From positions 558,001-622,000 of the forward strand of contig NZ_JAGIOI010000001.1 in the NCBI RefSeq assembly GCF_017876675.1: DNA of 64,000 nucleotides. Direction: 5' to 3'. Below are positions 1 through 64,000 of the stretch, piece by piece (position 1 is the first letter of the stretch; every line of letters starts with the position of its first letter). The notes beneath the pieces were generated by a model. The model made no database searches and was not told the origin of the DNA. It saw only the letters and a program-made list of their open reading frames with translations. Origin of the DNA: Arthrobacter stackebrandtii. Its GTDB lineage: Bacteria; Actinomycetota; Actinomycetes; Actinomycetales; Micrococcaceae. A program made the position numbers and the translations under genes.

Positions 1-444
1 GGCGGCAGGGTCCGCAAGGGCAATGTCCGCAGCGCCATCCTGTCTCTTTTGAACCAGCACAGCTACAACGGCTACGGCATGATCCGGGCCATCGCCATGC
101 ACACCGACGGCGCCTGGCGCCCCAGCCCCGGTTCCGTCTATCCCGCACTCGCTGCACTGCAGGCGGAGGGCCTGATTGCCTCCTCCGAGGAGGGCAAGCG
201 CACGGAGTTCTCACTCACTGAGGCGGGCAAGGCCTATGTTGCGGAGAACCCGGACGAAATGGCGCAGGTGTGGGCCGATGTCAACGAGGAGGCGGGCGCC
301 GGCACCGAGCTGCGGGCAGAGATGCACAAGCTCGGCGGCGCCGTGCAGCAGATCGCCATGGCGGGCACGGAGGAGCAGATCAAAAGCGCCACCGAGGCCC
401 TCGATGCCGCACGCCGGACCATCTATCAGCTCTTGGCGGACTGA
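1..444 (+). CDS. PadR-family transcriptional regulator, 5' end missing
   Basis: The reading frame is open from the first base, so the gene starts outside the window; an internal ATG at 49 is not a credible start. The visible 147 residues begin inside the winged-helix domain: a helix (AILSLLNQHSYNGYGMIRAI) followed by the PadR recognition stretch RPSPGSVYPALAALQAEGLI. The second half is an alpha-helical dimerisation region. PadR proteins are small DNA-binding repressors, often controlling a neighbouring transporter; the likely partner would lie to the left. The 3' end overlaps the convergent MazG gene by 19 bp. Family assignment is firm, target unknown. Confidence 0.85.
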   Translation, partial: GGRVRKGNVRSAILSLLNQHSYNGYGMIRAIAMHTDGAWRPSPGSVYPALAALQAEGLIASSEEGKRTEFSLTEAGKAYVAENPDEMAQVWADVNEEAGAGTELRAEMHKLGGAVQQIAMAGTEEQIKSATEALDAARRTIYQLLAD

Positions 445-1112
445 CCCGGACTTTTCCCGCCGGCCGAAGGCCGCTGCTGGAACTTGCGGACGGCCGTGCG
501 CAGTGCGCGTTCCGCGTCCAGGCCCTGCGTCCGGGCGGCCCGCACCACCTCGAACAGCAGCTGGCCCAGCTCATCCTCGGTTTGCGGCTGACCGCCCTGA
601 TCGCCGTCGATTCGATGGGCGGCATCGGGGGCCCTGCCGCCGGTGCGGCCCTCCACCCGGTCCAGGGTCTTGGCGGCGAGTGACAGGGCGGGCAGGGATG
701 CCGGCAGGGAATCGAACACCGAATGTTGCGAGGACTTTTCCGTCGCCTTGGCAGCCTCATAGCTTCGCTCAATTTCGGCGATGCTTTCGGGAAAGTGATC
801 CTGCAGGGTCCCGTCCGGACGGAATACATGGCCGTTGCGCCGGACCAGCTTGGCCCGCAGCGCCTGCGCCACGTCCCCCAGCGTGAACCCGCCCGACTCG
901 GACTCCAGCAGCGAGTGGAGCACCACTTGGTACAGCACGTCGCCCAGCTCGCCCTGCAGTTCCTTGGCATCGAGGGGTCCCGGCGCCTCCACCACGTCAG
1001 CCAGCTCGTATGATTCCTCGATCAGGTAGGGCATGAGCGATTCGTGGGTCAGGGCCGCCGTCCACCTGCAGTGTTCGCGGAGGTCTGCAATGACGCCAAC
1101 AAGGCGGGCCAT
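426..1112 (-). CDS. mazG: MazG-family nucleotide pyrophosphohydrolase
   Basis: The 228-residue product starts MARLVGVIADLRE; this ATG follows a GAGGTGG ribosome-binding site, and longer readings run into low-complexity sequence shared with the upstream gene. The N-terminal half carries the MazG metal-binding acidic pattern: EESYELADVVEA, then LQGELGDVLYQVVLH. MazG enzymes hydrolyse NTPs to NMP plus pyrophosphate and sanitise nucleotide pools. The opening differs from the canonical CPWD form (here CRWTAALTHESL), as in other actinobacterial members. It lies 46 bp downstream of adenosine deaminase on the same strand and may be cotranscribed. The C-terminal half is less conserved and Gln/Gly-rich near the end. 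Confidence 0.85.
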   Translation of the reverse strand: MARLVGVIADLREHCRWTAALTHESLMPYLIEESYELADVVEAPGPLDAKELQGELGDVLYQVVLHSLLESESGGFTLGDVAQALRAKLVRRNGHVFRPDGTLQDHFPESIAEIERSYEAAKATEKSSQHSVFDSLPASLPALSLAAKTLDRVEGRTGGRAPDAAHRIDGDQGGQPQTEDELGQLLFEVVRAARTQGLDAERALRTAVRKFQQRPSAGGKSPGQSAKS

Positions 1113-1158
1113 TTCCACCTCAGTGGAATTGGCCCGCCCGTTGGCGTCCGGTGATGGA

Positions 1159-2376
1159 TTAGTCTTCAAGCTCGGATTCGTCCAGGTCTGATGCGTCGAA
1201 CGCCTCGAACTCGTCGTCGTCCTCAAAATCGTCCATTTCATCCATGACGTCGTCGTAGTGCTCGAGGATGAAGTCGGCAAGCTGTTCGCGTGCCTCGATG
1301 GGCAGGAACGATGCGTGGACCGCATTCAGCGTCAGTTCCAGCACCGTGTCCAGGCCGTAGCCGAAGGTCTCCACGAGCAGCCCGAATTCGCCGCTCAAGG
1401 TCACCCCGCTCATGAGGCGGTTGTCCGTGTTGACGGTGACATTGAAGCCCAGCTGGTGCAGCAGGTCGATCGGGTGCTCGGCAATGGTGGGGCCAAACGC
1501 AGCAGTTGCGCCGGTCTGCAGGTTGGAAGAGGGGCACAGCTCCAGCGGAATCTGGCGGTCGCGCACCCACTGCGCCAAGTCACCCAGGGTGAGGGTTCCG
1601 ACGTCGTTCCCGTCAACCTCCTCCACGTCCAGGTGGATGTCCTCGGCGATGCGCACGCCGTGGCCAAGGCGCAGGGCGCGGCCGTGGACCAGGGCGTCCT
1701 GGATGCTGTCCAGCCCGGCGCCCTCGCCGGCGTGGACGGTGGCCGGGAAGTTGTTCTCGGCCAGGTAGGTGAAAGCCTCCTTGAAGCGCGAGGGCAGGAA
1801 GCCGTTCTCGGCGCCGGCAATGTCGAAGCCGACCACGCCGTTGTCGCGGTGGCGCACGGCCAGCTGGGCGATTTCGGAGCCGCGGTCGGCATGGCGCATG
1901 GCGGTGATGATCTGGCCCACCTCGATGTAGCCGCCGGCCTCATCGACCAGGTCCATGCCCTCCTCGAGGCCCTCCTGGACGGCTTCGACGGCCTCATCCA
2001 GCGAGAGCCCGCCGGCCAAGTGCTGCTCCGGGGCCCAGCGAACTTCACCGTAGACCACGCCGTCCTCGGCAAGGTCCTCAACGAATTCCCGGGCCACACG
2101 CACCAGGTTCCCGTGCGTCTGCATCACGGCAATGGTGTGCTCGAAGGTCTCGAGGTAGCGCTCCAGCGAGCCCGAATCCGCCGATTCCAGGAACCAGGCG
2201 CGCAGCGCGTCGGGATCGGTTTCCGGCAGCTCGTGGCCCGCCTCGGCCGCGAGCTCGATGATGGTTTCGGGACGCAAACCGCCGTCCAGATGGTCGTGCA
2301 GGGACACCTTTGGCAGCGATTTGAGGTCCACAACGGGGATGGACGGGGCTGCTTGCTCTGAAGTTGGGTTAGTCAC
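1159..2376 (-). CDS. add: Adenosine deaminase
   Basis: Zinc-dependent deamination of adenosine to inosine. The 405-residue reading uses a GTG start 10 bp after the DedA stop codon; an upstream ATG at 2403 would overlap the DedA gene and add nine residues. Visible family motifs are HDHLDGG (metal-binding HxH, about residues 27-33), the TVHAGEG loop with metal-binding His and catalytic Glu, LGHGVRI, and TVNTDNRLMSG supplying the catalytic Asp. The last 25 or so residues are an unusually acidic tail (Asp/Glu-rich, ending SELED). It completes the nucleoside salvage set encoded to its right. Function is well supported; the start is less certain. Confidence 0.93.
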   Translation of the reverse strand: MTNPTSEQAAPSIPVVDLKSLPKVSLHDHLDGGLRPETIIELAAEAGHELPETDPDALRAWFLESADSGSLERYLETFEHTIAVMQTHGNLVRVAREFVEDLAEDGVVYGEVRWAPEQHLAGGLSLDEAVEAVQEGLEEGMDLVDEAGGYIEVGQIITAMRHADRGSEIAQLAVRHRDNGVVGFDIAGAENGFLPSRFKEAFTYLAENNFPATVHAGEGAGLDSIQDALVHGRALRLGHGVRIAEDIHLDVEEVDGNDVGTLTLGDLAQWVRDRQIPLELCPSSNLQTGATAAFGPTIAEHPIDLLHQLGFNVTVNTDNRLMSGVTLSGEFGLLVETFGYGLDTVLELTLNAVHASFLPIEAREQLADFILEHYDDVMDEMDDFEDDDEFEAFDASDLDESELED

Positions 2377-2386
2377 GTTTCCCACT

Positions 2387-3367
2387 CTAGGGATGAGTGT
2401 CATGCTGCGCTAGTTTCCTGGGATCCCAGTGCCGCGGCGCACGCACTGCCGCGACCACCGGCAGGGGCGAGGTGCACGGCCCCGGCACGGCGTTATCCGG
2501 CACCACTGCGGGGATTTCCGGGGGATGCCCGACGGCGGGAACCTGCCCGGGTGCCTCCCCCGCGTTCGCCACGGGCGCACCTGCCGCCGGTGTGCCGGCG
2601 CGTCCCTCCGAGCCGTGCCCGGGTGAAGCGGCTTCGGCGGGAGAAGCCTGGGCCTGGGCTGCCGCGGCCTGCGCGGCCTCTGCCTGGACGCGGGCGGCGA
2701 CTTCGGCAGCCGCGGCGCCGGGTGCCGGCCGGGGCGCGATCCGGCCGCGCTTTTCCAGGAAGTGGTGCAGGTATTTCATGGCATGGTCAACGATGAAGCC
2801 AATCGCAATGGCGAAGACGATGGCGATGCCCACGCCCAGCAGCGGGTTGTCGTGAACCCACCGCCCGGCAAAGGTGCCCACGGCCACGGAGTAGCCCGCC
2901 CAGGTAACCACGGCGATGCTGTCGAGCAGGGCGAAGCGGCGCCACGGGAAATAGGTGGCGCCGGCGGTGAAGTTCACGGCGATCCGGCCCACCGGAATGT
3001 AGCGGGCCGTGAAAATAAGCATGGCGCCGCGCTTTTCCAGTTCCTTCCCGGCCCAGGCGAACGCCTTGGCACCGCGCGGGCGGCGCATCCAGGCGAACCG
3101 CGTGGTGCCCAGCTTCCGGCCCATGAGGTACGCGATGTTGTCGCCCACGATTGCCCCGATGGACGCGCCCAGGATCAGCAGCCAAATGTTGGGCTCCCCG
3201 CTGCGCGCGGCAATGGAGGCGAGGGCGACAATGGCGGTTTCGCTGGGCAGGAACAGGAAGAAGCCGTCAATCAGGCAAAAGAGGCTCACCAGCGGAATGA
3301 CCCACCACTGGCTGGCGGAATGCTCAATCAGGACATTCAGCTGGCCGATTATGTGTAAAAAATCCAC
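2387..3367 (-). CDS. DedA/VTT-family integral membrane protein
   Basis: The 326-residue protein has a DedA (SNARE-associated/VTT) domain over about residues 20-210. It begins with hydrophobic WWVIPLVSLFCLIDGFFLFL, followed by the acidic-proline motif LPSET, the GAxxGD segment (GASIGAIVGDNIAYLMGR) and the conserved FTARYIPVGRIAVNFTAGA with functionally important arginines. DedA proteins are inner-membrane proteins tied to lipid-carrier flipping and proton-motive-force maintenance. After the last membrane segment comes a tail of roughly 110 residues, extremely rich in Ala, Pro and Gly. That tail is not part of the family core and is probably disordered and cytoplasmic. The substrate cannot be told from sequence. 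Confidence 0.88.
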   Translation of the reverse strand: MDFLHIIGQLNVLIEHSASQWWVIPLVSLFCLIDGFFLFLPSETAIVALASIAARSGEPNIWLLILGASIGAIVGDNIAYLMGRKLGTTRFAWMRRPRGAKAFAWAGKELEKRGAMLIFTARYIPVGRIAVNFTAGATYFPWRRFALLDSIAVVTWAGYSVAVGTFAGRWVHDNPLLGVGIAIVFAIAIGFIVDHAMKYLHHFLEKRGRIAPRPAPGAAAAEVAARVQAEAAQAAAAQAQASPAEAASPGHGSEGRAGTPAAGAPVANAGEAPGQVPAVGHPPEIPAVVPDNAVPGPCTSPLPVVAAVRAPRHWDPRKLAQHDTHP

Positions 3368-3869
3368 CCTGGACGGTTCCTCTCCGATAGTGGTTGACTA
3401 AACCAAGTTTCCCACGGTGCCCCCCGCGCTGTATCCACCCAGCGGTGGATATTCGACGGCTGCCTCCACTACTTTCGTCGGGGTCTGCTCCGTCCCCGGA
3501 CGGAGCCGCGCCATAAATTGCGACGGCGGACGGCCCGCCTGCCGTCGGGGCCGCGCCGCGGCGGTTGGCTGGATGCGGCGGGTGCACCTGCGTGGCAGGA
3601 ACTTAACCCATGCGCCCGGCTGGAGGCGTCACTTGCGCCACCGCTGCTGCTGCGCACGCGGGGCCCCTGGCCCTGCGCATGGCCAAGGAAGTTTTGCCGG
3701 AGCCCGGCGTGGCAGGAACTTATGCGCAATGCCCACCCGGTGTGCAGCGCATAAACCACCATGCGCAGGACTCAAGCCAGGCGCTGGGCATGAGTGCAGT
3801 GCTGCGCCCGGGAACCAGCCGGGCCCCGTGCCTGGACCAAGTCCCAGGCAGGCACCATGCAGGAGAGCC
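3368..3869. other. 502-bp gene-free stretch with a short direct repeat
   Basis: This gap separates the DedA gene from thymidine phosphorylase, both leftward. I see no convincing coding region; the readings present are Arg/Ala/Pro-rich shadows. The 15-mer CGTGGCAGGAACTTA occurs twice (3591-3605 and 3708-3722), each followed within a few bases by ATGCGC or TGCGCA, and further ATGCGCA words occur around 3750-3770. A short self-complementary stretch (CGTCCCCGGACGG) lies near 3491. The DedA promoter must be in the left part. Confidence 0.5.
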
Positions 3870-5195
3870 TCAGGCGATGCGGTCGATGATCAGCCGGTTG
3901 GCCGGCCGGGACCCCTCCGGGGCGATCACCACGGCCGCGGCCAGCGCCTCACGGGCGCTGGCAAACTTTTCCGGGGTGTCCGTCAACAGCGTCATGAGCG
4001 GCTCGCCCGCCCGGACCAGTGCGCCAGGCTTGGCATGCATCCGCACACCCGCCCCGGCCTGCACTGCATCTTCCTTCCGGGCCCGCCCGGCACCGAGCCG
4101 CCAGGCGGCGACGCCCACGGCCATGGCATCGAGCCCCACCAGCACGCCGTCGGCCGGCGCATACACAACGTCCGATTCCCGGGCCGCCGGCAGCGCCGCA
4201 TCCGGGTCGCCGCCCTGTGCGGAAATCATCCGACGCCACACATCCATGGCCCGCCCGTCCCGCAGGGCGGCGGCGGGATCGGCATCGCGGATGCCGGCAG
4301 CCTCCAGCATCTCCCGCGCCAGCGCGACGGTCAGCTCCACGACGTCTTCAGGTCCGCCGCCGGCCAGCACCTCCACGGATTCCTCCACCTCGATCGCGTT
4401 GCCGGCGGTCAGGCCCAGCGGTGTGGACATGTCGGTCAGCAGCGCCACAGTGTTCACACCGGCGTCCTTGCCCAGCGCCACCATGGTCCGCGCCAGCTCG
4501 CGCGCCCGCTCCTCGGTCTTCATGAACGCGCCCGAGCCCACCTTCACGTCCAGCACCAGCGCCCCCGTGCCCTCGGCAATCTTCTTGCTCATGATGGAAG
4601 AGGCGATTAGCGGGATCGATTCCACCGTCCCCGTCACGTCGCGCAACGCGTACAGCTTTTTGTCCGCCGGGGCCAGGTTTCCGCCCGCTGCACAGATCAC
4701 GGCACCCACCTCGGACAGCTGCCGCAGCAGTGCGTCATGGCTGACGTCCGCGCGCCAACCCGGGATCGCCTCCAGCTTGTCCAGGGTTCCGCCCGTGTGG
4801 CCCAGGCCCCGCCCGGACAGCTGCGGCACGGCAGCGCCAAAGACTGCCACGAGCGGTGCCAGGGGCAGCGTGATCTTGTCGCCCACGCCGCCGGTGGAGT
4901 GCTTGTCCGTGGTGGGCAGCGGCGCCCCGGCCCTGTTGCGCAGCCCGCTGAAGTCAAGCGTCTCGCCCGAGGCGACCATGGCCGCTGTCCACTGCGAGAT
5001 CTCCGACCGGTCCATGCCGTTGAGCAAAATGGCCATGTTCAGGGCAGCCATCTGTTCCTCGGCGATGTCGCCGCGGGTGTAGGCGGCGATGGTCCAGGCG
5101 ATCTGCTCCGGGGTGAGGCGTCCGCCGTCGCGCTTGGCGGCGATGACCTCCACCGCGGTGAACGGCTGGCTGGCAAAGGATTCCTGGGCGTTCAT
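3870..5195 (-). CDS. deoA: Thymidine phosphorylase
   Basis: Reversible phosphorolysis of thymidine to thymine and 2-deoxyribose 1-phosphate. The start MNAQESF is preceded by GAAGGAGC at good spacing; the upstream extension is not protein-like. The 441-residue length is typical. Family hallmarks are the phosphate-binding KHSTGGVGDK and the thymidine/pyrimidine-nucleoside phosphorylase signature SGRGLGHTGGTLDKLEAIPG. Further conserved elements are SSIMSKKIAEG and LDVKVGSGAFMK. It lies 156 bp downstream of cytidine deaminase on the same strand, so pyrimidine nucleosides imported by the ABC system can be deaminated and cleaved. No cytosine-specific or deoC gene is nearby. Confidence 0.95.
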   Translation of the reverse strand: MNAQESFASQPFTAVEVIAAKRDGGRLTPEQIAWTIAAYTRGDIAEEQMAALNMAILLNGMDRSEISQWTAAMVASGETLDFSGLRNRAGAPLPTTDKHSTGGVGDKITLPLAPLVAVFGAAVPQLSGRGLGHTGGTLDKLEAIPGWRADVSHDALLRQLSEVGAVICAAGGNLAPADKKLYALRDVTGTVESIPLIASSIMSKKIAEGTGALVLDVKVGSGAFMKTEERARELARTMVALGKDAGVNTVALLTDMSTPLGLTAGNAIEVEESVEVLAGGGPEDVVELTVALAREMLEAAGIRDADPAAALRDGRAMDVWRRMISAQGGDPDAALPAARESDVVYAPADGVLVGLDAMAVGVAAWRLGAGRARKEDAVQAGAGVRMHAKPGALVRAGEPLMTLLTDTPEKFASAREALAAAVVIAPEGSRPANRLIIDRIA

Positions 5196-5351
5196 GGCTG
5201 CTCCTTCAGGTGGTGCCGGGCATGCAGGTCCTGCATGTTTGTGGATGCTACACCGCGTGCTTGGCAAATGGTGCGCCCGGCCCTCCGCCCGAAGCGAAAC
5301 CGCGCACTGGGGTCCGGCCGGCGCGGGTGCAATGCTGCGCCGGGCCGCTGG

Positions 5352-5750
5352 CTACTTCAGGTTGTCCGGGCCAAAGGCGTCCGGCAGGATCGCGTCCATG
5401 GTCCTGGGTCCCGAGGACGTCATGACCTGGGTGTCCGGAGTGCTGAATTCGAACAGGATCTGGCGGCAGCGCCCGCACGGCATCAGGATCTCCCCGGCAC
5501 CGTCAACACAGTAAAACTCCGTGATGAGGCCGCCGCCGTTCATGCGGGCCGCGCCGATCATGGTGCATTCGGCGCAGAGGGTCAGCCCGTAGCTGGCATT
5601 TTCCACGTTGCAGCCGGAGACGATGCTGCCGTCGGCCAGGCGTGCCGCGGCACCCACGGGGTACTTGGAGTACGGCACGTAGGCGCTGGCGAGGGCCGCG
5701 GTGGCGGCCAGGCGCAGTGGTTCCCAGCCGCCGTCGGGCATGGCAGTCAT
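5352..5750 (-). CDS. cdd: Cytidine deaminase
   Basis: Zinc enzyme converting cytidine/deoxycytidine to uridine/deoxyuridine. The 132-residue product has the short homotetrameric form: CNVENASYGLTLCAEC with C-A-E at about residues 59-61, and PCGRCRQ at 91-97 giving two zinc cysteines. The start ATG at 5750 follows AAGGAG, which overlaps the stop codon of the upstream permease gene, so translation is probably coupled. It is the fifth gene of the nucleoside operon. The C-terminus (PDAFGPDNL) matches the usual family ending. Confidence 0.96.
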   Translation of the reverse strand: MTAMPDGGWEPLRLAATAALASAYVPYSKYPVGAAARLADGSIVSGCNVENASYGLTLCAECTMIGAARMNGGGLITEFYCVDGAGEILMPCGRCRQILFEFSTPDTQVMTSSGPRTMDAILPDAFGPDNLK

Positions 5751-5754
5751 GCAG

Positions 5755-7050
5755 CTACTCCTTAATATATGGTTCGCCGTCCGCGGCCGGGGCCACGGCC
5801 TTGCCGACGAACCCGGACACGGCCAGGATGGTCAGCGCGTACGGCAGCATGGCCAGGAACTGTCCGTCGATCGGTGTGCCGGCGAGGGACAGGATGGACT
5901 GCAGGTTGCCGGCCACGCCGAACAGCAGGGCTGCCAGGGCGGCGCCGATCGGGTTCCAGCGTCCGAAGATCAGTGCCGCCAGGGCGATGAAGCCCAGGCC
6001 GCCGGTCATGTCCTTGCTGAAGCTGCTCACGGCAACCAGGGTGAAGTACGCCCCGCCCACGCCGGCGACGGCGCCGCCGGCCAACACATTCACCACGCGG
6101 GTGCGGTTGACGTTGATGCCCACGGTGTCGGCGGCCTTGGGGTGTTCGCCCACGGCCCGCACGCGCAGTCCCCAGCGGGTGCGGAACAGCCCGAACCAGA
6201 GGGCTGCAACGAGGACCAGCATGAAGTAGCCGATGATGGACTGCCGGAACAGGGTGGGGCCGATGATCGGGATCTCCGAGAGCAGCGGGATGGGGATGTT
6301 GGGCAGGTGCGCCGGCTGGTTGTAGATGGTCACGCCGTCGACCTTGGTCTTCATGATCTTCTCAAACAGGAAGCCTGTCAGGCCGGAGACGAGCACGTTC
6401 AGGACGACGCCGACGATGATCTGGTTGACCACGTACTTGATGCTGAACAGTGCCAACAGCAGCGACACCAGGACGCCGGCAACCGCGGCGGCGAACAGGC
6501 CCGCGAACGCGCTGCCGGTCATGGAGGAAACGAGGGCGGCCGTGAAGGCGCCGGCCAGCAGCTGCCCCTCAATGGCAATGTTGACCACGCCGGCACGTTC
6601 GGACAGCACGCCGGAGAGGGAGCCAAACACAATGGGGGTGGTGATCAGCATGGCACCCGTGAACAGGCCCACGAGCGTGATGTTCTGGGTGGTGGTCCCA
6701 CCGATCATCCAGACCATCAGGCCCACCACAAACACGACGGTGAAGGTCAGGACCACCCATTTGGCGATCTTGCCGGCGTCGCGGGTCTGGCGCCAGGCCA
6801 GGTAGGCGAGGGCGATGCACACGACGGCGACGGCGATGCCGACGCCCTTGGCGGAAACCACGAGGTCGGGCACCTGCCAGGCGTCGGTGTCCTGGGAGAT
6901 GCGGAACGTGGCCGTGCCGCTGGGGCCCAGCAGCACAAACACGACGACGGCGAACAGGGCCAGCACGCCGAGGAGGATCGGCAGCTTCCAGCTGCGGATC
7001 GCGACGGCGTCGGCAACCTTGGGCGTCTCACTCTTCATGGTGATGCTCAT
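5755..7050 (-). CDS. Nucleoside ABC transporter permease (second)
   Basis: This 431-residue membrane protein belongs to the branched-chain/nucleoside permease superfamily (BPD_transp_2; YufQ/NupQ-like). About ten hydrophobic segments are visible. The conserved core includes TPIVFGSLSGVLSERAGVVNIAIEGQLLAGAF, close to the consensus of guanosine/purine nucleoside permeases, and FIALAALIFGRWNPIGA near the end. An extra N-terminal hydrophobic region of about 110 residues precedes the core, as in actinobacterial homologues. It overlaps the preceding permease gene by 4 bp and is followed 4 bp later by cdd. With its partner it forms the channel for the BMP lipoprotein system. Confidence 0.92.
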   Translation of the reverse strand: MSITMKSETPKVADAVAIRSWKLPILLGVLALFAVVVFVLLGPSGTATFRISQDTDAWQVPDLVVSAKGVGIAVAVVCIALAYLAWRQTRDAGKIAKWVVLTFTVVFVVGLMVWMIGGTTTQNITLVGLFTGAMLITTPIVFGSLSGVLSERAGVVNIAIEGQLLAGAFTAALVSSMTGSAFAGLFAAAVAGVLVSLLLALFSIKYVVNQIIVGVVLNVLVSGLTGFLFEKIMKTKVDGVTIYNQPAHLPNIPIPLLSEIPIIGPTLFRQSIIGYFMLVLVAALWFGLFRTRWGLRVRAVGEHPKAADTVGINVNRTRVVNVLAGGAVAGVGGAYFTLVAVSSFSKDMTGGLGFIALAALIFGRWNPIGAALAALLFGVAGNLQSILSLAGTPIDGQFLAMLPYALTILAVSGFVGKAVAPAADGEPYIKE

Positions 7051-8309
7051 GCCTTCACTCCTTCGCGGCGGACTTCCTTGATCCGGAACATTGAGCGCAC
7101 CAGGGGCGGGGCTGCGATAAACAGCACGATCAGCGACTGCACCACGGCCACAATGTCAATGGAGACATCGGCGTTGATGGCCATGGAGGTGCCGCCGGCC
7201 TTGAAGGCACCGAACAGCAGGGCTGCGAAGAACGTCCCCCACGGCGTGGAGCGGCCCAGCAGGGCCACGGTGATGGCGTCAAAGCCGATGCTGCCGGCGA
7301 TGTCGGCGTCCAGCATTTTTTCCGTGCCGGCCAGCTGCGTGACACCGGCCAGACCGGCCAGGGCGCCGGAGATCAGCATGACGGTGATGTAGCCGCGCGA
7401 AACGTTCATGCCTGCGGTGCGGGCCGCGCGCGGGTTGGCGCCGATGGCCCGGTATTCAAAGCCGAGGGTGGAGCGGTTCAGCAGCCAGGACACGACGAAC
7501 ACGGCAAGCACGGCCAGGATCAGCCCGGCGTGGACGCGGTAGTTGGGGCCCAGCAGCAGCGGGAACATGGCACTTTCGTGCATGCGCGGGCTGATGGGGT
7601 TGCTGCTGGAGGGGTCCTTCAGCTGGTTCTTCAGCAGGTACAGCACGAGCGAGACGGCAATGTAGTTGAGCATGATGGTCACGATGACCTCATGCGCGCC
7701 GGTCTTCGCCTTCAGGAACCCGGCAATGCCGCCCCACAGGGCGCCGCCGACGGCGCCGGCCAGGATCACGGCGATGAGGTGGATGCCCGGCGGGAGCTGG
7801 ATCATGAAGCCCACGACGCCGGCAAAGGTGGCACCGAGGATGATCTGGCCCTTCGCACCAATGTTGAACAGGCCCACGCGGAAGGCCAGGGTCACGGCCA
7901 GGCCGGAGAGGATCAGGGGGGTGGCGAAGGTCAGGGTTTCAAAGATGCCCAGCCGGCCCTGCCAGGTGCGGGATCCGGGATCGTAGGTGGCTCCGCGCCA
8001 CAGCGCGCCGTAGGCTTCCGAGACCGCCGCCCAGATGGCGGAGAACGTGGCGCCGGGGTCGTTGAAGAAGTACCCCATGGCGGTGAGCACCCGGGGGTCG
8101 GTGAACGCGATGAGGATGCCGCCGATGACCAGGGCGACCAGCACCGCAAGGACGGAGATCATGGCGTTGCCGCTCATGATCTCGCGGATCACCTTGGTAC
8201 CCTCGCCCTCATGCTTGGGGGCCGGCGCGGCGGGCTGTTCCTTGAGCGCCCCGCCCGTGCCGTCGGGCGCTGTTGCGCCGCCGGGCGTAGTGGTTGAGTC
8301 CCCGCTCAT
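7047..8309 (-). CDS. Nucleoside ABC transporter permease (first)
   Basis: Product of 420 residues, BPD_transp_2 family (YufP/NupP-like). A hydrophilic Gly/Ala/Pro-rich N-terminus of about 45 residues precedes eight to ten membrane spans. Landmarks are FNIGAKGQIILGATFAG, GAHEVIVTIMLNYIAVSLVLYLL, FEYRAIGANPRAARTAGMNV and FDAITVALLGRSTPWGTFFAALLFGAF, typical of purine/pyrimidine nucleoside importers paired with BMP lipoproteins. Four-base overlaps at both ends (with the ATPase gene upstream and the second permease downstream) show tight operon packing. Substrate assignment to nucleosides is supported by the adjacent cdd and deoA. Confidence 0.92.
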   Translation of the reverse strand: MSGDSTTTPGGATAPDGTGGALKEQPAAPAPKHEGEGTKVIREIMSGNAMISVLAVLVALVIGGILIAFTDPRVLTAMGYFFNDPGATFSAIWAAVSEAYGALWRGATYDPGSRTWQGRLGIFETLTFATPLILSGLAVTLAFRVGLFNIGAKGQIILGATFAGVVGFMIQLPPGIHLIAVILAGAVGGALWGGIAGFLKAKTGAHEVIVTIMLNYIAVSLVLYLLKNQLKDPSSSNPISPRMHESAMFPLLLGPNYRVHAGLILAVLAVFVVSWLLNRSTLGFEYRAIGANPRAARTAGMNVSRGYITVMLISGALAGLAGVTQLAGTEKMLDADIAGSIGFDAITVALLGRSTPWGTFFAALLFGAFKAGGTSMAINADVSIDIVAVVQSLIVLFIAAPPLVRSMFRIKEVRREGVKA

Positions 8310-9892
8310 GACGGCTCCCCTTCCGAGGTTGGTTCGGTTGTGGCGTCCGGGGTGCCGGGGCCATGTTGTTCAAGCAATTGTTGCTGTGCCTCGTCCGCGG
8401 GCAGCCCGGCCATCATCAGGCCGAGCAGCTCGCGGCTGGACTTGCCGGGCACGATGCCCATGAGCTTTCCGGCGAACAGCACCGCGATCCGGTCCGCAAG
8501 TTCCAGGACCTCGTCCAGCTCGGTGGAAACGATGACCACGGGAGTGCCGGAGTCGCGTTCAGCGACGATCCGCTTGTGCAGGAATTCGATCGATCCGACG
8601 TCCACGCCGCGCGTGGGCTGGGAGGCGATGAACAGTTTCAGCGGCCGGGCCAGTTCCCGCGCCAGCACCACCTTCTGCTGGTTTCCGCCGGAGAGGGTGT
8701 CCGCTGCGTCCTGGGACGACTGGGCCCGGACGTCGAATTCGGCCACCTTGTCCACGGCGTTTTTGGCAATGAACGCCTTGTTAAGGGTTCCGGCCTTTGA
8801 ATAGGGGGCCCTGGTGTAGAGGTCCAGGACCAGGTTCTCGGCAATGGAAAGCTCGCCCACGAGACCGTCGTCCTGCCGGTCCTCGGGGACGAAGCCGACG
8901 CCGGAGTCCAGTACCTGGCGGACGGTCTTGCCCACCAGCTCCTGTCCGTGAAGGGTGATGGAGCCGAGCACGTGCCGTTGCAGTCCGAGGACAGCCTCAG
9001 TCAGCTCGGTCTGGCCATTGCCCTGGACCCCGGCGACAGCCAGGATCTCACCCTGGGACACGCTCAGGGTAACGTCGTCCAAAAGCCGCTGTCCGGCGTC
9101 GTTCATGACGGTGAGGTTGGTGACCTTGAAGGTCTCCTCGCCGGGGGTGGCGTCGGCCTTGTCCAGGGTGAGGTTCACGGCGCGGCCCACCATCATCGCG
9201 GCCAGCTCCGTGGTGGAGGTGTCCGGCGGGGCGGAGCCGACCACCTTGCCGCGGCGGATGACGGTGATGGTGTCCGAGACCGCCTTGACCTCGCGCAGCT
9301 TGTGGGAGATGAAGACAATGGAGGTGCCGCCGTCGCGCAGCTGGCCCATGATGTCCATGAGCTCGTCGGTTTCCTGGGGCGTGAGCACGGCGGTGGGCTC
9401 GTCCAGGATCAGGATTTTGGAGTTGCGCACCAGCGCCTTGATGATTTCCACGCGCTGCTGCACGCCCACGGGGAGGTCCTCCACGAGCGCGTCGGGGTCG
9501 ACGTCGAAGCCGAAGCGGTCGGAGATTTCGCGGATTTTCCTGCGCGTCTCGGCGAGGTTCAGCACGCCGCCGAAGGAGGTGGACTCGGCGCCGAGTGCCA
9601 CGTTCTCTGCAACGGTGAAGACCGGGACGAGCATGAAGTGCTGGTGCACCATGCCGATGCCGGCGGCCATGGCGTCGGCGGGGCCGGAGAACTTCACCGG
9701 CTTGTCGTCCACCAGGATTTGCCCCGATGTGGGCTCGTACAAGCCGTAGAGGACGTTCATCAGGGTGGATTTCCCTGCGCCGTTCTCGCCGAGCAGGCTG
9801 TGGATTTCCCCGGATTCCACCACCAGGTCGATGTGGTCGTTCGCCACCAGGGAACCAAAGCTCTTGGTGATGCCCCGAAGTTCAAGTTTCAA
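8306..9892 (-). CDS. Nucleoside ABC transporter ATP-binding protein, two nucleotide-binding domains
   Basis: The 528-residue protein has two tandem ABC domains, as in YufO/NupO, RbsA and MglA. Domain 1 has Walker A GENGAGKST (about residues 35-43), a signature region around DLPVGVQQRVEIIKAL and Walker B ILILDEPTAVLTPQE. Domain 2 has the degenerate P-loop GVQGNGQTELT and the signature LSGGNQQKVVLAREL followed by KLFIASQPTRGVDVGS. Loss of the canonical lysine in the second Walker A is normal for this family. It powers the two permeases downstream. A 126-bp gap carrying a strong hairpin separates it from the lipoprotein gene. Confidence 0.95.
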   Translation of the reverse strand: MKLELRGITKSFGSLVANDHIDLVVESGEIHSLLGENGAGKSTLMNVLYGLYEPTSGQILVDDKPVKFSGPADAMAAGIGMVHQHFMLVPVFTVAENVALGAESTSFGGVLNLAETRRKIREISDRFGFDVDPDALVEDLPVGVQQRVEIIKALVRNSKILILDEPTAVLTPQETDELMDIMGQLRDGGTSIVFISHKLREVKAVSDTITVIRRGKVVGSAPPDTSTTELAAMMVGRAVNLTLDKADATPGEETFKVTNLTVMNDAGQRLLDDVTLSVSQGEILAVAGVQGNGQTELTEAVLGLQRHVLGSITLHGQELVGKTVRQVLDSGVGFVPEDRQDDGLVGELSIAENLVLDLYTRAPYSKAGTLNKAFIAKNAVDKVAEFDVRAQSSQDAADTLSGGNQQKVVLARELARPLKLFIASQPTRGVDVGSIEFLHKRIVAERDSGTPVVIVSTELDEVLELADRIAVLFAGKLMGIVPGKSSRELLGLMMAGLPADEAQQQLLEQHGPGTPDATTEPTSEGEPS

Positions 9893-9964
9893 CGTTTTAG
9901 CCCGTCTGGGAAAGGGCCCGCGGCGGCGTGCTGCCGCGGCGGGGATGTGCGTGTCACGTGGGAC

Positions 9965-10013
9965 GGACGCGGGTGTTGGGGGCCGCCGGCGGCAGCCCCC
10001 AACACCCGCGTCC
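9965..10013 (-). terminator. Perfect 19-bp hairpin between lipoprotein gene and ATPase gene
   Basis: Arms 9965-9983 and 9995-10013 are exact reverse complements (GGACGCGGGTGTTGGGGGC), with an 11-base loop. The structure begins 6 bp after the stop of the BMP gene and ends 73 bp before the ATPase start. No T-run follows in the direction of transcription. It is therefore more likely a 3' stabiliser or leaky terminator that lowers expression of the downstream genes than a full stop. Confidence 0.75.
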
Positions 10014-10018
10014 GGCTG

Positions 10019-11146
10019 CTACTTGGGGCTGGCGGCGGATTCGACCTTGATCGAACCGTCGATGATGCCCTTCTTGATTTCATCCAGCTGGGTCTTGGTG
10101 TCGGCGCTGACCTCGCCGTCCAGGTCGTGGAACGGTGCCAGTGCAACACCGCCGTTGTCCAGGGTGCCAACGTACGGTGTGGGGTCAAACTTGCCGTCCA
10201 GGTCTTCCTTGACAATGGACTCCACGGCCTCGCCCATGGTCTTCACCACGGAGGTGAGCAGGATGTCCTTGTAGGTGGGTGCCGTGACGAAACCGTCTGA
10301 GTCAACCCAGACGAGCTTGACGCTCTTGCCGTCCTTGTTGGCCGCCAGGATGGCGTCGCCGGCACCCTTGCCGAGGGGGCCTGCAACGGGCATGACCACG
10401 TCGGCACCTTCAGAGATGAGGTTGTTGGTGATCTTGGTGCCTTCCTGGATGATCTCGAAGGTGTTGGCGAAGGAGCCCTGCTGGGTTGCCTTGTCCCAGC
10501 CGATCAGCTGGACGTCCTTGCCCTGCTTCTCGTTGTAGTACTTCACGCCGTCGGCAAAGCCGTCCATGAAGATGGTGACGGTGGGGATGTTGATGCCGCC
10601 GAAGGTGCCAACCTTGCCGGTCTTGGAGACGGAGGCTGCCACGTAGCCGGCCAGGAACGCGGCCTGGGCGGTGTCGTACACGACGGGCTTGACGTTGTCC
10701 GCCTTGATCGAGTTGTCATCGATGATGGCGTAGTGCAGGTCGGGGTTGTCCGCGGCGGCCGTCTTCGTGGCCTCGGCCAGCAGGAAGCCGATCGTGAGCG
10801 TCAGGTTGCAGCCCGCGCTGGCCATGGTGGCCAGGTTCGGTGCGAAGTCCGAGGTGGCGGAGGACTGTGCTTCCTTCATCTTGATGCCGAGGTCGGCGAC
10901 AGCCTTCTTCAGGCCCTCGTAGGAGGACTGGTTGAAGGACTGGTCGTCGAATCCGCCGGAGTCGGAGACGATGCAGCCGAGGTAGTCTGCGGCGGCCGGG
11001 TTCTCCGATGCGCCGGCGTTGCCGCCGGGTGCCGGCGGGGCCTCCCCGCAGCCGGTGAGGACAAGTGCCGCGGCACTGATGGCAATGGTTCCCACGAGGG
11101 CTCCGCGCTTGACGGACTTCGTGGTGTTGAGAAGCAGGTTTTTCAA
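10019..11146 (-). CDS. BMP-family nucleoside-binding lipoprotein
   Basis: The start is a TTG preceded by GGAGG at 5-bp spacing; an ATG-type extension to 11266 would bury the signal peptide. The 375-residue product has a lipoprotein signal (Lys/Arg, hydrophobic GTIAISAAALVL, lipobox LTGC) followed by a Pro/Gly/Ala linker. The Bmp/Med domain is marked by GCIVSDSGGFDDQSFNQSSYEGLKKAV and repeated GxI-type strands. Such proteins (PnrA, BmpA, NupN) bind purine or other nucleosides outside the membrane. The gene heads the operon bmp - ATPase - permease - permease - cdd, consistent with nucleoside import. Confidence 0.93.
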   Translation of the reverse strand: MKNLLLNTTKSVKRGALVGTIAISAAALVLTGCGEAPPAPGGNAGASENPAAADYLGCIVSDSGGFDDQSFNQSSYEGLKKAVADLGIKMKEAQSSATSDFAPNLATMASAGCNLTLTIGFLLAEATKTAAADNPDLHYAIIDDNSIKADNVKPVVYDTAQAAFLAGYVAASVSKTGKVGTFGGINIPTVTIFMDGFADGVKYYNEKQGKDVQLIGWDKATQQGSFANTFEIIQEGTKITNNLISEGADVVMPVAGPLGKGAGDAILAANKDGKSVKLVWVDSDGFVTAPTYKDILLTSVVKTMGEAVESIVKEDLDGKFDPTPYVGTLDNGGVALAPFHDLDGEVSADTKTQLDEIKKGIIDGSIKVESAASPK

Positions 11147-11401
11147 GGTTCCTCCATCGGTTCTTGGCTGCAGAGGAAGGCTGGAAGGGCAACACACGCG
11201 CCGCCCGCCACCGTCCTGGACTACGCTGTCCAGCCCCATGGAGGGAATGCCAATGCCTTGCCGCACCCAGCACTGCGGCGCTTATGACAACAGACTAGTG
11301 GGACAAAGCCGCAAGCTGCCAGTGTGGGGACACCCGGCGGTGCGCATTGTTGGGGAACCGTTACATGGCGGATCCGCCCCGGGGCTGCCCCGGGCCGGGC
11401 A

Positions 11402-12610
11402 TTACGGCTCGACGGGGGCGCGCAGGGTGCGCAGGGCCGCGGCGCACAGCACCTTGATGCCCACGGCAAGTGCCCGCTCGTCAACGATGTAGTCGCCGCG
11501 GTGAAGGTCGTACTCCTCGCCGCCCGGCACGTGGGTGCCCAGGCGCATGAGGGAGCCGGGGATGCCCTGCAGGAACCAGGCGAAATCCTCCCCGCCCATG
11601 GACTGCGGGGCCAGCACCACGGAGTCCTCCCCCAGTTCGGCGCGGGCGGAGGCCTCAATCAGCGCCGTCTCATGCTCGGAGTTGACCACCGGGGGCACAC
11701 CGCGGGTGTGTTCCAGGTGCACGTCGACGCCGAACGGCGCCGCCACCTGCTGCACGACGTCGTCGAGCAGTTCCCCGGCGGCATGCCAGGCCTCGCGGTC
11801 CAGGCAGCGCATGGTCCCGCTCATGACCCCGTGGCCGGGGATGGCGTTGGGTGCGGAGCCGGCGTTGATCTGGCCCCAGACCACGGAGACGCCGCTGCGC
11901 ACGTCAACGCGGCGGGAGAGCACGGCCGGGACGCTGATCGCAATCTGCGCCAGGGCAAACACGAGGTCTTCGGTCAGGTGCGGGCGGGAGCTGTGCCCGC
12001 CGCGCCCTGTCAGCTCGATCTTGATGGTGTCGGAGGCGCTGGTGATGGGCCCGATGCGCGTGCCGATCTTGCCCACCTCAATCCGGGGGTCGCAGTGCAG
12101 CGCCATGATGCGCGGCACCCCGTCAAGGGCGCCCTGGTCGATGCACGCCAGCGCACCGCCGGGCAGGGTTTCCTCGGCGGGCTGGAAAATAATGCGGATA
12201 CTGCCGCCCAGCGGCATCTGCTCGTGCATCTTCGCCAGCACCAGGGCGATGCCCAGCATGGTGGCGGTGTGAAAGTCGTGTCCGCAGCCGTGCGTCACCC
12301 CGTGGTTGCGCGAGGCGAACGGCAGCCCGGTCACCTCCACGATCGGCAGGGCGTCGATGTCCCCGCGCAGCGCCGTCGCGATGGGGCCCTCGCCCACGTC
12401 AACAATGACGCCGGTGCCGTCCAGCCGGCGCGGCGACAGGCCTGCCGCCAGCAGCCGGTCGTAGATCTTGCCGGAGGTACGGAATTCCTGGAAGGAGAGT
12501 TCCGGGTGGGCGTGGAGGTCGCGGCGGAATTCGATGACCTCATCAATCAGCGGCTCAAGCCACGGGCCCACGAGCTCGGTCGGTTCTGTTTCCAGCGAGT
12601 AATTGCGCAC
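11402..12610 (-). CDS. M20-family amidohydrolase (aminoacylase/hippurate hydrolase-like)
   Basis: The 402-residue protein is a di-metal M20D peptidase-like hydrolase. Visible motifs are FRRDLHAHPELSFQE, ALRGDIDALPI (Asp metal ligand), HGCGHDFHTATMLG, IFQPAEETLPGG (catalytic Glu plus bridging Glu), and SMGGEDFAWFLQ near the C-terminus. Family members cleave N-acyl or amide bonds of amino acids, hippurate or IAA conjugates; which one cannot be told. The lid (dimerisation) domain spans roughly residues 195-310. It stands alone: a 255-bp gap precedes the BMP gene and an inverted-repeat element separates it from manC. Confidence 0.9.
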   Translation of the reverse strand: MRNYSLETEPTELVGPWLEPLIDEVIEFRRDLHAHPELSFQEFRTSGKIYDRLLAAGLSPRRLDGTGVIVDVGEGPIATALRGDIDALPIVEVTGLPFASRNHGVTHGCGHDFHTATMLGIALVLAKMHEQMPLGGSIRIIFQPAEETLPGGALACIDQGALDGVPRIMALHCDPRIEVGKIGTRIGPITSASDTIKIELTGRGGHSSRPHLTEDLVFALAQIAISVPAVLSRRVDVRSGVSVVWGQINAGSAPNAIPGHGVMSGTMRCLDREAWHAAGELLDDVVQQVAAPFGVDVHLEHTRGVPPVVNSEHETALIEASARAELGEDSVVLAPQSMGGEDFAWFLQGIPGSLMRLGTHVPGGEEYDLHRGDYIVDERALAVGIKVLCAAALRTLRAPVEP

Positions 12611-12684
12611 CCTCCAACACTAGCCATGTGTTTGCTTTGCGGCGGCATTGGCGGCGCCGCGTTACGTCCCGTAACTTCTCCCAG

Positions 12685-12735
12685 GCACGACGGCGGCCGG
12701 CGCCTTCGCGAGAAAGGCACCGGCCGCCGTCGTGC
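12685..12735. repeat. Inverted repeat of the GCACGACGGCGG family
   Basis: Arms 12685-12706 and 12714-12735 pair at 21 of 22 positions, with a 7-base loop. It lies between the manC stop and the M20 start (both leftward) and probably terminates manC transcription. Its outer sequence GCACGACGGCGG recurs in several other intergenic hairpins of this window. Confidence 0.75.
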
Positions 12736-12823
12736 TTTGGGCGCTTATGCGCACAAGCCCCCGACGCCGGCAGGGCGCCGGCCGAAAGGTGTCGCCGGGT
12801 GGTGCGGCGCCGGCGGCCGGGGG

Positions 12824-13969
12824 CTAGAGGACGTCGGTGCGGCCCTGTGCCTTGAGGCCGGCCACGGCGTTCTTGACCAGCTGCGAATGGGCGCGGGTGG
12901 TGACGAGGAGGGCGTCGGGGGTGTCAACGACCACCACGTCCTGGATGCCGATGAGGGCGATCACACGGGTGGTGTCCGTGACGACGATGCCGCTGCTGTC
13001 GTCGGTGAAGACGCGCCCGCCCTCCCCGATGACCTTGACGTTCTTATCTTCCTTAGCGCTGCTGAGCCGGGCGATGGCTGCGAAGTCGCCGACGTCGTCC
13101 CAGCTGAAGTCGGCGGGGATGACTGCCACGTCGCCGGCGTCGGCTGCGGGCTCGGCCACGGCGTAGTCGATGGCGATCTTGGGCAGGGTGGGCCAGACGC
13201 GGTTCTTCACGGCGATCCGGTCCGGGGTGTCCCAGGCGCGGGCAATCTCCATGATGCCGTCGTAGAGGGCGGGCTCGTTGGCCTGCAGGTGGTGGAGCAT
13301 GAGGCCCACGGGGGCGACGAACATGCCGGCATTCCAGTTGTAGTCGCCGCTGGCAAGGTACTGTTCGGCGATTTCCTCGCTGGGTTTTTCCACGAACTCC
13401 TCCACCGTGTGGGCGCTGGGTGCGCCGGCAACAACCAGGGGCGAGCCGGTGCGGATGTAGCCGAAGCCCGTGGAGGCGTGCGTGGGCTTGATGCCGATCG
13501 TGACGATCTTGCCCGAGGCGGCCGTGTAGATGGCCTCATGGACGGCGGCCTGGAACTTCTCGTCAGGGCTGATCACCTGGTCTGCGGCGAAGGAGCCCAT
13601 GATCGTGTCCGGGTTGCGGGTGTAAAGGATGGCCGCGGCAAGGCCGATCGCGGCACCGGAGTCCTTGGGCTCCGTCTCAAGCACCAGGTTCTCGTCCGCC
13701 ACCTCGGGCAGCTGCCGGCAGACGGCCTCGCGGTGGGCGTCGCCCGTCACCAGCAGCACCTTGGTGCCGCTGAGCGGTTCGAGCCGGTCATAGGTGGCCC
13801 GGATCAGGGTGCTTCCGCTGCCGGTGAGGTCGTGCAGGAACTTCGGGGCGGCGGCCCGGGACAGGGGCCACAACCGGGTGCCGACACCGCCTGCGGGGAT
13901 CACTGCGTAAAACCTGTCCAGGGGGTCTGTTGAGCCTGACTGCGGCTGAACCAAATTTTCCGTATTCAT
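12824..13969 (-). CDS. manC: Mannose-1-phosphate guanylyltransferase
   Basis: Makes GDP-mannose from mannose 1-phosphate and GTP for cell-envelope glycans. The N-terminal nucleotidyltransferase signature PAGGVGTRLWPLSRAAAPKFLHDL is complete, followed by TYDRLEPL, LVTGDAHREA and the conserved FVEKPS. It has about 381 residues without the isomerase domain of bifunctional enzymes, as usual in actinobacteria. Two adjacent ATGs (13972 and 13969) follow GGTGGAG; I chose the second for spacing, but ATG 13981 is also possible. A divergent 300-bp region separates it from sdhC. No other GDP-mannose gene is nearby. Confidence 0.92.
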   Translation of the reverse strand: MNTENLVQPQSGSTDPLDRFYAVIPAGGVGTRLWPLSRAAAPKFLHDLTGSGSTLIRATYDRLEPLSGTKVLLVTGDAHREAVCRQLPEVADENLVLETEPKDSGAAIGLAAAILYTRNPDTIMGSFAADQVISPDEKFQAAVHEAIYTAASGKIVTIGIKPTHASTGFGYIRTGSPLVVAGAPSAHTVEEFVEKPSEEIAEQYLASGDYNWNAGMFVAPVGLMLHHLQANEPALYDGIMEIARAWDTPDRIAVKNRVWPTLPKIAIDYAVAEPAADAGDVAVIPADFSWDDVGDFAAIARLSSAKEDKNVKVIGEGGRVFTDDSSGIVVTDTTRVIALIGIQDVVVVDTPDALLVTTRAHSQLVKNAVAGLKAQGRTDVL

Positions 13970-14154
13970 CATCTCCACCATAGGTGACGGCCACCCCGGC
14001 ACCGCCCCTAAACACGTCATTGTGTCCAAACTTCCACCCGTGGGCGGAGGCCGGGCACTCCGGCGTCGGACATCCGGGGACCGGGCAACGCACCCTTACA
14101 CCATCATTTTGTGACACGCCTGTGATTTGCCGCATAGAGCAAGGAGTGCCTAAG

Positions 14155-14183
14155 TTGAATATGCTGTTAGCTAAGCCTAAATT
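14155..14183 (+). promoter_or_regulatory. Sigma-70-type promoter of sdhCDAB
   Basis: TTGAAT (14155-14160), a 17-bp spacer, then TAAATT (14178-14183), about 90 bp ahead of the sdhC start. The match is good for a high-GC genome and the local AT content is conspicuously raised. The spacer and -10 element are covered by an IdeR/DtxR-like box. Confidence 0.65.
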
Positions 14184-14185
14184 TA
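14167..14185. promoter_or_regulatory. Candidate IdeR/DtxR iron box over the sdh promoter
   Basis: TTAGCTAAGCCTAAATTTA matches the 19-bp iron-box consensus TWAGGTWAGSCTWACCTWA at 16 positions by my count. Its right part also forms the 14-bp palindrome GCCTAAATTTAGGC (14175-14188). Overlap with the -10 element is the geometry of iron-dependent repression. This is an inference from sequence only. Confidence 0.55.
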
Positions 14186-14270
14186 GGCACAAGTATGAGT
14201 GCTTACGCCGAGTGCGTTTCCCCGCGTGGAACCACGCCAGCGCATCGGTGACGCAGGGAAGGTTTAATCA

Positions 14271-14663
14271 GTGCCGACAAAACCAGCTGGCACTCTGTAC
14301 CGCGGCCGAGAAGGCATGTGGTCATGGGTGGGACACCGTATTACCGGTGTAGTGATCTTTATATTCTTGTTGGTGCACGTCCTCGACACCTCATTGGTGA
14401 GGGTTTCCCCTGAGGCGTACACAGCAGTCATTGGGGCGTACAAAAACCCCATCATGGGCCTGGGTGAAGCGGCCCTTGTCGCAGCAATCGTGTTCCACGC
14501 CTTCAACGGCCTGCGCATCATTGCCGTCGACTTCTGGAAGAAGGGCCCCAAGTACCAGCGCCAGCTGCTCTGGGGGGTCCTTGCACTGTGGGCCGTGACG
14601 ATGATCCCGTTCTTGATCCGTCACCTCACCATTGTCTTCTCCAATTTCTTCGGAGGGAACTAG
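14271..14663 (+). CDS. sdhC: Succinate dehydrogenase cytochrome b556 subunit
   Basis: GTG start with GGGAAGG eight bases upstream. The 130-residue protein has three membrane spans and the SdhC signature region RPAGTL-type opening (KPAGTLYRGREGMWSWVGHRITG), where the conserved Arg/His lie near the quinone site. It also has LLVHVLD and FHAFNGLRIIAVD, the latter carrying the haem b-ligating His pattern. It is the first gene of the sdhCDAB operon encoding complex II, which couples succinate oxidation to quinone reduction at the membrane. sdhD follows after one base. Confidence 0.95.
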   Translation: MPTKPAGTLYRGREGMWSWVGHRITGVVIFIFLLVHVLDTSLVRVSPEAYTAVIGAYKNPIMGLGEAALVAAIVFHAFNGLRIIAVDFWKKGPKYQRQLLWGVLALWAVTMIPFLIRHLTIVFSNFFGGN

Positions 14664-14664
14664 C

Positions 14665-15132
14665 ATGAGCACCAACTCCATCGCCTCGCCGCGCTCAAAC
14701 AGTGCGCAGTCGCCCAAATACAAGCGGAACAAGGCCTCGCACTCAAGCTTTGAGATGTTCGCCTGGCTGTTCATGCGCCTCTCCGGCGTGGTCCTGATCG
14801 TGCTGATCTTCGGCCACCTGTTCGTCAACCTCATGGTGGGCGACGGCATCCACGCGATCGACTTCGGCTTTGTTGCCGGAAAGTGGTCCAGCCCGTTCTG
14901 GCAGGTCTGGGACCTGGCCATGCTGTGGCTTGCCATGCTGCACGGCACCAACGGCGTCCGCACCATCATCAACGACTACGCCGAGCGTGACGGCACCCGC
15001 ATGACGCTCAAGACCATCCTTTACGTGGCCACTGCGGTCATCATCGTCCTGGGCACCCTGGTCATCTTCACCTTTGACCCCTGCCCTCCCGGCGCCGTCA
15101 TTGACCTTCCGTCCTTCTGCCCCGTTCCGTAA
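14665..15132 (+). CDS. sdhD: Succinate dehydrogenase membrane anchor subunit
   Basis: The start ATG lies one base after the sdhC stop, with GGAGGG upstream; a longer reading would overlap sdhC. The 155-residue product has a Ser/Asn/Lys-rich N-terminus then three membrane spans (about residues 28-50, 78-97 and 113-133). MLHGTNGVRTIINDYA carries a conserved His that fits the second haem axial ligand position and the family pattern HGxxGxR. With SdhC it anchors the flavoprotein and iron-sulfur subunits. The C-terminus is Pro/Cys-rich (FDPCPPGAVI). Confidence 0.93.
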   Translation: MSTNSIASPRSNSAQSPKYKRNKASHSSFEMFAWLFMRLSGVVLIVLIFGHLFVNLMVGDGIHAIDFGFVAGKWSSPFWQVWDLAMLWLAMLHGTNGVRTIINDYAERDGTRMTLKTILYVATAVIIVLGTLVIFTFDPCPPGAVIDLPSFCPVP

Positions 15133-15223
15133 CTTTTAGTTTCGGGCACCCGGCGCCTTATGGCCGGGCGGCAAGAAGTGAACACCAGCATTTAGTGCAG
15201 TACAGAGAGAAAGAGCATCCAGT

Positions 15224-17023
15224 ATGCAGGTCCACAAATACGACGTCGTAATCGTCGGGGCCGGTGGCGCAGGAATGCGTGCCGCCATTGAATCAGGACA
15301 GCGTGCCCACACCGCCGTCCTGACCAAGCTCTACCCCACCCGCTCCCACACGGGTGCAGCCCAGGGCGGCATGTGCGCAGCACTTGCCAACGTGGAAGAG
15401 GACAACTGGGAGTGGCACACCTTTGACACCGTCAAGGGCGGCGACTACCTGGTGGACCAGGACGCGGCGGAGGTCATGGCGAAGGAAGCCATCGACGCCG
15501 TCATCGACCTGGAAAAGATGGGCCTGCCATTCAACCGCACGCCCGAAGGCCGCATTGACCAGCGCCGGTTCGGCGGGCACACCCGCGACCACGGCAAGGC
15601 CCCTGTCCGCCGCGCCTGCTACGCCGCGGACCGCACCGGACACATGATCCTGCAGACCCTGTACCAAAACTGCGTCAAGCACAACGTTGAGTTCTACAAC
15701 GAGTACTACGTTCTGGACCTGCTCACGGTTGAGGAGGAGGCCACCCGCGAGGACGGCACCACCTACATGCAGAAGCGCATTGCGGGCGTCGTTTCCTACG
15801 ACCTCGCCACGGGCGAACTGCACGTCTTCCAGGCCAAGAGCGTCATCCTGGCCACCGGCGGCGCGGGCAAGGTCTTCAAGACCACCTCCAACGCCCACAC
15901 CCTGACCGGCGACGGCATGGGCATCGCGTTCCGCAAGGGCATCCCGCTGGAGGACATGGAGTTCTTCCAGTTCCACCCGACAGGCCTTGCCGGCCTGGGC
16001 ATCCTGCTCTCCGAGGCGGCCCGCGGCGAAGGCGCCATCCTGCGCAACTCGGACGGTGAGCGCTTCATGGAGCGCTACGCCCCCACCATCAAGGACCTGG
16101 CACCGCGCGACATCGTGGCCCGTTCCATGGCCAACGAAGTCCGTGAAGGCCGCGGCTGCGGCCCGAACAAGGACTACGTCCTCCTGGACCTGACCCACCT
16201 GGAGCCGGCGCACATTGACGCCAAGCTTCCGGACATCACCGAGTTCGCCCGCACCTACCTGGGTGTGGAGCCGTACACCGAGCCGGTCCCCGTGTTCCCC
16301 ACGGCGCACTACGCCATGGGCGGTGTTCCCACGAACATCACCACCGAGGTCCTCCAGGACAACGACACCGTCATCCCCGGCCTGTACGCAGCCGGCGAAG
16401 TCGCCTGTGTCTCCGTCCACGGCTCAAACCGCCTGGGCACCAACTCGCTGCTGGACATCAACGTGTTCGGCAAGCGCGCCGGAGTTGCCGCGGCCGAGTA
16501 CGCCAAGACGGCCGATTTCGTTGAGCTGCCGGAAAACCCGGAAGCCGACACCAAGGCCCTGCTGGACCACGTCCGCAACTCCGACGGCGGCGAGCGTGTT
16601 GCTGCGATCCGCAAGGACCTGCAGGACACCATGGACGCCAACATGCAGGTGTTCCGCACCAAGGACTCCCTGAACAAGGTCCTGGGCGACATTGCCGGCT
16701 TCGAGGAGCGCTACGGCCGCATCTCCGTCCAGGACAAGGGCAAGCGCTTCAACCTGGACCTGCTGGAAGCCGTTGAACTGGGCTTCCTGCTGGAACTGGC
16801 CAAGGTCATGACCGTTGCCGCCCTGCACCGTGAGGAATCCCGCGGCGGACACTACCGCGAGGACTTCCCGGACCGCGACGACGAGAAGTTCATGAAGCAC
16901 TCCATGGCCTACCTCGATTCCGGTGTCACGGCAGAGAGCTCGGAAGAGCACATTGCCGGCATCCGCCTCGAAACCAAGCCTGTTGTCGTTACCCGCTACC
17001 AGCCGATGGTGAGGAAGTACTAA
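15224..17023 (+). CDS. sdhA: Succinate dehydrogenase flavoprotein subunit
   Basis: 599 residues, standard length. N-terminal dinucleotide-binding motif VIVGAGGAGMRAAI, then TRSHTGAAQGGMCAAL with the histidine that covalently carries FAD. Substrate-site elements FQFHPTG and RGEGAIL, HYAMGGVPTN and the CVSVHGSNRLGTNSLLD region follow. The C-terminal half has the helical domain typical of SdhA/FrdA. It oxidises succinate to fumarate in the TCA cycle. A 91-bp gap separates it from sdhD, and its stop overlaps the sdhB start (TAATG). Confidence 0.97.
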   Translation: MQVHKYDVVIVGAGGAGMRAAIESGQRAHTAVLTKLYPTRSHTGAAQGGMCAALANVEEDNWEWHTFDTVKGGDYLVDQDAAEVMAKEAIDAVIDLEKMGLPFNRTPEGRIDQRRFGGHTRDHGKAPVRRACYAADRTGHMILQTLYQNCVKHNVEFYNEYYVLDLLTVEEEATREDGTTYMQKRIAGVVSYDLATGELHVFQAKSVILATGGAGKVFKTTSNAHTLTGDGMGIAFRKGIPLEDMEFFQFHPTGLAGLGILLSEAARGEGAILRNSDGERFMERYAPTIKDLAPRDIVARSMANEVREGRGCGPNKDYVLLDLTHLEPAHIDAKLPDITEFARTYLGVEPYTEPVPVFPTAHYAMGGVPTNITTEVLQDNDTVIPGLYAAGEVACVSVHGSNRLGTNSLLDINVFGKRAGVAAAEYAKTADFVELPENPEADTKALLDHVRNSDGGERVAAIRKDLQDTMDANMQVFRTKDSLNKVLGDIAGFEERYGRISVQDKGKRFNLDLLEAVELGFLLELAKVMTVAALHREESRGGHYREDFPDRDDEKFMKHSMAYLDSGVTAESSEEHIAGIRLETKPVVVTRYQPMVRKY

Positions 17024-17814
17024 TGAGCACCGTAGAAGCCGAACTGCCGGAGCCGGCATCAAAGATCGAACTGCCCGCCCACCTCGGTGGCGGCGGTGAA
17101 ATCCCCACCTTCGACATCACGCTGCGTGTTCGCCGCTACGACCCCGAGTTCTCGGAAGAGTCGAAGTGGGAAGACTTCACCATGACCATGTACGGCACCG
17201 ACCGTGTGCTGGATGCCCTGCACAAGGTCAAGTGGGAGCAGGACGGCTCGCTGTCCTTCCGCCGTTCCTGTGCGCACGGTGTGTGCGGTTCCGATGCCAT
17301 GCGCATCAACGGCCGCAACCGCCTGGCCTGCAAGACGCTGTTGAAGGACCTGGACACGTCCAAGCCCATCACGGTCGAGCCCATCAAGGGCCTGCCCGTC
17401 GAGAAGGACCTGATCGTGGACATGGAACCGTTCTTCCAGTCCTTCCGCGAGGTCATGCCGTTCCTGATCAACCGCGACCACACCCCCACCAAGGAGCGCC
17501 TGCAGTCCGCCGAGGACCGCGAGCGTTTTGACGACACCACCAAGTGCATCCTGTGCGCCGCGTGCACGTCCTCCTGCCCCGTCTTCTGGACCGACGGCCA
17601 GTACTTCGGCCCGGCAGCCATTGTGAACGCACACCGCTTCATCTTTGACTCCCGCGACGATGCCGGCGACATGCGCCTGGAGATCCTCAACGACAAGGAA
17701 GGCGTGTGGCGCTGCCGCACCACCTTCAACTGCACCGAAGCATGCCCCCGCGGCATCCAGGTCACCCAGGCAATCGCCGAGGTCAAGCAGGCCATCCTGG
17801 CCCGCCAGATCTAG
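17023..17814 (+). CDS. sdhB: Succinate dehydrogenase iron-sulfur subunit
   Basis: 263 residues. The plant-type [2Fe-2S] site is visible as SCAHGVCGSDAMRINGRNRLACKT (about residues 82-107). Downstream, CILCAACTSSCPVF and CTEACPRGI supply cysteines for the [4Fe-4S] and [3Fe-4S] clusters. It passes electrons from FAD to quinone. The start codon overlaps the sdhA stop by one base, so the two are translationally coupled. A clear Rho-independent terminator follows 17 bp after the stop. Confidence 0.97.
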   Translation: MSTVEAELPEPASKIELPAHLGGGGEIPTFDITLRVRRYDPEFSEESKWEDFTMTMYGTDRVLDALHKVKWEQDGSLSFRRSCAHGVCGSDAMRINGRNRLACKTLLKDLDTSKPITVEPIKGLPVEKDLIVDMEPFFQSFREVMPFLINRDHTPTKERLQSAEDRERFDDTTKCILCAACTSSCPVFWTDGQYFGPAAIVNAHRFIFDSRDDAGDMRLEILNDKEGVWRCRTTFNCTEACPRGIQVTQAIAEVKQAILARQI

Positions 17815-17830
17815 CAATTCCTGCTTCACA

Positions 17831-17864
17831 AAAGCGCCGCTCCCCTTGTGGGGGCGGCGCTTTT
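17831..17864 (+). terminator. Rho-independent terminator of the sdh operon
   Basis: AAAGCGCCGC...GGCGGCGCTTTT forms an 11-bp GC-rich stem (one wobble pair) extended by A-T pairs, ending in TTTT. It lies directly after sdhB. Confidence 0.85.
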
Positions 17865-17875
17865 GCGTTCCCCCT

Positions 17876-17930
17876 GAAGCACGACGGCGCCCGGCCCCTT
17901 CCAGCGCGGGGCCAGGCACCGTTGTGCTTC
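17876..17930. repeat. Inverted repeat of the GCACGACGGCG family, between convergent genes
   Basis: Arms 17876-17898 and 17908-17930 pair at 20 of 23 positions (outer GAAGCACGACGGC / GTTGTGCTTC). It sits between the sdh terminator and the stop of the convergent LuxR-type gene, and probably stops transcription of the latter. Confidence 0.7.
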
Positions 17931-17947
17931 GACCCGGCCGGTGGAAG

Positions 17948-20647
17948 CTACCGGCGTGCCGACTCGAAAGTGTCCAGGGCCTCGGCAATGTCATCCCGGG
18001 ACTTGATGTTCAATTTCTGGTAGATCTTGGCCGCATGGGTTTCGGCGGTGCGCTTGGAAATGACCAGTTTCTTGGTGATCTGGTTGTTGGTGTAGCCGAG
18101 CGCCAGGAGGCCGGCGAGCTGCTGTTCCCGCGGCGTGAGGATGTGGATCGGGGCAGCGGGCACCATGAGGCCGCGGCGGGCCAGCAGGCGGGCCGCATCG
18201 CCGCGGCTCGGCAGGCCGCCGGCCGCCACGTGTTCGCAGCTGGCCAGGAGCGGGGCTGCCACCGGGGCGTCGACGGCGGCCGCCAGGGTCCTGGCGCGTT
18301 CCAGCTGGGCCGGGGTGGGCCCGCCGGGCGCGCAGCAGGCCAGCAGGTGCAGCGCCCGCAGTTCCATGAGACCAAAGTCAAAGCTGCGGGCCAGTTCAAC
18401 AAGTTCCAGTGCCTCGGCGGCCTCGCCGCCCGAGGGGGAATACATGGAGGCCAGGAGCAGCGAATAGCGGGAGGGCAGCTCCAGGAGCCTGCTCTCGCCC
18501 GTGGTCCGGTTGAGCAGTTGCCGGCGCACCTGGGCCGAGGCTGCGTGGTCGCCGTTGGCGGCATGGGCCAGGGACAGGGTGGCCAGCAGCAGCCCCTCCG
18601 ATCCCGTGCCGGAGAAGTCATCCAGCTCGGCACAGGCCAAGGTCAGGTGCTCGGCCGCCGTGGGCCATTCCCCGTTCATGGATGCGAGCAGGCCTCGGCC
18701 AAAGGCCACCAGGGTCTTGCGCATCTGGACGTTGCCCGGGTTTCGTGCGACCGCGGCATTCATGAGGCCAAAGATGAAGGATGCTTCGCGGATGTTGCCG
18801 GTGAACATGTCAGACAGGCACCAGGCCGCCACAATCTCCCCCGCTGCGAGCGGATACTCCTTCATCGACCGCACGGCATGGGTCAGCTGCGCCCTGGCCA
18901 GTGCCCGGGACCGCTTGGATTCGCCCCGCTGGCCCAGTGTGATGAGGTTGGTCGATGCGAGCGGAAGAAAGTGGGGTGTGGAACGGGTGGCGAGGAGAGT
19001 TTCCTGCTGGACCGTGAACGACTCCGACATTTTCCCCGCGTAGCTCAGGTAGATGCCGCGGGAGGCGGCGAGCCGGTGCATGTCCGTCGGGGAAGGAACG
19101 GCGGAGCCGGAGACCAGGTTCTCAGCCCAGTCCAGAATCTCCAGGGAGTCCTGCCACAGGCCCTGCTGCAGCGCGTAGGCGTCGGCGAGCACAGTGGCCA
19201 GGTCGGCGGCGAGCCCGTTGCGTTGCGGCCCGTCAGGGAGGTTCTCCACTGTCGCCCGGGCGCGCGGGGCGTCGGCCGACACCGCCTGGGGGTTGTTGCT
19301 GAACCGGTGGGCCTCCATGCGGTTGATGAAGGCGCCGGCCCTCAGCAGGGCAGGTGTTTCTGGATGGTGCAGAAGCATCGTGGCGGTCCGGATGCGGAAG
19401 GCATGGTCAGACAGTGTGCGCCCGTACTCAAAGGCGTCGGCCAGGAGCGGCAGCGGGACGTCCTCGCCGGCATTCAAGCCCCAGCCCACCACGATGAGCA
19501 GCTCCGAGGTTTCGCCCCTCCAGGTGACCGGAGTGGACTCCTCCGGCCCCGGCGCGGCCGGCGCGTAGCGGGCCATGGCTGAAGCATAGAGTGCCTTGTA
19601 GCGGCGCCTGGACAGGGCCGGGGTCAGCAGCCCCTCCATGGCTTCACCAAAAATTGGGTGTGCCAGGGAAACAACCGTCCCACCGTGCCAGTCTGCGCCG
19701 GTGAGACTGATGAGCCCTGCTCCGGCGAGAGCCTCAACGGCTTCAAGCTCCACTTCCCCGCCAAGCAGGTGCAGCGGAACGGGCGCGCAAAGCGCCACAA
19801 TTTCAAAGGCTGCCCGCTGCTGTGCCGAAAGCTGCTCAATCTCGACCCGCAGGATGTCCAGGAGTGAGGTCCCGCCGGGCAGCCCTCCCGTCCACACCCA
19901 CAGGCCCTGCCGCGGCTCAAGCTGCTCGGACGCCTCCAGCAGGCGGAGCAGCTCGTGGAGGAACATGGCATTGCCGCCGGTCAGCCGGTGCAGGCGCTCG
20001 ATGGTTTCGGCGGCGATGGGCCGTCCGGGCAGGAAGGCCTGCGCGAACTCCTCGGTCTCCTCGGCTGAGAGCCCGGGCACGTCGATGCGGCTGAGCAGTC
20101 CGTCGCGCCAGGCCCGCACCAGCGTGCGGGAGGGTCCGGGGACACTGCGGCAGGTGAGCACCACCCTCACGTCGGTTCGGGAAATAAGGTACTCCACAAC
20201 CTCCTCACTCATCTGGTCCAGGAGCGGCACATCGTCGATGTGGATGACCAGGCGGCCGGGCTTTCCGCCGGCACGGCCGGGCCTTGCCGCGGCATGGCTG
20301 AGGCACTGCTGGATGATGAACTCGCCGATCCGGTCCGGCCGCCGGGCACCCGGCTGGCTGTCCTCGGACAGCACCGAGGCAAACACAGCCAAGGGAGTGC
20401 GCTGTGTTGCTTCCGTCGCGGTGAAATGGACGGGCAGGAGTCCGGCTTCGCGGCTGCCAAGAACCTCGATGGAATGCCCTGCCAGCGACGTCTTGCCCAC
20501 CCCGCCCGCGCCCACGAGCAGAACGTTCGAGCCCTGCCGCCCAAGGCAGGACACCGTCTGGTCCACCAGCTGCGCGCGGCCCAAGAACTCGCGCTGGCGC
20601 ATCGAGGTACGGCCCAAGCCCATTCCTGACATGTACGTTTGCTCCAT
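17948..20647 (-). CDS. Large LuxR-family regulator with AAA ATPase domain (LAL type)
   Basis: The 899-residue protein has an N-terminal STAND/AAA-type ATPase: P-loop LLVGAGGVGKTSL (about residues 43-55) and Walker B-like LVIHIDDVPLLD. A long helical, TPR-like middle follows. The C-terminus is a LuxR helix-turn-helix: LTPREQQLAGLLALGYTNNQ, ITKKLVISKRTAETHAAKI. LAL regulators bind a ligand or signal in the middle domain and activate promoters, often for carbon catabolism or secondary metabolism. The target is unknown and no partner gene is adjacent; the gene is monocistronic between an inverted-repeat terminator and a 226-bp upstream gap holding one GCCGCCGTCGTGC arm (about 20844-20856). Confidence 0.9.
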   Translation of the reverse strand: MEQTYMSGMGLGRTSMRQREFLGRAQLVDQTVSCLGRQGSNVLLVGAGGVGKTSLAGHSIEVLGSREAGLLPVHFTATEATQRTPLAVFASVLSEDSQPGARRPDRIGEFIIQQCLSHAAARPGRAGGKPGRLVIHIDDVPLLDQMSEEVVEYLISRTDVRVVLTCRSVPGPSRTLVRAWRDGLLSRIDVPGLSAEETEEFAQAFLPGRPIAAETIERLHRLTGGNAMFLHELLRLLEASEQLEPRQGLWVWTGGLPGGTSLLDILRVEIEQLSAQQRAAFEIVALCAPVPLHLLGGEVELEAVEALAGAGLISLTGADWHGGTVVSLAHPIFGEAMEGLLTPALSRRRYKALYASAMARYAPAAPGPEESTPVTWRGETSELLIVVGWGLNAGEDVPLPLLADAFEYGRTLSDHAFRIRTATMLLHHPETPALLRAGAFINRMEAHRFSNNPQAVSADAPRARATVENLPDGPQRNGLAADLATVLADAYALQQGLWQDSLEILDWAENLVSGSAVPSPTDMHRLAASRGIYLSYAGKMSESFTVQQETLLATRSTPHFLPLASTNLITLGQRGESKRSRALARAQLTHAVRSMKEYPLAAGEIVAAWCLSDMFTGNIREASFIFGLMNAAVARNPGNVQMRKTLVAFGRGLLASMNGEWPTAAEHLTLACAELDDFSGTGSEGLLLATLSLAHAANGDHAASAQVRRQLLNRTTGESRLLELPSRYSLLLASMYSPSGGEAAEALELVELARSFDFGLMELRALHLLACCAPGGPTPAQLERARTLAAAVDAPVAAPLLASCEHVAAGGLPSRGDAARLLARRGLMVPAAPIHILTPREQQLAGLLALGYTNNQITKKLVISKRTAETHAAKIYQKLNIKSRDDIAEALDTFESARR

Positions 20648-20873
20648 CCGGGTTGCTGGCGTCCTTGGAGCAAAACCGGTGCAATTTTCCTGCAGCCCGC
20701 CCCAGCGGCAAGCGCATCGGGCCGGGGCCAGCCGGCCACGCTCTCCCTAATACATTCGACAATAGATTTTCATTGTAGGTCAGAAATCCGCACCGCTGCG
20801 ACCGGGCCGGACTCGGAAGGCGGCGCGCCAGCCCTCGTCCGGTGCCGCCGTCGTGCGTGGGAAAAGGGGCCCG

Positions 20874-21953
20874 TCAGGCCTTGGTGCGGGCGCGGCGGTC
20901 TGCGGCGAGGATGGCGGCGACCGCGGCCGAGATCAGGTACACCTGGCTGAGCAGGAAGAACCAGACAAAGAGGCCCAGGATCACGGCGAACGGTGCCAGC
21001 AGCGGGTTGCTGGTGACACCGTTGAGCAGCATGGCGCTGAAGAAGCGCAGCACGGTGGCCCCGGCCCCGGAGATCAGGGCGGCGACCACCAGCACTCGGC
21101 GGGGCATGTGCACGCGTGCGGCGATGCTGAACATGATCACCGCGACTGCCACGTCCAGGACAAACATGAGCCCCAGCGAGGCCAGCTTGGTGGTGGCGCC
21201 GGAGAACAGCCCGTCCAGGCCCAGCAGCTGGCCCACCCCGTCCATGATCGCGGAGCTGAGCAGGCCCAGCACGCTGGTGAGGATCAGGGCCACTCCCAGC
21301 ACCAGCAGGGTGAGCAGGTCGCGCACCTTGGACAGGACTGGGTTGGTGCGGTCGCGGGCCAGGCCCAGGATGGAGCGGATGCCCTCGCGCAGGCCGTTGA
21401 TCCAGCCCATGGCCGTGACCAGCAATGCAGCCAGGGAGACCAGCAGCGTGGTCCCGAAACCGCGCGTTCCCAGGAGCTGCTCAGGCTTGACCAGGCCACC
21501 GTCGCCGGTGTCGATCAGGCCGGGGGTGCTGTCCGCGACGAGGTCGACCACGGCGTCGCGGAGCACCTCGTTGCCAGAGGCGAACAACCCCAAGATGGCA
21601 AAACCTGCCACGAGCATGGCGCCCACGGAGAAGAACATCAGGTACGCGTTGCCGGCCGCCAGCAGGGGGCCGCGGCGCCGGGAGTAAATTTGCCACACGC
21701 GCAGGGGGAACAGCTGTCCCGCCCACGCGTTGAGCCACGGAAACAGGGTCTTGAGCTGCTGCCACCGGCTGCCCTCGCGGCGTGCCGTGATGAAATCCCC
21801 GCGCTTGGTCCCGGTCCACGCGGCCAGGGACTTGCGGTCCAGGGGGCTCGGCGGCGGCGCCGGCGACGCCGCCATGGGCTTTTTGGCCGCCACGCCCGGG
21901 GCACTGAACCCCGGAAACTGCGCGGCCAGTGCCTTATCTTCCCGATCCCCCAA
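20874..21953 (-). CDS. YihY/BrkB-family membrane protein
   Basis: I chose the TTG start at 21953 because GGGAGGAG lies seven bases upstream; this start overlaps the end of the RNA ligase-like gene by 20 bp. The resulting 359-residue protein has a hydrophilic Pro/Ala/Ser N-terminus of about 50 residues, then the YihY/UPF0761 core with six membrane spans. Conserved pieces include AAGNAYLMFFSVGAMLVAGFAI, a GWINGLREGIRSILG loop and the final LFVWFFLLSQVYLISAAVAAI. Family function is not established (formerly confused with RNase BN). It is last in the xth-trpS-ligase-yihY run. Confidence 0.85.
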   Translation of the reverse strand: MGDREDKALAAQFPGFSAPGVAAKKPMAASPAPPPSPLDRKSLAAWTGTKRGDFITARREGSRWQQLKTLFPWLNAWAGQLFPLRVWQIYSRRRGPLLAAGNAYLMFFSVGAMLVAGFAILGLFASGNEVLRDAVVDLVADSTPGLIDTGDGGLVKPEQLLGTRGFGTTLLVSLAALLVTAMGWINGLREGIRSILGLARDRTNPVLSKVRDLLTLLVLGVALILTSVLGLLSSAIMDGVGQLLGLDGLFSGATTKLASLGLMFVLDVAVAVIMFSIAARVHMPRRVLVVAALISGAGATVLRFFSAMLLNGVTSNPLLAPFAVILGLFVWFFLLSQVYLISAAVAAILAADRRARTKA

Positions 21954-22488
21954 GTGCCAGCTCCTCCCGCAGCGCCCAGCCGCCGCCCAGATAGTCATAC
22001 AGCCCGATGCTCGTGACTTCGAAGTCTGCCACAAAATCCGCCATTCCCGCCTTGGCCCGGGCCATGGCCGCTTCATCCAGGTCGTGGGCGATCGTCAGGT
22101 GCGGGTGGAAGTCAAACTCGAGCAGGTGCTCCAGCGGACCCTGGAGGAGTTCGCCGTGCAGCCGTGCACAGTCCTGGGCACCGCCGTCGACATTGAGGAA
22201 AACCACGGGCGAAACCGGCTCAAATGTGCCGGTCCCCCGCAGTGAAATCCGGAACGGCTCCGCCGCTGCCGCCACCTTGCGCACGTGCGCGGCCGCATCG
22301 GCCCAGTCGTCGGTGGCCCGCCCCGACACCAGCGTGATGTGGGGAGGCACGACGGCGGACGAGGGCCCTGCGTACTCGGCCCGGCTGTCGCTGAGCTGCT
22401 TCGCCAGGGCAGGGGGCAGGGAGATGATCACGCCAAGGCTGTCCGCATGCGGTGTGGGCGAGGCGCCGCTCTGGCCAATGCCGGGCAC
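21934..22488 (-). CDS. 2'-5' RNA ligase-family protein (2H phosphoesterase)
   Basis: 184 residues with the two HxT/S motifs of the 2H phosphoesterase fold: PHITLVSG (about residue 50) and PHLTIAHDL (about 132), which together form the catalytic dyad. Members act on cyclic phosphodiesters or 2'-5' RNA linkages; physiological substrates in bacteria are mostly unknown. It begins two bases after the trpS stop and overlaps the next gene, indicating an operon. A single GGCACGACGGCGG word near 22348 is coding sequence (AVVPP on the other strand) and not one of the intergenic hairpins. Confidence 0.85.
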   Translation of the reverse strand: MPGIGQSGASPTPHADSLGVIISLPPALAKQLSDSRAEYAGPSSAVVPPHITLVSGRATDDWADAAAHVRKVAAAAEPFRISLRGTGTFEPVSPVVFLNVDGGAQDCARLHGELLQGPLEHLLEFDFHPHLTIAHDLDEAAMARAKAGMADFVADFEVTSIGLYDYLGGGWALREELALGGSGR

Positions 22489-22490
22489 GG

Positions 22491-23519
22491 CTAGCCGACC
22501 GGTCCGAGGGGCGGCAGGAAGCCCACCTTGTTGTAGACGTCGGCGAGCGTCACGGAGGCGATCTCGCGCGCCTTGGCAGCACCGTGGGCCAGCAGGGAGT
22601 CCAGTTCCGCGGGATCGTCCAGCAGCTCCAGCGTTCGCTTTCGGATGGGCTCGAGGCGTTCCACCACCGCCTCCGCCACATCAACCTTCAGGTGCCCGTA
22701 CATCTTGCCATCGTACTCAGCCACCAGTGTGTCCACCGGTTTCTCCGTCAGCGTGGACAGGATCTCCAGGAGGTTGGTGACGCCGGGCTTTTTGGCACGG
22801 TCGTGGGCGATCACGGTGTCGGCATCCGTGACGGCGGACTTGATGCGCTTGGCCGTGACCTTGGGCTCGTCGAGGATGTTGATCAGGCCGTTGGGGCCCG
22901 ACGCGGACTTGGACATCTTCGCCGTCGGGTTTTGCAGGTCATAGATCCGGGCGCCCTCCTTCTGGATGAAGGCCTCCGGCACCACGAATGTCTCACCGAA
23001 GCGGTGGTTGAAGCGCTTGGCGAGGTCGCGGGCCAGCTCCACGTGCTGGCGCTGGTCGTCGCCCACGGGCACGCCCTGGGGGCGGTACAGCAGGATGTCC
23101 GCGGCCATGAGCACGGGGTAGGTGAACAGGCCCACGCTCGCCACGTCCGCGCCGCCCTTGGCCGACTTGTCCTTGAACTGGGTCATCCGCGAGGCCTCGC
23201 CAAAACCGGTGATGCAGTTCAGCACCCAGGCCAGCTGGGCATGCTCGGGCACGTGGGACTGCACAAACAGCGTGGACTTTTCAATGTCGATGCCGCCGGC
23301 AATGTACTGTGCTGCCGTCTTGCGCGTGCGTTCGCGCAGCTCGGCGGGGTCCTGCTCCACGGTGATGGCGTGCATGTCCGGGATGAAGAACAGCGTCTGG
23401 TAGTCGTCCTGCGTCTTGACCCAGTTGACCAGGGCACCGAGGTAGTTGCCCAGGTGCAGGGAGTCGCCGGAGGGCTGCATGCCCGAGAGGACGCGGGGGC
23501 GCAATGTGGTCTCACTCAT
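22491..23519 (-). CDS. trpS: Tryptophanyl-tRNA synthetase
   Basis: Class I aminoacyl-tRNA synthetase charging tRNA-Trp. The 342-residue product opens [29 protein letters not shown], with HLGN as the HIGH-equivalent. It has the KMSKSASG loop (KMSKS motif) at about residue 203, plus the conserved [16 protein letters not shown]. The length is normal for bacterial TrpRS. It lies 17 bp downstream of xth and 2 bp ahead of the RNA ligase-like gene. Confidence 0.97.
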
Positions 23520-23536
23520 GATGGTTCAAAAGTCCT

Positions 23537-24379
23537 TTAGAACTTGTAGTCGACAACTAGCGGGGCGTGGTCTGAGAAGCGCTCCTCGTAGGAGGCGGCC
23601 CGGTCCACCACACAGGACTCCGCCCTGGCCAGCAGCCCGGGCGTGGCGGCGTGGTAGTCGATCCGCCAGCCGGTGTCGTTGGTGAAGGCCTGGCCGCGGT
23701 TGGACCACCAGGTGTACGGCCCGTCGACCTCGCCGGCAAGCTCCCGCGCCACGTCCTTGAAGCCGATTTCCTCGCCGAAGAAGCGGTCAAAGTACGCGCG
23801 CTCCTCGGGCAGGAAGCCGGAGCGCTTGACGTTGCCCTTCCAGTTCTTGATGTCCAGGGTCTTGTGCCCCACGTTGAGGTCGCCCACCACCAGGGCATGG
23901 TCGCTGGCGGCGGCAAGCTGCGGCAGGCGCCCGATCATGGTGTCCAGGAAGCGGAATTTGTCGTCCTGCTTCGGCGTGCCGACCTCGCCGGAATGCACGT
24001 AGGCGCTGACAACCGTCAGGGTCTGCGCCGTGCCGTCCGAGCCGGTCAGCGCATAGTCCGCCTCAACCCAGCGTCCGGTGGTGGCAAAGTAGTCGTCGCC
24101 GATCCCGATGCGCGTGGCCACCGGTTCCAGCCGGTCCTTGCGGGTGGCGATCAGCACCCCGGCACGCCCCTTGGCCTCGGCCTCGGCGTGCAGCAGGTGC
24201 CATTCCTCGCCGAGGAAGCCCTCCACGATCGCATCGGGTGCGCGCACCTCTTGCAGGCACAGGATGTCAACATCGCGCTCCGCCAGCCACGGGCCCATGC
24301 CGTTCTTGTAGGCGGCACGAATGCCGTTGACGTTGACGCTTGCGATCCTCAATCGACCGTTTTCAATACCGTTGCTCAC
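23537..24379 (-). CDS. xth: Exodeoxyribonuclease III (AP endonuclease)
   Basis: 280-residue exonuclease-endonuclease-phosphatase domain protein. Active-site elements in order: SVNVNGIRAA (Asn), DILCLQEVRAP (metal-binding Glu), YVHSGEVGTPKQ, VVGDLNVGHKTLDIKN (Asp/Asn), GWRIDYHAATPGL and FSDHAPLVVDY (catalytic His). It cleaves at abasic sites and removes 3' blocking groups in base excision repair. The upstream gap (24380-24481) is short and featureless. Confidence 0.95.
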   Translation of the reverse strand: MSNGIENGRLRIASVNVNGIRAAYKNGMGPWLAERDVDILCLQEVRAPDAIVEGFLGEEWHLLHAEAEAKGRAGVLIATRKDRLEPVATRIGIGDDYFATTGRWVEADYALTGSDGTAQTLTVVSAYVHSGEVGTPKQDDKFRFLDTMIGRLPQLAAASDHALVVGDLNVGHKTLDIKNWKGNVKRSGFLPEERAYFDRFFGEEIGFKDVARELAGEVDGPYTWWSNRGQAFTNDTGWRIDYHAATPGLLARAESCVVDRAASYEERFSDHAPLVVDYKF

Positions 24380-24481
24380 GTGTTCAACCTTACCCGCAGG
24401 ATGTGTATGTTTTTGATGCCCGACGCCGCAGCCCCGGACAGCGTGCCCCGTCCGCCCGCGCAGGGCGGAAGCTGGGGGACG

Positions 24482-25135
24482 CTAGTCGATGATGGTGCCG
24501 CTGACGGGCTCGTCGCCGTCGTCCGCGGAAGCCGTCTTGGTTTCGGCAGCCCCGGCTGCCGTGCCGGCCTGGGCGCCCGAGGCGTTTTCGGCCTGGCGCT
24601 CGGCGTTTTTCCTGGCCATGGCGGCATCCATCTTGGCTTCCTGGGCTTCCCAGTTGGGGTTGATCATGCCGCGGCCGTTGGTGGCCGTGATGTCGATCGT
24701 GTCCAGGGCGCGGGCCACCATGTCGGCATCCTTGCCCAGGTATTCGTTGACCACGCCCACCTGGACGCTGATGATCTTGAACGAGTGGTCCAGCTTCATC
24801 TCGCGCGCCTTCTCTGCCGTGCGCGAACCGGAATCCTGCGAGACCAGGCGCGTGCCGCCGTCGGCCGGGGCATTGGCGCTGTTCTGCTGCGCCATCTGTG
24901 CCTGGGCCAGCGCCACCTGCCGGGCCCCGAAGGCTGCGGCCTTGTGCACGCCGATGTAGACGAACGTGGACAGCACCAGCCAGCCGAACGCAATGGCGGC
25001 GATGATCCAGCCAAGCACGGTGCTGTTGTTGGCCGCGAACACCAGGGCCACGAGGAAAACTGCGGCAAGGACGATGGTGCCGACGCCGGCAAACTTGCCG
25101 GGCTTGGTCATTTTGCCGGTATCAGGAGAAGTCAT
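24482..25135 (-). CDS. Uncharacterised membrane protein with two N-terminal spans
   Basis: I do not recognise a named function. The 217-residue protein has a short charged start, two closely spaced membrane segments (about residues 16-34 and 40-62), then a soluble region. That region contains a Gln/Ala-rich stretch (RQVALAQAQMAQQNSAN), the compact conserved-looking SFKIISVQVGVVNEYLGKDADMVARALDTIDITATNGRGM and an Ala/Glu/Thr-rich acidic tail. The pattern resembles small actinobacterial envelope proteins of unknown role. It is flanked by xth and the GAP-family gene on the same strand, with gaps of about 100 and 76 bp. Confidence 0.75.
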   Translation of the reverse strand: MTSPDTGKMTKPGKFAGVGTIVLAAVFLVALVFAANNSTVLGWIIAAIAFGWLVLSTFVYIGVHKAAAFGARQVALAQAQMAQQNSANAPADGGTRLVSQDSGSRTAEKAREMKLDHSFKIISVQVGVVNEYLGKDADMVARALDTIDITATNGRGMINPNWEAQEAKMDAAMARKNAERQAENASGAQAGTAAGAAETKTASADDGDEPVSGTIID

Positions 25136-25211
25136 GCCCCCATTCTCTCAAATCGCGCGGCGGTCCGCGCCCGGCTTCCACCCGTGGCGAACGTGGCCGC
25201 GGCCACGCACC

Positions 25212-25997
25212 TCACGTGAACGGGTTCCATGCCGCCACGGGCGCAAGTTCGATCAATCCGGCCCGCAGCAGCAGGAATCCCACAATCCCCACGATCCAGA
25301 GGATCGTTTCCCCGGCAAACTTCCCCAACTTGTTGGATGCGCGTTGGAGCAGCGGATCCAGCCTGTGGCCCAGTGTTGTCCGCAGGGCCAGCAACAGCAG
25401 GGCCGGCGCCAGCATGACCAGGCAATAGGCGGCCAGGACGAACACTCCGGCCGGCAGTGCCAGCGTCGAGTTGGAAAGAAGCCCAATCGCCACCAGGTAC
25501 GGCAGCATGGTGGGCAGCTCGAGCAGTCCTGCGATGAGGGCCAGGCCGATGATGCCGCCGGGGCTGCGCAACGCCTTGGACAGCCGGGACTTCCACTTGG
25601 CTTCCACCTTAGATTCCAGCATGGCGCTTTCTGGCCCGGAGGTGCCGCCGGCGCTTGCCGCCATGGCGGCCTTCTTGTGCGCCTTCTTCGCCGGATCGGG
25701 CTGAAGCGAGTACGCCAGCATGCCGCCCCCGCCGAGCACCATGGCCCACTGCACCGCCGGCAGCTTGGTCAACGCTTGCCAGCCCGCGCCGTTGGTGATC
25801 CACTCGGCCCCGCTGAGCACGGCAATGCCAACCGCGAAGTAGAAAGCAGCCAGGACACCCAGGAACAGCAGGATTCGCGGCAGGATGCGGCGTGCGTCCG
25901 GGCGCAGCATGAGCCACAGCGGGATCAGCAGGGTTCCGATGCTGGTGCTGTCGATGAGTGCCAAAACTGCCAGCTGAACATAAATCGCGATCGTCAT
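25212..25997 (-). CDS. GAP/Sap-family integral membrane protein
   Basis: The ATG at 25997 has GGGAGG eight bases upstream and gives 261 residues. Six hydrophobic segments are visible, with a charged cytoplasmic loop of about 60 residues (KKAHKKAAM...KWKSRLSKALRSP) in the middle. The opening (AIYVQLAVLALIDSTSIGTLLIPLWLML) and GIIGLALIAGLLELPTMLPYLVAIG resemble the GAP/Sap (LysE-like) family, whose mycobacterial members are linked to glycolipid export. The substrate here is unknown. The gene is divergent from the histidine kinase gene, with starts 125 bp apart. Confidence 0.75.
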   Translation of the reverse strand: MTIAIYVQLAVLALIDSTSIGTLLIPLWLMLRPDARRILPRILLFLGVLAAFYFAVGIAVLSGAEWITNGAGWQALTKLPAVQWAMVLGGGGMLAYSLQPDPAKKAHKKAAMAASAGGTSGPESAMLESKVEAKWKSRLSKALRSPGGIIGLALIAGLLELPTMLPYLVAIGLLSNSTLALPAGVFVLAAYCLVMLAPALLLLALRTTLGHRLDPLLQRASNKLGKFAGETILWIVGIVGFLLLRAGLIELAPVAAWNPFT

Positions 25998-26121
25998 GGT
26001 TTCAGCCTCCCAACCCGGGCCCCGCAGGGAATCGGCCATTGGGCCCACCCCGTGTCATACCTTCGTCCCACAGGCCAGCGATTCGTTTGCCCATGCTCGC
26101 GCCGCAACGGAAGATGGGGGC

Positions 26122-27549
26122 ATGGATGAATCCACCCCGCCCGCCGGCACCGGGCACGCAGGCACAGCCCCTCCCCCGGCCGCCACGCCGCCGCTGCGCC
26201 GCCTGGGTGCAGCCTTCATGGGCATGGCTGTGCGGCGCCTGGGGAACACCAAGGTTGAGGACGTGGCCCTGGCCGTTGGCTATTTCCTGTTGTTCTGGCT
26301 GCTCGACGCCGTCAACTTCGCAGCATTCGGCAACCTCAAGGTGGAGGCCCTGGCATCGGCCTGGCCGGCCATTGCCCTGCTTGGCTGCGTCGGCGTCGTG
26401 TTCCGCCGCACCGCACCCGCGGCCATGGCGTGGATGTGCGGGCTGGCGGCCGTCGGGCTGCTCCTGGCCGGGCACGCCGGGTGCTTCGTCCTCATGTTTG
26501 AGTTCTTCTTTTCGCTGGTGTTGTTCGGCTCGCCCAGGGCCGCCGCGCTGGCCTCCCGCGCAGCCTGGGTGGTGACAGCCGTGCTGGTTGTTGCCGCCTT
26601 TGCCTCCTTCAGGGATGCCGGCCTCACAGTGGTTGCCGGGCTGCTGGGCGTCATCACCTTCCTGACCCCCGTCGAATGGGCCGGCAACCTGCGCAAGGCC
26701 ATCCTGCTTGCCGAGAGTGAATCCGCCCGCGCCGACGCCGTCCACGAAGCTGCCGCGCAGCGCCTCCTCGCCGAGCGCAACGCCCACGACCTCTCCCTGG
26801 AACAAGAACGCCAGCACATGGCCCGCGAGCTCCACGACGTCATCTCCGCCCGGCTCTCCGCCATCGCGCTGCAGTCCGGCGCGGCCCTCCACGCGGCGAA
26901 GGCTGCCCCGGCCGGTTCACCCGGGACCGCGCTGCTGCGCCAGATCCGGCAAGAGAGCGTTGCCGGGCTCGAAGAGCTGAACGCCATGATCCGCCTCCTG
27001 CATTCGGGTGCGGCATCGGAGGCCCCGGGCCGCATTGCGGAGCTGGAGCCGCTCGTGGGGCGGCACCGGAGCGCCGGTCTGGAGCTCAGTTTTTCCAATG
27101 GGATGCCCGACGGCGGCCGCCACCTGCCGCTGCCCGTCCAGACCACGGTGTACCGGGTCGCCGCCGAGTCCCTGGCGAACGCGGCCAGGCACGCACCCGG
27201 CCAGCCGGTGGCCGTCTCCCTTGCTGCGGTCAGGAAGGATGAGGCGGGGACACCGCAGCAGCAGCCGGCCACGCCGGCACAATCCCAGGACAGGACGCCG
27301 TCCCCGCCGCCTGCCATGGAACTCGTCTTGACTGTTTCCAGCGAGCTTCCCGCCCACCAGCCCGCGGCATCCCCGGGAACAGGCACCGGCATTCCCAGCA
27401 TGCAGTTCCGCGCCGCCCACGCCGGCGGCACCCTCACTGCCGGCCCCGAAAGCGGGCAGTGGAAGGTGCTCCTGCGGCTGCCGCTTCCCGGCCCCGCACC
27501 ACAAGCACCCGCAGGCACCGTGAACACCAACGAAGGACTCCACGCATGA
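26122..27549 (+). CDS. NarL-type sensor histidine kinase
   Basis: The start at 26122 (GGGGG just upstream) gives 475 residues; an ORF to 25996 exists but its extra residues are not protein-like. After a Pro/Ala-rich N-terminus come about five membrane spans (residues 45-190). A helical linker, then the HisKA_3 phosphoacceptor block MARELHDVISARLSAIALQSG, follows. The ATPase domain shows VAAESLANAARHAPG (N box) and GTGIPSMQFRAAHAGG. An Ala/Pro/Gln-rich insert of about 50 residues splits the ATPase domain. It overlaps its response regulator by four bases and the signal is unknown. Confidence 0.88.
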   Translation: MDESTPPAGTGHAGTAPPPAATPPLRRLGAAFMGMAVRRLGNTKVEDVALAVGYFLLFWLLDAVNFAAFGNLKVEALASAWPAIALLGCVGVVFRRTAPAAMAWMCGLAAVGLLLAGHAGCFVLMFEFFFSLVLFGSPRAAALASRAAWVVTAVLVVAAFASFRDAGLTVVAGLLGVITFLTPVEWAGNLRKAILLAESESARADAVHEAAAQRLLAERNAHDLSLEQERQHMARELHDVISARLSAIALQSGAALHAAKAAPAGSPGTALLRQIRQESVAGLEELNAMIRLLHSGAASEAPGRIAELEPLVGRHRSAGLELSFSNGMPDGGRHLPLPVQTTVYRVAAESLANAARHAPGQPVAVSLAAVRKDEAGTPQQQPATPAQSQDRTPSPPPAMELVLTVSSELPAHQPAASPGTGTGIPSMQFRAAHAGGTLTAGPESGQWKVLLRLPLPGPAPQAPAGTVNTNEGLHA

Positions 27550-28232
27550 ACACGCCCGACACCCGAATTGAGGCGCCGGAACCCCCACCGGCACCGATCA
27601 CCGTGCTGATTGCCGACGACCACGCCGCCATCCGGCTCGGCATGCGCATGGTGGTGGACACCGCACCGGACATGGAGGTGGTGGGCGAGGCAGGTGACGG
27701 GGCAACCGCCGTCGGCATGGCGCGGACGTTGCGGCCCGACGTCGTTCTGATGGACTTGCGCATGCCGGTCCTTGACGGGGTGGGCGCCACGGAGGCGATC
27801 CGCGCCGAGGGCCTGGCCAGGGTGCTGGTGCTGACCACCTTCGACCATGACTCGTACCTGTATGGCGCGCTGCGGGCCGGTGCCGACGGCTTCCTGCTCA
27901 AGAGCGCCGAACCGGAGGCGATCACCCAGGCGCTGCGGCGCGTCCACCGGGGCGAGCAGGTCATTGCGCCGGAGGTCACGGCGCGGATCGTGGCCGCTGC
28001 GCTGGCCGGCGGGGGCGGTCCGGCCCCGGACGTCAGCGAACCGGCGGGGCTGGCGCAGCTCACGGAACGCGAGCGCGAAGTTTTCGACTGCCTCGGCGAC
28101 GGCCTCACGAACTATTCGATCGGCCGCCGCCTGGGCATTTCCGAGGCCACCGTGAAGACCCATGTCTCCCGGGTGCTGGGCAAACTCGGCCTCCAGTCAC
28201 GGGTTCAGGCGGCCCTGTACCGCCACGGCTGA
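27546..28232 (+). CDS. NarL/FixJ-type response regulator
   Basis: 228 residues, starting MNTPDTRIE at an ATGA overlap with the kinase stop. The receiver domain shows IADDHAAIRLGM (acidic pair), DVVLMDLRMPVLDG (phosphoacceptor Asp about residue 70), LTTFDHD and FLLKSAEP. After a linker comes a LuxR-type helix-turn-helix: LTEREREVFDCLGDGLTNYS and ISEATVKTHVSRVLGKLGL. It is the cognate partner of the kinase upstream. Targets are unknown; the SHOCT gene converging on it is one candidate. Confidence 0.93.
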   Translation: MNTPDTRIEAPEPPPAPITVLIADDHAAIRLGMRMVVDTAPDMEVVGEAGDGATAVGMARTLRPDVVLMDLRMPVLDGVGATEAIRAEGLARVLVLTTFDHDSYLYGALRAGADGFLLKSAEPEAITQALRRVHRGEQVIAPEVTARIVAAALAGGGGPAPDVSEPAGLAQLTEREREVFDCLGDGLTNYSIGRRLGISEATVKTHVSRVLGKLGLQSRVQAALYRHG

Positions 28233-28235
28233 GGG

Positions 28236-28517
28236 CTATTTCTGCCCGGACCTGAGCACCTCCAGGCGCTGGCGGTATTCGGTCTCATCGATCTCGCCGC
28301 GGGCGTAGCGCTCACGCAGCACCGATTCTGCGCCCTGTTCCTGGTGCCAGGCATGGTTTCGGCGCCAGCGGCGGGGCCCCAGGAAGATGAACAGCCCGAT
28401 CACCACGATCCAGAACAACGGGAACAGCAGGAACCAGGGGCCCGGCCACCCGTAGCCCCAGCCGTGCATCACGGCGGGGGCTGCGAGCGCGGCCTGGGAT
28501 GTGAGTGTTGCAAGCAT
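28236..28517 (-). CDS. Small membrane protein with C-terminal SHOCT domain
   Basis: 93 residues; the start has GGAGG nine bases upstream. An N-terminal hydrophobic stretch with a possible signal sequence, one strong membrane span (PWFLLFPLFWIVVIGLFIFL, about residues 27-46), a basic RRWRR patch, and a short C-terminal SHOCT motif (LRERYARGEIDETEYRQRLEVL). SHOCT regions are oligomerisation or interaction modules. The stop is three bases from the stop of the convergent response regulator. It lies between two two-component systems, suggesting but not proving a link. Confidence 0.8.
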   Translation of the reverse strand: MLATLTSQAALAAPAVMHGWGYGWPGPWFLLFPLFWIVVIGLFIFLGPRRWRRNHAWHQEQGAESVLRERYARGEIDETEYRQRLEVLRSGQK

Positions 28518-28668
28518 GGTGTGCCTCCAGGGGTTGTTGTCCGCCGTCATTCGGCGATGCTTCAACTCTTCCCCCGCACCTGCTCGACGGCGTCTGCCGC
28601 AGGGAGGCACTTTGGCCCGCCGCACTACTCCCGGCGGAGACGCCCCGGCGGCGGGGCGGCGCATGCGG

Positions 28669-29340
28669 CTACACGGCAGTTCCCCTGCCGGGCCTGACCA
28701 GCCCGGATTCATAGGCGGCCACCACCAGCTGAACCCTGTCCCGGGCGCCGAGCTTGGCCATGATCCGCGAAACATGCGTCTTGGCCGTCAGCGGCGTGAT
28801 GAACAGGCGCGCGACGATCTCGGCATAGTTCAGCCCTTCCCCCACAAGGGCCAGCACTTCGCGCCCCCGCCCCGTGATTGCCTCCAGCGGCGGGCCCGCA
28901 CCTGGTGCCGGTGCCAGCTCCGCCATGGCGGCCATGAGCCGCCGGGCCACCGACGGCGACAACAGCGCGTCGCCGTCCATGACGACCCGCACGGCGCGCA
29001 GCAGCTCCTCCGGCTCGGTGTCCTTGACGAGGAATCCGGCCGCCCCCACCCGGACCGCCTGCACTATGTATTCGTCGAGTTCAAACGTGGTCAGGATGAT
29101 GATGTGGGTCCCGGCCAGGTTGGGATCGGCCAGGATGCTGCGTGCGGCGTCCAGTCCATCGCCGTCGGGCATGCGAATGTCCATGAGGATGACATCCGGG
29201 CGGAGCCGGGCCGCCAGGCGGACGGTTTCACGCCCCGTGCCGGACTCCCCCACCACTTCCATGCCTGGCTCGGCGGAGAGCAGCGCACGGAAGCCGGCCC
29301 GGATGAGCGTCTGGTCGTCGGCTATGAGGATCCGGATCAT
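28669..29340 (-). CDS. NarL/FixJ-type response regulator (second system)
   Basis: 223 residues. Receiver: IADDQTLIRAGF, DVILMDIRMPDGDGLDAA (phosphoacceptor Asp about residue 53), LTTFELDEYIVQAV, FLVKDTEPEEL. C-terminal LuxR helix-turn-helix: ITGRGREVLALVGEGLNYAE and ITPLTAKTHVSRIMAKLGA; it opens GRGRE where TxRE is usual. It overlaps the stop of the upstream kinase gene by four bases, forming a standard pair. This family commonly controls membrane or export genes close by. Confidence 0.93.
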   Translation of the reverse strand: MIRILIADDQTLIRAGFRALLSAEPGMEVVGESGTGRETVRLAARLRPDVILMDIRMPDGDGLDAARSILADPNLAGTHIIILTTFELDEYIVQAVRVGAAGFLVKDTEPEELLRAVRVVMDGDALLSPSVARRLMAAMAELAPAPGAGPPLEAITGRGREVLALVGEGLNYAEIVARLFITPLTAKTHVSRIMAKLGARDRVQLVVAAYESGLVRPGRGTAV

Positions 29341-30554
29341 CGCGCCACGTCCGACGGCGGTTCGGCCTCTTCTGCGCCGCCGGTGCCATGCAGCGGCACC
29401 ACAACGGTGACGAGGGTTCCGGGGTGCCCGTCGGTGATGTCCACCGTTCCGCCGACTGCCGCCAGCCGCTCCCTCATGCCACGGCGCCCGTTCCCCTCGG
29501 GCGCACCCCGGACGCCACGGCCGTCGTCCCGGATGCTCACCCTGAGTTGTTGCCCTGCACCGGCAGCCTGTCCCGGGCCGGGGACTGCCGGGCGGGGTTC
29601 CCCCGGGACAGCCTGCAACTCCAGCCGCACCGCAACGCGTGAGGCCCCTGCATGCCTGACCACGTTCACCACCGCTTCCTGCACCACCTTGTACACCACA
29701 GCCTCCCCCGCGGGACCGAGCCTGTCGCGCACAAGTCCCGGACCGCCGTCGAACGTCAATTCCGCAGCCAGCCCGGCACCCCGGGCATCCTCCAGCAGCC
29801 GGGACAGCCCGTCCAGCGTCAGCCCGGGCTGCAGCGGCGCGTCGCGGCGCAGCACGCCGAGGAGTTCGCGCACCTGCTCCAGGGCGTCCTTGCTGCCGGA
29901 CTTGATGGCCTCGAGTGCGGGCTTGAGCTGTGCGGGATCGCGTTCGGCCAGGTGCAGTGCCACGGAGGCGCGGACGTTGATCATGGACAGGGAATGGGCC
30001 ACGACGTCGTGGATGTCTCGGGCCAGGGCGAGCCGGTACTCGTCCTCCGCCCGTTTCTTGGCCTCCTGCGCCTTGGCACGGCGTTCCGCAGCCCGCTCCC
30101 GGCGCAGGCGCAGCCCCTCGCCGAAGAACACGAGGATCACGAGCCAGCCGGAGACCGCCGCGGCACGGACGAAATCCGCTCCGCCGCCGTGCACGGCCGC
30201 CCAGATGAACAGTGCGGCCACCAGGGCCCCGGCCACGGACCAGGCATAGGCACGGCGCCGGGCAGCCGTGGTGAGAATGATCGCGAGCCCCATCGAAAGC
30301 GGCACCGGCCCCCAGGGGTAGCCGAGGGCAAGGTACCCGGCCGTGACCGCCAGCACCCCGCCCAGCATGGCCTCCGGTGCCCGGCGGTGCAGCAGGAGCA
30401 GGGCTGGACCGGCCAACAGCAGCACAACGCCGAACCAGTCCAGCGGGCGCGCCAAGGGCTGGCGCGAGGCTGCAAAGTGGGTGCCCACCAGCTGCATGGC
30501 GGCAGCGGCCAGTGCCAGCACCATTATTGGCCGGTCGCGGCGCACAGCATCCAT
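29337..30554 (-). CDS. NarL-type sensor histidine kinase (second system)
   Basis: The ATG at 30554 gives 405 residues; the ribosome-binding site is weak and an upstream start at 30587 is possible. The N-terminus has about five hydrophobic segments over 140 residues. The HisKA_3 block is LALARDIHDVVAHSLSMINVRAS with phosphoacceptor His. The ATPase domain shows VVQEAVVNVVRHAGASRV (N box) and DDGRGVRG followed by GRRGMRERLAAVGG. This is the DesK/NarX-like form widespread in actinobacteria. Ligand unknown. Confidence 0.9.
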   Translation of the reverse strand: MDAVRRDRPIMVLALAAAAMQLVGTHFAASRQPLARPLDWFGVVLLLAGPALLLLHRRAPEAMLGGVLAVTAGYLALGYPWGPVPLSMGLAIILTTAARRRAYAWSVAGALVAALFIWAAVHGGGADFVRAAAVSGWLVILVFFGEGLRLRRERAAERRAKAQEAKKRAEDEYRLALARDIHDVVAHSLSMINVRASVALHLAERDPAQLKPALEAIKSGSKDALEQVRELLGVLRRDAPLQPGLTLDGLSRLLEDARGAGLAAELTFDGGPGLVRDRLGPAGEAVVYKVVQEAVVNVVRHAGASRVAVRLELQAVPGEPRPAVPGPGQAAGAGQQLRVSIRDDGRGVRGAPEGNGRRGMRERLAAVGGTVDITDGHPGTLVTVVVPLHGTGGAEEAEPPSDVAR

Positions 30555-30707
30555 TGCTTGAGCGTAGCCCCGCCCGGCCCGGGGCACATCACCCCCGGCG
30601 CTGACGGGACGTACTCCGCCGGGAGTACGCCCGGCGGTGCCGCGGATCCTTGCCGCGCGGGCGGATCCGGCGCATCATGAACTTAGGCCCAGAGGAAGGC
30701 GGAGACC

Positions 30708-31781
30708 GTGTCCAGGTTCCAGAGCTCGTGCAGCATCGCCCCGCCGGACCTGTTGGCGTGGCTGGCGGTGGAGGGCAACCCCAAGCAGCGGGAGGCCGCC
30801 GTCAGGGCGCTGGCCACTTCCGCGGCCTTCCGTTCCCAGCGCGCCGTGGTGGGCCACCTCAGCCGCCGGCTCGACATCAACACCGGGGCCCTGATGGGTC
30901 CGGAACTCGCCTCGGGCAAGCGCCTGAGCGTCTACGACAACCAGAAACAGGGGCGGCCGTTCCTGCCCGGGGTCCTGGTCCGGGACTGGGGGCAGCCTCC
31001 TGTCAAGGATGAGGCCGTCAACCAGGCCTACGACGGCAGCAACGCCACCTACGAGTTCTACCGGGACGTGTTCCGGCGCGACTCCCTCGACGGCAAGGGC
31101 CTGGCGCTGGTGTCCTCGGTCCACTACGGGGTGGCCTTTGACAACGCGTTCTGGGACGGCAGCCAGATGGTCTATGGCGACGGCAGCGGCCGGATCTTCC
31201 AGGTAGGCGGGCTGACAAAGTCCGTGGACGTGATCGGCCACGAGCTCACCCACGGCGTCACCGAGTTCACCGCAGGGCTCGCCTACAGCAAGCAGTCCGG
31301 GGCATTGAACGAATCCTTTTCCGACGTGTTCGGCATCCTCGTCAAGCAGTACAGCCGGCACCAGACGGCGGCCGACTCGGACTGGCTGATTGGCGAAGGC
31401 ACCCTGGTTCCGTCGCTGGGCAAGGCGCTGCGGTCCATGATCAACCCGGGCACGGCCAACAGCGGCGACCGGCAGCCGGGAACCATGGCCGGCTATGTGG
31501 ACCTGCCGGACAACAACGACCCCCGCAACGACAACGGCGGCGTGCACATCAACTCAGGCATCCCCAACCATGCGTTCGCACTGGCCGCCACCGCCCTGGG
31601 CGGCAATGCCTGGGAGACGGCAGGCCACATCTGGTACACCGTGCTGACCACGCAGCTGGCTGCGAATGCGCAGTTTATCGATGCCGCCAACGCCACGGTG
31701 TCGACGGCCGGCAAACTGTATGACTCCACGGTCCAGGACGCCGTGCACAATGCCTGGCAGCAAGTGGGCGTGCTCCCATGA
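30708..31781 (+). CDS. Protealysin-like M4 metallopeptidase
   Basis: 357 residues from a GTG start with GGCGGAG upstream. No signal peptide is present. Near residue 11 lies APPDLLAWLA, matching the short protealysin-type propeptide with its PPxLL core. The catalytic zinc site is VIGHELTHGVTEF (HExxH) with the third ligand in GALNESFSDVFG. The active-site histidine region is HINSGIPNHAFALAA. M4 peptidases are usually secreted zymogens; this subgroup has a short pro-region and can act inside or outside the cell. The stop overlaps the start of the downstream inhibitor-like gene by four bases. Confidence 0.92.
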   Translation: MSRFQSSCSIAPPDLLAWLAVEGNPKQREAAVRALATSAAFRSQRAVVGHLSRRLDINTGALMGPELASGKRLSVYDNQKQGRPFLPGVLVRDWGQPPVKDEAVNQAYDGSNATYEFYRDVFRRDSLDGKGLALVSSVHYGVAFDNAFWDGSQMVYGDGSGRIFQVGGLTKSVDVIGHELTHGVTEFTAGLAYSKQSGALNESFSDVFGILVKQYSRHQTAADSDWLIGEGTLVPSLGKALRSMINPGTANSGDRQPGTMAGYVDLPDNNDPRNDNGGVHINSGIPNHAFALAATALGGNAWETAGHIWYTVLTTQLAANAQFIDAANATVSTAGKLYDSTVQDAVHNAWQQVGVLP

Positions 31782-32086
31782 GGGTGGTGATCATCCGCGG
31801 CGGCGGCATTGCCGGGCTCACCGCCCGAACCGAGCTGGATTCAGGTGCGCTTCCGAAGTCCGCCGCCAAGACCCTCGCCTGCGAGCTCGCCCGTGCCGAC
31901 CTGGATTCCGTGCCCGAGCCCGCAGGCACCCGCCGCCGGCCCGATGCCCAGCTCTACGAAATCTCCGTTGTCAGCCGCGAACGCTCCATCACGGCCCACT
32001 TCACGGATGAAAGCCTGACGGAGAACGTCCGGCTGTTCATGGCCTGGGTTGATTCCCGCCCGGAACGCGTGGAATCGGTCGAATAG
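31778..32086 (+). CDS. Emfourin-like inhibitor of the adjacent M4 protease
   Basis: 102-residue soluble protein starting MRVVIIRGGGIAGLTARTEL. The opening (xxRxGGxAGxxxxxxLD) and length fit emfourin, the protealysin inhibitor first described in Serratia proteamaculans, encoded directly after the protease. The centre carries a conserved-looking DAQLYEISVVSRERSITAHF and the C-terminus LFMAWVDSRPE. A 4-bp ATGA overlap implies coupled synthesis of protease and inhibitor. Assignment rests on similarity I recognise plus gene order, so it is likely but not certain. Confidence 0.75.
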   Translation: MRVVIIRGGGIAGLTARTELDSGALPKSAAKTLACELARADLDSVPEPAGTRRRPDAQLYEISVVSRERSITAHFTDESLTENVRLFMAWVDSRPERVESVE

Positions 32087-32156
32087 CGGCCGCCGCGTGC
32101 TGCATGATTCGTTGGGACACCGTTTGCGGGTGAAACCGCCTTGAAGCCGCCGGCAG

Positions 32157-32245
32157 CCACCACGCCTGCGCACGGTTTTTCTTCAACCACGCGCAGCTCT
32201 TGGAGTTGCGCATGGTTACGGATTAACCGTGCGCGGGCGTGGTGG
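32157..32245. repeat. Nested double inverted repeat between convergent genes
   Basis: The outer arms 32157-32177 and 32225-32245 pair at 20 of 21 positions (CCACCACGCC...GCACGGTT). Inside them a second pair (AACCACGCGCAGCT / AGTTGCGCATGGTT, about 32185-32217) pairs at 12 of 14 with two G-T wobbles. The whole could fold as a long arm ending in a second hairpin. It lies in the 315-bp gap between the emfourin gene and folD, which otherwise holds only the folD terminator. No T-run follows on either strand. Confidence 0.65.
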
Positions 32246-32298
32246 ACGGTGGAGTCCGAAAGCCCCACGGGCGCCGGCACCAAACCTGGGCAAAGCAA

Positions 32299-32343
32299 AA
32301 GGCGGGCGACGCGCGGAACTCAGGTTCCGGCGTCGTCCGCCTT
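32299..32343 (-). terminator. Rho-independent terminator of glyA-folD
   Basis: AAGGCGGGCGACGC...GGAAC and GTTCC...GCGTCGTCCGCCTT form a near-perfect stem of about 20 bp with a four-base loop; read leftward it runs into TTTTGCTTTG. It lies about 60 bp after the folD stop. Confidence 0.85.
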
Positions 32344-32401
32344 CTGCATGGGAGTGGGAGGAACTGGGCCCTCCCCACGCCCGGGGTGAACGCTAGGCGC
32401 G

Positions 32402-33274
32402 CTAGGCGCGCTCGGCGGCCTCAACCACGTTGGCCAGCAGCATGGCCCGGGTCATGGGACCCACGCCGCCCGGGTTCGGGGAAATCCAGCTGGCAACTTC
32501 TGCCGCCGCGGGTTCCACGTCCCCGGTGACCACGGCCTTGCCGTTGCCGTCGTCCACGCGGCTCACGCCAACGTCCAGGACAACCGCGCCGGGCTTGAGG
32601 TCGGCGGCCTTGATCATGTGCGGCACGCCGGCTGCGGCAACCACCACGTCGGCGTCGCGCAGTTCGGCGGCGAGATCCTTCGTGCCGGTGTGCGCCAGGA
32701 CCACCGTGGCATTGATGTCGCGGCGGGTCAGCAGCAGGCCCATGGGCCGGCCGATCGTGACGCCGCGGCCAACAACCAGGACCCGCTTGCCGTCCAGCGT
32801 GATGCCGTGGCGTTCCAGCAGCACAATGCAGCCCTTGGGCGTGCAGGGCAGCGGGGAAACCATGGGGCGGTTCACGTTGGCGACCAGGCGCCCCAAGTTC
32901 ATGGGGTGCAGGCCGTCGGCGTCCTTGGCCGGGTCCATGGCTTCAAGCACCACGTCCTGGTCAATGTGCTTCGGCAGGGGAAGCTGCACGATGTAGCCGG
33001 TGCATTCCGGGTCCTCATTGAGCTGGCGGACGGCGGCCAGGACTTCATCCTGGGTGGCAGTCTCGGGCAGGTCGATGCGGATGGACTTGATGCCGACTTC
33101 GGCACAGTCCTTGTGCTTTCCGCCCACGTACCACTGCGAGCCCGGATCCGAGCCGACGAGAATGGTGCCCAGGCCCGGGGTGACCCCGCGGGCGGCGAGG
33201 GCCGCGACGCGTTCGGTCAGCTCGGATTTGATGGCAGCGGCTGTGGCCTTGCCGTCAAGGATTTGCGCGGTCAT
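32402..33274 (-). CDS. folD: Bifunctional methylenetetrahydrofolate dehydrogenase/cyclohydrolase
   Basis: 290 residues. Converts 5,10-methylene-THF to 10-formyl-THF via methenyl-THF, supplying purine synthesis. Motifs: [22 protein letters not shown] (catalytic Tyr/Lys region), [23 protein letters not shown] and [16 protein letters not shown] (NADP-binding). [13 protein letters not shown] closes the fold. The chosen ATG lies five bases after the glyA stop; an ATG at 33286 overlapping glyA is an alternative. Cotranscribed with glyA and so under the ZTP riboswitch. The final codons contain a short tandem (CGCTAGG). Confidence 0.95.
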
Positions 33275-33279
33275 GCTTT

Positions 33280-34566
33280 TTACCATTCTTCCTGGCCGGG
33301 GTACAGCGGGAAGTCTGCGGTCAGTGCCTTGACACGGGCGCCCAGGGCGGCAATGTCGGCACCGCCCTTCAGTGCTGCTGCGATGATCTCGCCAACCTCG
33401 GTGAACTCCTTGGCGCCGAAGCCGCGGGTGGCCAATGCCGGGGTGCCGATGCGCAGGCCGGAGGTGACCATCGGGGGGCGGGGGTCGAACGGGACGGCGT
33501 TGCGGTTGACGGTGATGCCGACGCTGTGCAGGAGGTCCTCGGCCTGCTGGCCGTCCAGGACGGAGTTGCGCAGGTCAACGAGCACCAGGTGCACGTCGGT
33601 GCCGCCGGTCAGCACGGACACGCCGGCTGCTGCAACGTCGGGTGCATTCAGGCGCTCGGCAATGATCTTGGCACCTTCCAGGACGCGCTGCTGGCGCTCC
33701 TTGAATTCCTCGCCTGCGGCAATCTTGAACGCCACTGCCTTGCCTGCAATGACGTGCATGAGCGGGCCGCCCTGCTGTCCCGGGAACACGGCGGAGTTGA
33801 GCTTCTTGGCCCACTCCTGCTTGGCCAGGATCACGCCGGAGCGCGGGCCGGAGAGGGTCTTGTGCACGGTGGAGGTGACGACGTCGGAGTACGGCACCGG
33901 GTTCGGGTGCAGGCCTGCTGCGACGAGTCCGGCGAAGTGGGCCATGTCGGTCCAGAGCAGTGCGCCAACTTCGTCGGCGATGGAGCGGAATGCTGCGAAG
34001 TCCAGCTGGCGCGGGTAGGCGGACCAGCCGGCGATGAGGACCTGGGGCTTCTCGGCAATGGCCTGCTCGCGCAGCTTGTCCATGTCGATGCGGAAGTTGT
34101 CTTCCTCAACCTGGTAGGCGGCGACGTCGTACAGCTTGCCGGAGAAGTTCAGCTTCATGCCGTGGGTCAGGTGGCCGCCGTGGGCCAGGGACAGGCCCAT
34201 GATCTTGTCGCCGGGCTTGATCATTGCGGCGAGGGCCGCAGCGTTTGCCTGGGCGCCGGAGTGCGGCTGGACGTTGGCGTACTCGGCGCCGAAGAGGGAC
34301 TTCACGCGCTCGATGGCCAGGTTCTCGGCCACATCAACGGCCTCGCAGCCGCCGTAGTAGCGGCGGCCCGGGTAGCCCTCGGCGTACTTGTTGGTCAGGA
34401 CGGAGCCCTGGGCCTGGAGCACTGCGCGGGGGGCGAAGTTTTCGGAGGCGATCATTTCCAGCGTGTCGCGCTGGCGGGCAAGCTCGTCCTTCAGGACGGC
34501 TGCAATTTCCGGGTCAAGCTCGGAAAGCGGGGCGTTGGTGACGGACTGTGTGGGGGAAAAAGACAC
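33280..34566 (-). CDS. glyA: Serine hydroxymethyltransferase
   Basis: Interconverts serine and glycine with transfer of the hydroxymethyl carbon to THF, using PLP. The GTG at 34566 (MSFSPTQ) has AGGAG six bases upstream, favoured over a longer reading. 428 residues. Landmarks: [57 protein letters not shown]-type substrate loop and [13 protein letters not shown] with the PLP lysine. The leader contains a ZTP riboswitch about 85-170 bp upstream, linking expression to 10-formyl-THF status. Confidence 0.97.
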
Positions 34567-34649
34567 TGCTGACTCCTGGGTGGACTGCACGAAAAAACTC
34601 TTCTAGGAAAGATTATCGCCAAACACGTAAGTGTTGGCTTTTCGTGACC

Positions 34650-34738
34650 TTTGCGTCCCAGGCGTACGATCGCTTTGGTCTTTGTTCGTGCTGCTCCCCG
34701 GTGGTGTCCCACCTCATCGCCAGTCGCAACCCCTCCAT
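34650..34738 (-). promoter_or_regulatory. ZTP riboswitch (pfl motif) in the glyA-folD leader
   Basis: Read leftward, the three conserved aptamer blocks are in order: GGGGTTGCGACTGGCG (about 34733-34718), CCACCGGGGAGC (34704-34693) and CGCCTGGG (34664-34657), with GAGGTGGGACACCACC closing one stem. These are the hallmark sequences of the ZTP/ZMP aptamer, which typically controls glyA, folD and purine genes. After the aptamer a small hairpin (GCCAACAC...GTGTTTGGC, 34638-34618) precedes the start region. I see no clear terminator, so control may be translational. Confidence 0.88.
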
Positions 34739-34786
34739 AGTAATACAGTGGCGCAATTGGACGGTAACGTTGATGGGGTGACTGAC

Positions 34787-35662
34787 ATGATTTCGCCCAC
34801 GGATTCCTCCCCGGCCGCCACGCACGGCTACGTTCTGACGCTCTCCTGCGCCGATACGCCCGGCATTGTGCATGCCGTCTCCGGCTCACTGCTGGAGGCA
34901 GGTTGCAACATCACCGACTCCCAGCAGTACGGCAACCCGGACACCGGCACCTTCTTCATGCGGGTTGCCGTTGACACCACGACGTCGTTCAGCCGGCTCC
35001 GCGAGCACCTTGAGTCGGTTGCCGCGCAGTTTGGGCTCAAGTGGACGCTGCACCGGGCCGGGGCACCGATCCGCACCCTGATCATGGCCTCCAAGGCCGC
35101 ACATTGCCTCAACGACCTCCTCTTCCTGCAGCGCTCCGGCACCCTGCCGGTGGAGATCCCGGCCATCGTCTCCAACCACCGGGACCTGGAGCCGCTCGCC
35201 GAGTTCTACGGCATCCCCTTCCACTACATCCCCGTCACCGCCGGCACCAAGGCCGACGCCGAGGCGGCGCTGCTCGAGCTGGTCGAGGAGCTCGACGTCG
35301 AACTTGTTGTCCTGGCCCGCTACATGCAGGTTCTCTCCGACGACCTCTGCAACCACCTGGCCGGGCGCGCCATCAACATCCACCACTCGTTCCTCCCCTC
35401 GTTCAAGGGCGCCAAGCCGTACCACCAGGCGCATGCCCGCGGCGTGAAGATCATCGGCGCCACGGCGCACTACGTCACGGCGGCGCTGGACGAGGGTCCC
35501 ATCATCGAGCAGGAAGTCATCCGCGTGGACCACGGGCATTCCGTGGAGCAGTTTGTCTCCATGGGCCGCGCGGTCGAGGCCCGCACCCTGGCCCAGGCGG
35601 TGCAGTGGCACGCCGAGCACCGGGTCCTGCTGGACGGGCACCGCACGGTCGTCTTCGACTGA
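34787..35662 (+). CDS. purU: Formyltetrahydrofolate deformylase
   Basis: Hydrolyses 10-formyl-THF to formate and THF, balancing the one-carbon pool. 291 residues from ATG 34787 (GGGGTGA upstream); an in-frame GTG three codons earlier is possible. An N-terminal ACT domain (YVLTLSCADTPGIVHAVSGSLLEAGCNI) precedes the formyltransferase-type domain: IVSNHRDLEPLAEFYGIPFHYIPV and LVVLARYMQVLSDDL. The INIHHSFLPSFKGAKPYHQA segment supplies the catalytic His region. It is divergent from glyA across the riboswitch-bearing leader, so all three neighbours act on folate one-carbon units. Confidence 0.95.
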   Translation: MISPTDSSPAATHGYVLTLSCADTPGIVHAVSGSLLEAGCNITDSQQYGNPDTGTFFMRVAVDTTTSFSRLREHLESVAAQFGLKWTLHRAGAPIRTLIMASKAAHCLNDLLFLQRSGTLPVEIPAIVSNHRDLEPLAEFYGIPFHYIPVTAGTKADAEAALLELVEELDVELVVLARYMQVLSDDLCNHLAGRAINIHHSFLPSFKGAKPYHQAHARGVKIIGATAHYVTAALDEGPIIEQEVIRVDHGHSVEQFVSMGRAVEARTLAQAVQWHAEHRVLLDGHRTVVFD

Positions 35663-35686
35663 CGGCCTCCCGCCCTCCCTGTCGAC

Positions 35687-35751
35687 TGTGACGCAGTTAT
35701 TGCACTGGAAAGCGCTTGCTGTCGCTGATTTGATGCAACTGCTGCGTCACA
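35687..35751. repeat. Imperfect inverted repeat between purU and the permease gene
   Basis: Arms TGTGACGCAGTTATTGCA (35687-35704) and TGCAACTGCTGCGTCACA (35734-35751) pair at 15 of 18 positions around a 29-base centre containing the palindrome AAGCGCTT. The genes on either side converge, so it may be a shared terminator, though no T-run is present. Confidence 0.5.
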
Positions 35752-35754
35752 GAT

Positions 35755-37266
35755 CTAATGAGGGTCAATCGGGGCGGCGGAAAGCACCTCGTAGTCGGGC
35801 TGTGAGAGCGCAGCGACCTTCGAATGGCGGCGGCCGTAGGCAAAGTAGGCAACCTGTCCCACAACCATCCAAAGCAGGAAGACCAGCCAGGTCAGGCCTC
35901 CCAGGTTGATCATCAGGTACACGCACATCAACGCGCCGAGGATTGGCGTCACCGGGTAGAACGCCACCCGGTAGCTGCGCTTGAGTTCGGGGCGGTTTCG
36001 GCGCAGGTAGACAACGGAGACGTTGACCAGGGCGAAGGCAAACAAGGTTCCGATGCTGGTTGCATCCGCCAGGGCGCCCAGCGGCACGAGTCCGGCCGTC
36101 AGGGCGACGGCGATGCCAACGATCAGCGTGCCGGCAACGGGTGTGCCGCGCTTGGCCGAGATCCGGCCAAACACCTTTGGCACCAGACCGTCGCGCGACA
36201 TGGAGACCAGGATCCGGGTCTGGCCGTACAGCACGGCCAGCACAACGCTGGTGATGGCCAGCACCGCGCCGATGGCGAACACTGCTCCAATCCACGGCTT
36301 GCCGGTGATCTCCAGCAGGATCTGGACCAGGGCCGCCTCGGTGCCGTCAAACCACGTCCAGTCGCGGGCGCCGATGGCGGCAACGGCCACCAGGACGTAG
36401 ACCGAGGTGACAATCACCATGGACAGCATGATGGCCCGGGGCAGGTCGCGCTGCGGGTTGCGGGCTTCTTCGCCGGCCGTGGAGGCGGCGTCAAAACCGA
36501 TGTAGGAGAAGAACACCCGTGATGCCGCGGCCGATACACCGGCGGTGCCCATGGGCAGCAGCGGGTCGAAGTTGCCGGCGTTGAACGCGGTGAAGGCCAC
36601 GGCACAGAAGAACAACAGGATCACAATCTTGATGAGCACAATGGCGGTGTTGACCCAGGCGCTTTCACGGGCCCCGCGCATGAGGAGCACCATGCACAGC
36701 AGCACGATGACCATGGCGGGCAGGTTCATGACACCGCCGGAACCGGGCGGTTGGGACACAAAGTCGGGCAGCACCCATCCCAGGCCCGCCACGGATTCGT
36801 TGATGTACTGGCCGGCGCCCACCGCAACGGCAGCCACGGAGACGGCGTATTCCAGCACCAGGCACCAGCCGCAGATCCATGCCATGCCTTCGCCCAAAGT
36901 CGCATAGGTATAGGAGTAGCTGGAACCGGACACCGGCACCATGCCGGCCATTTCCGCATAGGAGATTGCTGAGAGCAGCGCCGCAACACCGGCGATCAGG
37001 AAAGAAATGAAGATGGCGGGGCCGGCCATCGGCACGGAGTCCCCCAGGATCACAAAGATGCCGGTGCCCAGGGTTGCGCCAACGCTGATCATGGTCAGCT
37101 GCAGGACGCCGAAGCTCCTGACCAGCTTGCGCCCCTCGGTGCCGCTGCCCGCCTCCTGGACCATCTGTGCAATCGGCTTGCGCCGCAGCAGCTGGCGGCC
37201 CAGCCCCAGTGAAGGACCGGAGCGGCCGGCAGACTTCGCGGCGCGCGGCTCATCCAATGCTGACAT
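35755..37266 (-). CDS. APC-superfamily amino acid permease (cationic amino acid transporter-like)
   Basis: 503 residues with about twelve to fourteen membrane spans. The first span region FGVLQLTMISVGATLGTGIFVILGD carries the substrate-binding GAxxGTGIF motif of APC transporters. YAEMAGMVPVSGSSYSYTYATLGEGMAWICGW and FFSYIGFDAASTAGEEARNPQRDLP are typical of the CAT/YfnA-type subgroup. The basic N-terminus (QLLRRKPIAQMVQEA) fits this subgroup as well. It likely imports amino acids by proton symport; cationic substrates are an inference from similarity. Upstream is a 255-bp gap with no recognised gene. Confidence 0.87.
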   Translation of the reverse strand: MSALDEPRAAKSAGRSGPSLGLGRQLLRRKPIAQMVQEAGSGTEGRKLVRSFGVLQLTMISVGATLGTGIFVILGDSVPMAGPAIFISFLIAGVAALLSAISYAEMAGMVPVSGSSYSYTYATLGEGMAWICGWCLVLEYAVSVAAVAVGAGQYINESVAGLGWVLPDFVSQPPGSGGVMNLPAMVIVLLCMVLLMRGARESAWVNTAIVLIKIVILLFFCAVAFTAFNAGNFDPLLPMGTAGVSAAASRVFFSYIGFDAASTAGEEARNPQRDLPRAIMLSMVIVTSVYVLVAVAAIGARDWTWFDGTEAALVQILLEITGKPWIGAVFAIGAVLAITSVVLAVLYGQTRILVSMSRDGLVPKVFGRISAKRGTPVAGTLIVGIAVALTAGLVPLGALADATSIGTLFAFALVNVSVVYLRRNRPELKRSYRVAFYPVTPILGALMCVYLMINLGGLTWLVFLLWMVVGQVAYFAYGRRHSKVAALSQPDYEVLSAAPIDPH

Positions 37267-37521
37267 CCAACGTGTTTCCGATCTGTGGTCCCGGACGGCA
37301 GGTGCGTCTGCCGTCCCTCGCGTTTCCAGTCCGCCGCCCAGCCTGGGCGGCGCCGCGGGCGGTCATGCCGCCAGGCCCGCCGGGCGATGTGGGCCCGCAG
37401 TCCGGAAGCGTTTCGCGGGCGTGAGGCGACATGCAAGTTTATCGTGTCACGACCGGCGCCCATGGGCTGCAGGGGTGGAATGCACAGTGGACTGTGTCAC
37501 TGCGGGCAAGGCATGGTCCGG

Positions 37522-38628
37522 TCAGGGGTGGACCAGCTCGATCCCGGCCAGGGCGATGACCGCCACGAGCAGCGTGGAGGCCGCAGCGAGTATGAATGGC
37601 CGCGCACCCACCTTCACCAGGCTGCGGACCTTCACGCCGCATCCCAGGGCGAACATGGCGGCCGCAAGCAGTGCCGTCTGCACCAGGGCTCCCGCATGGA
37701 CCGCGGCATCCGGCAGGTCCACCGCGGAGCGCAGCAGCACCATGGCCAGGAAGCCCACGATGAAAAGCGGCACAATGGGCGGCCGCTTTTCACCGGGCTT
37801 GGCCGTTCCCGCGCGGCGCTGCCGCAGGCTGAGGACGGCCATGACGGGAGCCAGCATCAGGACCCGTGCCAGTTTCACCACCACGGCAACGCCCAGCGCC
37901 CCTCCCCCGATGATCCCGCCGGCAGCCACCACCTGGGCAATCTCGTGAATGGAGCCGCCGGCCCACATCCCGTTCAGTTCCGGGCCCATGCCCAGCAGCC
38001 CGCCCAGCAGCGGAACCAGCGGAATCATGAGCGTGCCAAAGATGACCACCAGCGCCACGGCCGTGACCACGTCCTCCTCCTCGGCCTCGATGCCGCCCTC
38101 GGCCCCCGCGACGGCGGCCGCGCCGCAAATGGAGAAGCCGCAGGCAATGAGCAGCACCTGCGAGCGCCGCAGCTTCAGCAGCCCACCCATCAGGACCGTG
38201 CCGAAGATGCCCCCGGCCACAATGCACACAATAACCACCAGCATGGGTGCCCCCAGTGCGGCAATGTCGGAGAGGACCAGCTGCAGGCCCAGGAACACAA
38301 TGCCCCAGCGCAGCAGCCTCTTGGCCGCGACGGCGATTCCCGGCGCCACGGCCTCGGGCAGCCGCACCGTGTTGGCGACAACCACCCCCAGCACAATGGC
38401 AACGATGAGCGGGCTGAGCGCCGGCAGCAGTGCATTGACGGACAGGGCTGCGGCGACGGCGGCTGCGCAAAGGAGCAGCCCCGGCGCATTCCGCTTCAGT
38501 TCGACCCTGACAGATTGGAAGGGGGCGCCGAAACGCGCGGCGGCGCAGGTGCGCAAGGCGCTGGCGCGGCGGGGCGCGGTGGCGGGTGCCGCCGTCGTGC
38601 CTGGAAATTGCCTGGTTGGAGTAGCCAT
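37522..38628 (-). CDS. YeiH-family putative sulfate exporter
   Basis: 368 residues with ten or more membrane spans. The N-terminal 40 residues are Ala/Arg/Thr-rich and may be over-called. The family core is evident: LLPALSPLIVAIVLGVVVAN, KRLLRWGIVFLGLQL, CGFSICGAAAVAGAEGGIEAEEEDVVTAVALV, MWAGGSIHEIAQVVAAG and FALGCGVKVRSLVKVGARP. YeiH/PSE proteins (Cons_hypoth698) are linked to sulfur compounds by association with LysR regulators, but transport has little direct proof. It is divergent from a LysR gene 71 bp away, the usual family arrangement. Confidence 0.88.
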   Translation of the reverse strand: MATPTRQFPGTTAAPATAPRRASALRTCAAARFGAPFQSVRVELKRNAPGLLLCAAAVAAALSVNALLPALSPLIVAIVLGVVVANTVRLPEAVAPGIAVAAKRLLRWGIVFLGLQLVLSDIAALGAPMLVVIVCIVAGGIFGTVLMGGLLKLRRSQVLLIACGFSICGAAAVAGAEGGIEAEEEDVVTAVALVVIFGTLMIPLVPLLGGLLGMGPELNGMWAGGSIHEIAQVVAAGGIIGGGALGVAVVVKLARVLMLAPVMAVLSLRQRRAGTAKPGEKRPPIVPLFIVGFLAMVLLRSAVDLPDAAVHAGALVQTALLAAAMFALGCGVKVRSLVKVGARPFILAAASTLLVAVIALAGIELVHP

Positions 38629-38685
38629 GCCCCCATGCTTCCAGCGTCGCGTACCCGCCGGTAGACGGGAGTTTCGCATCGGGTT

Positions 38686-38700
38686 ATATGCTTTCCATAT
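38686..38700. promoter_or_regulatory. Candidate LysR operator at the lysR/yeiH divergent region
   Basis: ATATG-CTTTC-CATAT is a perfect 5-5-5 inverted repeat ending in the LysR start codon. LysR proteins bind short interrupted palindromes in the region they share with the divergent target gene. The position suggests autoregulation; this is inference. Confidence 0.4.
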
Positions 38701-39595
38701 GACTGAGAACTGGCCCAACCTGCAGGTCCTGGAACTGTTCGTGGCCGTTGTGGACACGGGCAGCGTGGCGGCCGGGGCGCGGAAGGTGGGCATGGCCCAG
38801 CCCAATGCGAGCCGGGCCGTGGCCGATCTGGAGGCCGCGCTCAGGACCACGCTGCTGGAGCGCAGCCCGCGGGGTTCGGCACCCACGGAGTCCGGGCTGT
38901 CGCTTGCCGTCCAGGCGCGGGAGCTGCTGGAATCGGCCGCCCGGTTCAACGACTGGTTTCGCTCCAGCCACACGGCCGAAACCCGGGAACTGCGGGTGGG
39001 GGCCAGCATGACCATTGCTGAAACCCTCCTCCCGGCCTGGCTGGCGGAAGTCCGACGGCGCCTGCCCCACCTGCGCATTGAGGTGCGCGTGCTGAATTCC
39101 GCACAGGTGCTCCACCAGGTGCAGCAGGGCGAGCTGCAGCTGGGCTTTGTGGAGACACCGAATGTGCCAGTGCGACTCAACGCAATGGTGGTCCGGGAAG
39201 ACAAGCTGCTGGTGGTGGTCCCGCCGGGCCACGATTGGTCTGGGCGCACGGGCAGGATTTCCCTGCAGGAATTGGCCAACACACCCCTGGTGGTCAGGGA
39301 ACCCGGGTCCGGAACACGCGAGGCCCTGGCGGAACTGCTGGCAGGGCACTCCCCCGTGGAACCGGCGCAGGTGCTGGGCAGCAACGCGGCGGTGCGGGTG
39401 TCGGTGGCCTCGGGCGCCGGGCCCGCGGCCCTCAGCGAGCTGGCCCTGCACGAGCAGCTCGCCAGCGGCGACCTGCTGAGCGTCCCCTTCGAGGGCCAGG
39501 GCATCAGCCGTCCGCTCACGGCCGTGTGGTCGGGCCCGCAGCGGCTGGCCGGGCCGGCGGCGGAACTGGTGGCCGTTGCCAGGGCCGGCGTCTGA
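38699..39595 (+). CDS. LysR-family transcriptional regulator
   Basis: 298 residues. The N-terminal winged helix-turn-helix reads LQVLELFVAVVDTGSVAAGARKVGMAQPNASRAVADLEAALRTTLLERSPRG, the standard LysR layout. The effector domain begins LRVGASMTIAETLLPAWLAEVRRRLP and includes LGFVETPNVP and VVVPPGHDW. Long upstream frame extensions exist but run through the divergent yeiH gene and are shadows. Its location next to yeiH matches the widespread lysR-yeiH module, so yeiH is the probable target; the effector is unknown. Confidence 0.93.
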   Translation: MTENWPNLQVLELFVAVVDTGSVAAGARKVGMAQPNASRAVADLEAALRTTLLERSPRGSAPTESGLSLAVQARELLESAARFNDWFRSSHTAETRELRVGASMTIAETLLPAWLAEVRRRLPHLRIEVRVLNSAQVLHQVQQGELQLGFVETPNVPVRLNAMVVREDKLLVVVPPGHDWSGRTGRISLQELANTPLVVREPGSGTREALAELLAGHSPVEPAQVLGSNAAVRVSVASGAGPAALSELALHEQLASGDLLSVPFEGQGISRPLTAVWSGPQRLAGPAAELVAVARAGV

Positions 39596-39703
39596 GACGT
39601 TCGCGGCGGCTTGAGCGGCGGGCACCGGCAGGCCGCACGGCGCCCGGGCCGCGCATGCCGCGCCAACCCGAAATCGTGCCGCAACTGCCGCTAGGCTTGC
39701 ACC

Positions 39704-40693
39704 ATGCAGACTCATGTACTTGGAAAAACCAACCGCACCGTGTCCGCCGTCGGACTGGGAACCTGGCAGCTGGGCGCCGACTGGGGCGATGTCAGCGAGG
39801 CCGACGCCCTGGCAGTGTTGGCCGCCTCCGCCGATGCCGGCGTCACGTTTTTTGACACCGCGGACGTCTACGGCGACGGGCGCAGCGAGGCGCTGATCGG
39901 GCAGTTCCTGCGCAGCCGCGGCGAGGGCCACGGCATCACCGTCGCCACCAAGATGGGCCGCCGCATGGAACAGCTGCCGGAAAACTACGTCATGGAGAAC
40001 TTCCGCGCCTGGACCGACCGCTCCCGCAAGAACCTGGGCGTGGACACCCTGGACCTGGTCCAGCTGCACTGCCCGCCCAGCGCCGTCGTCACCTCCGACG
40101 AGGTGTACGACGCCCTGGACACGCTGGTCGCCGAGGGTGCCATCGCCGCCTACGGACTCAGCGTGGAGACGTGCCAGCAGGCCCTCGACGCCATCGCCCG
40201 TCCCAACGTGGCCACCATCCAGATCATCCTCAACGCCTTCCGCCTCAAGCCGCTCGACGCGGTGCTGCCGGCGGCGCGGGAGGCCGGGGTGGGCATCATC
40301 GCCCGCGTCCCGCTCGCCAGCGGCCTGCTCACCGGCAAGTACACCGCCGAAACGACCTTCGCCGAAAACGACCACCGCAACTTCAACCGGGACGGCAGCC
40401 ACTTCGATGTGGGCGAAACCTTTTCCGGCGTTGACTTCGCCGTGGGGCTTGAAGCTGCGGACAGGTTCTCGGCACTGGCCGACGGCGTGGACGGCACCAC
40501 CACGCAGGCCGCCCTCGCCTGGGTGGCCCAGCTGGACGGCGTCTCCTCCGTCATCCCCGGGGCCCGCTCCACCGGCCAGGCAGAGGCGAACGCAGCCGCC
40601 GGGTCCATGGCACCTCTCGGCGCGGACTTCACCGACGGCGTCCGCGGCATCTACGACGACTTGCTGCGCGCCGGCATCCACCCCCGCTGGTAG
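39704..40693 (+). CDS. Aldo/keto reductase
   Basis: 329-residue TIM-barrel NADPH oxidoreductase. Active-site elements are FFDTADVYGDGRSEALIG (catalytic Asp and Tyr) and ITVATKMGRR (Lys). The catalytic His motif reads DLVQLHCPP. The C-terminal cofactor loop VSSVIPGARSTGQAEANAAA is typical of AKR families. It resembles general-stress-type actinobacterial AKRs; the substrate is not deducible. A gamma-carbonic anhydrase gene follows after 33 bp and is probably cotranscribed. Confidence 0.9.
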   Translation: MQTHVLGKTNRTVSAVGLGTWQLGADWGDVSEADALAVLAASADAGVTFFDTADVYGDGRSEALIGQFLRSRGEGHGITVATKMGRRMEQLPENYVMENFRAWTDRSRKNLGVDTLDLVQLHCPPSAVVTSDEVYDALDTLVAEGAIAAYGLSVETCQQALDAIARPNVATIQIILNAFRLKPLDAVLPAAREAGVGIIARVPLASGLLTGKYTAETTFAENDHRNFNRDGSHFDVGETFSGVDFAVGLEAADRFSALADGVDGTTTQAALAWVAQLDGVSSVIPGARSTGQAEANAAAGSMAPLGADFTDGVRGIYDDLLRAGIHPRW

Positions 40694-40726
40694 CAGCATC
40701 CACCCTCCACCAGAAAAGGACCCGCA

Positions 40727-41254
40727 ATGAAGCAACTGATCACCTTTGACGGCAGCACCCCCACCGTCCACGCCACCGCCTTTCTCGCCCACAGCGCCGT
40801 CATCATCGGCCAGGCCGCCATCGGCGCACACTCCAGCGCGTTCTACGGAGTGGTGGTGCGCGGGGACACCAACTCCATCTCGGTGGGCGAGGGCAGCAAT
40901 CTCCAGGACAACGTGGTGCTGCATGCTGACCCCGGCTTCCCCACCCGCGTCGGCAACGGCGTCAGTGTGGGGCACGGCGCCGTCGTCCACGGCTGCATCG
41001 TGGAGGACGACTGCCTGATCGGCATGGGTGCCACCATCATGAACGGTGCGGTGATCGGCGCCGGATCCCTGGTGGCCGGCGGCGCGGTGGTCCTTGAAGG
41101 CGCGCTCATCCCGCCCGGCTCCCTCGTGGCCGGCGTCCCTGCCAAGGTGCGAAGGACCCTCACCGCCGAGGAACTCGAGCATGTCCGCGAAAACGCCCGC
41201 AACTACGTCACACTGGCTGGCAAGCACAAGGCGCTGCAAGGCCAGCCGGAGTAG
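40727..41254 (+). CDS. Gamma-carbonic anhydrase-family hexapeptide-repeat protein
   Basis: 175 residues folding as a left-handed beta-helix: repeated [LIV]G-x4 hexapeptides (VIIGQAAIGAHSSAFYGVVVRGD, IGMGATIMNGAVIGAGSLVAGGAVV). The three zinc-ligand histidines of the family fit VVLHADPG, VGHGAVVHGC. PPGSLVAGVPAKVRRTLT is the standard C-terminal helix lead. Family members include CamH-type carbonic anhydrases and acyl-carnitine-related PaaY/CaiE; the exact activity is unproven. A strong terminator lies 26 bp after the stop. Confidence 0.9.
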   Translation: MKQLITFDGSTPTVHATAFLAHSAVIIGQAAIGAHSSAFYGVVVRGDTNSISVGEGSNLQDNVVLHADPGFPTRVGNGVSVGHGAVVHGCIVEDDCLIGMGATIMNGAVIGAGSLVAGGAVVLEGALIPPGSLVAGVPAKVRRTLTAEELEHVRENARNYVTLAGKHKALQGQPE

Positions 41255-41280
41255 CCGTTCCCCGGTGCGTCCGGGCGCAC

Positions 41281-41333
41281 AAGGCCCCCTCCGCCGTCGT
41301 TCCTGATGTACGACGGCGAAGGGGGCCTTTTGC
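41281..41333 (+). terminator. Terminator built from the CGCCGTCGT inverted repeat
   Basis: AAGGCCCCCT... (41281-41300) pairs at 19 of 20 positions with 41310-41329, followed by TTTT. It ends the aldo/keto reductase - carbonic anhydrase operon. The tip of the stem, CCGCCGTCGT/ACGACGGCG, is the sequence shared with the other hairpins of the dispersed family. Confidence 0.88.
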
Positions 41334-41569
41334 CTGCCCGGCACCTTTGGCGGGCCGGCTTGGGAGCGACCGTTGCAACAAAATCAACAAATTACGGACA
41401 ATATTGTGGGCTTTTGCGTCCGGCAGAGGCATCCGCAGCACCCAGAATGCCCTATTTGGTGAGGTTTTTACCCATTTTTGTGTTTTGCGTTAAGTGAAAT
41501 TCAACTGGAGTTATGCTTTTTGTGTTCATATCTTGACTACAAGTGCCTTTGTGATGCACGCTACTACCC
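41334..41569. other. AT-richer promoter region ahead of the ROK gene
   Basis: With the terminator before it this makes a 315-bp gap. It is clearly richer in A/T than its surroundings, for example CAACAAAATCAACAAATTAC near 41375. I see no gene. A TTGACT at 41533-41538 could be a -35 element but lacks a convincing -10 at proper spacing. Confidence 0.4.
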
Positions 41570-42763
41570 ATGAACAATTCACCCGGTCTGCCAGCCGCCG
41601 CCAGCCCAAAACCAGGGTCGCAGTCCGCACTGAGGCAGCGCAATGAGCAGCTGATCGTGGCATCGCTGCGTGAAAATGGTGCCCTGACCCAGGCCGATCT
41701 GGCCCGCGTCACCGGCCTGTCCACCGCCACGATTTCCAACATCGTCAAGGCGATGTGCGCCAGCGGGCTCGCAACCACGGAGCCCACCACCAGCTCGGGT
41801 CGGCGCGCGCTGGCGGTGTCGCTGCTGGAGACGCCGGATGTGGCAGCAGGCATCGACTTTGGCCGCAGCCATGTGCGGATCATCCTGGCAAGCCCCGGAT
41901 TCGCGGTGAAGGCGGAGAAATTTGTCCAGCTTCCCGTGGGTCACTTGGCGAGGGAGAGCATCGCAACGGCCGCGGCCATGCTGGAGAGCCTGCTCGCGGA
42001 GTCGGGCATCGCCCGCAGCCAGGTCACGGGTGCGGGGGTAGGTGTCCCCGGGCCCATCGACCACCGCACCGGCACGGTGATCCGCGGCGCCATCCTGCCG
42101 GAATGGGTGGGCGTGGACATTGTCTCGCAGCTTGAACAGGCACTGCGGATGCCGGTCTTTGCCGACAACGACGCCAACCTGGGCGCCCTGGCGCAGGTCA
42201 CCTGGGGCGAACACCGCACCGTGCGGGACCTCATGTTCCTGAAGATTGGCAGCGGCATAGGTGCCGGACTAATCCTCAACGGGTCCCCGTATTACGGGCA
42301 CACGGGCATCACCGGCGAGATCGGGCACGCCCCCATTTTTGACCAGGGCCTCGTCTGCCGCTGCGGAAATCGGGGCTGCCTGGAGACCGTCGCCTCAACC
42401 GCCGTCATGATCGAACTGCTCAGCCGCGGCGAACCCGCACCCCTGAGCGTTTCCGACGTCATCGACCGCGCCATGTCGGGCGACGCCGCCACATTGAGGG
42501 TCATCGACGACGCCGGCATGGCCGTGGGCAAGGCGGTTGCCAACGTTGCCAACATGATCAATCCAGAGATCATCGTGGTGGGAGGCCCGCTGGCCCCGCT
42601 GGGCGAAACACTGCTCGCCCCCATCCGCCGGGGACTGGTCCGCCATGCAGTGCCTGCCGTCGGCGAGGGCACGGTGGTTGCCATGTCGTCGCTGGGCGAC
42701 CGCGCCGAGGCCCTGGGCGCCATTTCACTGGCGCTGAGCCACAGCCGCCACTGGCCCCGATAG
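41570..42763 (+). CDS. ROK-family transcriptional regulator
   Basis: 397 residues. An N-terminal helix-turn-helix (LRENGALTQADLARVTGLSTATISNIVKAM) joins a ROK sugar-kinase-like domain with AGIDFGRSHVRI (phosphate loop), GVPGPIDHRTGTV and NDANLGALAQ. The zinc-binding CRCGNRGCLETVAS cluster follows. Such proteins (NagC/Mlc/XylR type) repress sugar uptake genes and respond to sugar or sugar phosphate. The sugar ABC operon begins 172 bp downstream on the same strand and is the likely target. I found no glycoside hydrolase beside it to narrow the sugar. Confidence 0.93.
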   Translation: MNNSPGLPAAASPKPGSQSALRQRNEQLIVASLRENGALTQADLARVTGLSTATISNIVKAMCASGLATTEPTTSSGRRALAVSLLETPDVAAGIDFGRSHVRIILASPGFAVKAEKFVQLPVGHLARESIATAAAMLESLLAESGIARSQVTGAGVGVPGPIDHRTGTVIRGAILPEWVGVDIVSQLEQALRMPVFADNDANLGALAQVTWGEHRTVRDLMFLKIGSGIGAGLILNGSPYYGHTGITGEIGHAPIFDQGLVCRCGNRGCLETVASTAVMIELLSRGEPAPLSVSDVIDRAMSGDAATLRVIDDAGMAVGKAVANVANMINPEIIVVGGPLAPLGETLLAPIRRGLVRHAVPAVGEGTVVAMSSLGDRAEALGAISLALSHSRHWPR

Positions 42764-42837
42764 CCTTCAAATCCCCGGCCCCGCGCGCCGGCAGGTCCGC
42801 CGCCGGCACACCGTTACCAATCCGTTGTGTTAAATAG

Positions 42838-42866
42838 TTGACGGCAAAGAGTGATGCAGGTAACTT
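42838..42866 (+). promoter_or_regulatory. Sigma-70-type promoter of the sugar ABC operon
   Basis: TTGACG (42838-42843), exactly 17 bp, then TAACTT (42861-42866), about 70 bp ahead of the binding-protein start. The AT-rich TTGTGTTAAATAGTTGAC just upstream (42823-42841) is a plausible site for the ROK repressor. Confidence 0.65.
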
Positions 42867-42935
42867 TTGGAGAGCGGGCATTTCAAATGCACGCTCGGAT
42901 CATCATTTTCGAACAATTTTTCACGGAGGAACAAT

Positions 42936-44228
42936 ATGCGACGTCGTCTATCGTTGCTTGCCGGTGTTGCAGCGCTGGGTCTGACCCTGGCTGGCTGTGG
43001 CGGAGGCGGCGACAGCACTGCCAGTGACACCACCAACCCGAAGGATGCAACCGGCAAGGTCGGCGTCTTCACGTGGTGGGCGGACGGTTCCGAAAAGGCC
43101 GGCCTGGACGCCCTCGTTGGCGTTTTCAACAAGGACTACCCGAACCTCACGTTCGACAACCTCGCCGTGGCCGGCGGTGCCGGTTCCCAGGCCAAGAGCG
43201 TCCTGGCCGCACAGCTGAAGGCAGGCAACCCGCCGGATTCCTTCCAGGCCCACGCCGGTGCCGAGCTCCAGGACTACATCGATGCAGACCAGATCGAGGA
43301 CCTGAGCGGCTTCTACAAGGACAACGACCTCACCTCGCAGTTCCCCAAGGACCTGATCGACCGCCTCACCGTTGACGGCAAGATCTACTCGGTCCCCTCC
43401 AACATCCACCGCGCCAACGTGGTGTGGGCCAATGTTGAGGTGCTGAAGAAGGCCGGGCTGGACCCGACCAAGCCCGCCACGGACCTTGACGGCTGGTTCG
43501 CCGACATGGACAAGATCAAGGCCTCCGGCACGATCCCGCTGTCCGTTGCCGGCTCCTGGACCCAGGTGCAGCTGTTCGAGAACATCCTGCTCTCCAGCCT
43601 TGGCTCCGACGGCTACAACGGCCTGTGGGACGGCAAGACCGACTGGAAGAGCGCCGAGGTCACCACGGCGATTGAGGCCTACAAGAAGGCCCTGTCCTAC
43701 ACCAACACCGACCGCGACTCGCTCAGCGACTGGGCCCCGGCAACGCAGCTGGTTCAGGATGGCGCCGCCGCCTACAACGTCATGGGCGACTGGGCCGAGG
43801 CCAAGTTCGAGCAGGACGGCGACAAGTCGGGCGTCGACTACACCTACTTCGCCACCCCCGGCACGCAGGGCGTCTTCGACTTCCTGGCCGACTCCTTCAC
43901 CCTGCCCAAGGGCGCCCCGAACCCGGGCGGCGCCAAGGCATGGCTGACCACGATCGGCTCGGCCGAGGGCCAGACCGCTTTCAACAAGGTCAAGGGCTCC
44001 ATCCCGGCCAACACCACGGCTGACACCTCGGACTTCTCCGAGTACCAGCAGAGCGCCATCAAGGACTTCGGCCAGGACAAGATTGTCTCCTCCCTGGCAC
44101 ACGGCGCAGCAGTGCCGGTTGCCTGGTTGAACGACCTCTCCACCGCTGTCAGCAAGTTCGGTGGCGACCAGGACGTTGCGGGCCTGCAGGACTCCGCAGC
44201 ATCCATCGCGGCGAAGTACGCCAAGTAA
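42936..44228 (+). CDS. Sugar ABC transporter substrate-binding lipoprotein
   Basis: 430 residues; start with GGAGG at eight bases. Lipoprotein signal MRRRLSLLAGVAALGLTLAGC, then a Gly/Asp/Ser linker. The mature domain opens VGVFTWWADGSEKAGLDAL and continues with NPPDSFQAHAGAELQDYI and a GAAAYNVMGDWAEA segment. This pattern is closest in my judgement to glucose/mannose-type binding proteins (GtsA / Thermus glucose-binding protein), an inference. It delivers sugar to the two permeases downstream. Synthesis is probably in excess, given the hairpin after the gene. Confidence 0.88.
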   Translation: MRRRLSLLAGVAALGLTLAGCGGGGDSTASDTTNPKDATGKVGVFTWWADGSEKAGLDALVGVFNKDYPNLTFDNLAVAGGAGSQAKSVLAAQLKAGNPPDSFQAHAGAELQDYIDADQIEDLSGFYKDNDLTSQFPKDLIDRLTVDGKIYSVPSNIHRANVVWANVEVLKKAGLDPTKPATDLDGWFADMDKIKASGTIPLSVAGSWTQVQLFENILLSSLGSDGYNGLWDGKTDWKSAEVTTAIEAYKKALSYTNTDRDSLSDWAPATQLVQDGAAAYNVMGDWAEAKFEQDGDKSGVDYTYFATPGTQGVFDFLADSFTLPKGAPNPGGAKAWLTTIGSAEGQTAFNKVKGSIPANTTADTSDFSEYQQSAIKDFGQDKIVSSLAHGAAVPVAWLNDLSTAVSKFGGDQDVAGLQDSAASIAAKYAK

Positions 44229-44242
44229 TAATTCTGCAAGGG

Positions 44243-44279
44243 TTGGGGCGGCCGTGACAATCATGTTGCGCCGCCCCAA
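44243..44279 (+). terminator. Hairpin between binding-protein gene and permease genes
   Basis: TTGGGGCGGC (44243-44252) and GCCGCCCCAA (44270-44279) are perfect complements with a 17-base loop, 14 bp after the binding-protein stop. No T-run follows. It occupies the same position as the hairpins in the nucleoside and branched-chain amino acid operons. Confidence 0.65.
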
Positions 44280-44317
44280 GCCATGCGCCCCCAATCTTCT
44301 TCGGAAGGAGGCAAACT

Positions 44318-45223
44318 GTGTTAAAGCGCGCTAAAACATGGGGTCCCGGCGTACTGCTGCTGGCACCCACCATCATCCTGGTTGGCGTCTTCGTCTACTG
44401 GCTCATCATTGAAAACTTCCGGGTCAGCCTCACCAACCAGCACACGGCCAAGCCGAGCAACAAGTATGTCGGCTTTGAGAACTACACCAATCTCCTGGCC
44501 GACCCCAATTTCCAGCACTCGCTGTGGAACCTGCTGATCCTCACGATCGTCTTCCTGGGCGGCACCCTGATTTTCGGCTTCCTGTGGGCCTGGCTCCTGG
44601 AACAGCCTGCCAAGGGCGAGGGCTTCTTCCGCTCCGTATACCTGTTCCCCATGTCCATTTCCTTCATCGCCTCCGGTGTTGTCTGGCGCTGGCTGCTCTC
44701 CAGCCTGCAGACCACCCAGCCCGGCGGCGAACGCACCACGGGCCTGAACCGCCTGCTGGACAGCGTGGGCCTGGGCTTCATGCAGAACGACTGGTGGTCC
44801 AACCCCACCTGGGGCATTGCCGCCATTGCCGTCCCTGCCATCTGGCAGCTCTCCGGCTACGTCATGGCACTGTTCCTGGCCGGCTTCCGCGGCATCCCGG
44901 ACGAGCTGCGCGAGGCTGCGCGGATCGACGGCTGCACCGAGTGGAAGCTGTACCGGCACGTGATCTTCCCCCAGCTCAGCCCGGTCATGCTCTCCGCGAT
45001 CATCATCATCGGCCACATGTCACTGAAGCTGTTCGACCTCATCCGCGCCATCGTCCCGGACGCCAACACTTATGACGTGCAGGTTCCCGCCACGATGATG
45101 TGGGTCAAGTACATCGGCAGCGACTACGCCGATGCAGCCGCGATCGGCATGATCCTGCTGGTCCTGGTGGCCATCGTGGTCATCCCCTACCTCATGTACA
45201 CCTCACGAGCGGAGAAGCGCTGA
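44318..45223 (+). CDS. Sugar ABC transporter permease (MalF type)
   Basis: 301 residues, GTG start with GGAGG seven bases upstream. Six membrane spans; the first is GVLLLAPTIILVGVFVYWLII. The EAA loop for coupling to the ATPase reads DELREAARIDGCTEWKLYRHVIFPQLSPV. The start MLKRAKTWGPG and WRWLLSS periplasmic region resemble glucose/mannose-type permeases. It overlaps the next permease gene by one base (TGATG). No ATPase gene is in the operon; a shared MsiK-type ATPase elsewhere is the normal actinobacterial arrangement. Confidence 0.92.
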   Translation: MLKRAKTWGPGVLLLAPTIILVGVFVYWLIIENFRVSLTNQHTAKPSNKYVGFENYTNLLADPNFQHSLWNLLILTIVFLGGTLIFGFLWAWLLEQPAKGEGFFRSVYLFPMSISFIASGVVWRWLLSSLQTTQPGGERTTGLNRLLDSVGLGFMQNDWWSNPTWGIAAIAVPAIWQLSGYVMALFLAGFRGIPDELREAARIDGCTEWKLYRHVIFPQLSPVMLSAIIIIGHMSLKLFDLIRAIVPDANTYDVQVPATMMWVKYIGSDYADAAAIGMILLVLVAIVVIPYLMYTSRAEKR

Positions 45224-46116
45224 TGTCCACCGCCACAGTGAACAACAAGAAGCGCCTGCGGTCGGCGCAGGACATGAAGTCCGACTCCAAGCGCACCACC
45301 AAGCGGCGCATCAACCGGACCCTGAAGTACGCGATCCTGATCTTCTTCGTGATCATCGTCCTGCTGCCGGCCTACGTCCTGTTCATCACCAGCTTCAAGG
45401 GCACCGCCGACGCCGACCCCTCGCGCGCTTGGTACCTCCCGCAGGTCTGGGAGACCGGCGGCTGGGTCAAGGCCTGGGAAACCCTGGCGCCGTCACTGGG
45501 CCGCACCGTGCTCCTGGTGGTCCCCTCCGCGCTGGTCTCCGCTTTCCTGGGATCCATCAACGGCTACGTGCTGTCCAAGTGGCGCTTCCCGGGTGCGAAC
45601 ATCGTGTTCACGCTGATCCTTTTCGGCATGTTCATCCCGTACCAGGCCGTCATGATCCCGCTGACCCAGCTGGTGAGCAACCTCGGCATTCCCCAGGGCA
45701 TCCCGTCACTGATGCTGCTGCACATTGTCTACGGCCTGCCGATCTGTACGCTGATCTTCCGCAACTACTATGCGTCGGTCCCCGATGAACTCATCGAGGC
45801 CGCCCGCATGGACGGCGCCGGAATCCTGCGCACCTACGGCTCGGTGATTTTCCCCGTCTCGGCCCCCGGCTTCGTCGTGGTCCTGATCTGGCAGTTCACC
45901 TCCGCCTGGAACGACTACCTCTTCGCCGCGTTCTTCTCCTCGGGCCGCAACGGCCCGGTGACGATCGCACTGTCCTTCCTCGCCGGAGGCCAGCTCACCG
46001 ACTACGCCGCCTCCATGGCCGGCGCGCTCATCGCCTCCGTCCCCACGCTCATTGTCTACATCCTGTTGGGCAAGTACTTTGTGGGCGGGCTGATGAGCGG
46101 TTCCGTCAAGGGATAG
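45223..46116 (+). CDS. Sugar ABC transporter permease (MalG type)
   Basis: 297 residues; the start overlaps the previous stop by one base, and the ribosome-binding site GCGGAGAAG lies inside the upstream gene. A basic N-terminus of about 35 residues precedes six membrane spans. The EAA motif reads DELIEAARMDGAGILRTYGSVIFPVSAP. Conserved NGYVLSKWRFPG and the C-terminal YFVGGLMSGSVKG are typical of MalG-family partners. It completes the SBP-permease-permease operon; a strong terminator follows. Confidence 0.93.
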   Translation: MSTATVNNKKRLRSAQDMKSDSKRTTKRRINRTLKYAILIFFVIIVLLPAYVLFITSFKGTADADPSRAWYLPQVWETGGWVKAWETLAPSLGRTVLLVVPSALVSAFLGSINGYVLSKWRFPGANIVFTLILFGMFIPYQAVMIPLTQLVSNLGIPQGIPSLMLLHIVYGLPICTLIFRNYYASVPDELIEAARMDGAGILRTYGSVIFPVSAPGFVVVLIWQFTSAWNDYLFAAFFSSGRNGPVTIALSFLAGGQLTDYAASMAGALIASVPTLIVYILLGKYFVGGLMSGSVKG

Positions 46117-46146
46117 CACCTCCTCCCCAGGCGGGCCCAACGCAGC

Positions 46147-46195
46147 AGGCCCCGTCCGCCGTCGTACTTAATTACGACGGCGGACGGGGCCTTTC
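46147..46195 (+). terminator. Terminator with a perfect 20-bp stem, GCCGTCGT family
   Basis: AGGCCCCGTCCGCCGTCGTA (46147-46166) is the exact reverse complement of 46173-46192, with a six-base loop and a following TTT. It ends the sugar ABC operon. Confidence 0.9.
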
Positions 46196-46230
46196 GCGTC
46201 TCCGGCACCACCCGGCCCGCTCCCCCATCC

Positions 46231-46294
46231 CGACGCTGTCGCAGCACTGGTCAACTTTTCCCCGACGCCGGCGCAGCACTGGTCAACGTTTCCC
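46231..46294. repeat. Two tandem 32-bp repeat units
   Basis: Units 46231-46262 and 46263-46294 are identical at 29 of 32 positions and share CGCAGCACTGGTCAAC. They fill the gap between the sugar operon terminator and a leftward membrane protein gene. A similar 32-bp-period array lies at 59027. Confidence 0.85.
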
Positions 46295-46321
46295 CGATCC
46301 GGCGGCGGTCGATGCCCCGTT

Positions 46322-46564
46322 TCAGCGGCCGGAGTCGCGCTTTTTGGGGCGGGTGTAGATGATGGGCACTGCGGCGAGGGCGGTGCCGGCGGAGAGCTGG
46401 AGCAGGATCCGGCCCCAGCCCATGGCGATGGTGAAGGCGTCGGAACCGTGCACAGTGGCAAACCAGGCGAAAGCGGTGGCCGCCAACCCAGCCAACAGCA
46501 GCGCGGCCACGACGAAGGCCAGGAACCGGCGGCCGGTGCTGGCGCTGTGCCAGATGGTTCTCAT
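46322..46564 (-). CDS. Small two-span membrane protein, function unknown
   Basis: 80 residues with two hydrophobic segments (about residues 14-35 and 44-69) and charged ends (MRTIWHSASTGRRF..., KKRDSGR). No recognisable family. The start lies three bases after the stop (46568-46570) that the DNA alkylation repair gene would use if its frameshift were corrected, which suggests an operon. The reading is probable because of hydrophobic periodicity and position, but short. Confidence 0.6.
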   Translation of the reverse strand: MRTIWHSASTGRRFLAFVVAALLLAGLAATAFAWFATVHGSDAFTIAMGWGRILLQLSAGTALAAVPIIYTRPKKRDSGR

Positions 46565-46604
46565 GCCTCAGCCTGCCTTCCGGCGCACCATCTCGTTGAT
46601 CCAG

Positions 46605-47252
46605 TCAGGAGCAAACGGGGAGGTGCAGTTGGGCGGCGTGGGGGTAGTCCTTGAGCACCTCAAGGCGTTCGCCGATGTCGAGGGCGCGGGCCCTCAGCTC
46701 CGGATTCTCGATGCCGATCTGTGCGAGCGCATTGTTCATGGCCCATTGGAGGCGGTCGGGGGCTTCCTTCATGTGGGCTTCGATGATGTCCAGGAGGCCG
46801 GGAAGGTCGAGTCCCTCCGGCTTCTTGACAATGCGTTCGCTGGTCAGGGCCCAGCCGGACGCGGCCACCACGGGATCCGGATCGGCAAACCACGCCTGGC
46901 GCAGTTCCTCGGCATGGGGGCTCTTCTTCACCACGTAGTTCACGAACCAGTCGTTGACCTTCGGCACCGGAGCCTCGCGAAGCATGGTGTCCAGCTCCTC
47001 CGCCGTGAACGCCTTGGGCCGGCAGATGAGCAGCGAGAGCAGCCGTGCGGCGGTGTCGCCGGTGGCCCACAACTCCCTGGACAGCTCCTGCTGCGTTTTC
47101 ACGCGCTTGGCGATGGCCCGCAGCTTGCCCAGGTTCACGCCGTGGTCGTCGCCGTGCTTTTCATTCACGGCCCGGGCCCTCGGGTCTTCGAGGGCGGCGA
47201 GTTCCGCCATCAGCCCCGCCGCGGTTTCCGACGTCTCCGTTGTTGCAGCCAT
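46605..47252 (-). CDS. DNA alkylation repair protein (AlkD/HEAT-like), 3' end frameshifted
   Basis: 215 residues as read. HEAT-like helical repeats of the DNA alkylation repair family (PF08713) are visible: VNLGKLRAIAKRVKTQ, ELWATGDTAARLLSLLI, WFVNYVVKKS, LQWAMNNALAQIGI. The reading ends HAAQLHLPVCS, unlike the family. Dropping one base from the run of five G at 46640-46644 gives DYPTPPNCTSPFAPDWINE then MVRRKAG and a stop at 46568, which matches the usual family ending. The gene thus carries a recent indel or a sequencing error. AlkD relatives excise positively charged alkylated bases. Confidence 0.8.
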   Translation of the reverse strand: MAATTETSETAAGLMAELAALEDPRARAVNEKHGDDHGVNLGKLRAIAKRVKTQQELSRELWATGDTAARLLSLLICRPKAFTAEELDTMLREAPVPKVNDWFVNYVVKKSPHAEELRQAWFADPDPVVAASGWALTSERIVKKPEGLDLPGLLDIIEAHMKEAPDRLQWAMNNALAQIGIENPELRARALDIGERLEVLKDYPHAAQLHLPVCS

Positions 47253-47314
47253 CGTCCGGCCTCCTCTTTCACTGGTGGTTCCAAGCCTACTGACGTCCGG
47301 AACGTTCCGGCCGG

Positions 47315-48412
47315 CTACAGGTCTGTGCGGGTGTCGTTCCAGTAGCTCACGCCAAACTGGCGGCGGGCGTCGTCGAACAATTCCATGACGGCCAGCGAAT
47401 CATCCAGCGGCATGGTGGTGCTTTCCGTCAGCCCGGCTTGGATGCAGCGCGTGACCTCGCGCAGCTGGTACGTGTAGCCGCTGCCGGGGTGTTCAAACGT
47501 CTCCACGCGTTCGCCGTCCCAGCCCACCGAGACGCGCAGGCCCTTGGGGTTGTTGACCGAACCAACGGTCTCGATGAACCCCTTGCTGCCGGCGACCGAC
47601 GCCGTCCGCGGACCATGCGCACCGAGGTAGCTGATGAGCTGTGCCTGTGCGCCGGACGGGTAGCTGAGGTTCAGCACGTTCTGGGCGTCGACGCCCAGCG
47701 GCGTCAACTCGGCCGCGGCGTGCAGCGAGGTTGGGGCGCCGAGGGTCCCCCACGCCCACAGGAGCGGGTAGACGGTGATGTCCAGGAGCGCCCCGCCGCC
47801 GTCGGCCGGGGCCCAGATCCGTGCAGCGTCGTCGACCGGCGCCGGGAAGCCGAGGTCGGCACGGACCCACTTGACCTCGCCGATCTCCCCGGATGCCACG
47901 ATCTCCATGGCCCGCTGGAAGCCGGGGACAAACCTTGCCCACACGGCCTCCATGAGGAACAGCTGCTTCTCCCGCGCAAGGGCGATCAGGACCCGTGCCT
48001 CCGCCGCCGTGATGGTCAGCGCCTTTTCACACAATACGTGCTTTCCGTGCTCCAGCGCGGCCTTGGCAATGTCGAAGTGCTGGGCGTGCGGGGTGGCGAT
48101 ATACACAACGTCCACGTCGGGATCTGCCACGAGCTGCATGTAGCCGGGGGACTCCAGGCCGTCCGGACCGCCGTCGTAATAGTGCCGGGCGAAGCCGAAC
48201 TCGCCGGCGAAGGCCGCCGCACTCTTCTCGCTGCGGGAGCTCACGGCCAGGAGCTCCGCGTCCTCCAGCAGGGCCAGGTCCGCCGTGACGGTGCGGGCAA
48301 TCCCACCGGTGGCCACCACGCCCCAGCGAAGGGTGGTGCCGGTTGCGGCGAGGGTTTCGGGATTGAAGGTGTCGTACCAGTCGGGCCGGCCGACAAATCG
48401 TTGGATGCTCAT
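47315..48412 (-). CDS. Gfo/Idh/MocA-family oxidoreductase
   Basis: 365 residues from ATG 48412 (a start at 48433 is possible). N-terminal Rossmann motif WGVVATGGIARTVTADLALL; then VDVVYIATPHAQHFDIAKAALEHGKHVLCEKALTI with the conserved EK(A/P) motif contacting cofactor and substrate. The C-terminal alpha/beta domain includes GGALLDITVYPLLWAWGTLG. Members oxidise or epimerise sugars, inositols or dihydrodiols with NAD(P). The substrate cannot be inferred and the gene stands alone. Confidence 0.9.
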   Translation of the reverse strand: MSIQRFVGRPDWYDTFNPETLAATGTTLRWGVVATGGIARTVTADLALLEDAELLAVSSRSEKSAAAFAGEFGFARHYYDGGPDGLESPGYMQLVADPDVDVVYIATPHAQHFDIAKAALEHGKHVLCEKALTITAAEARVLIALAREKQLFLMEAVWARFVPGFQRAMEIVASGEIGEVKWVRADLGFPAPVDDAARIWAPADGGGALLDITVYPLLWAWGTLGAPTSLHAAAELTPLGVDAQNVLNLSYPSGAQAQLISYLGAHGPRTASVAGSKGFIETVGSVNNPKGLRVSVGWDGERVETFEHPGSGYTYQLREVTRCIQAGLTESTTMPLDDSLAVMELFDDARRQFGVSYWNDTRTDL

Positions 48413-48528
48413 CCCGCCATTCTGCCAGTTCACCCGCCGCCGTGCCGGGCATGACCCGCGCGGAGGCTCAAGGGGGTACAGCCCGCCAGGCGGGGCCGCC
48501 CCTCGATATCAGAGCGGCTCCCCGGACA

Positions 48529-48588
48529 AGCCACGGGCGGAAGGCCAGCTTTCGCCTGAAAGGTGACCTCCCGCCGTCGTGCTTCATG
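48529..48588. repeat. Degenerate copy of the GCACGACGGCGG inverted-repeat family
   Basis: The right arm GGTGACCTCCCGCCGTCGTG (near 48562-48581, followed by CTT) is intact and closely matches the purH-side copy at 59138. The left arm (AAGCCACGGGCGGAAGGCC...) is degraded. It lies between livF and the Gfo/Idh gene and may act as terminator of the liv operon. Confidence 0.55.
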
Positions 48589-48608
48589 CGGTCCGCGCCG
48601 GGGACTGG

Positions 48609-49308
<700 letters not shown>

Positions 49309-49322
<14 letters not shown>

Positions 49323-50202
49323 CTTCAGGCTCCCCGAGGTAGGCGGAAATTACTTTGGGGTCTTCGCGGATGTCGTGGGGCAGGCCGTCGGCGATCTTCT
49401 TGCCGAATTCCAGCACCACGATCCTGTCGGTGACGCCCATGACCAGCTTCATGTCGTGTTCAATGAGCAGGACCGTGTAGCCGTCGTCGCGGACGGTGCG
49501 GATGAGCGCCATAAGCTCCTCCTTCTCCGCCGGGTTGAAGCCGGCCGCAGGTTCGTCCAGGCACAGCACCTTTGGATCGGTGGCCAGCGCCCGGGCAATC
49601 TCCAGGCGCCGCTGGCTGCCGTAGGACAGGTGCCGGGACAGAGTGGCCGCGTGGTCGGCGATGCCCACGAACTCCAGCAGCGCCATGCCGCGCTCGATGG
49701 CGCTCTTCTCCTCCCGGATGTGGCGCGGCAGGCGCAGCAGGGCGCCGACAACGCTGGTCTTGTGCCGGGCGTCCAGGCCGACCACCACGTTCTCCAGCGC
49801 GGTCATCTCCCCGAAAAGGCGGATGTTCTGGAAGGTGCGGGCCAGCCCGGCGCGGGTGATCTTGTGCTGCTTCATGCCGTTGAGCAGCCGCCCCTCCAGC
49901 AGGACCTGCCCGCTGGTGGGCTTGTACACGCCGGTCATGGCGTTGAAGCAGGTGGTCTTCCCGGCACCGTTGGGCCCGATCAGGCCCAGGATTTCCCCGC
50001 GCTTGATGGTGAAGCTGACGTTGTCCATGGCCACTAGGCCGCCGAACTTCATGGTCAGGTTCTTCACCTCAACCAAGTCTTCACCCACTCCGACGGCGAA
50101 GGACCGCTCGGGTGCGACGGTTTCCGCCACCTCCAGGTCGATGCCGCCTGCGGCCAGCGCGTCCTGGTCCACGGATGCTTCCGGATCCAGTGATTCACTC
50201 AT
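49309..50202 (-). CDS. livG: Branched-chain amino acid ABC transporter ATP-binding protein LivG
   Basis: 297 residues, with an acidic N-terminal extension of about 45 residues beyond the usual LivG start. Walker A GPNGAGKTTCFNAM, the LivG-type KITRAGLARTFQNIRLFGEMTALENV region, signature LSYGSQRRLEIARALA, Walker B VLCLDEPAAGFNPAEKEEL. Overlaps livM by four bases and livF by 14. Partner ATPase of LivF. Confidence 0.95.
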
Positions 50203-51479
50203 GATGCGGCCCCCTCAGCGTTGGGTTTGGGTGCGGGCGTGGCGGGCTTTCCGGATGGACCTGACGGGCCGGAACCCGTCCCGCCCGTCCCGGACGGCTT
50301 GGCCCCCTTGCCGGAGAAGCGTGCACGGACCGCGGCGTAGGCCTGGGTGCCGTAGGCCAGCAGGCGCTGCTTGGCGGGGATCAGGCCTTGCGGGCGGTAG
50401 ATCATGATCAGGATCAGGGCGACGCCGAAGATCAGGAACTTGTACTCTGCAATGGCCGTGAACCGCAGCGGGATGTAGGCGACCAGCGCGCCGCCCACAA
50501 TGGCACCCACCTTGTTGCCCGAGCCGCCCATGACGACTGCCGCGACAAACAAAATGGACGTAACGACGTCGAACTTCTGGTTGTTCACGAAGCCGACCTG
50601 GCCGCCCATGAGGGCCCCTGCCATGCCGCCGACGCCGGCGCCGAGCGCAAACGCCCACACCTTGTACTTGAACGTTGGCACGCCCATGGTCTCGGCGGCG
50701 TCCTCGTCCTCGCGGATGGCGATCCAGGCACGGCCCACGCGGCTGCGCTCCATGTTGCCGACGAGGAAGAGGAGAACGATCAGGATGCCCAGGGTCAGCC
50801 AGTACCAGGGGGTTCCGTTGGAATTGGCGAAGATGGGGATGCCGTCGTCGCCGACGCCCGGCGGGTGGCCCACGTTCTGGAATCCGGGCTGGCCCTTCAT
50901 GGCCGGAATGATGGTGGCCAGGATGCGCACGATCTCGCCGAAGCCGAGGGTCACAATGGCCAGGTAGTCGCCGCGCAGGCGCAGTGTGGGCAGGCCCAGG
51001 AGCACGCCAACGAACATGGACACCGCAATGGCCACCGGGATGGTCCACAGGTATGGGATCTTGATGAACGCAGAATCCGGGCTGGTCAGCATGGCTGCCG
51101 TGTAGGAGCCGACCGCAAAGAACGCGATGTAGCCCAGGTCGAGCAGGCCGGCGTAGCCAATCACGATGTTCAGGCCCACCGCCACGAGGGCGAAGATGGC
51201 CATGGCCTGGCAGGCGAGCGGCCAGTCGTTGCCCGGTTCGGTGGTGATGAACGGGATGTTCATCAGGGGCAGGAAGAATGCCACGACGACCACGGGGATG
51301 AGGATCATCCACTGCTTGGGACGGGACATTTCCCGCCAGCGGTCGCTCCAGCCGCCGAACCTGCCGTGGCGGGGAACGTCAGCGCTGGTGCCGGGCAGGG
51401 GCCCGACGGCTTCCGAGGCGTCGGTCTGCTGTTCTGATTTGGAGGTTCGGAGAGGCCTGGGGCCTTCTGTCATGCTCAT
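50199..51479 (-). CDS. livM: Branched-chain amino acid ABC transporter permease LivM
   Basis: 426 residues; the start ATG overlaps the livH stop (ATGA). A hydrophilic N-terminus of about 55 residues precedes nine or ten membrane spans. LivM features: ALVAVGLNIVIGYAGLLDLGYIAFFAVGSYTAAML, LRGDYLAIVTLGFGEIVRI, GRAWIAIREDEDAAETMGV and VVMGGSGNKVGAIVGGAL. The C-terminus is Gly/Ser/Pro-rich (about 40 residues) and probably disordered. Confidence 0.94.
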   Translation of the reverse strand: MSMTEGPRPLRTSKSEQQTDASEAVGPLPGTSADVPRHGRFGGWSDRWREMSRPKQWMILIPVVVVAFFLPLMNIPFITTEPGNDWPLACQAMAIFALVAVGLNIVIGYAGLLDLGYIAFFAVGSYTAAMLTSPDSAFIKIPYLWTIPVAIAVSMFVGVLLGLPTLRLRGDYLAIVTLGFGEIVRILATIIPAMKGQPGFQNVGHPPGVGDDGIPIFANSNGTPWYWLTLGILIVLLFLVGNMERSRVGRAWIAIREDEDAAETMGVPTFKYKVWAFALGAGVGGMAGALMGGQVGFVNNQKFDVVTSILFVAAVVMGGSGNKVGAIVGGALVAYIPLRFTAIAEYKFLIFGVALILIMIYRPQGLIPAKQRLLAYGTQAYAAVRARFSGKGAKPSGTGGTGSGPSGPSGKPATPAPKPNAEGAAS

Positions 51480-52483
51480 GCCTTGCTCCTTCCAAGCGAG
51501 GTGCCCAGGATGCCTTCGGGGCGGAACAGCAGCACCAGGACCAGGACCAGGAACGCCACGACGTCGGTCCACTGGGAGTTGCCCAGCAGGATCTGGCCGT
51601 AGTTGCCGATCAGGCCCAGCAGGAGCCCGCCGAGGAGTGCGCCTCGGACGTTGCCGATGCCGCCGAGGACGGCTGCGGCGAAGGCCTTGATGCCAAGGAT
51701 GAAGCCTCCGTTGTAGACAACTCCGGAGGGGATCTTCATGGTGTAGAACAGTGCGGCCGCACCGGCGAGGATGCCGCCGATCACGAACGTGGTGATGATG
51801 ATTCGTTCCTTGTTCACGCCCATGAGCGTTGCCGTGTCCGGGTCCTGGGCGACGGCGCGGATGCCGCGGCCGGTGCGGGACTTGCTGATGAAGCGTTCGG
51901 TGATGACCATCAGGATGATGGCGGCCGTGACGATCAGGATCTGGTCGTTGTAGATGAAGGTGCCAAATACTTCAAAGACCGGCTTGACCTGGAACATGGT
52001 CAGGGCCTGTTCCGGAACCGCGCCGCGCCAAACGTAGATCAGGTACTGGATGGTGAAGGATGCACCGATGGCGGTGATGAGAAAGACGAGGCGGGGTGCG
52101 TTGCGTTTGCGCAACGGCCTGTAGGCGACTCGTTCCAGAACAAAGGCAGTCAGTGCCGAGGCTATGATGCCGACGATGAGCGCAAGCAGGAGGTTGACGA
52201 CGATTGCACCGACGCCCAGGTTGGGGGCCGAGGGGCCGAAGCCAAGGAATGACAACGTGAACCAGACGCCGTAGCAGCCAAGGATGAATACTTCGGAGTG
52301 GGCAAAGTTGATGAGGTTGAGCACGCCGTAAACCAGCGTGTAGCCAAGCGCCACGAGGGCGTAAATGGATCCAAAGGTCAGCCCGTCAAAGGTGGCAGAC
52401 CAAAAGTTTTGGGCCAGGGAGGCAAAGTCCAGCGTAATCCAGTCACTGGTTGGCGGTGCCGCCGCAAGGATGGTTGGGATCAT
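51476..52483 (-). CDS. livH: Branched-chain amino acid ABC transporter permease LivH
   Basis: 335 residues from ATG 52483; upstream in-frame sequence crosses the hairpin and is not coding. Eight to nine membrane spans. LivH features: FGSIYALVALGYTLVYGVLNLINFAHSEVFILG near the N-terminus, GRGIRAVAQDPDTATLMGVN (coupling loop) and GIKAFAAAVLGGIGNVRGALLGGLLLGL. It lies downstream of the binding-protein gene across a 138-bp gap carrying a perfect hairpin. Confidence 0.94.
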   Translation of the reverse strand: MIPTILAAAPPTSDWITLDFASLAQNFWSATFDGLTFGSIYALVALGYTLVYGVLNLINFAHSEVFILGCYGVWFTLSFLGFGPSAPNLGVGAIVVNLLLALIVGIIASALTAFVLERVAYRPLRKRNAPRLVFLITAIGASFTIQYLIYVWRGAVPEQALTMFQVKPVFEVFGTFIYNDQILIVTAAIILMVITERFISKSRTGRGIRAVAQDPDTATLMGVNKERIIITTFVIGGILAGAAALFYTMKIPSGVVYNGGFILGIKAFAAAVLGGIGNVRGALLGGLLLGLIGNYGQILLGNSQWTDVVAFLVLVLVLLFRPEGILGTSLGRSKA

Positions 52484-52570
52484 GGGAGCAGTCCATTTCC
52501 GTGCGCGGTGCCCGGCGGCCCATGCCGCGGGCCGGCGCACGTTGAAAGGCGGGTTGGTGGCAGTGTGCAC

Positions 52571-52610
52571 GGCCATGCTGCGGGGCGGAAGCCCGCCCCG
52601 CAGCATGGCC
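52571..52610 (-). terminator. Perfect 18-bp hairpin between binding-protein gene and livH
   Basis: GGCCATGCTGCGGGGCGG (52571-52588) and its exact complement (52593-52610) enclose a four-base loop AAGC. It starts 11 bp after the binding-protein stop, and no T-run follows. Likely a leaky terminator or 3' stabiliser that keeps binding-protein mRNA in excess. Confidence 0.78.
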
Positions 52611-52621
52611 GCCGGAGGGGG

Positions 52622-53854
52622 TTACTCCCCGATGGCACCGATGGGAACAATCTTGCCGTTCTCCACCTTGTAGCCGTAGACCGTGGGGGCCGCCAGCTCG
52701 CCCTTGTCGTTCCACTTGTAATGCTTGCTCAGACCGTCCTTGTCGTAGGTCTTGACCCATTCGAGCAATGACGCGCGGTCCTGGTTGCCGGCGTCGATGC
52801 CTGCCAGCAGCACGGTGGCTGCGTCGTAGCCTTCAATGGAGTAGGTTCCGGGGTCAATGCCGGCCAGCGCCTTGTAGTCCTTGGCGAAGGTCGGGATCAG
52901 CTCACCGGGAATGCAGGGGCAGGTGAAGAAGGCGTTCTTGGATGCGTCGCCTGCCTGCTTGATGAACTGGTCGTCCTTCAGACCGTCCGGGCCGACAAAC
53001 GTTCCGGTGTAGCCCTTGTTGACCAGCTGCTGGTCGAACGGTGCGCCTTCAGCGTAGTAGCCGGAGTAGAAGACTGCGTCGGCCTTGGAGTTCATGATCT
53101 TGGAGATCGTGGCCGAGAAGTCCTTCTGCCCGGTGGTCACCTTGTCGGTGCCCACGAGTGCGTCTCCCAGTCCGTCAGCGGTGGTCTGGCCCAGGCCGAT
53201 GCCGTACTCGGAGTCATCCTGGACGATGTAGACCTTCTTGGCCTGCAGCTTGTCCACCATGAACTTTGCTGCCGCCGGGCCCTGGACTGCGTCGTTGCCC
53301 AGGCCGCGGAAGAACGTGGTCCAACCGTTTTCGGTCAGGCCCGGGTTTGTGGCTGCCGGGGTGACGTGGACCAGCTTGACCTGTTCAAAGATGTTGCCGG
53401 TGGCCTTGGATTCGCCGGAGAACGGCAGGCCGACAACGCCGATGATCCCTTCTTCCTTGGTGGCCTGGGTGACCGGGCCCGTGGCCTTGTTGGGGTCGCC
53501 TTCCGTGTCAAACTTCTTGAACACGACCTGGCAGTCCGGGTTCGCCGCATTGTGCTCGTTGATGGCGAGCTGCACGCCGTTGAAAATGTTGATGCCGAGC
53601 TGGGCGTTTGGTCCGGTCTGGGCACCCACATAGGCCAGCGTCGTCGTGGCAGGGCACGTGGCCTTGCCGTCACCCGCCGGGAGCACCGCGTTGGGCGGAG
53701 TTTCAATGGAAGTCAGGGCCGGGATGTCGATCGCCGAGGCGCTGCCGCCAGATGTGCTGCCGCCTTCAGGCGCTGCCGTATTCGCACAACCACCCAAGAT
53801 CATCCCCAAGGTCGCGGCCGCAGCCAGCGTGGTCATAACTTTCTTGCGGTACAT
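52622..53854 (-). CDS. livJ: Branched-chain amino acid ABC transporter substrate-binding lipoprotein
   Basis: 410 residues; GGGAG precedes the ATG. Lipoprotein signal MYRKKVMTTLAAAATLGMILGGC followed by a Ser/Gly linker. The periplasmic-binding (Peripla_BP_6) domain shows TLAYVGAQTGPNAQLGINIFNGVQLAINEHN and IIGVVGLPFSGESKA. It also has KVYIVQDDSEYGIGLGQTTADGL. Binds Leu/Ile/Val or related amino acids outside the membrane; exact specificity is not certain. First gene of the liv operon. Confidence 0.92.
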   Translation of the reverse strand: MYRKKVMTTLAAAATLGMILGGCANTAAPEGGSTSGGSASAIDIPALTSIETPPNAVLPAGDGKATCPATTTLAYVGAQTGPNAQLGINIFNGVQLAINEHNAANPDCQVVFKKFDTEGDPNKATGPVTQATKEEGIIGVVGLPFSGESKATGNIFEQVKLVHVTPAATNPGLTENGWTTFFRGLGNDAVQGPAAAKFMVDKLQAKKVYIVQDDSEYGIGLGQTTADGLGDALVGTDKVTTGQKDFSATISKIMNSKADAVFYSGYYAEGAPFDQQLVNKGYTGTFVGPDGLKDDQFIKQAGDASKNAFFTCPCIPGELIPTFAKDYKALAGIDPGTYSIEGYDAATVLLAGIDAGNQDRASLLEWVKTYDKDGLSKHYKWNDKGELAAPTVYGYKVENGKIVPIGAIGE

Positions 53855-54047
53855 GAATCTCCCTTTCGCAGTAAGCCGCCCGACCGCCGGGCGCCGTTAC
53901 CAGGCGTGATCGTCGGCTTTACATGGATTCGACCATACTCCTGAACATGTGACCTGAAGCACATTTCTTGCGTAAAGATCTGGTAACGCCTGTTTTCGTT
54001 GTCCTGCGGAAGGCACGACGGCGTGTTCCCGGCAAGAATCTTGCCCC

Positions 54048-55508
54048 TCACCTTCCGCTGCGCCCCGGGTCCCGTGCCGCTGCCGAGCCGGAGGGCCCCG
54101 CAGCCGCCTCCCGCCGGGCGGCCTCATCGTAACTGCGGGACAGCTGGCGGTATTGGCTCGTGCACAGTGCCGCAAGGGCCAGTGCCACGGAGGCCAGCCC
54201 GGACACGAGGAACACCAGGGCGATCCCCCGGGCATCGCCGTCGCCAAGCAGCCAGCCGAAGTCCCGCCGACCGGAGGGGCCTTCCATGTACGGGATGAGC
54301 CAGAACTGGGCCAGCGGGGCGATGGCAAACGCCGTGACGGGGGCGGCCGCCGATTCAACCGTCATGGCCAGGCCGAACACGCGTCCCTGGGTGCGCGCCG
54401 GCACCACCTGCTGGATGATGGTTTGCTCGGCCGCCTCGACCGCCGGCATGAGGGTCATGAACAGCCAGACGCCGCCGGCGTACAACCACCACCATTCCCG
54501 CAGGGTGAATACCGCGCCAAGGGCTCCCGTGCAGGCGACCAGGAGAAGCATTGTGCGCAGGGGGCGGCGCCCCAGGCCGAACTTTGCCACGAGTCCGCCG
54601 CCAATAATGAAGCCGGTGGCCGTCACGCCCAGGACCAGGCCCCACACCTCCACGGGGAACAATGTCAGGCCGTAGGGGTCCATGAGCGCCATGTAGACCC
54701 CGCCGGTGAGGTTGTTGAAGGTGGTGAACACAATGAGCGCCACCAGTCCCTGCGTTGCCCGGACGGCTGCCACGCCCTGCCGCAGTTCCTTCATGCCGGT
54801 ACTGTCGCCGCTGCGCAGCGCCTTGGGCTCGGGGATGCGGATGGCGAGCAGGTGAGCCGCCACTGCCGCGGAGGCGGCCAGCCCGATGGCCAGTGTGCCG
54901 CCCATGCCCAACAGGCCGACGGACAGCCCGCTGAACACACTCGTGACAAGGAAGGCCAGGCCCTGCACCGAACCGACCAAACCGTTGGCCCTGGCCCGGT
55001 CCGCCGACGGAACCAGCAGGGTGACCGTTGTGGAGAGGGCAATGTTGCGAAGCTGCTCAATGACGGCGCCAACCAGCACAATCATGGCAAAGACCCAGAA
55101 CCAAGGCGCGGCAATGGTCAGCAGCAGCTGTTGCGGGACCATGAGGAACATGATCCCGGCCAGGCCAAAGAACACCAGCGTGCCGAAGGCGGAGCCAAGC
55201 ATGACAGCGTGCTTGCGGTAACGGTCGACCAGCACGCCGAAGAACAGCCCAAAAACGGCGACCAGCAGCATGTAGGCGCCGCCGACGAGGCCTGTCGCCA
55301 GCACCGACCGCGTTTCCAGGTACACCCAGAAGGTCAGGGCAAACCACAGGAAACTTGTGGTGACATTGGCAATGGCCGTATTGACCAGCACGTGGAGGAA
55401 AGTGCGGCGGCTCCGTGCCCCGGGAGCCGGGGACGCGCCGTCGTCCGTCTCAAGCGCGGCATCTTGTGTGGCGTCAAGTGCTGCGGAGGGGAGGTCTTCC
55501 TGCGGCAT
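54048..55508 (-). CDS. Major facilitator superfamily transporter (MFS_3-type)
   Basis: 486 residues with about twelve membrane spans between hydrophilic ends. The MFS loop between spans 2 and 3 reads FGVLVDRYRKHAVMLGSAFG. ATGFIIGGGLVAKFGLGRRPLRTM is the equivalent in the second half. EQLRNIALSTTVTLLVPSADRARANGLVG is typical of enterobactin-exporter/macrolide-efflux-like MFS_3 proteins. Probably an exporter; the substrate is unknown. It is monocistronic: the liv binding protein lies 193 bp beyond its stop, and the icd terminator precedes it. Confidence 0.85.
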   Translation of the reverse strand: MPQEDLPSAALDATQDAALETDDGASPAPGARSRRTFLHVLVNTAIANVTTSFLWFALTFWVYLETRSVLATGLVGGAYMLLVAVFGLFFGVLVDRYRKHAVMLGSAFGTLVFFGLAGIMFLMVPQQLLLTIAAPWFWVFAMIVLVGAVIEQLRNIALSTTVTLLVPSADRARANGLVGSVQGLAFLVTSVFSGLSVGLLGMGGTLAIGLAASAAVAAHLLAIRIPEPKALRSGDSTGMKELRQGVAAVRATQGLVALIVFTTFNNLTGGVYMALMDPYGLTLFPVEVWGLVLGVTATGFIIGGGLVAKFGLGRRPLRTMLLLVACTGALGAVFTLREWWWLYAGGVWLFMTLMPAVEAAEQTIIQQVVPARTQGRVFGLAMTVESAAAPVTAFAIAPLAQFWLIPYMEGPSGRRDFGWLLGDGDARGIALVFLVSGLASVALALAALCTSQYRQLSRSYDEAARREAAAGPSGSAAARDPGRSGR

Positions 55509-55586
55509 GGAACAAGCCTAAAACTCCCGGCCCGTCCTGGGAAGGGACGCTCGGGGCCGGGCACCCGCCGTCGGTCCTGGACGCAA

Positions 55587-55652
55587 AAAAGCCGGTGTTC
55601 GCGGTTTCGGACGATGGTATGCCACCGTCCGAAACCGCAAACACCGGCTTCA
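55587..55652 (-). terminator. Strong Rho-independent terminator of icd
   Basis: AAGCCGGTGTT-GCGGTTTCGGACG pairs with its complement across a short loop (about 27 of 30 positions), and read leftward the stem runs straight into TTTTTT. It begins 25 bp after the icd stop. Confidence 0.92.
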
Positions 55653-55677
55653 GTGGGAAGGGGGGCAGCCCCAGTTG

Positions 55678-57921
<2,244 letters not shown>

Positions 57922-58004
57922 TCAGTGGATAACTTCAGAATCTGGTGAGATTACTTTCCCTATACAACTTACCCGAGTCAGCCCGTTTGCTCGCCATCGC
58001 GGCC

Positions 58005-58043
58005 TTAGGTGACACTGTCCTAAGTGAATTTAGCCTTACATAG
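58005..58043. promoter_or_regulatory. Two adjacent IdeR/DtxR-like boxes between icd and ferritin
   Basis: Box 1, TTAGGTGACACTGTCCTAA (58005-58023), has intact outer half-sites and matches 14 of 19 consensus positions. Box 2, TGAATTTAGCCTTACATAG (58025-58043), matches 14 of 19 with its core best. The 20-bp phasing puts both on one DNA face-pair. The arms AGCCCGTTTG (57980-57989) and CAAACGGGCT (58050-58059) are perfect complements flanking both boxes. Confidence 0.55.
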
Positions 58044-58079
58044 CATGCACAAACGGGCTTTTGGCAATAGCGTGAAGGC

Positions 58080-58583
58080 ATGGAACTCAAAGGAAAACTC
58101 GCAGACGCATTCAACGAACAAATCACGCTGGAAATCCAAGCCTCGGTGGTGTATCGCCAGCTGGCCATTGAAATGGATGTCCAGGACCTCCCCGGAATCT
58201 CCGGCTGGTTCCTGGCCCAGTCCGCCGAGGAGCTGGTGCACGCACAGAAGTTCACCGATCACATGACGGACCGCAGCGCAGCCCCGAAGATTGGCAACCT
58301 GACTGCCCCGGACGTCACCATCAACAGCGTTCTGGAGGCCTTCCAGGCCTCCCTGGCCCACGAGCAGAAGGTCTCCGAATCCATCCGGAACCTCTACCGC
58401 CTCGCCCAGGCCGAGGGCGACATCGATTCCATCCCCCTGCTGAACTGGTTCATCGAGGAGCAGTTGGAGGAGGAAGCTTCGGTTGGCGAGATCATTGGCC
58501 GTGTACGGCTGATCGGCGCCGACGGCAACGGACTGCTGCGCCTGGATGCCGAGCTCGGCGCCCGCAAGGCAGGCGGCGAGTAG
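58080..58583 (+). CDS. ftn: Ferritin
   Basis: 167-residue non-haem ferritin. Ferroxidase ligands are visible in FNEQITLEIQASVVYRQLAIEM (Glu, Tyr), SAEELVHAQKFTDHM (ExxH) and NWFIEEQLEEEASV. Four-helix bundle plus a short C-terminal helix (LRLDAELGARKAG). It stores iron as ferric mineral in a 24-subunit shell. No haem-binding bacterioferritin methionine is obvious. Its leader carries the tandem iron-box candidates, fitting iron-dependent activation as known for mycobacterial bfrB. Confidence 0.95.
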   Translation: MELKGKLADAFNEQITLEIQASVVYRQLAIEMDVQDLPGISGWFLAQSAEELVHAQKFTDHMTDRSAAPKIGNLTAPDVTINSVLEAFQASLAHEQKVSESIRNLYRLAQAEGDIDSIPLLNWFIEEQLEEEASVGEIIGRVRLIGADGNGLLRLDAELGARKAGGE

Positions 58584-58602
58584 CCGCACACCCCCACCCC
58601 TG

Positions 58603-58726
58603 CAGACGCGGCATCACATAATGCTGTTAAACCCATTACGCTCCCTCACTTGGTGAGGGAGCGTAATGGGTTTAACCACAGAATAATGATGCCGCGTCTG
58701 TGTGGGGTGATGCCGCGTCTGTGTGG
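58603..58726. repeat. Compound palindrome with 24-bp perfect stem and 21-bp tandem repeat
   Basis: Inner stem: 58626-58649 is the exact complement of 58653-58676 (starts GTTAAACCCATTACG), loop of three bases. Outer arms CAGACGCGGCATCA (58603-58616) and TGATGCCGCGTCTG (58687-58700) are also exact complements. The right outer arm is then repeated: TGATGCCGCGTCTGTGTGG at 58687 and again at 58708. It starts 20 bp after ferritin and ends at the stop of a convergent small gene. Confidence 0.85.
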
Positions 58727-58915
58727 TCAGCGCGATCCGGTGGGCGGTATTGCCTCGCCCCGCGGATGCGGCACCACTTCCGGCGGGGTTTCCACGCCGC
58801 CGGCGCCCGACTTGCTGAAACGGCCCACCAACAGCAGCACACCCAGCACCGCCACCACCAGCACAAACACCCCGGCCACCACGTAAACCCACGCCGTTCC
58901 CAACACGTCCACCAC
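58727..58915 (-). CDS. Small single-span membrane protein, function unknown
   Basis: 62 residues: one long hydrophobic segment (YVVAGVFVLVVAVLGVLLLVG, about residues 11-31), then a Pro/Gly/Glu-rich tail (SGAGGVETPPEVVPHPRGE). No family recognised. The reading has a GTG start option at its 5' end and typical codon use, but its length makes it tentative. It lies between a compound palindrome and a tandem-repeat array, both noncoding. Confidence 0.5.
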   Translation of the reverse strand: MVDVLGTAWVYVVAGVFVLVVAVLGVLLLVGRFSKSGAGGVETPPEVVPHPRGEAIPPTGSR

Positions 58916-59026
58916 TCCCCTCGCCAGCCATTGTTATGTGGTGCCGACTATGCCACACGGCCGATGCCGGATTCATGCACGGGCATCCCGCAGGCAGAGT
59001 TCGGTCCGTACGGCCGGCGTCCTGGG

Positions 59027-59104
59027 TGGTGCCGCGTTGGGAGAAAACGGGGATTATCTGGTGCAGCGTTGGCCAAAAAAGGGGCTTATCTGATGCCGCG
59101 TTGC
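59027..59104. repeat. Tandem array with 32-bp period, about 2.4 units
   Basis: Units start at 59027, 59059 and 59091 (TGGTGCCGCGTTGG, TGGTGCAGCGTTGG, TGATGCCGCGTTGC). Units 1 and 2 match at 26 of 32 positions, with the conserved block GGGGxTTATC between. The starting word TGATGCCGCGT also occurs in the tandem repeat at 58687. The rest of the 58916-59173 gap is non-coding. Confidence 0.8.
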
Positions 59105-59111
59105 TTAATGG

Positions 59112-59159
59112 ACGACGGCGGGAGGCGCCTTTCGCTTGAAAGGTGCCTCCCGCCGTTGT
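59112..59159 (-). terminator. Terminator-like inverted repeat after purH, ACGACGGCGG family
   Basis: Arms 59112-59133 and 59138-59159 pair at 20 of 22 positions with the four-base loop GCTT. It follows purH and the small peptide ORF in their direction of transcription and is the clearest two-armed copy of the family. No long T-run is present. Confidence 0.75.
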
Positions 59160-59173
59160 GCTTTGGGGAAATG

Positions 59174-59284
59174 CTACCGCCTGCGCATCGCAACCACGAT
59201 GCCTGCAAGCAGGGTGAGGAACGCCAGCGTGCCGGCCCCGATGATCAGGGTGGCGGCAACGCCGGGCTCCAACAGCCACGCCAT
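59174..59284 (-). CDS. 36-residue single-span peptide ORF after purH
   Basis: The ATG lies one base after the purH stop (TAACATG), giving MAWLLEPGVAATLIIGAGTL then AFLTLLAGIVVAMRRR. A single membrane span with a positively charged C-terminus is plausible as a small membrane peptide. It ends 15 bp before the inverted-repeat terminator, so it sits inside the purH transcript. No family recognised; translation would rely on coupling to purH. Confidence 0.45.
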   Translation of the reverse strand: MAWLLEPGVAATLIIGAGTLAFLTLLAGIVVAMRRR

Positions 59285-59285
59285 G

Positions 59286-60953
59286 TTAGTGGAAGAAGTG
59301 GCGGGCGCCGGTGAAGTACATCGTGATGCCGGCTTCGTTGGCTGCCGTGATGACTTCCTCGTCGCGCACGGATCCACCGGGCTGGACCACGGCGCGGACG
59401 CCGGCGTCGAGCAGGATCTGCAGGCCGTCGGCGAACGGGAAGAACGCGTCCGAGGAAGCCACGGCGCCGATGGAACGCTGGGCCGAAACACCGGTTTCGC
59501 CCGAGGCGCCGCCGGCTGCATCGACGTCGGATTCCACCGTGACGCCGAGCGTGTTGGCGCGCTCAACGGCCAGCTTGCAGGAGTCCACGCGGTTGACCTG
59601 GCCCATGCCGATGCCCACTGCGGCGCCATTGTTGGCGAGCAGGATGGCGTTGGACTTGGCGGCGCGGACGGCGGTCCAGGCGAACTTCAGGTCTGCGAGG
59701 GTTGCGGCGTCGGCCGGGGCGCCTGCGGCGAGCGTCCAGTTGGCGGTGTCGTCGCCGTCGGCGTCAACCTTGTCCGAGATCTGCACAAGCATGCCGCCGG
59801 AGACCTGGCGGACTTCGGCCGGGTAGCGGCCGTAGCCCTCGGGCAGGGCGAGCAGGCGGATGTTCTTCTTCTTGGAGAGGATCTCGACGGCTTCAGGCTC
59901 GAAGTCCGGGGCGATGACAACCTCGGTGAAGATGCCGGCCACGGTGCGGGCCATGCCTGCGGTGACGGTGCGGTTGGCTGCGATGACGCCGCCGAATGCG
60001 GAGAGGGGGTCGCAGGCATGGGCCTTCGCGTGCGCGTCGGCGATGGGGTCGGCGGCGTCCGGGGAGGCCACGGCCACGCCGCACGGGTTGGCGTGCTTGA
60101 TGACGGCCACGGCAGGCTCGTCGAAGTCGAAGGCTGCGCGGAGGGCGGCGTCGGCGTCAACGAAGTTGTTGTAGCTCATGGCCTTGCCGTGGAGCTGGTC
60201 TGCCTGGGCGATGCCGGAGGGTGCGCCCTTGTCCACGTACAGTGCGGCCTGCTGGTGCGGGTTCTCGCCGTAGCGCAGCACCTCGGAGCGTTCCAGCGAG
60301 TAGCCGGCGTAAGCGGGCCAGTCGATCACGCCGTCGCCGTCTTCGTCGAGGAACTGGGCTGAGGTCCAGGCCGCCACGGCGTTGTCGTAGGCGGCGGTGT
60401 GGGAGAAGGCTGCGGCGGCGAGGCGCTGGCGGGCGGCGAGCGTGAAGCCGCCTTCCTTCGCGGCTGCGATGACGGTGCCGTACTTGGCCGGGTCAACTAC
60501 CACGGCAACGGAGGGGTGGTTCTTCGCGGCGGCGCGGACCATGGAGGGGCCGCCGATGTCGATCTGCTCAACAACTGCGTCCTGGCCGGCACCGGAATTC
60601 ACCGTGTCCACGAACGGGTAGAGGTTGACCACCACGAGGTCGAAGGGCTCAATGTTCATGTCTGCCAGCTGCTGGACGTGGTCGGGCAGGCGGCGGTCGG
60701 CCAGGATGCCGGCGTGGATCAGCGGGTGCAGGGTCTTGACGCGGCCGTCGAGGCATTCCTGAAAGCCGGTCACCTCGGAAACCTCGGTTACGGGAACACC
60801 GGCAGCGGCGATGCGGGAGGCGGTGGAACCGGTGGAGACAATGGCGACACCGGCGGCGTGCAGGCCCTGGGCCAGCTCCTCCAGCCCGGTCTTGTCGTAG
60901 ACCGAGATCAAAGCCCGGCGGATGGGAACACGGTTAAGAGGAACGCTGGTCAC
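59286..60953 (-). CDS. purH: Bifunctional AICAR formyltransferase/IMP cyclohydrolase
   Basis: 555 residues from a GTG with GGAG seven bases upstream. N-terminal MGS-like IMP cyclohydrolase domain: [51 protein letters not shown]-terminal formyltransferase: [42 protein letters not shown] and [10 protein letters not shown]. It performs the last two steps of IMP synthesis, using 10-formyl-THF. The AICAR it consumes (ZMP) is the ligand of the ZTP riboswitch upstream of glyA in this same window. Confidence 0.97.
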
Positions 60954-61031
60954 AGAAAATCTCCATAGGGGTGGCTTGAGGGTGGTGACACATCAAGTTT
61001 AGGCCACGCCGGCACCGGTAGGATCTCAATC

Positions 61032-62588
61032 ATGAGCACCCGTGAGATGCGCCACGCGCCAACCGCAGAAAACCATCCCGACGCCCTCAAACCCGCGGAC
61101 CTGGCCCGCCTCATCAACTCGGTCATCCTGCCCGGTTTTGTTGGCACAACCGTGCCACAGTGGTTGGCGTCGGCCCTTCGAAACGGGTTGGCCGGCGTCG
61201 TCTTTTTTGGCCACAACATCGACCCGGACTCGCCGGCGCAGGTGGCCGCGCTCTCGGCAGCCATCCGTGCGGAAAACCCGGACGCCGTCATCGGTGTGGA
61301 CGAGGAAGGCGGCAACGTCACCCGGCTGCAGACCCGCGACGGCTCCACCGTTCCGGGTGCGGCCGTGCTGGGCGCGCTCAATGACCTGGCGACCACCGAG
61401 GCCGCCGGCCGCGCCATTGGCCGGCTGTGCCGGGACGCCGGCATCAACCTGGCCATCGCGCCGGTTGCGGACGTCAACACCAACCCGCTCAACCCGGTCA
61501 TCGGCGTGCGGGCGTTCGGCGCGGACACGGAGCTGGTCAGCGCGCACACCGCCGCCGCCGTCAAGGGCATCCAGGCCCTGCGCGTCGCCGCCTGCGCCAA
61601 GCACTTCCCCGGCCACGGCGACACCATGGCCGACTCCCACATGGACGCCGCCCGCGTGGATTTGACCATGGCCGAGATGGCCGCGAACCACCTGCCGCCG
61701 TTCCGCGCCGCAGTGGCCGCCGGCACCGCCGCCGTCATGAGCGCGCACATCATCATCCCCGAGCTCGGCGAGGCTCCGGCCACCCTGATCCCGGCCGCGA
61801 GCGCGCTGCTGCGCGAGATGGACTTCGACGGCGTGCTCATCACCGATGCCCTGGACATGGCTGCCGTGCGCGCCACCGTCGGTCCCGGCGAGGGCGGCGT
61901 GCTGGCGCTGCTGGCCGGCAACGACCTCCTCTGCGTGGGCAACCCGCTCAATGCCTACACCACGGGCCGCGACGACGAGGCCTGCTACACCGAGGTCTAC
62001 GACGCCCTGCACGCCGCCGCGGTCTCCGGCCGCCTGCCGCTGGAGGTGCTGCGGCGCGCCGCCGCCCGGGTGCAGGCCCTCGCCGAGTGGTCTGCCGGCC
62101 CCGTGTCCGCTGATGCTGCGGAGGAAAAGTTCGACGGCGCGGGCTGGGTTTCGGTGGCTGCCCGCGCCGCCCGCATTGACTCGCTTGGTGCGCGCCCTGT
62201 GCTCTCCGGGGCAGGACGCGTCACCCTGGTGGATGCCCGCGCCGAGCCCAACATGGCGGCCGGTCCCACCGCGAACTTCCTTGCCACCGCACTGGGGCGC
62301 TACGCCGTAACGGAGGTGGCTGCGGCCGAGATCTCCGGCGTCGAGCTCGAGGTCGCCCTCATGCAGTCTGCCGGCGTCGGCGAGTCCGTGGTGCTGGTCC
62401 TTGTTGATTCACTGGGCTCGGCCGGGCAGCAGGAAACCATGGAAATGGTGTTCAGCACCGTGCCCCAGGCCGTCTGCGTCAACGCGGGGCTGGCACCGAG
62501 GCAATCCACCCCGTACTCCGCCATCCACACGCACGGCTTCAGCCGGGTCACGGCCGAAGCCGTGGTGAGGATCCTCGAAACCCCCTGA
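61032..62588 (+). CDS. Glycoside hydrolase family 3 protein (beta-N-acetylhexosaminidase, NagZ-like)
   Basis: 518 residues. GH3 landmarks: VIGVDEEGGNVTRL, then the NagZ-type catalytic loop AKHFPGHGDTMADSH with the His/Asp acid-base dyad specific for N-acetylglucosaminidases. The nucleophile region FDGVLITDALDM is present. No signal peptide, so probably cytoplasmic. The C-terminal 150 residues are an extra domain. Followed by murQ, it fits peptidoglycan recycling: release of GlcNAc from GlcNAc-MurNAc products. It is divergent from purH, with the starts 79 bp apart. Confidence 0.9.
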   Translation: MSTREMRHAPTAENHPDALKPADLARLINSVILPGFVGTTVPQWLASALRNGLAGVVFFGHNIDPDSPAQVAALSAAIRAENPDAVIGVDEEGGNVTRLQTRDGSTVPGAAVLGALNDLATTEAAGRAIGRLCRDAGINLAIAPVADVNTNPLNPVIGVRAFGADTELVSAHTAAAVKGIQALRVAACAKHFPGHGDTMADSHMDAARVDLTMAEMAANHLPPFRAAVAAGTAAVMSAHIIIPELGEAPATLIPAASALLREMDFDGVLITDALDMAAVRATVGPGEGGVLALLAGNDLLCVGNPLNAYTTGRDDEACYTEVYDALHAAAVSGRLPLEVLRRAAARVQALAEWSAGPVSADAAEEKFDGAGWVSVAARAARIDSLGARPVLSGAGRVTLVDARAEPNMAAGPTANFLATALGRYAVTEVAAAEISGVELEVALMQSAGVGESVVLVLVDSLGSAGQQETMEMVFSTVPQAVCVNAGLAPRQSTPYSAIHTHGFSRVTAEAVVRILETP

Positions 62589-62747
62589 CGCCGGGATGAG
62601 CAATAAATGGCGCCTCTTCTTCGTTGAGGGGCGTCGTTATCCCACACCTCAACGGCAGAAAGGGGGATGATGGTGTGGGAGAGAATGTTGCAAGGCACGT
62701 ACCACCACAAACTCGCACCCAGAAGCTGCAAAGGAAACCCCGCCACC

Positions 62748-63707
62748 GTGAGCACCCCCGAGACCACTGTTGACGCCGTCCGCACCCAGATCGGCGCCCT
62801 CGTCACCGAGGCTTCCAACCCCAACTACCCGGACCTGGCCGCCCTGTCCACACAGGAACTGGTCACGGCCATGAACGGCGAGGACGCCCTCGTCCCTGCC
62901 GCAATCGCCGGGGCGCAGCACACCATTGCGGCCATCATCGACGAGATCGCCGCCCGCATGTCCCGCGGCGGCCGCCTCATCTACGTCGGCGCCGGCACCC
63001 CGGGCCGCATGGGCATCCTGGACGCCAGCGAATGCCCGCCCACGTTCGGCACCGACCCTTCCCTGGTGGTGGGCGTCATTGCCGGCGGGCAGGCGGCCGT
63101 TGACCAGGCCGTGGAGAACGCCGAGGACTCCGAGGAGGCCGGCGCCGCCGACATGGCCGCACTGGCCATCGGCCCCAACGACTCCGTGGTGGGCATTGCA
63201 GCCTCCGGCCGCACCCCCTACGTGATCGCCGCCGTCAAGGCCGCCCGGGCCGCCGGCGCCTACGCCGTGGGCTTTGCCTGCAACAACAACTCTCCCCTGG
63301 GCGCCGCCGCCGACACCGCCCTGGAAATTGAGCTGGGTCCCGAATTCCTCTCCGGCTCCACGCGGCTGAAGTCCGGCACCTGCCAAAAACTGGTCCTAAA
63401 CATGATCAGCACCATCACCATGGTCCGGCTCGGCAAGACCTACAAGAACGTCATGGTTGACCTGCGTGCCACCAACGCCAAGCTCCACGCCCGCAGCGAG
63501 CGCACCCTCATGCGCGTCACGGGCGCCGACGCCGCCACGGCGAAGGCCGCCCTCACCGCCGCCGGCGGCCACGTCAAATCCGCCATCCTGTCGATCCTGA
63601 CCGGCCTGGACGCCGCAGCGGCCGCCGAGCTGCTTGAGCAAAACGGCGGCTTCCTGCAGGCCGCGATCGACGCCGGATCCCCTGGCACCGCAGGCGGAAA
63701 CAGCTAG
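62748..63707 (+). CDS. murQ: N-acetylmuramic acid 6-phosphate etherase
   Basis: Cleaves the lactyl ether of MurNAc-6-P to GlcNAc-6-P and D-lactate. The GTG start gives 319 residues (AAGGAAA upstream); ATG 62670 with AAAGGGGG is an alternative adding 26 residues not in the family. SIS-domain signature: GGRLIYVGAGTPGRMGILDASECPPTF containing the catalytic Glu; GTP replaces the usual GTS. SGSTRLKSGTCQKLVLNMIST and MVDLRATNAKLHARSERT are also typical. The leader holds a short GCGCCTC...GAGGGGCG hairpin (about 62610). Confidence 0.93.
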   Translation: MSTPETTVDAVRTQIGALVTEASNPNYPDLAALSTQELVTAMNGEDALVPAAIAGAQHTIAAIIDEIAARMSRGGRLIYVGAGTPGRMGILDASECPPTFGTDPSLVVGVIAGGQAAVDQAVENAEDSEEAGAADMAALAIGPNDSVVGIAASGRTPYVIAAVKAARAAGAYAVGFACNNNSPLGAAADTALEIELGPEFLSGSTRLKSGTCQKLVLNMISTITMVRLGKTYKNVMVDLRATNAKLHARSERTLMRVTGADAATAKAALTAAGGHVKSAILSILTGLDAAAAAELLEQNGGFLQAAIDAGSPGTAGGNS

Positions 63708-63774
63708 CCCCTCCCACCCCACCAACAGACAAGACCAAATCCCACTCCATCAAGCACGACGGCGGTTCCCACCC

Positions 63775-64000
63775 ATGAGCGCACACGAACCCTTCCCCAC
63801 TGGCCCCCTCGCCACGGCACAGGACCCTTCACGCATCAGGCCCGAACTCCAGCGCCTGCTCGACCACGGCGTCAGGGCGGGTGTGGCACCGTCGGTGAGC
63901 TGCGCCGTCGTGCTGGGCGGGGAAGACCTTCCGGTGCTGACGGCCGGCAGGGCCGGGGTGGACACGTACTTCGACCTGGCCTCGGTCACCAAGCTGTTCA
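63775..64000 (+). CDS. Beta-lactamase-family serine hydrolase, 3' part missing
   Basis: The 75 visible residues begin MSAHEPFPTGPLATAQDP and continue into PELQRLLDHGVRAGVAPSVSCAVV and YFDLASVTKLF, where SVTK is the SxxK nucleophile motif of class C beta-lactamase/penicillin-binding-like hydrolases. The rest is beyond the window. It lies 67 bp after murQ, with one arm GCACGACGGCGG (63754-63765) just upstream of its start. Members near murQ are often involved in cell-wall turnover, but the role is unproven. Confidence 0.8.
   Translation, partial: MSAHEPFPTGPLATAQDPSRIRPELQRLLDHGVRAGVAPSVSCAVVLGGEDLPVLTAGRAGVDTYFDLASVTKLF

Follow-up and report, generated by a model that had tools for sequence, protein, structure and literature searches.

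The element described here is a compound palindrome lying between a ferritin-like gene and a small convergent ORF in the window, by which is meant the whole 64,000-nucleotide stretch of Arthrobacter stackebrandtii DNA that was analysed. The genes and features at the locus are:

58080-58583, plus strand: ferritin-like gene, 167 aa, with its stop TAG at 58581-58583; the left half of the element comes after it
58605-58616, minus strand: core of the left outer unit, TGATGCCGCGTC read on the minus strand, beginning 21 nt past the ferritin stop
58626-58676, no strand assigned: centre hairpin with two inverted centre units inside (24-bp stem, loop TTG)
58637-58648, minus strand: core of the left centre unit, TGAGGGAGCGTA read on the minus strand, 32 bp from the outer core
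58654-58665, plus strand: core of the right centre unit, TGAGGGAGCGTA
58687-58698, plus strand: core of the right outer unit, TGATGCCGCGTC, 33 bp further on
58708-58719, plus strand: core of the second right outer unit, another 21 bp further, which makes the tandem of the preliminary description
58727-58915, minus strand: small convergent ORF, 62 aa, with its stop 7 nt beyond the last unit core

The palindrome itself is present as the preliminary description had it, with a 24-nt stem, a 3-nt loop and a duplicated right arm. The inner stem is formed by perfect arms at 58626-58649 and 58653-58676. The outer arms also pair perfectly, as had been claimed, though not only over the 14 bp then given: 58603-58616 pairs with 58687-58700 over 14 nt, and 58603-58617 with 58707-58721 over 15. 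The two copies of the right arm are identical over 19 nt and start at 58687 and 58708, 21 bp apart. Folded as RNA, the element has a minimum free energy of -97.1 kcal/mol; 200 dinucleotide shuffles gave -45.3 ± 4.2 (z -12.3), and none of them was as stable.

The outer arms and the inner stem both contain a 12-bp unit of one type, spelled TGATGCCGCGTC in the former and TGAGGGAGCGTA in the latter, at distances of 32-33 bp. There are five such units, two on the minus strand and three on the plus strand; the inner stem contains two inverted TGAGGGAGCGTA units, and the units on either side have TGATGCSGCGTY, the main spelling of this genome. The 21-bp tandem is an additional unit at an unusual step, the only one of its length among the 42 steps of the loci from this genome. 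The stretch with this extra right-hand unit (58687-58719) has it 21 bp, or about two helical turns, from its neighbour.

In the focal element, two short gene-end arrays converge. When it was compared with its own genome by BLASTN, the whole element was found in one copy and short pieces of it at many places. The suggestion that it is MITE-like, or mobile as a whole, was rejected on that single copy together with the partly conserved position, several relatives keeping a similar structure at the same place; no target-site duplication was seen by eye in the element sequence alone. The idea of a plain, position-conserved bidirectional terminator fared better in one respect: some members of the genus do keep the structure in place. 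Its sequence, however, is that of a dispersed family, and the hairpin at the focal site has no T tail. Rather than a mobile element or a plain terminator, the palindrome is one representative of a family of repeats found at gene ends.

A family of repeats at gene ends

The unit of the family has a 12-bp core, TGM-NNNN-GCGTY, with an A-rich patch behind it; arrays hold between one and eight of these units, set 32 bp apart. In the own genome (G000, one contig of 4,427,938 bases), the pattern TTATSTGATGCSGCGTY, derived by reading the places where BLASTN had found pieces of the element, has 80 matches at up to two mismatches, compared with 2 for the reversed pattern, and many of the matches are grouped in short arrays with a 32-bp step. 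The copies are dispersed, mostly intergenic, and also occur in alternating orientation, as REP/BIME elements do; the label "REP-like" in the preliminary description is apt in the loose sense that pieces of the element recur between genes genome-wide. Two additional arrays, which that description had missed, lie within the window:

46229-46292, minus strand: third window array, TGC-type, two 32-bp units, between the convergent genes 45223-46116 (plus) and 46322-46564 (minus)
59027-59102, plus strand: second window array, three units at 32-bp steps (cores at 59027, 59059 and 59091), the first two with TGG for TGA

The TGC-type array represents a second form of the family in this genome. Read in the sense of the plus-strand gene 45223-46116, a long hairpin (46140-46199) with a GACGGCGG motif stands before it.

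Placement was counted for arrays of 2 to 8 units in seven genomes, against genes called by a simple codon-bias gene caller. The last unit faces the stop codon of a gene on the opposite strand in 107 of the 126 arrays (binomial p 4.5e-16). Within these 107, the distance to the stop is at most 50 nt, or there is a slight overlap, in 85, and it exceeds 50 nt in 22; the per-genome medians range from 5 to 43 nt. The 3'-end orientation is absent in the other 19, with the most exceptions in G011 (8 of its 35 arrays). When single units are included for the own genome, 44 of 49 strand-specific arrays face a stop codon; among these 49, the one at 756298 falls within a called gene. If units follow both genes of a convergent pair, the arrays meet with their innermost pair head to head, and it is this pair that forms the hairpin and, with it, the compound palindrome.

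For cores that follow one another within 60 nt in the seven genomes, the spacing is exactly 32 bp in 205 of 216 cases, a figure favoured by the choice of the G001, G004, G011 and G223 loci with a 32-bp pattern; in loci from single-unit searches, the step is found in 41 of 42 cases in G000, 24 of 24 in G012 and the only one in G006. Because units within an array are often near copies of one another, recent duplication alone could keep the step constant. The likeness of successive spacers averages 83%, reaching 91-92% in G011 and G223 and falling to 70% in G000 and 52% in G004. Recent duplication may thus account for part of the constant step, with G000 and G004 less open to this explanation. 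The family of gene-end repeats is well supported; what it does, we infer below.

Some other features of the window were observed along the way. The motif AGCACGACGGCG occurs at 14 places with at most one mismatch, against 1.3 expected (e.g. 12725, 17878, 48572, 59151 and 63753), and several of its copies lie in gene-end hairpins, making it a second recurrent gene-end hairpin motif. An imperfect 19-nt inverted repeat (CTGTGACGCAG...CTGCGTCACAG) lies between convergent genes at 35686-35752 and does not clearly belong to the unit family. At the gathering score, Rfam covariance models matched the window at one place, a ZTP riboswitch at 34649-34737 on the minus strand, and gave no match at the focal element.

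Distribution and dialects

When the spelling is left free and a pair of TGANNNNGCGTY cores at 32-bp distance is required without mismatch, the pattern matches 18 of 23 genomes of the own genus (the own genome counted) and 37 of 41 genomes of a second genus, with three genomes in each set having a single match. Across the family, it matches 10 of 148 genomes, in 2 of 32 genera, and across the phylum 5 of 396 sampled genomes, three of them with one match each. The reversed control gave 0 in the family and own-genus sets, 2 matches in one second-genus genome, and one match in each of two genomes of the phylum set. A three-unit pattern found at least 116 stretches in the genomes of named species; among the 80 matches listed, 64 carry the label Arthrobacter, 10 Pseudarthrobacter, 4 Paenarthrobacter and 1 each Sporosarcina and Serinicoccus. 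The same pattern had no match in viral contigs. The label of the Sporosarcina beigongshangi match (L217, NZ_JADHDY010000002.1) is doubtful and looks wrong, pointing instead to an Arthrobacter-type genus; the match in a Serinicoccus MAG (L272, about 3920-4030) is a single 32-bp tandem array that is probably unrelated and was left out of the family. Among the genomes examined, the family is nearly restricted to Arthrobacter-type genera.

The spelling of NNNN differs both between genomes and between arrays. The dialect TGATGCS is found in G000 and G012, TGAGCGA in G001, TGAGGAC in G031, TGAGCGG in G082 and TGAGCAA in G223, while G016 uses TGCAGGA and TGCTGCS; G011 has several dialects in one genome, varying between arrays and mostly uniform inside each. 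Matches to the TGC-type form exceed those to its reversed pattern in, among others, G016 (66 vs 2), G019 (37 vs 0), G021 (32 vs 0) and both G007 and G008 (24 vs 0 each), with no excess over the control in G011 (5 vs 6) or G018 (7 vs 6); the counts were not used for G000 (81 vs 50) and are to be taken with caution for G012 (30 vs 17).

The ferritin gene has a homologue (match at E <= 1e-30) in 19 of the 23 genus genomes. By eye, the 3' flank carries a structure of the family type in eight of these (G000, G002 in degenerate form, G005, G006, G011, G012, G014 and G016), in at least four spellings; an ordinary T-tailed hairpin takes its place in G007 and G008 and other hairpins in G019 and G020, and no family member was seen, again by eye, in the remaining seven flanks. 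Elsewhere, four array-bearing gene ends are common to G000 (42 host genes) and G011 (27), where about 0.3 would be expected by chance (an estimate that assumes some 3,900 genes), and all four are in different dialects; nine array-bearing genes are common to G000 and G012 (16). The total of 24 shared gene-end pairs is an upper figure, as some have no visible unit in the 75 nt shown (e.g. L051/L136, L101/L103, the G000 side of L095/L144, and the G223 partners). Judged from these sequences, the position of an array appears to be older than its spelling at shared gene ends.

One explanation for such a distribution is a short interspersed repeat of the REP/BIME type that a transposase spreads and gene ends tolerate. 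The dispersed, mostly intergenic copies, with opposite orientations at convergent ends, are in keeping with this, as is a copy number that varies greatly among species of the genus, but the preferred orientation to the stop codon and the orthologous positions in different spellings speak against it. The RAYT-type transposase domain Y1_Tnp, searched for in the own genome at E <= 0.001, had no match there, whereas the positive control was found in 5 of 14 named genomes; a RAYT-driven REP was rejected on this result from the own genome. We consider this explanation quite unlikely. By analogy with the DNA uptake sequence (DUS) of the Neisseriaceae, the family might instead be a genetic tag: the account of DUS in PMC3630211, as far as it was available, likewise has dialects round an invariant core and inverted, head-to-head pairs at gene ends. 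Such a tag seems very improbable here, given 80 matches in the own genome compared with about 1,500 to 3,800 DUS in that account, the 32-bp tandem arrays, the few copies inside genes and the several dialects within G011.

Hairpins, tandem units and a possible role in ending transcription

The head-to-head centres and the tandem units behave differently when folded. In 50 centres, the NNNN positions are paired in 187 of 200 cells, against a mean of 125.6 and a maximum of 149 in 500 shuffles, though these pairings are partly non-independent because both arms of a centre mostly share a dialect; the compensatory changes that maintain the hairpin are partly confounded in the same way. Of 47 inverted pairs, 36 have the same NNNN, as do 49 of 76 direct neighbours, and symmetry in the centres exceeds that between direct neighbours out to about 16 bp (about five bases beyond the core), after which it is lower. 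Of 100 centre sides, 27 have TTT after the arm, spread over 23 of the 50 centres, compared with 0 of 79 internal units, the latter drawn from seven genomes, fewer than in the centre sample. The centre looks like a selected hairpin. Its gap is mostly 5-8 or 15-16 nt; helical phasing of this gap was considered and dropped, as on inspection the longer loops mostly extend the stem.

Inside the unit, no pairing covariation was found. By a strict pattern, 105 of the 126 arrays have no inverted partner, 1 has a poor one and 20 have one with at most one mismatch. The 105 lone arrays have a mean z of -0.38 when folded in the gene sense (10 below -2; per-genome means from -0.96 to +0.83) and of -1.33 in the unit sense (32 below -2), the latter excess coming chiefly from G000 (-2.39) and G012 (-1.73); the G000 core, GATGCSGCGTC, is nearly self-complementary. 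Given the missing covariation, a hairpin in each unit seems unlikely, but this does not account for the unit-sense excess in G000 and G012. The tandem units look like mainly a primary-sequence motif with three-turn spacing.

The simplest function for such structures would be that of a plain bidirectional hairpin terminator, long by chance, with the tandem units as by-products of repeat slippage. This would suit the long-stemmed centre hairpins with arms that change together, the 15-nt loops that mostly lengthen the stem, the spacers that are often near copies, and the other hairpins that stand at the homologous family-free gene ends of four genomes. The focal hairpin, however, lacks a T tail and was not called as a terminator. 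T-tailed hairpins occur at 21 of 118 array ends and at 43 of 324 others, which is no clear enrichment (p 0.28), and the strongest hairpin is on average weaker at array ends in 7 of 10 classes. A canonical intrinsic terminator was rejected on the lack of a T tail at the focal site and of clear T-tail enrichment family-wide. With the inverted partner at the start of only 20 of the 126 arrays by the strict pattern, and with orientation and genome-wide dialects that slippage leaves unexplained, a plain terminator is an unlikely account of the arrays. A Rho rut site, with its C-over-G skew, was also considered, as the G000 unit is C-rich in the gene sense, and was set aside, the G001 and G223 units not being clearly skewed on inspection.

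An element read from the mRNA, acting in the 3' UTR on stability or on translation near the stop codon, would explain why arrays often start a few nt past the stop codon in a preferred orientation, and the unit-sense strand is indeed better folded than shuffles in G000 and G012; the portion of PMC12306157 available reports effects on translation of REPs within 15 nt of the stop codon. We regard an RNA-level role as distinctly improbable, however, as the units show no pairing covariation, there is little fold excess in the gene sense, and a single-stranded motif would have no need of an exact 32-bp step.

With a centre that resembles a selected hairpin and units that mainly resemble a primary-sequence motif, we favour phased protein sites combined with a hairpin, acting as a transcription boundary. 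The repeats probably help mark where transcription ends. The fuller reading, to which we give about an even chance, is that the arrays form a 3'-end transcription boundary composed of the centre hairpin and phased sites for a putative factor. It builds on what was observed directly: the units, their 32-bp step and stop-codon orientation, the centre hairpins, and the dialects of genomes and arrays. RNA polymerase leaving a gene would meet a row of sites bound by a putative sequence-specific protein, the last unit of the row being close to the stop codon of the gene served; the sites would lie on one face of the helix, 32 bp being about three turns, and at convergent genes the centre hairpin would supply an extra pause or release signal. 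The dialects might then reflect co-evolution of the sites with a putative NNNN-reading factor, together with homogenisation of units inside arrays. More tentatively, the boundary may be lineage-specific and programmed by sequence, with 32-bp operator arrays whose putative factor shifts its NNNN specificity between species while positions are partly kept.

Even taken as sequence alone, the family allows gene-end intervals that otherwise lack an explanation to be annotated precisely in genomes of Arthrobacter, Pseudarthrobacter and Paenarthrobacter. If the boundary reading is true, a group of common soil bacteria marks gene ends with species-spelled rows of protein sites that replace or supplement hairpins and Rho. 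Transcription would then be ended or insulated in a novel manner, with the dialects offering a natural experiment in the joint change of a binding factor and dozens of its sites.

Relation to known repeat systems

A literature search on titles and abstract openings, in which few subscription journals were represented, found no published description of the family. The MIRU of mycobacteria are likewise oriented tandem repeats at stop codons in Actinobacteria, with units longer than those of this family. Intrinsic bidirectional terminators share with it the hairpin between convergent genes and, at the focal site, a position that part of the genus has kept. They differ from it in that the focal site has no T tail and most arrays have no inverted partner by the strict pattern. 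The REP/BIME elements of enterobacteria and pseudomonads, as described in part in PMC12306157, are also short repeats outside genes that lie near stop codons and frequently alternate in orientation; the accessible text of that paper mentions Arthrobacter a single time, in the A. livingstonensis row of a table. The present family, unlike them, has a 32-bp tandem step, a preferred orientation to genes, species dialects and no RAYT-type gene in its own genome. The DUS of the Neisseriaceae resemble it in their species dialects round an invariant core and in inverted pairs that the available part of PMC3630211 associates with terminators, but DUS number in the thousands in a genome, whereas the family has 80 matches in its own, lies in arrays of direct units and is mostly found between genes. 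It thus departs in at least one tested defining feature from each of MITEs, RAYT-linked REPs, intrinsic terminators and DUS, while partly resembling the last three.
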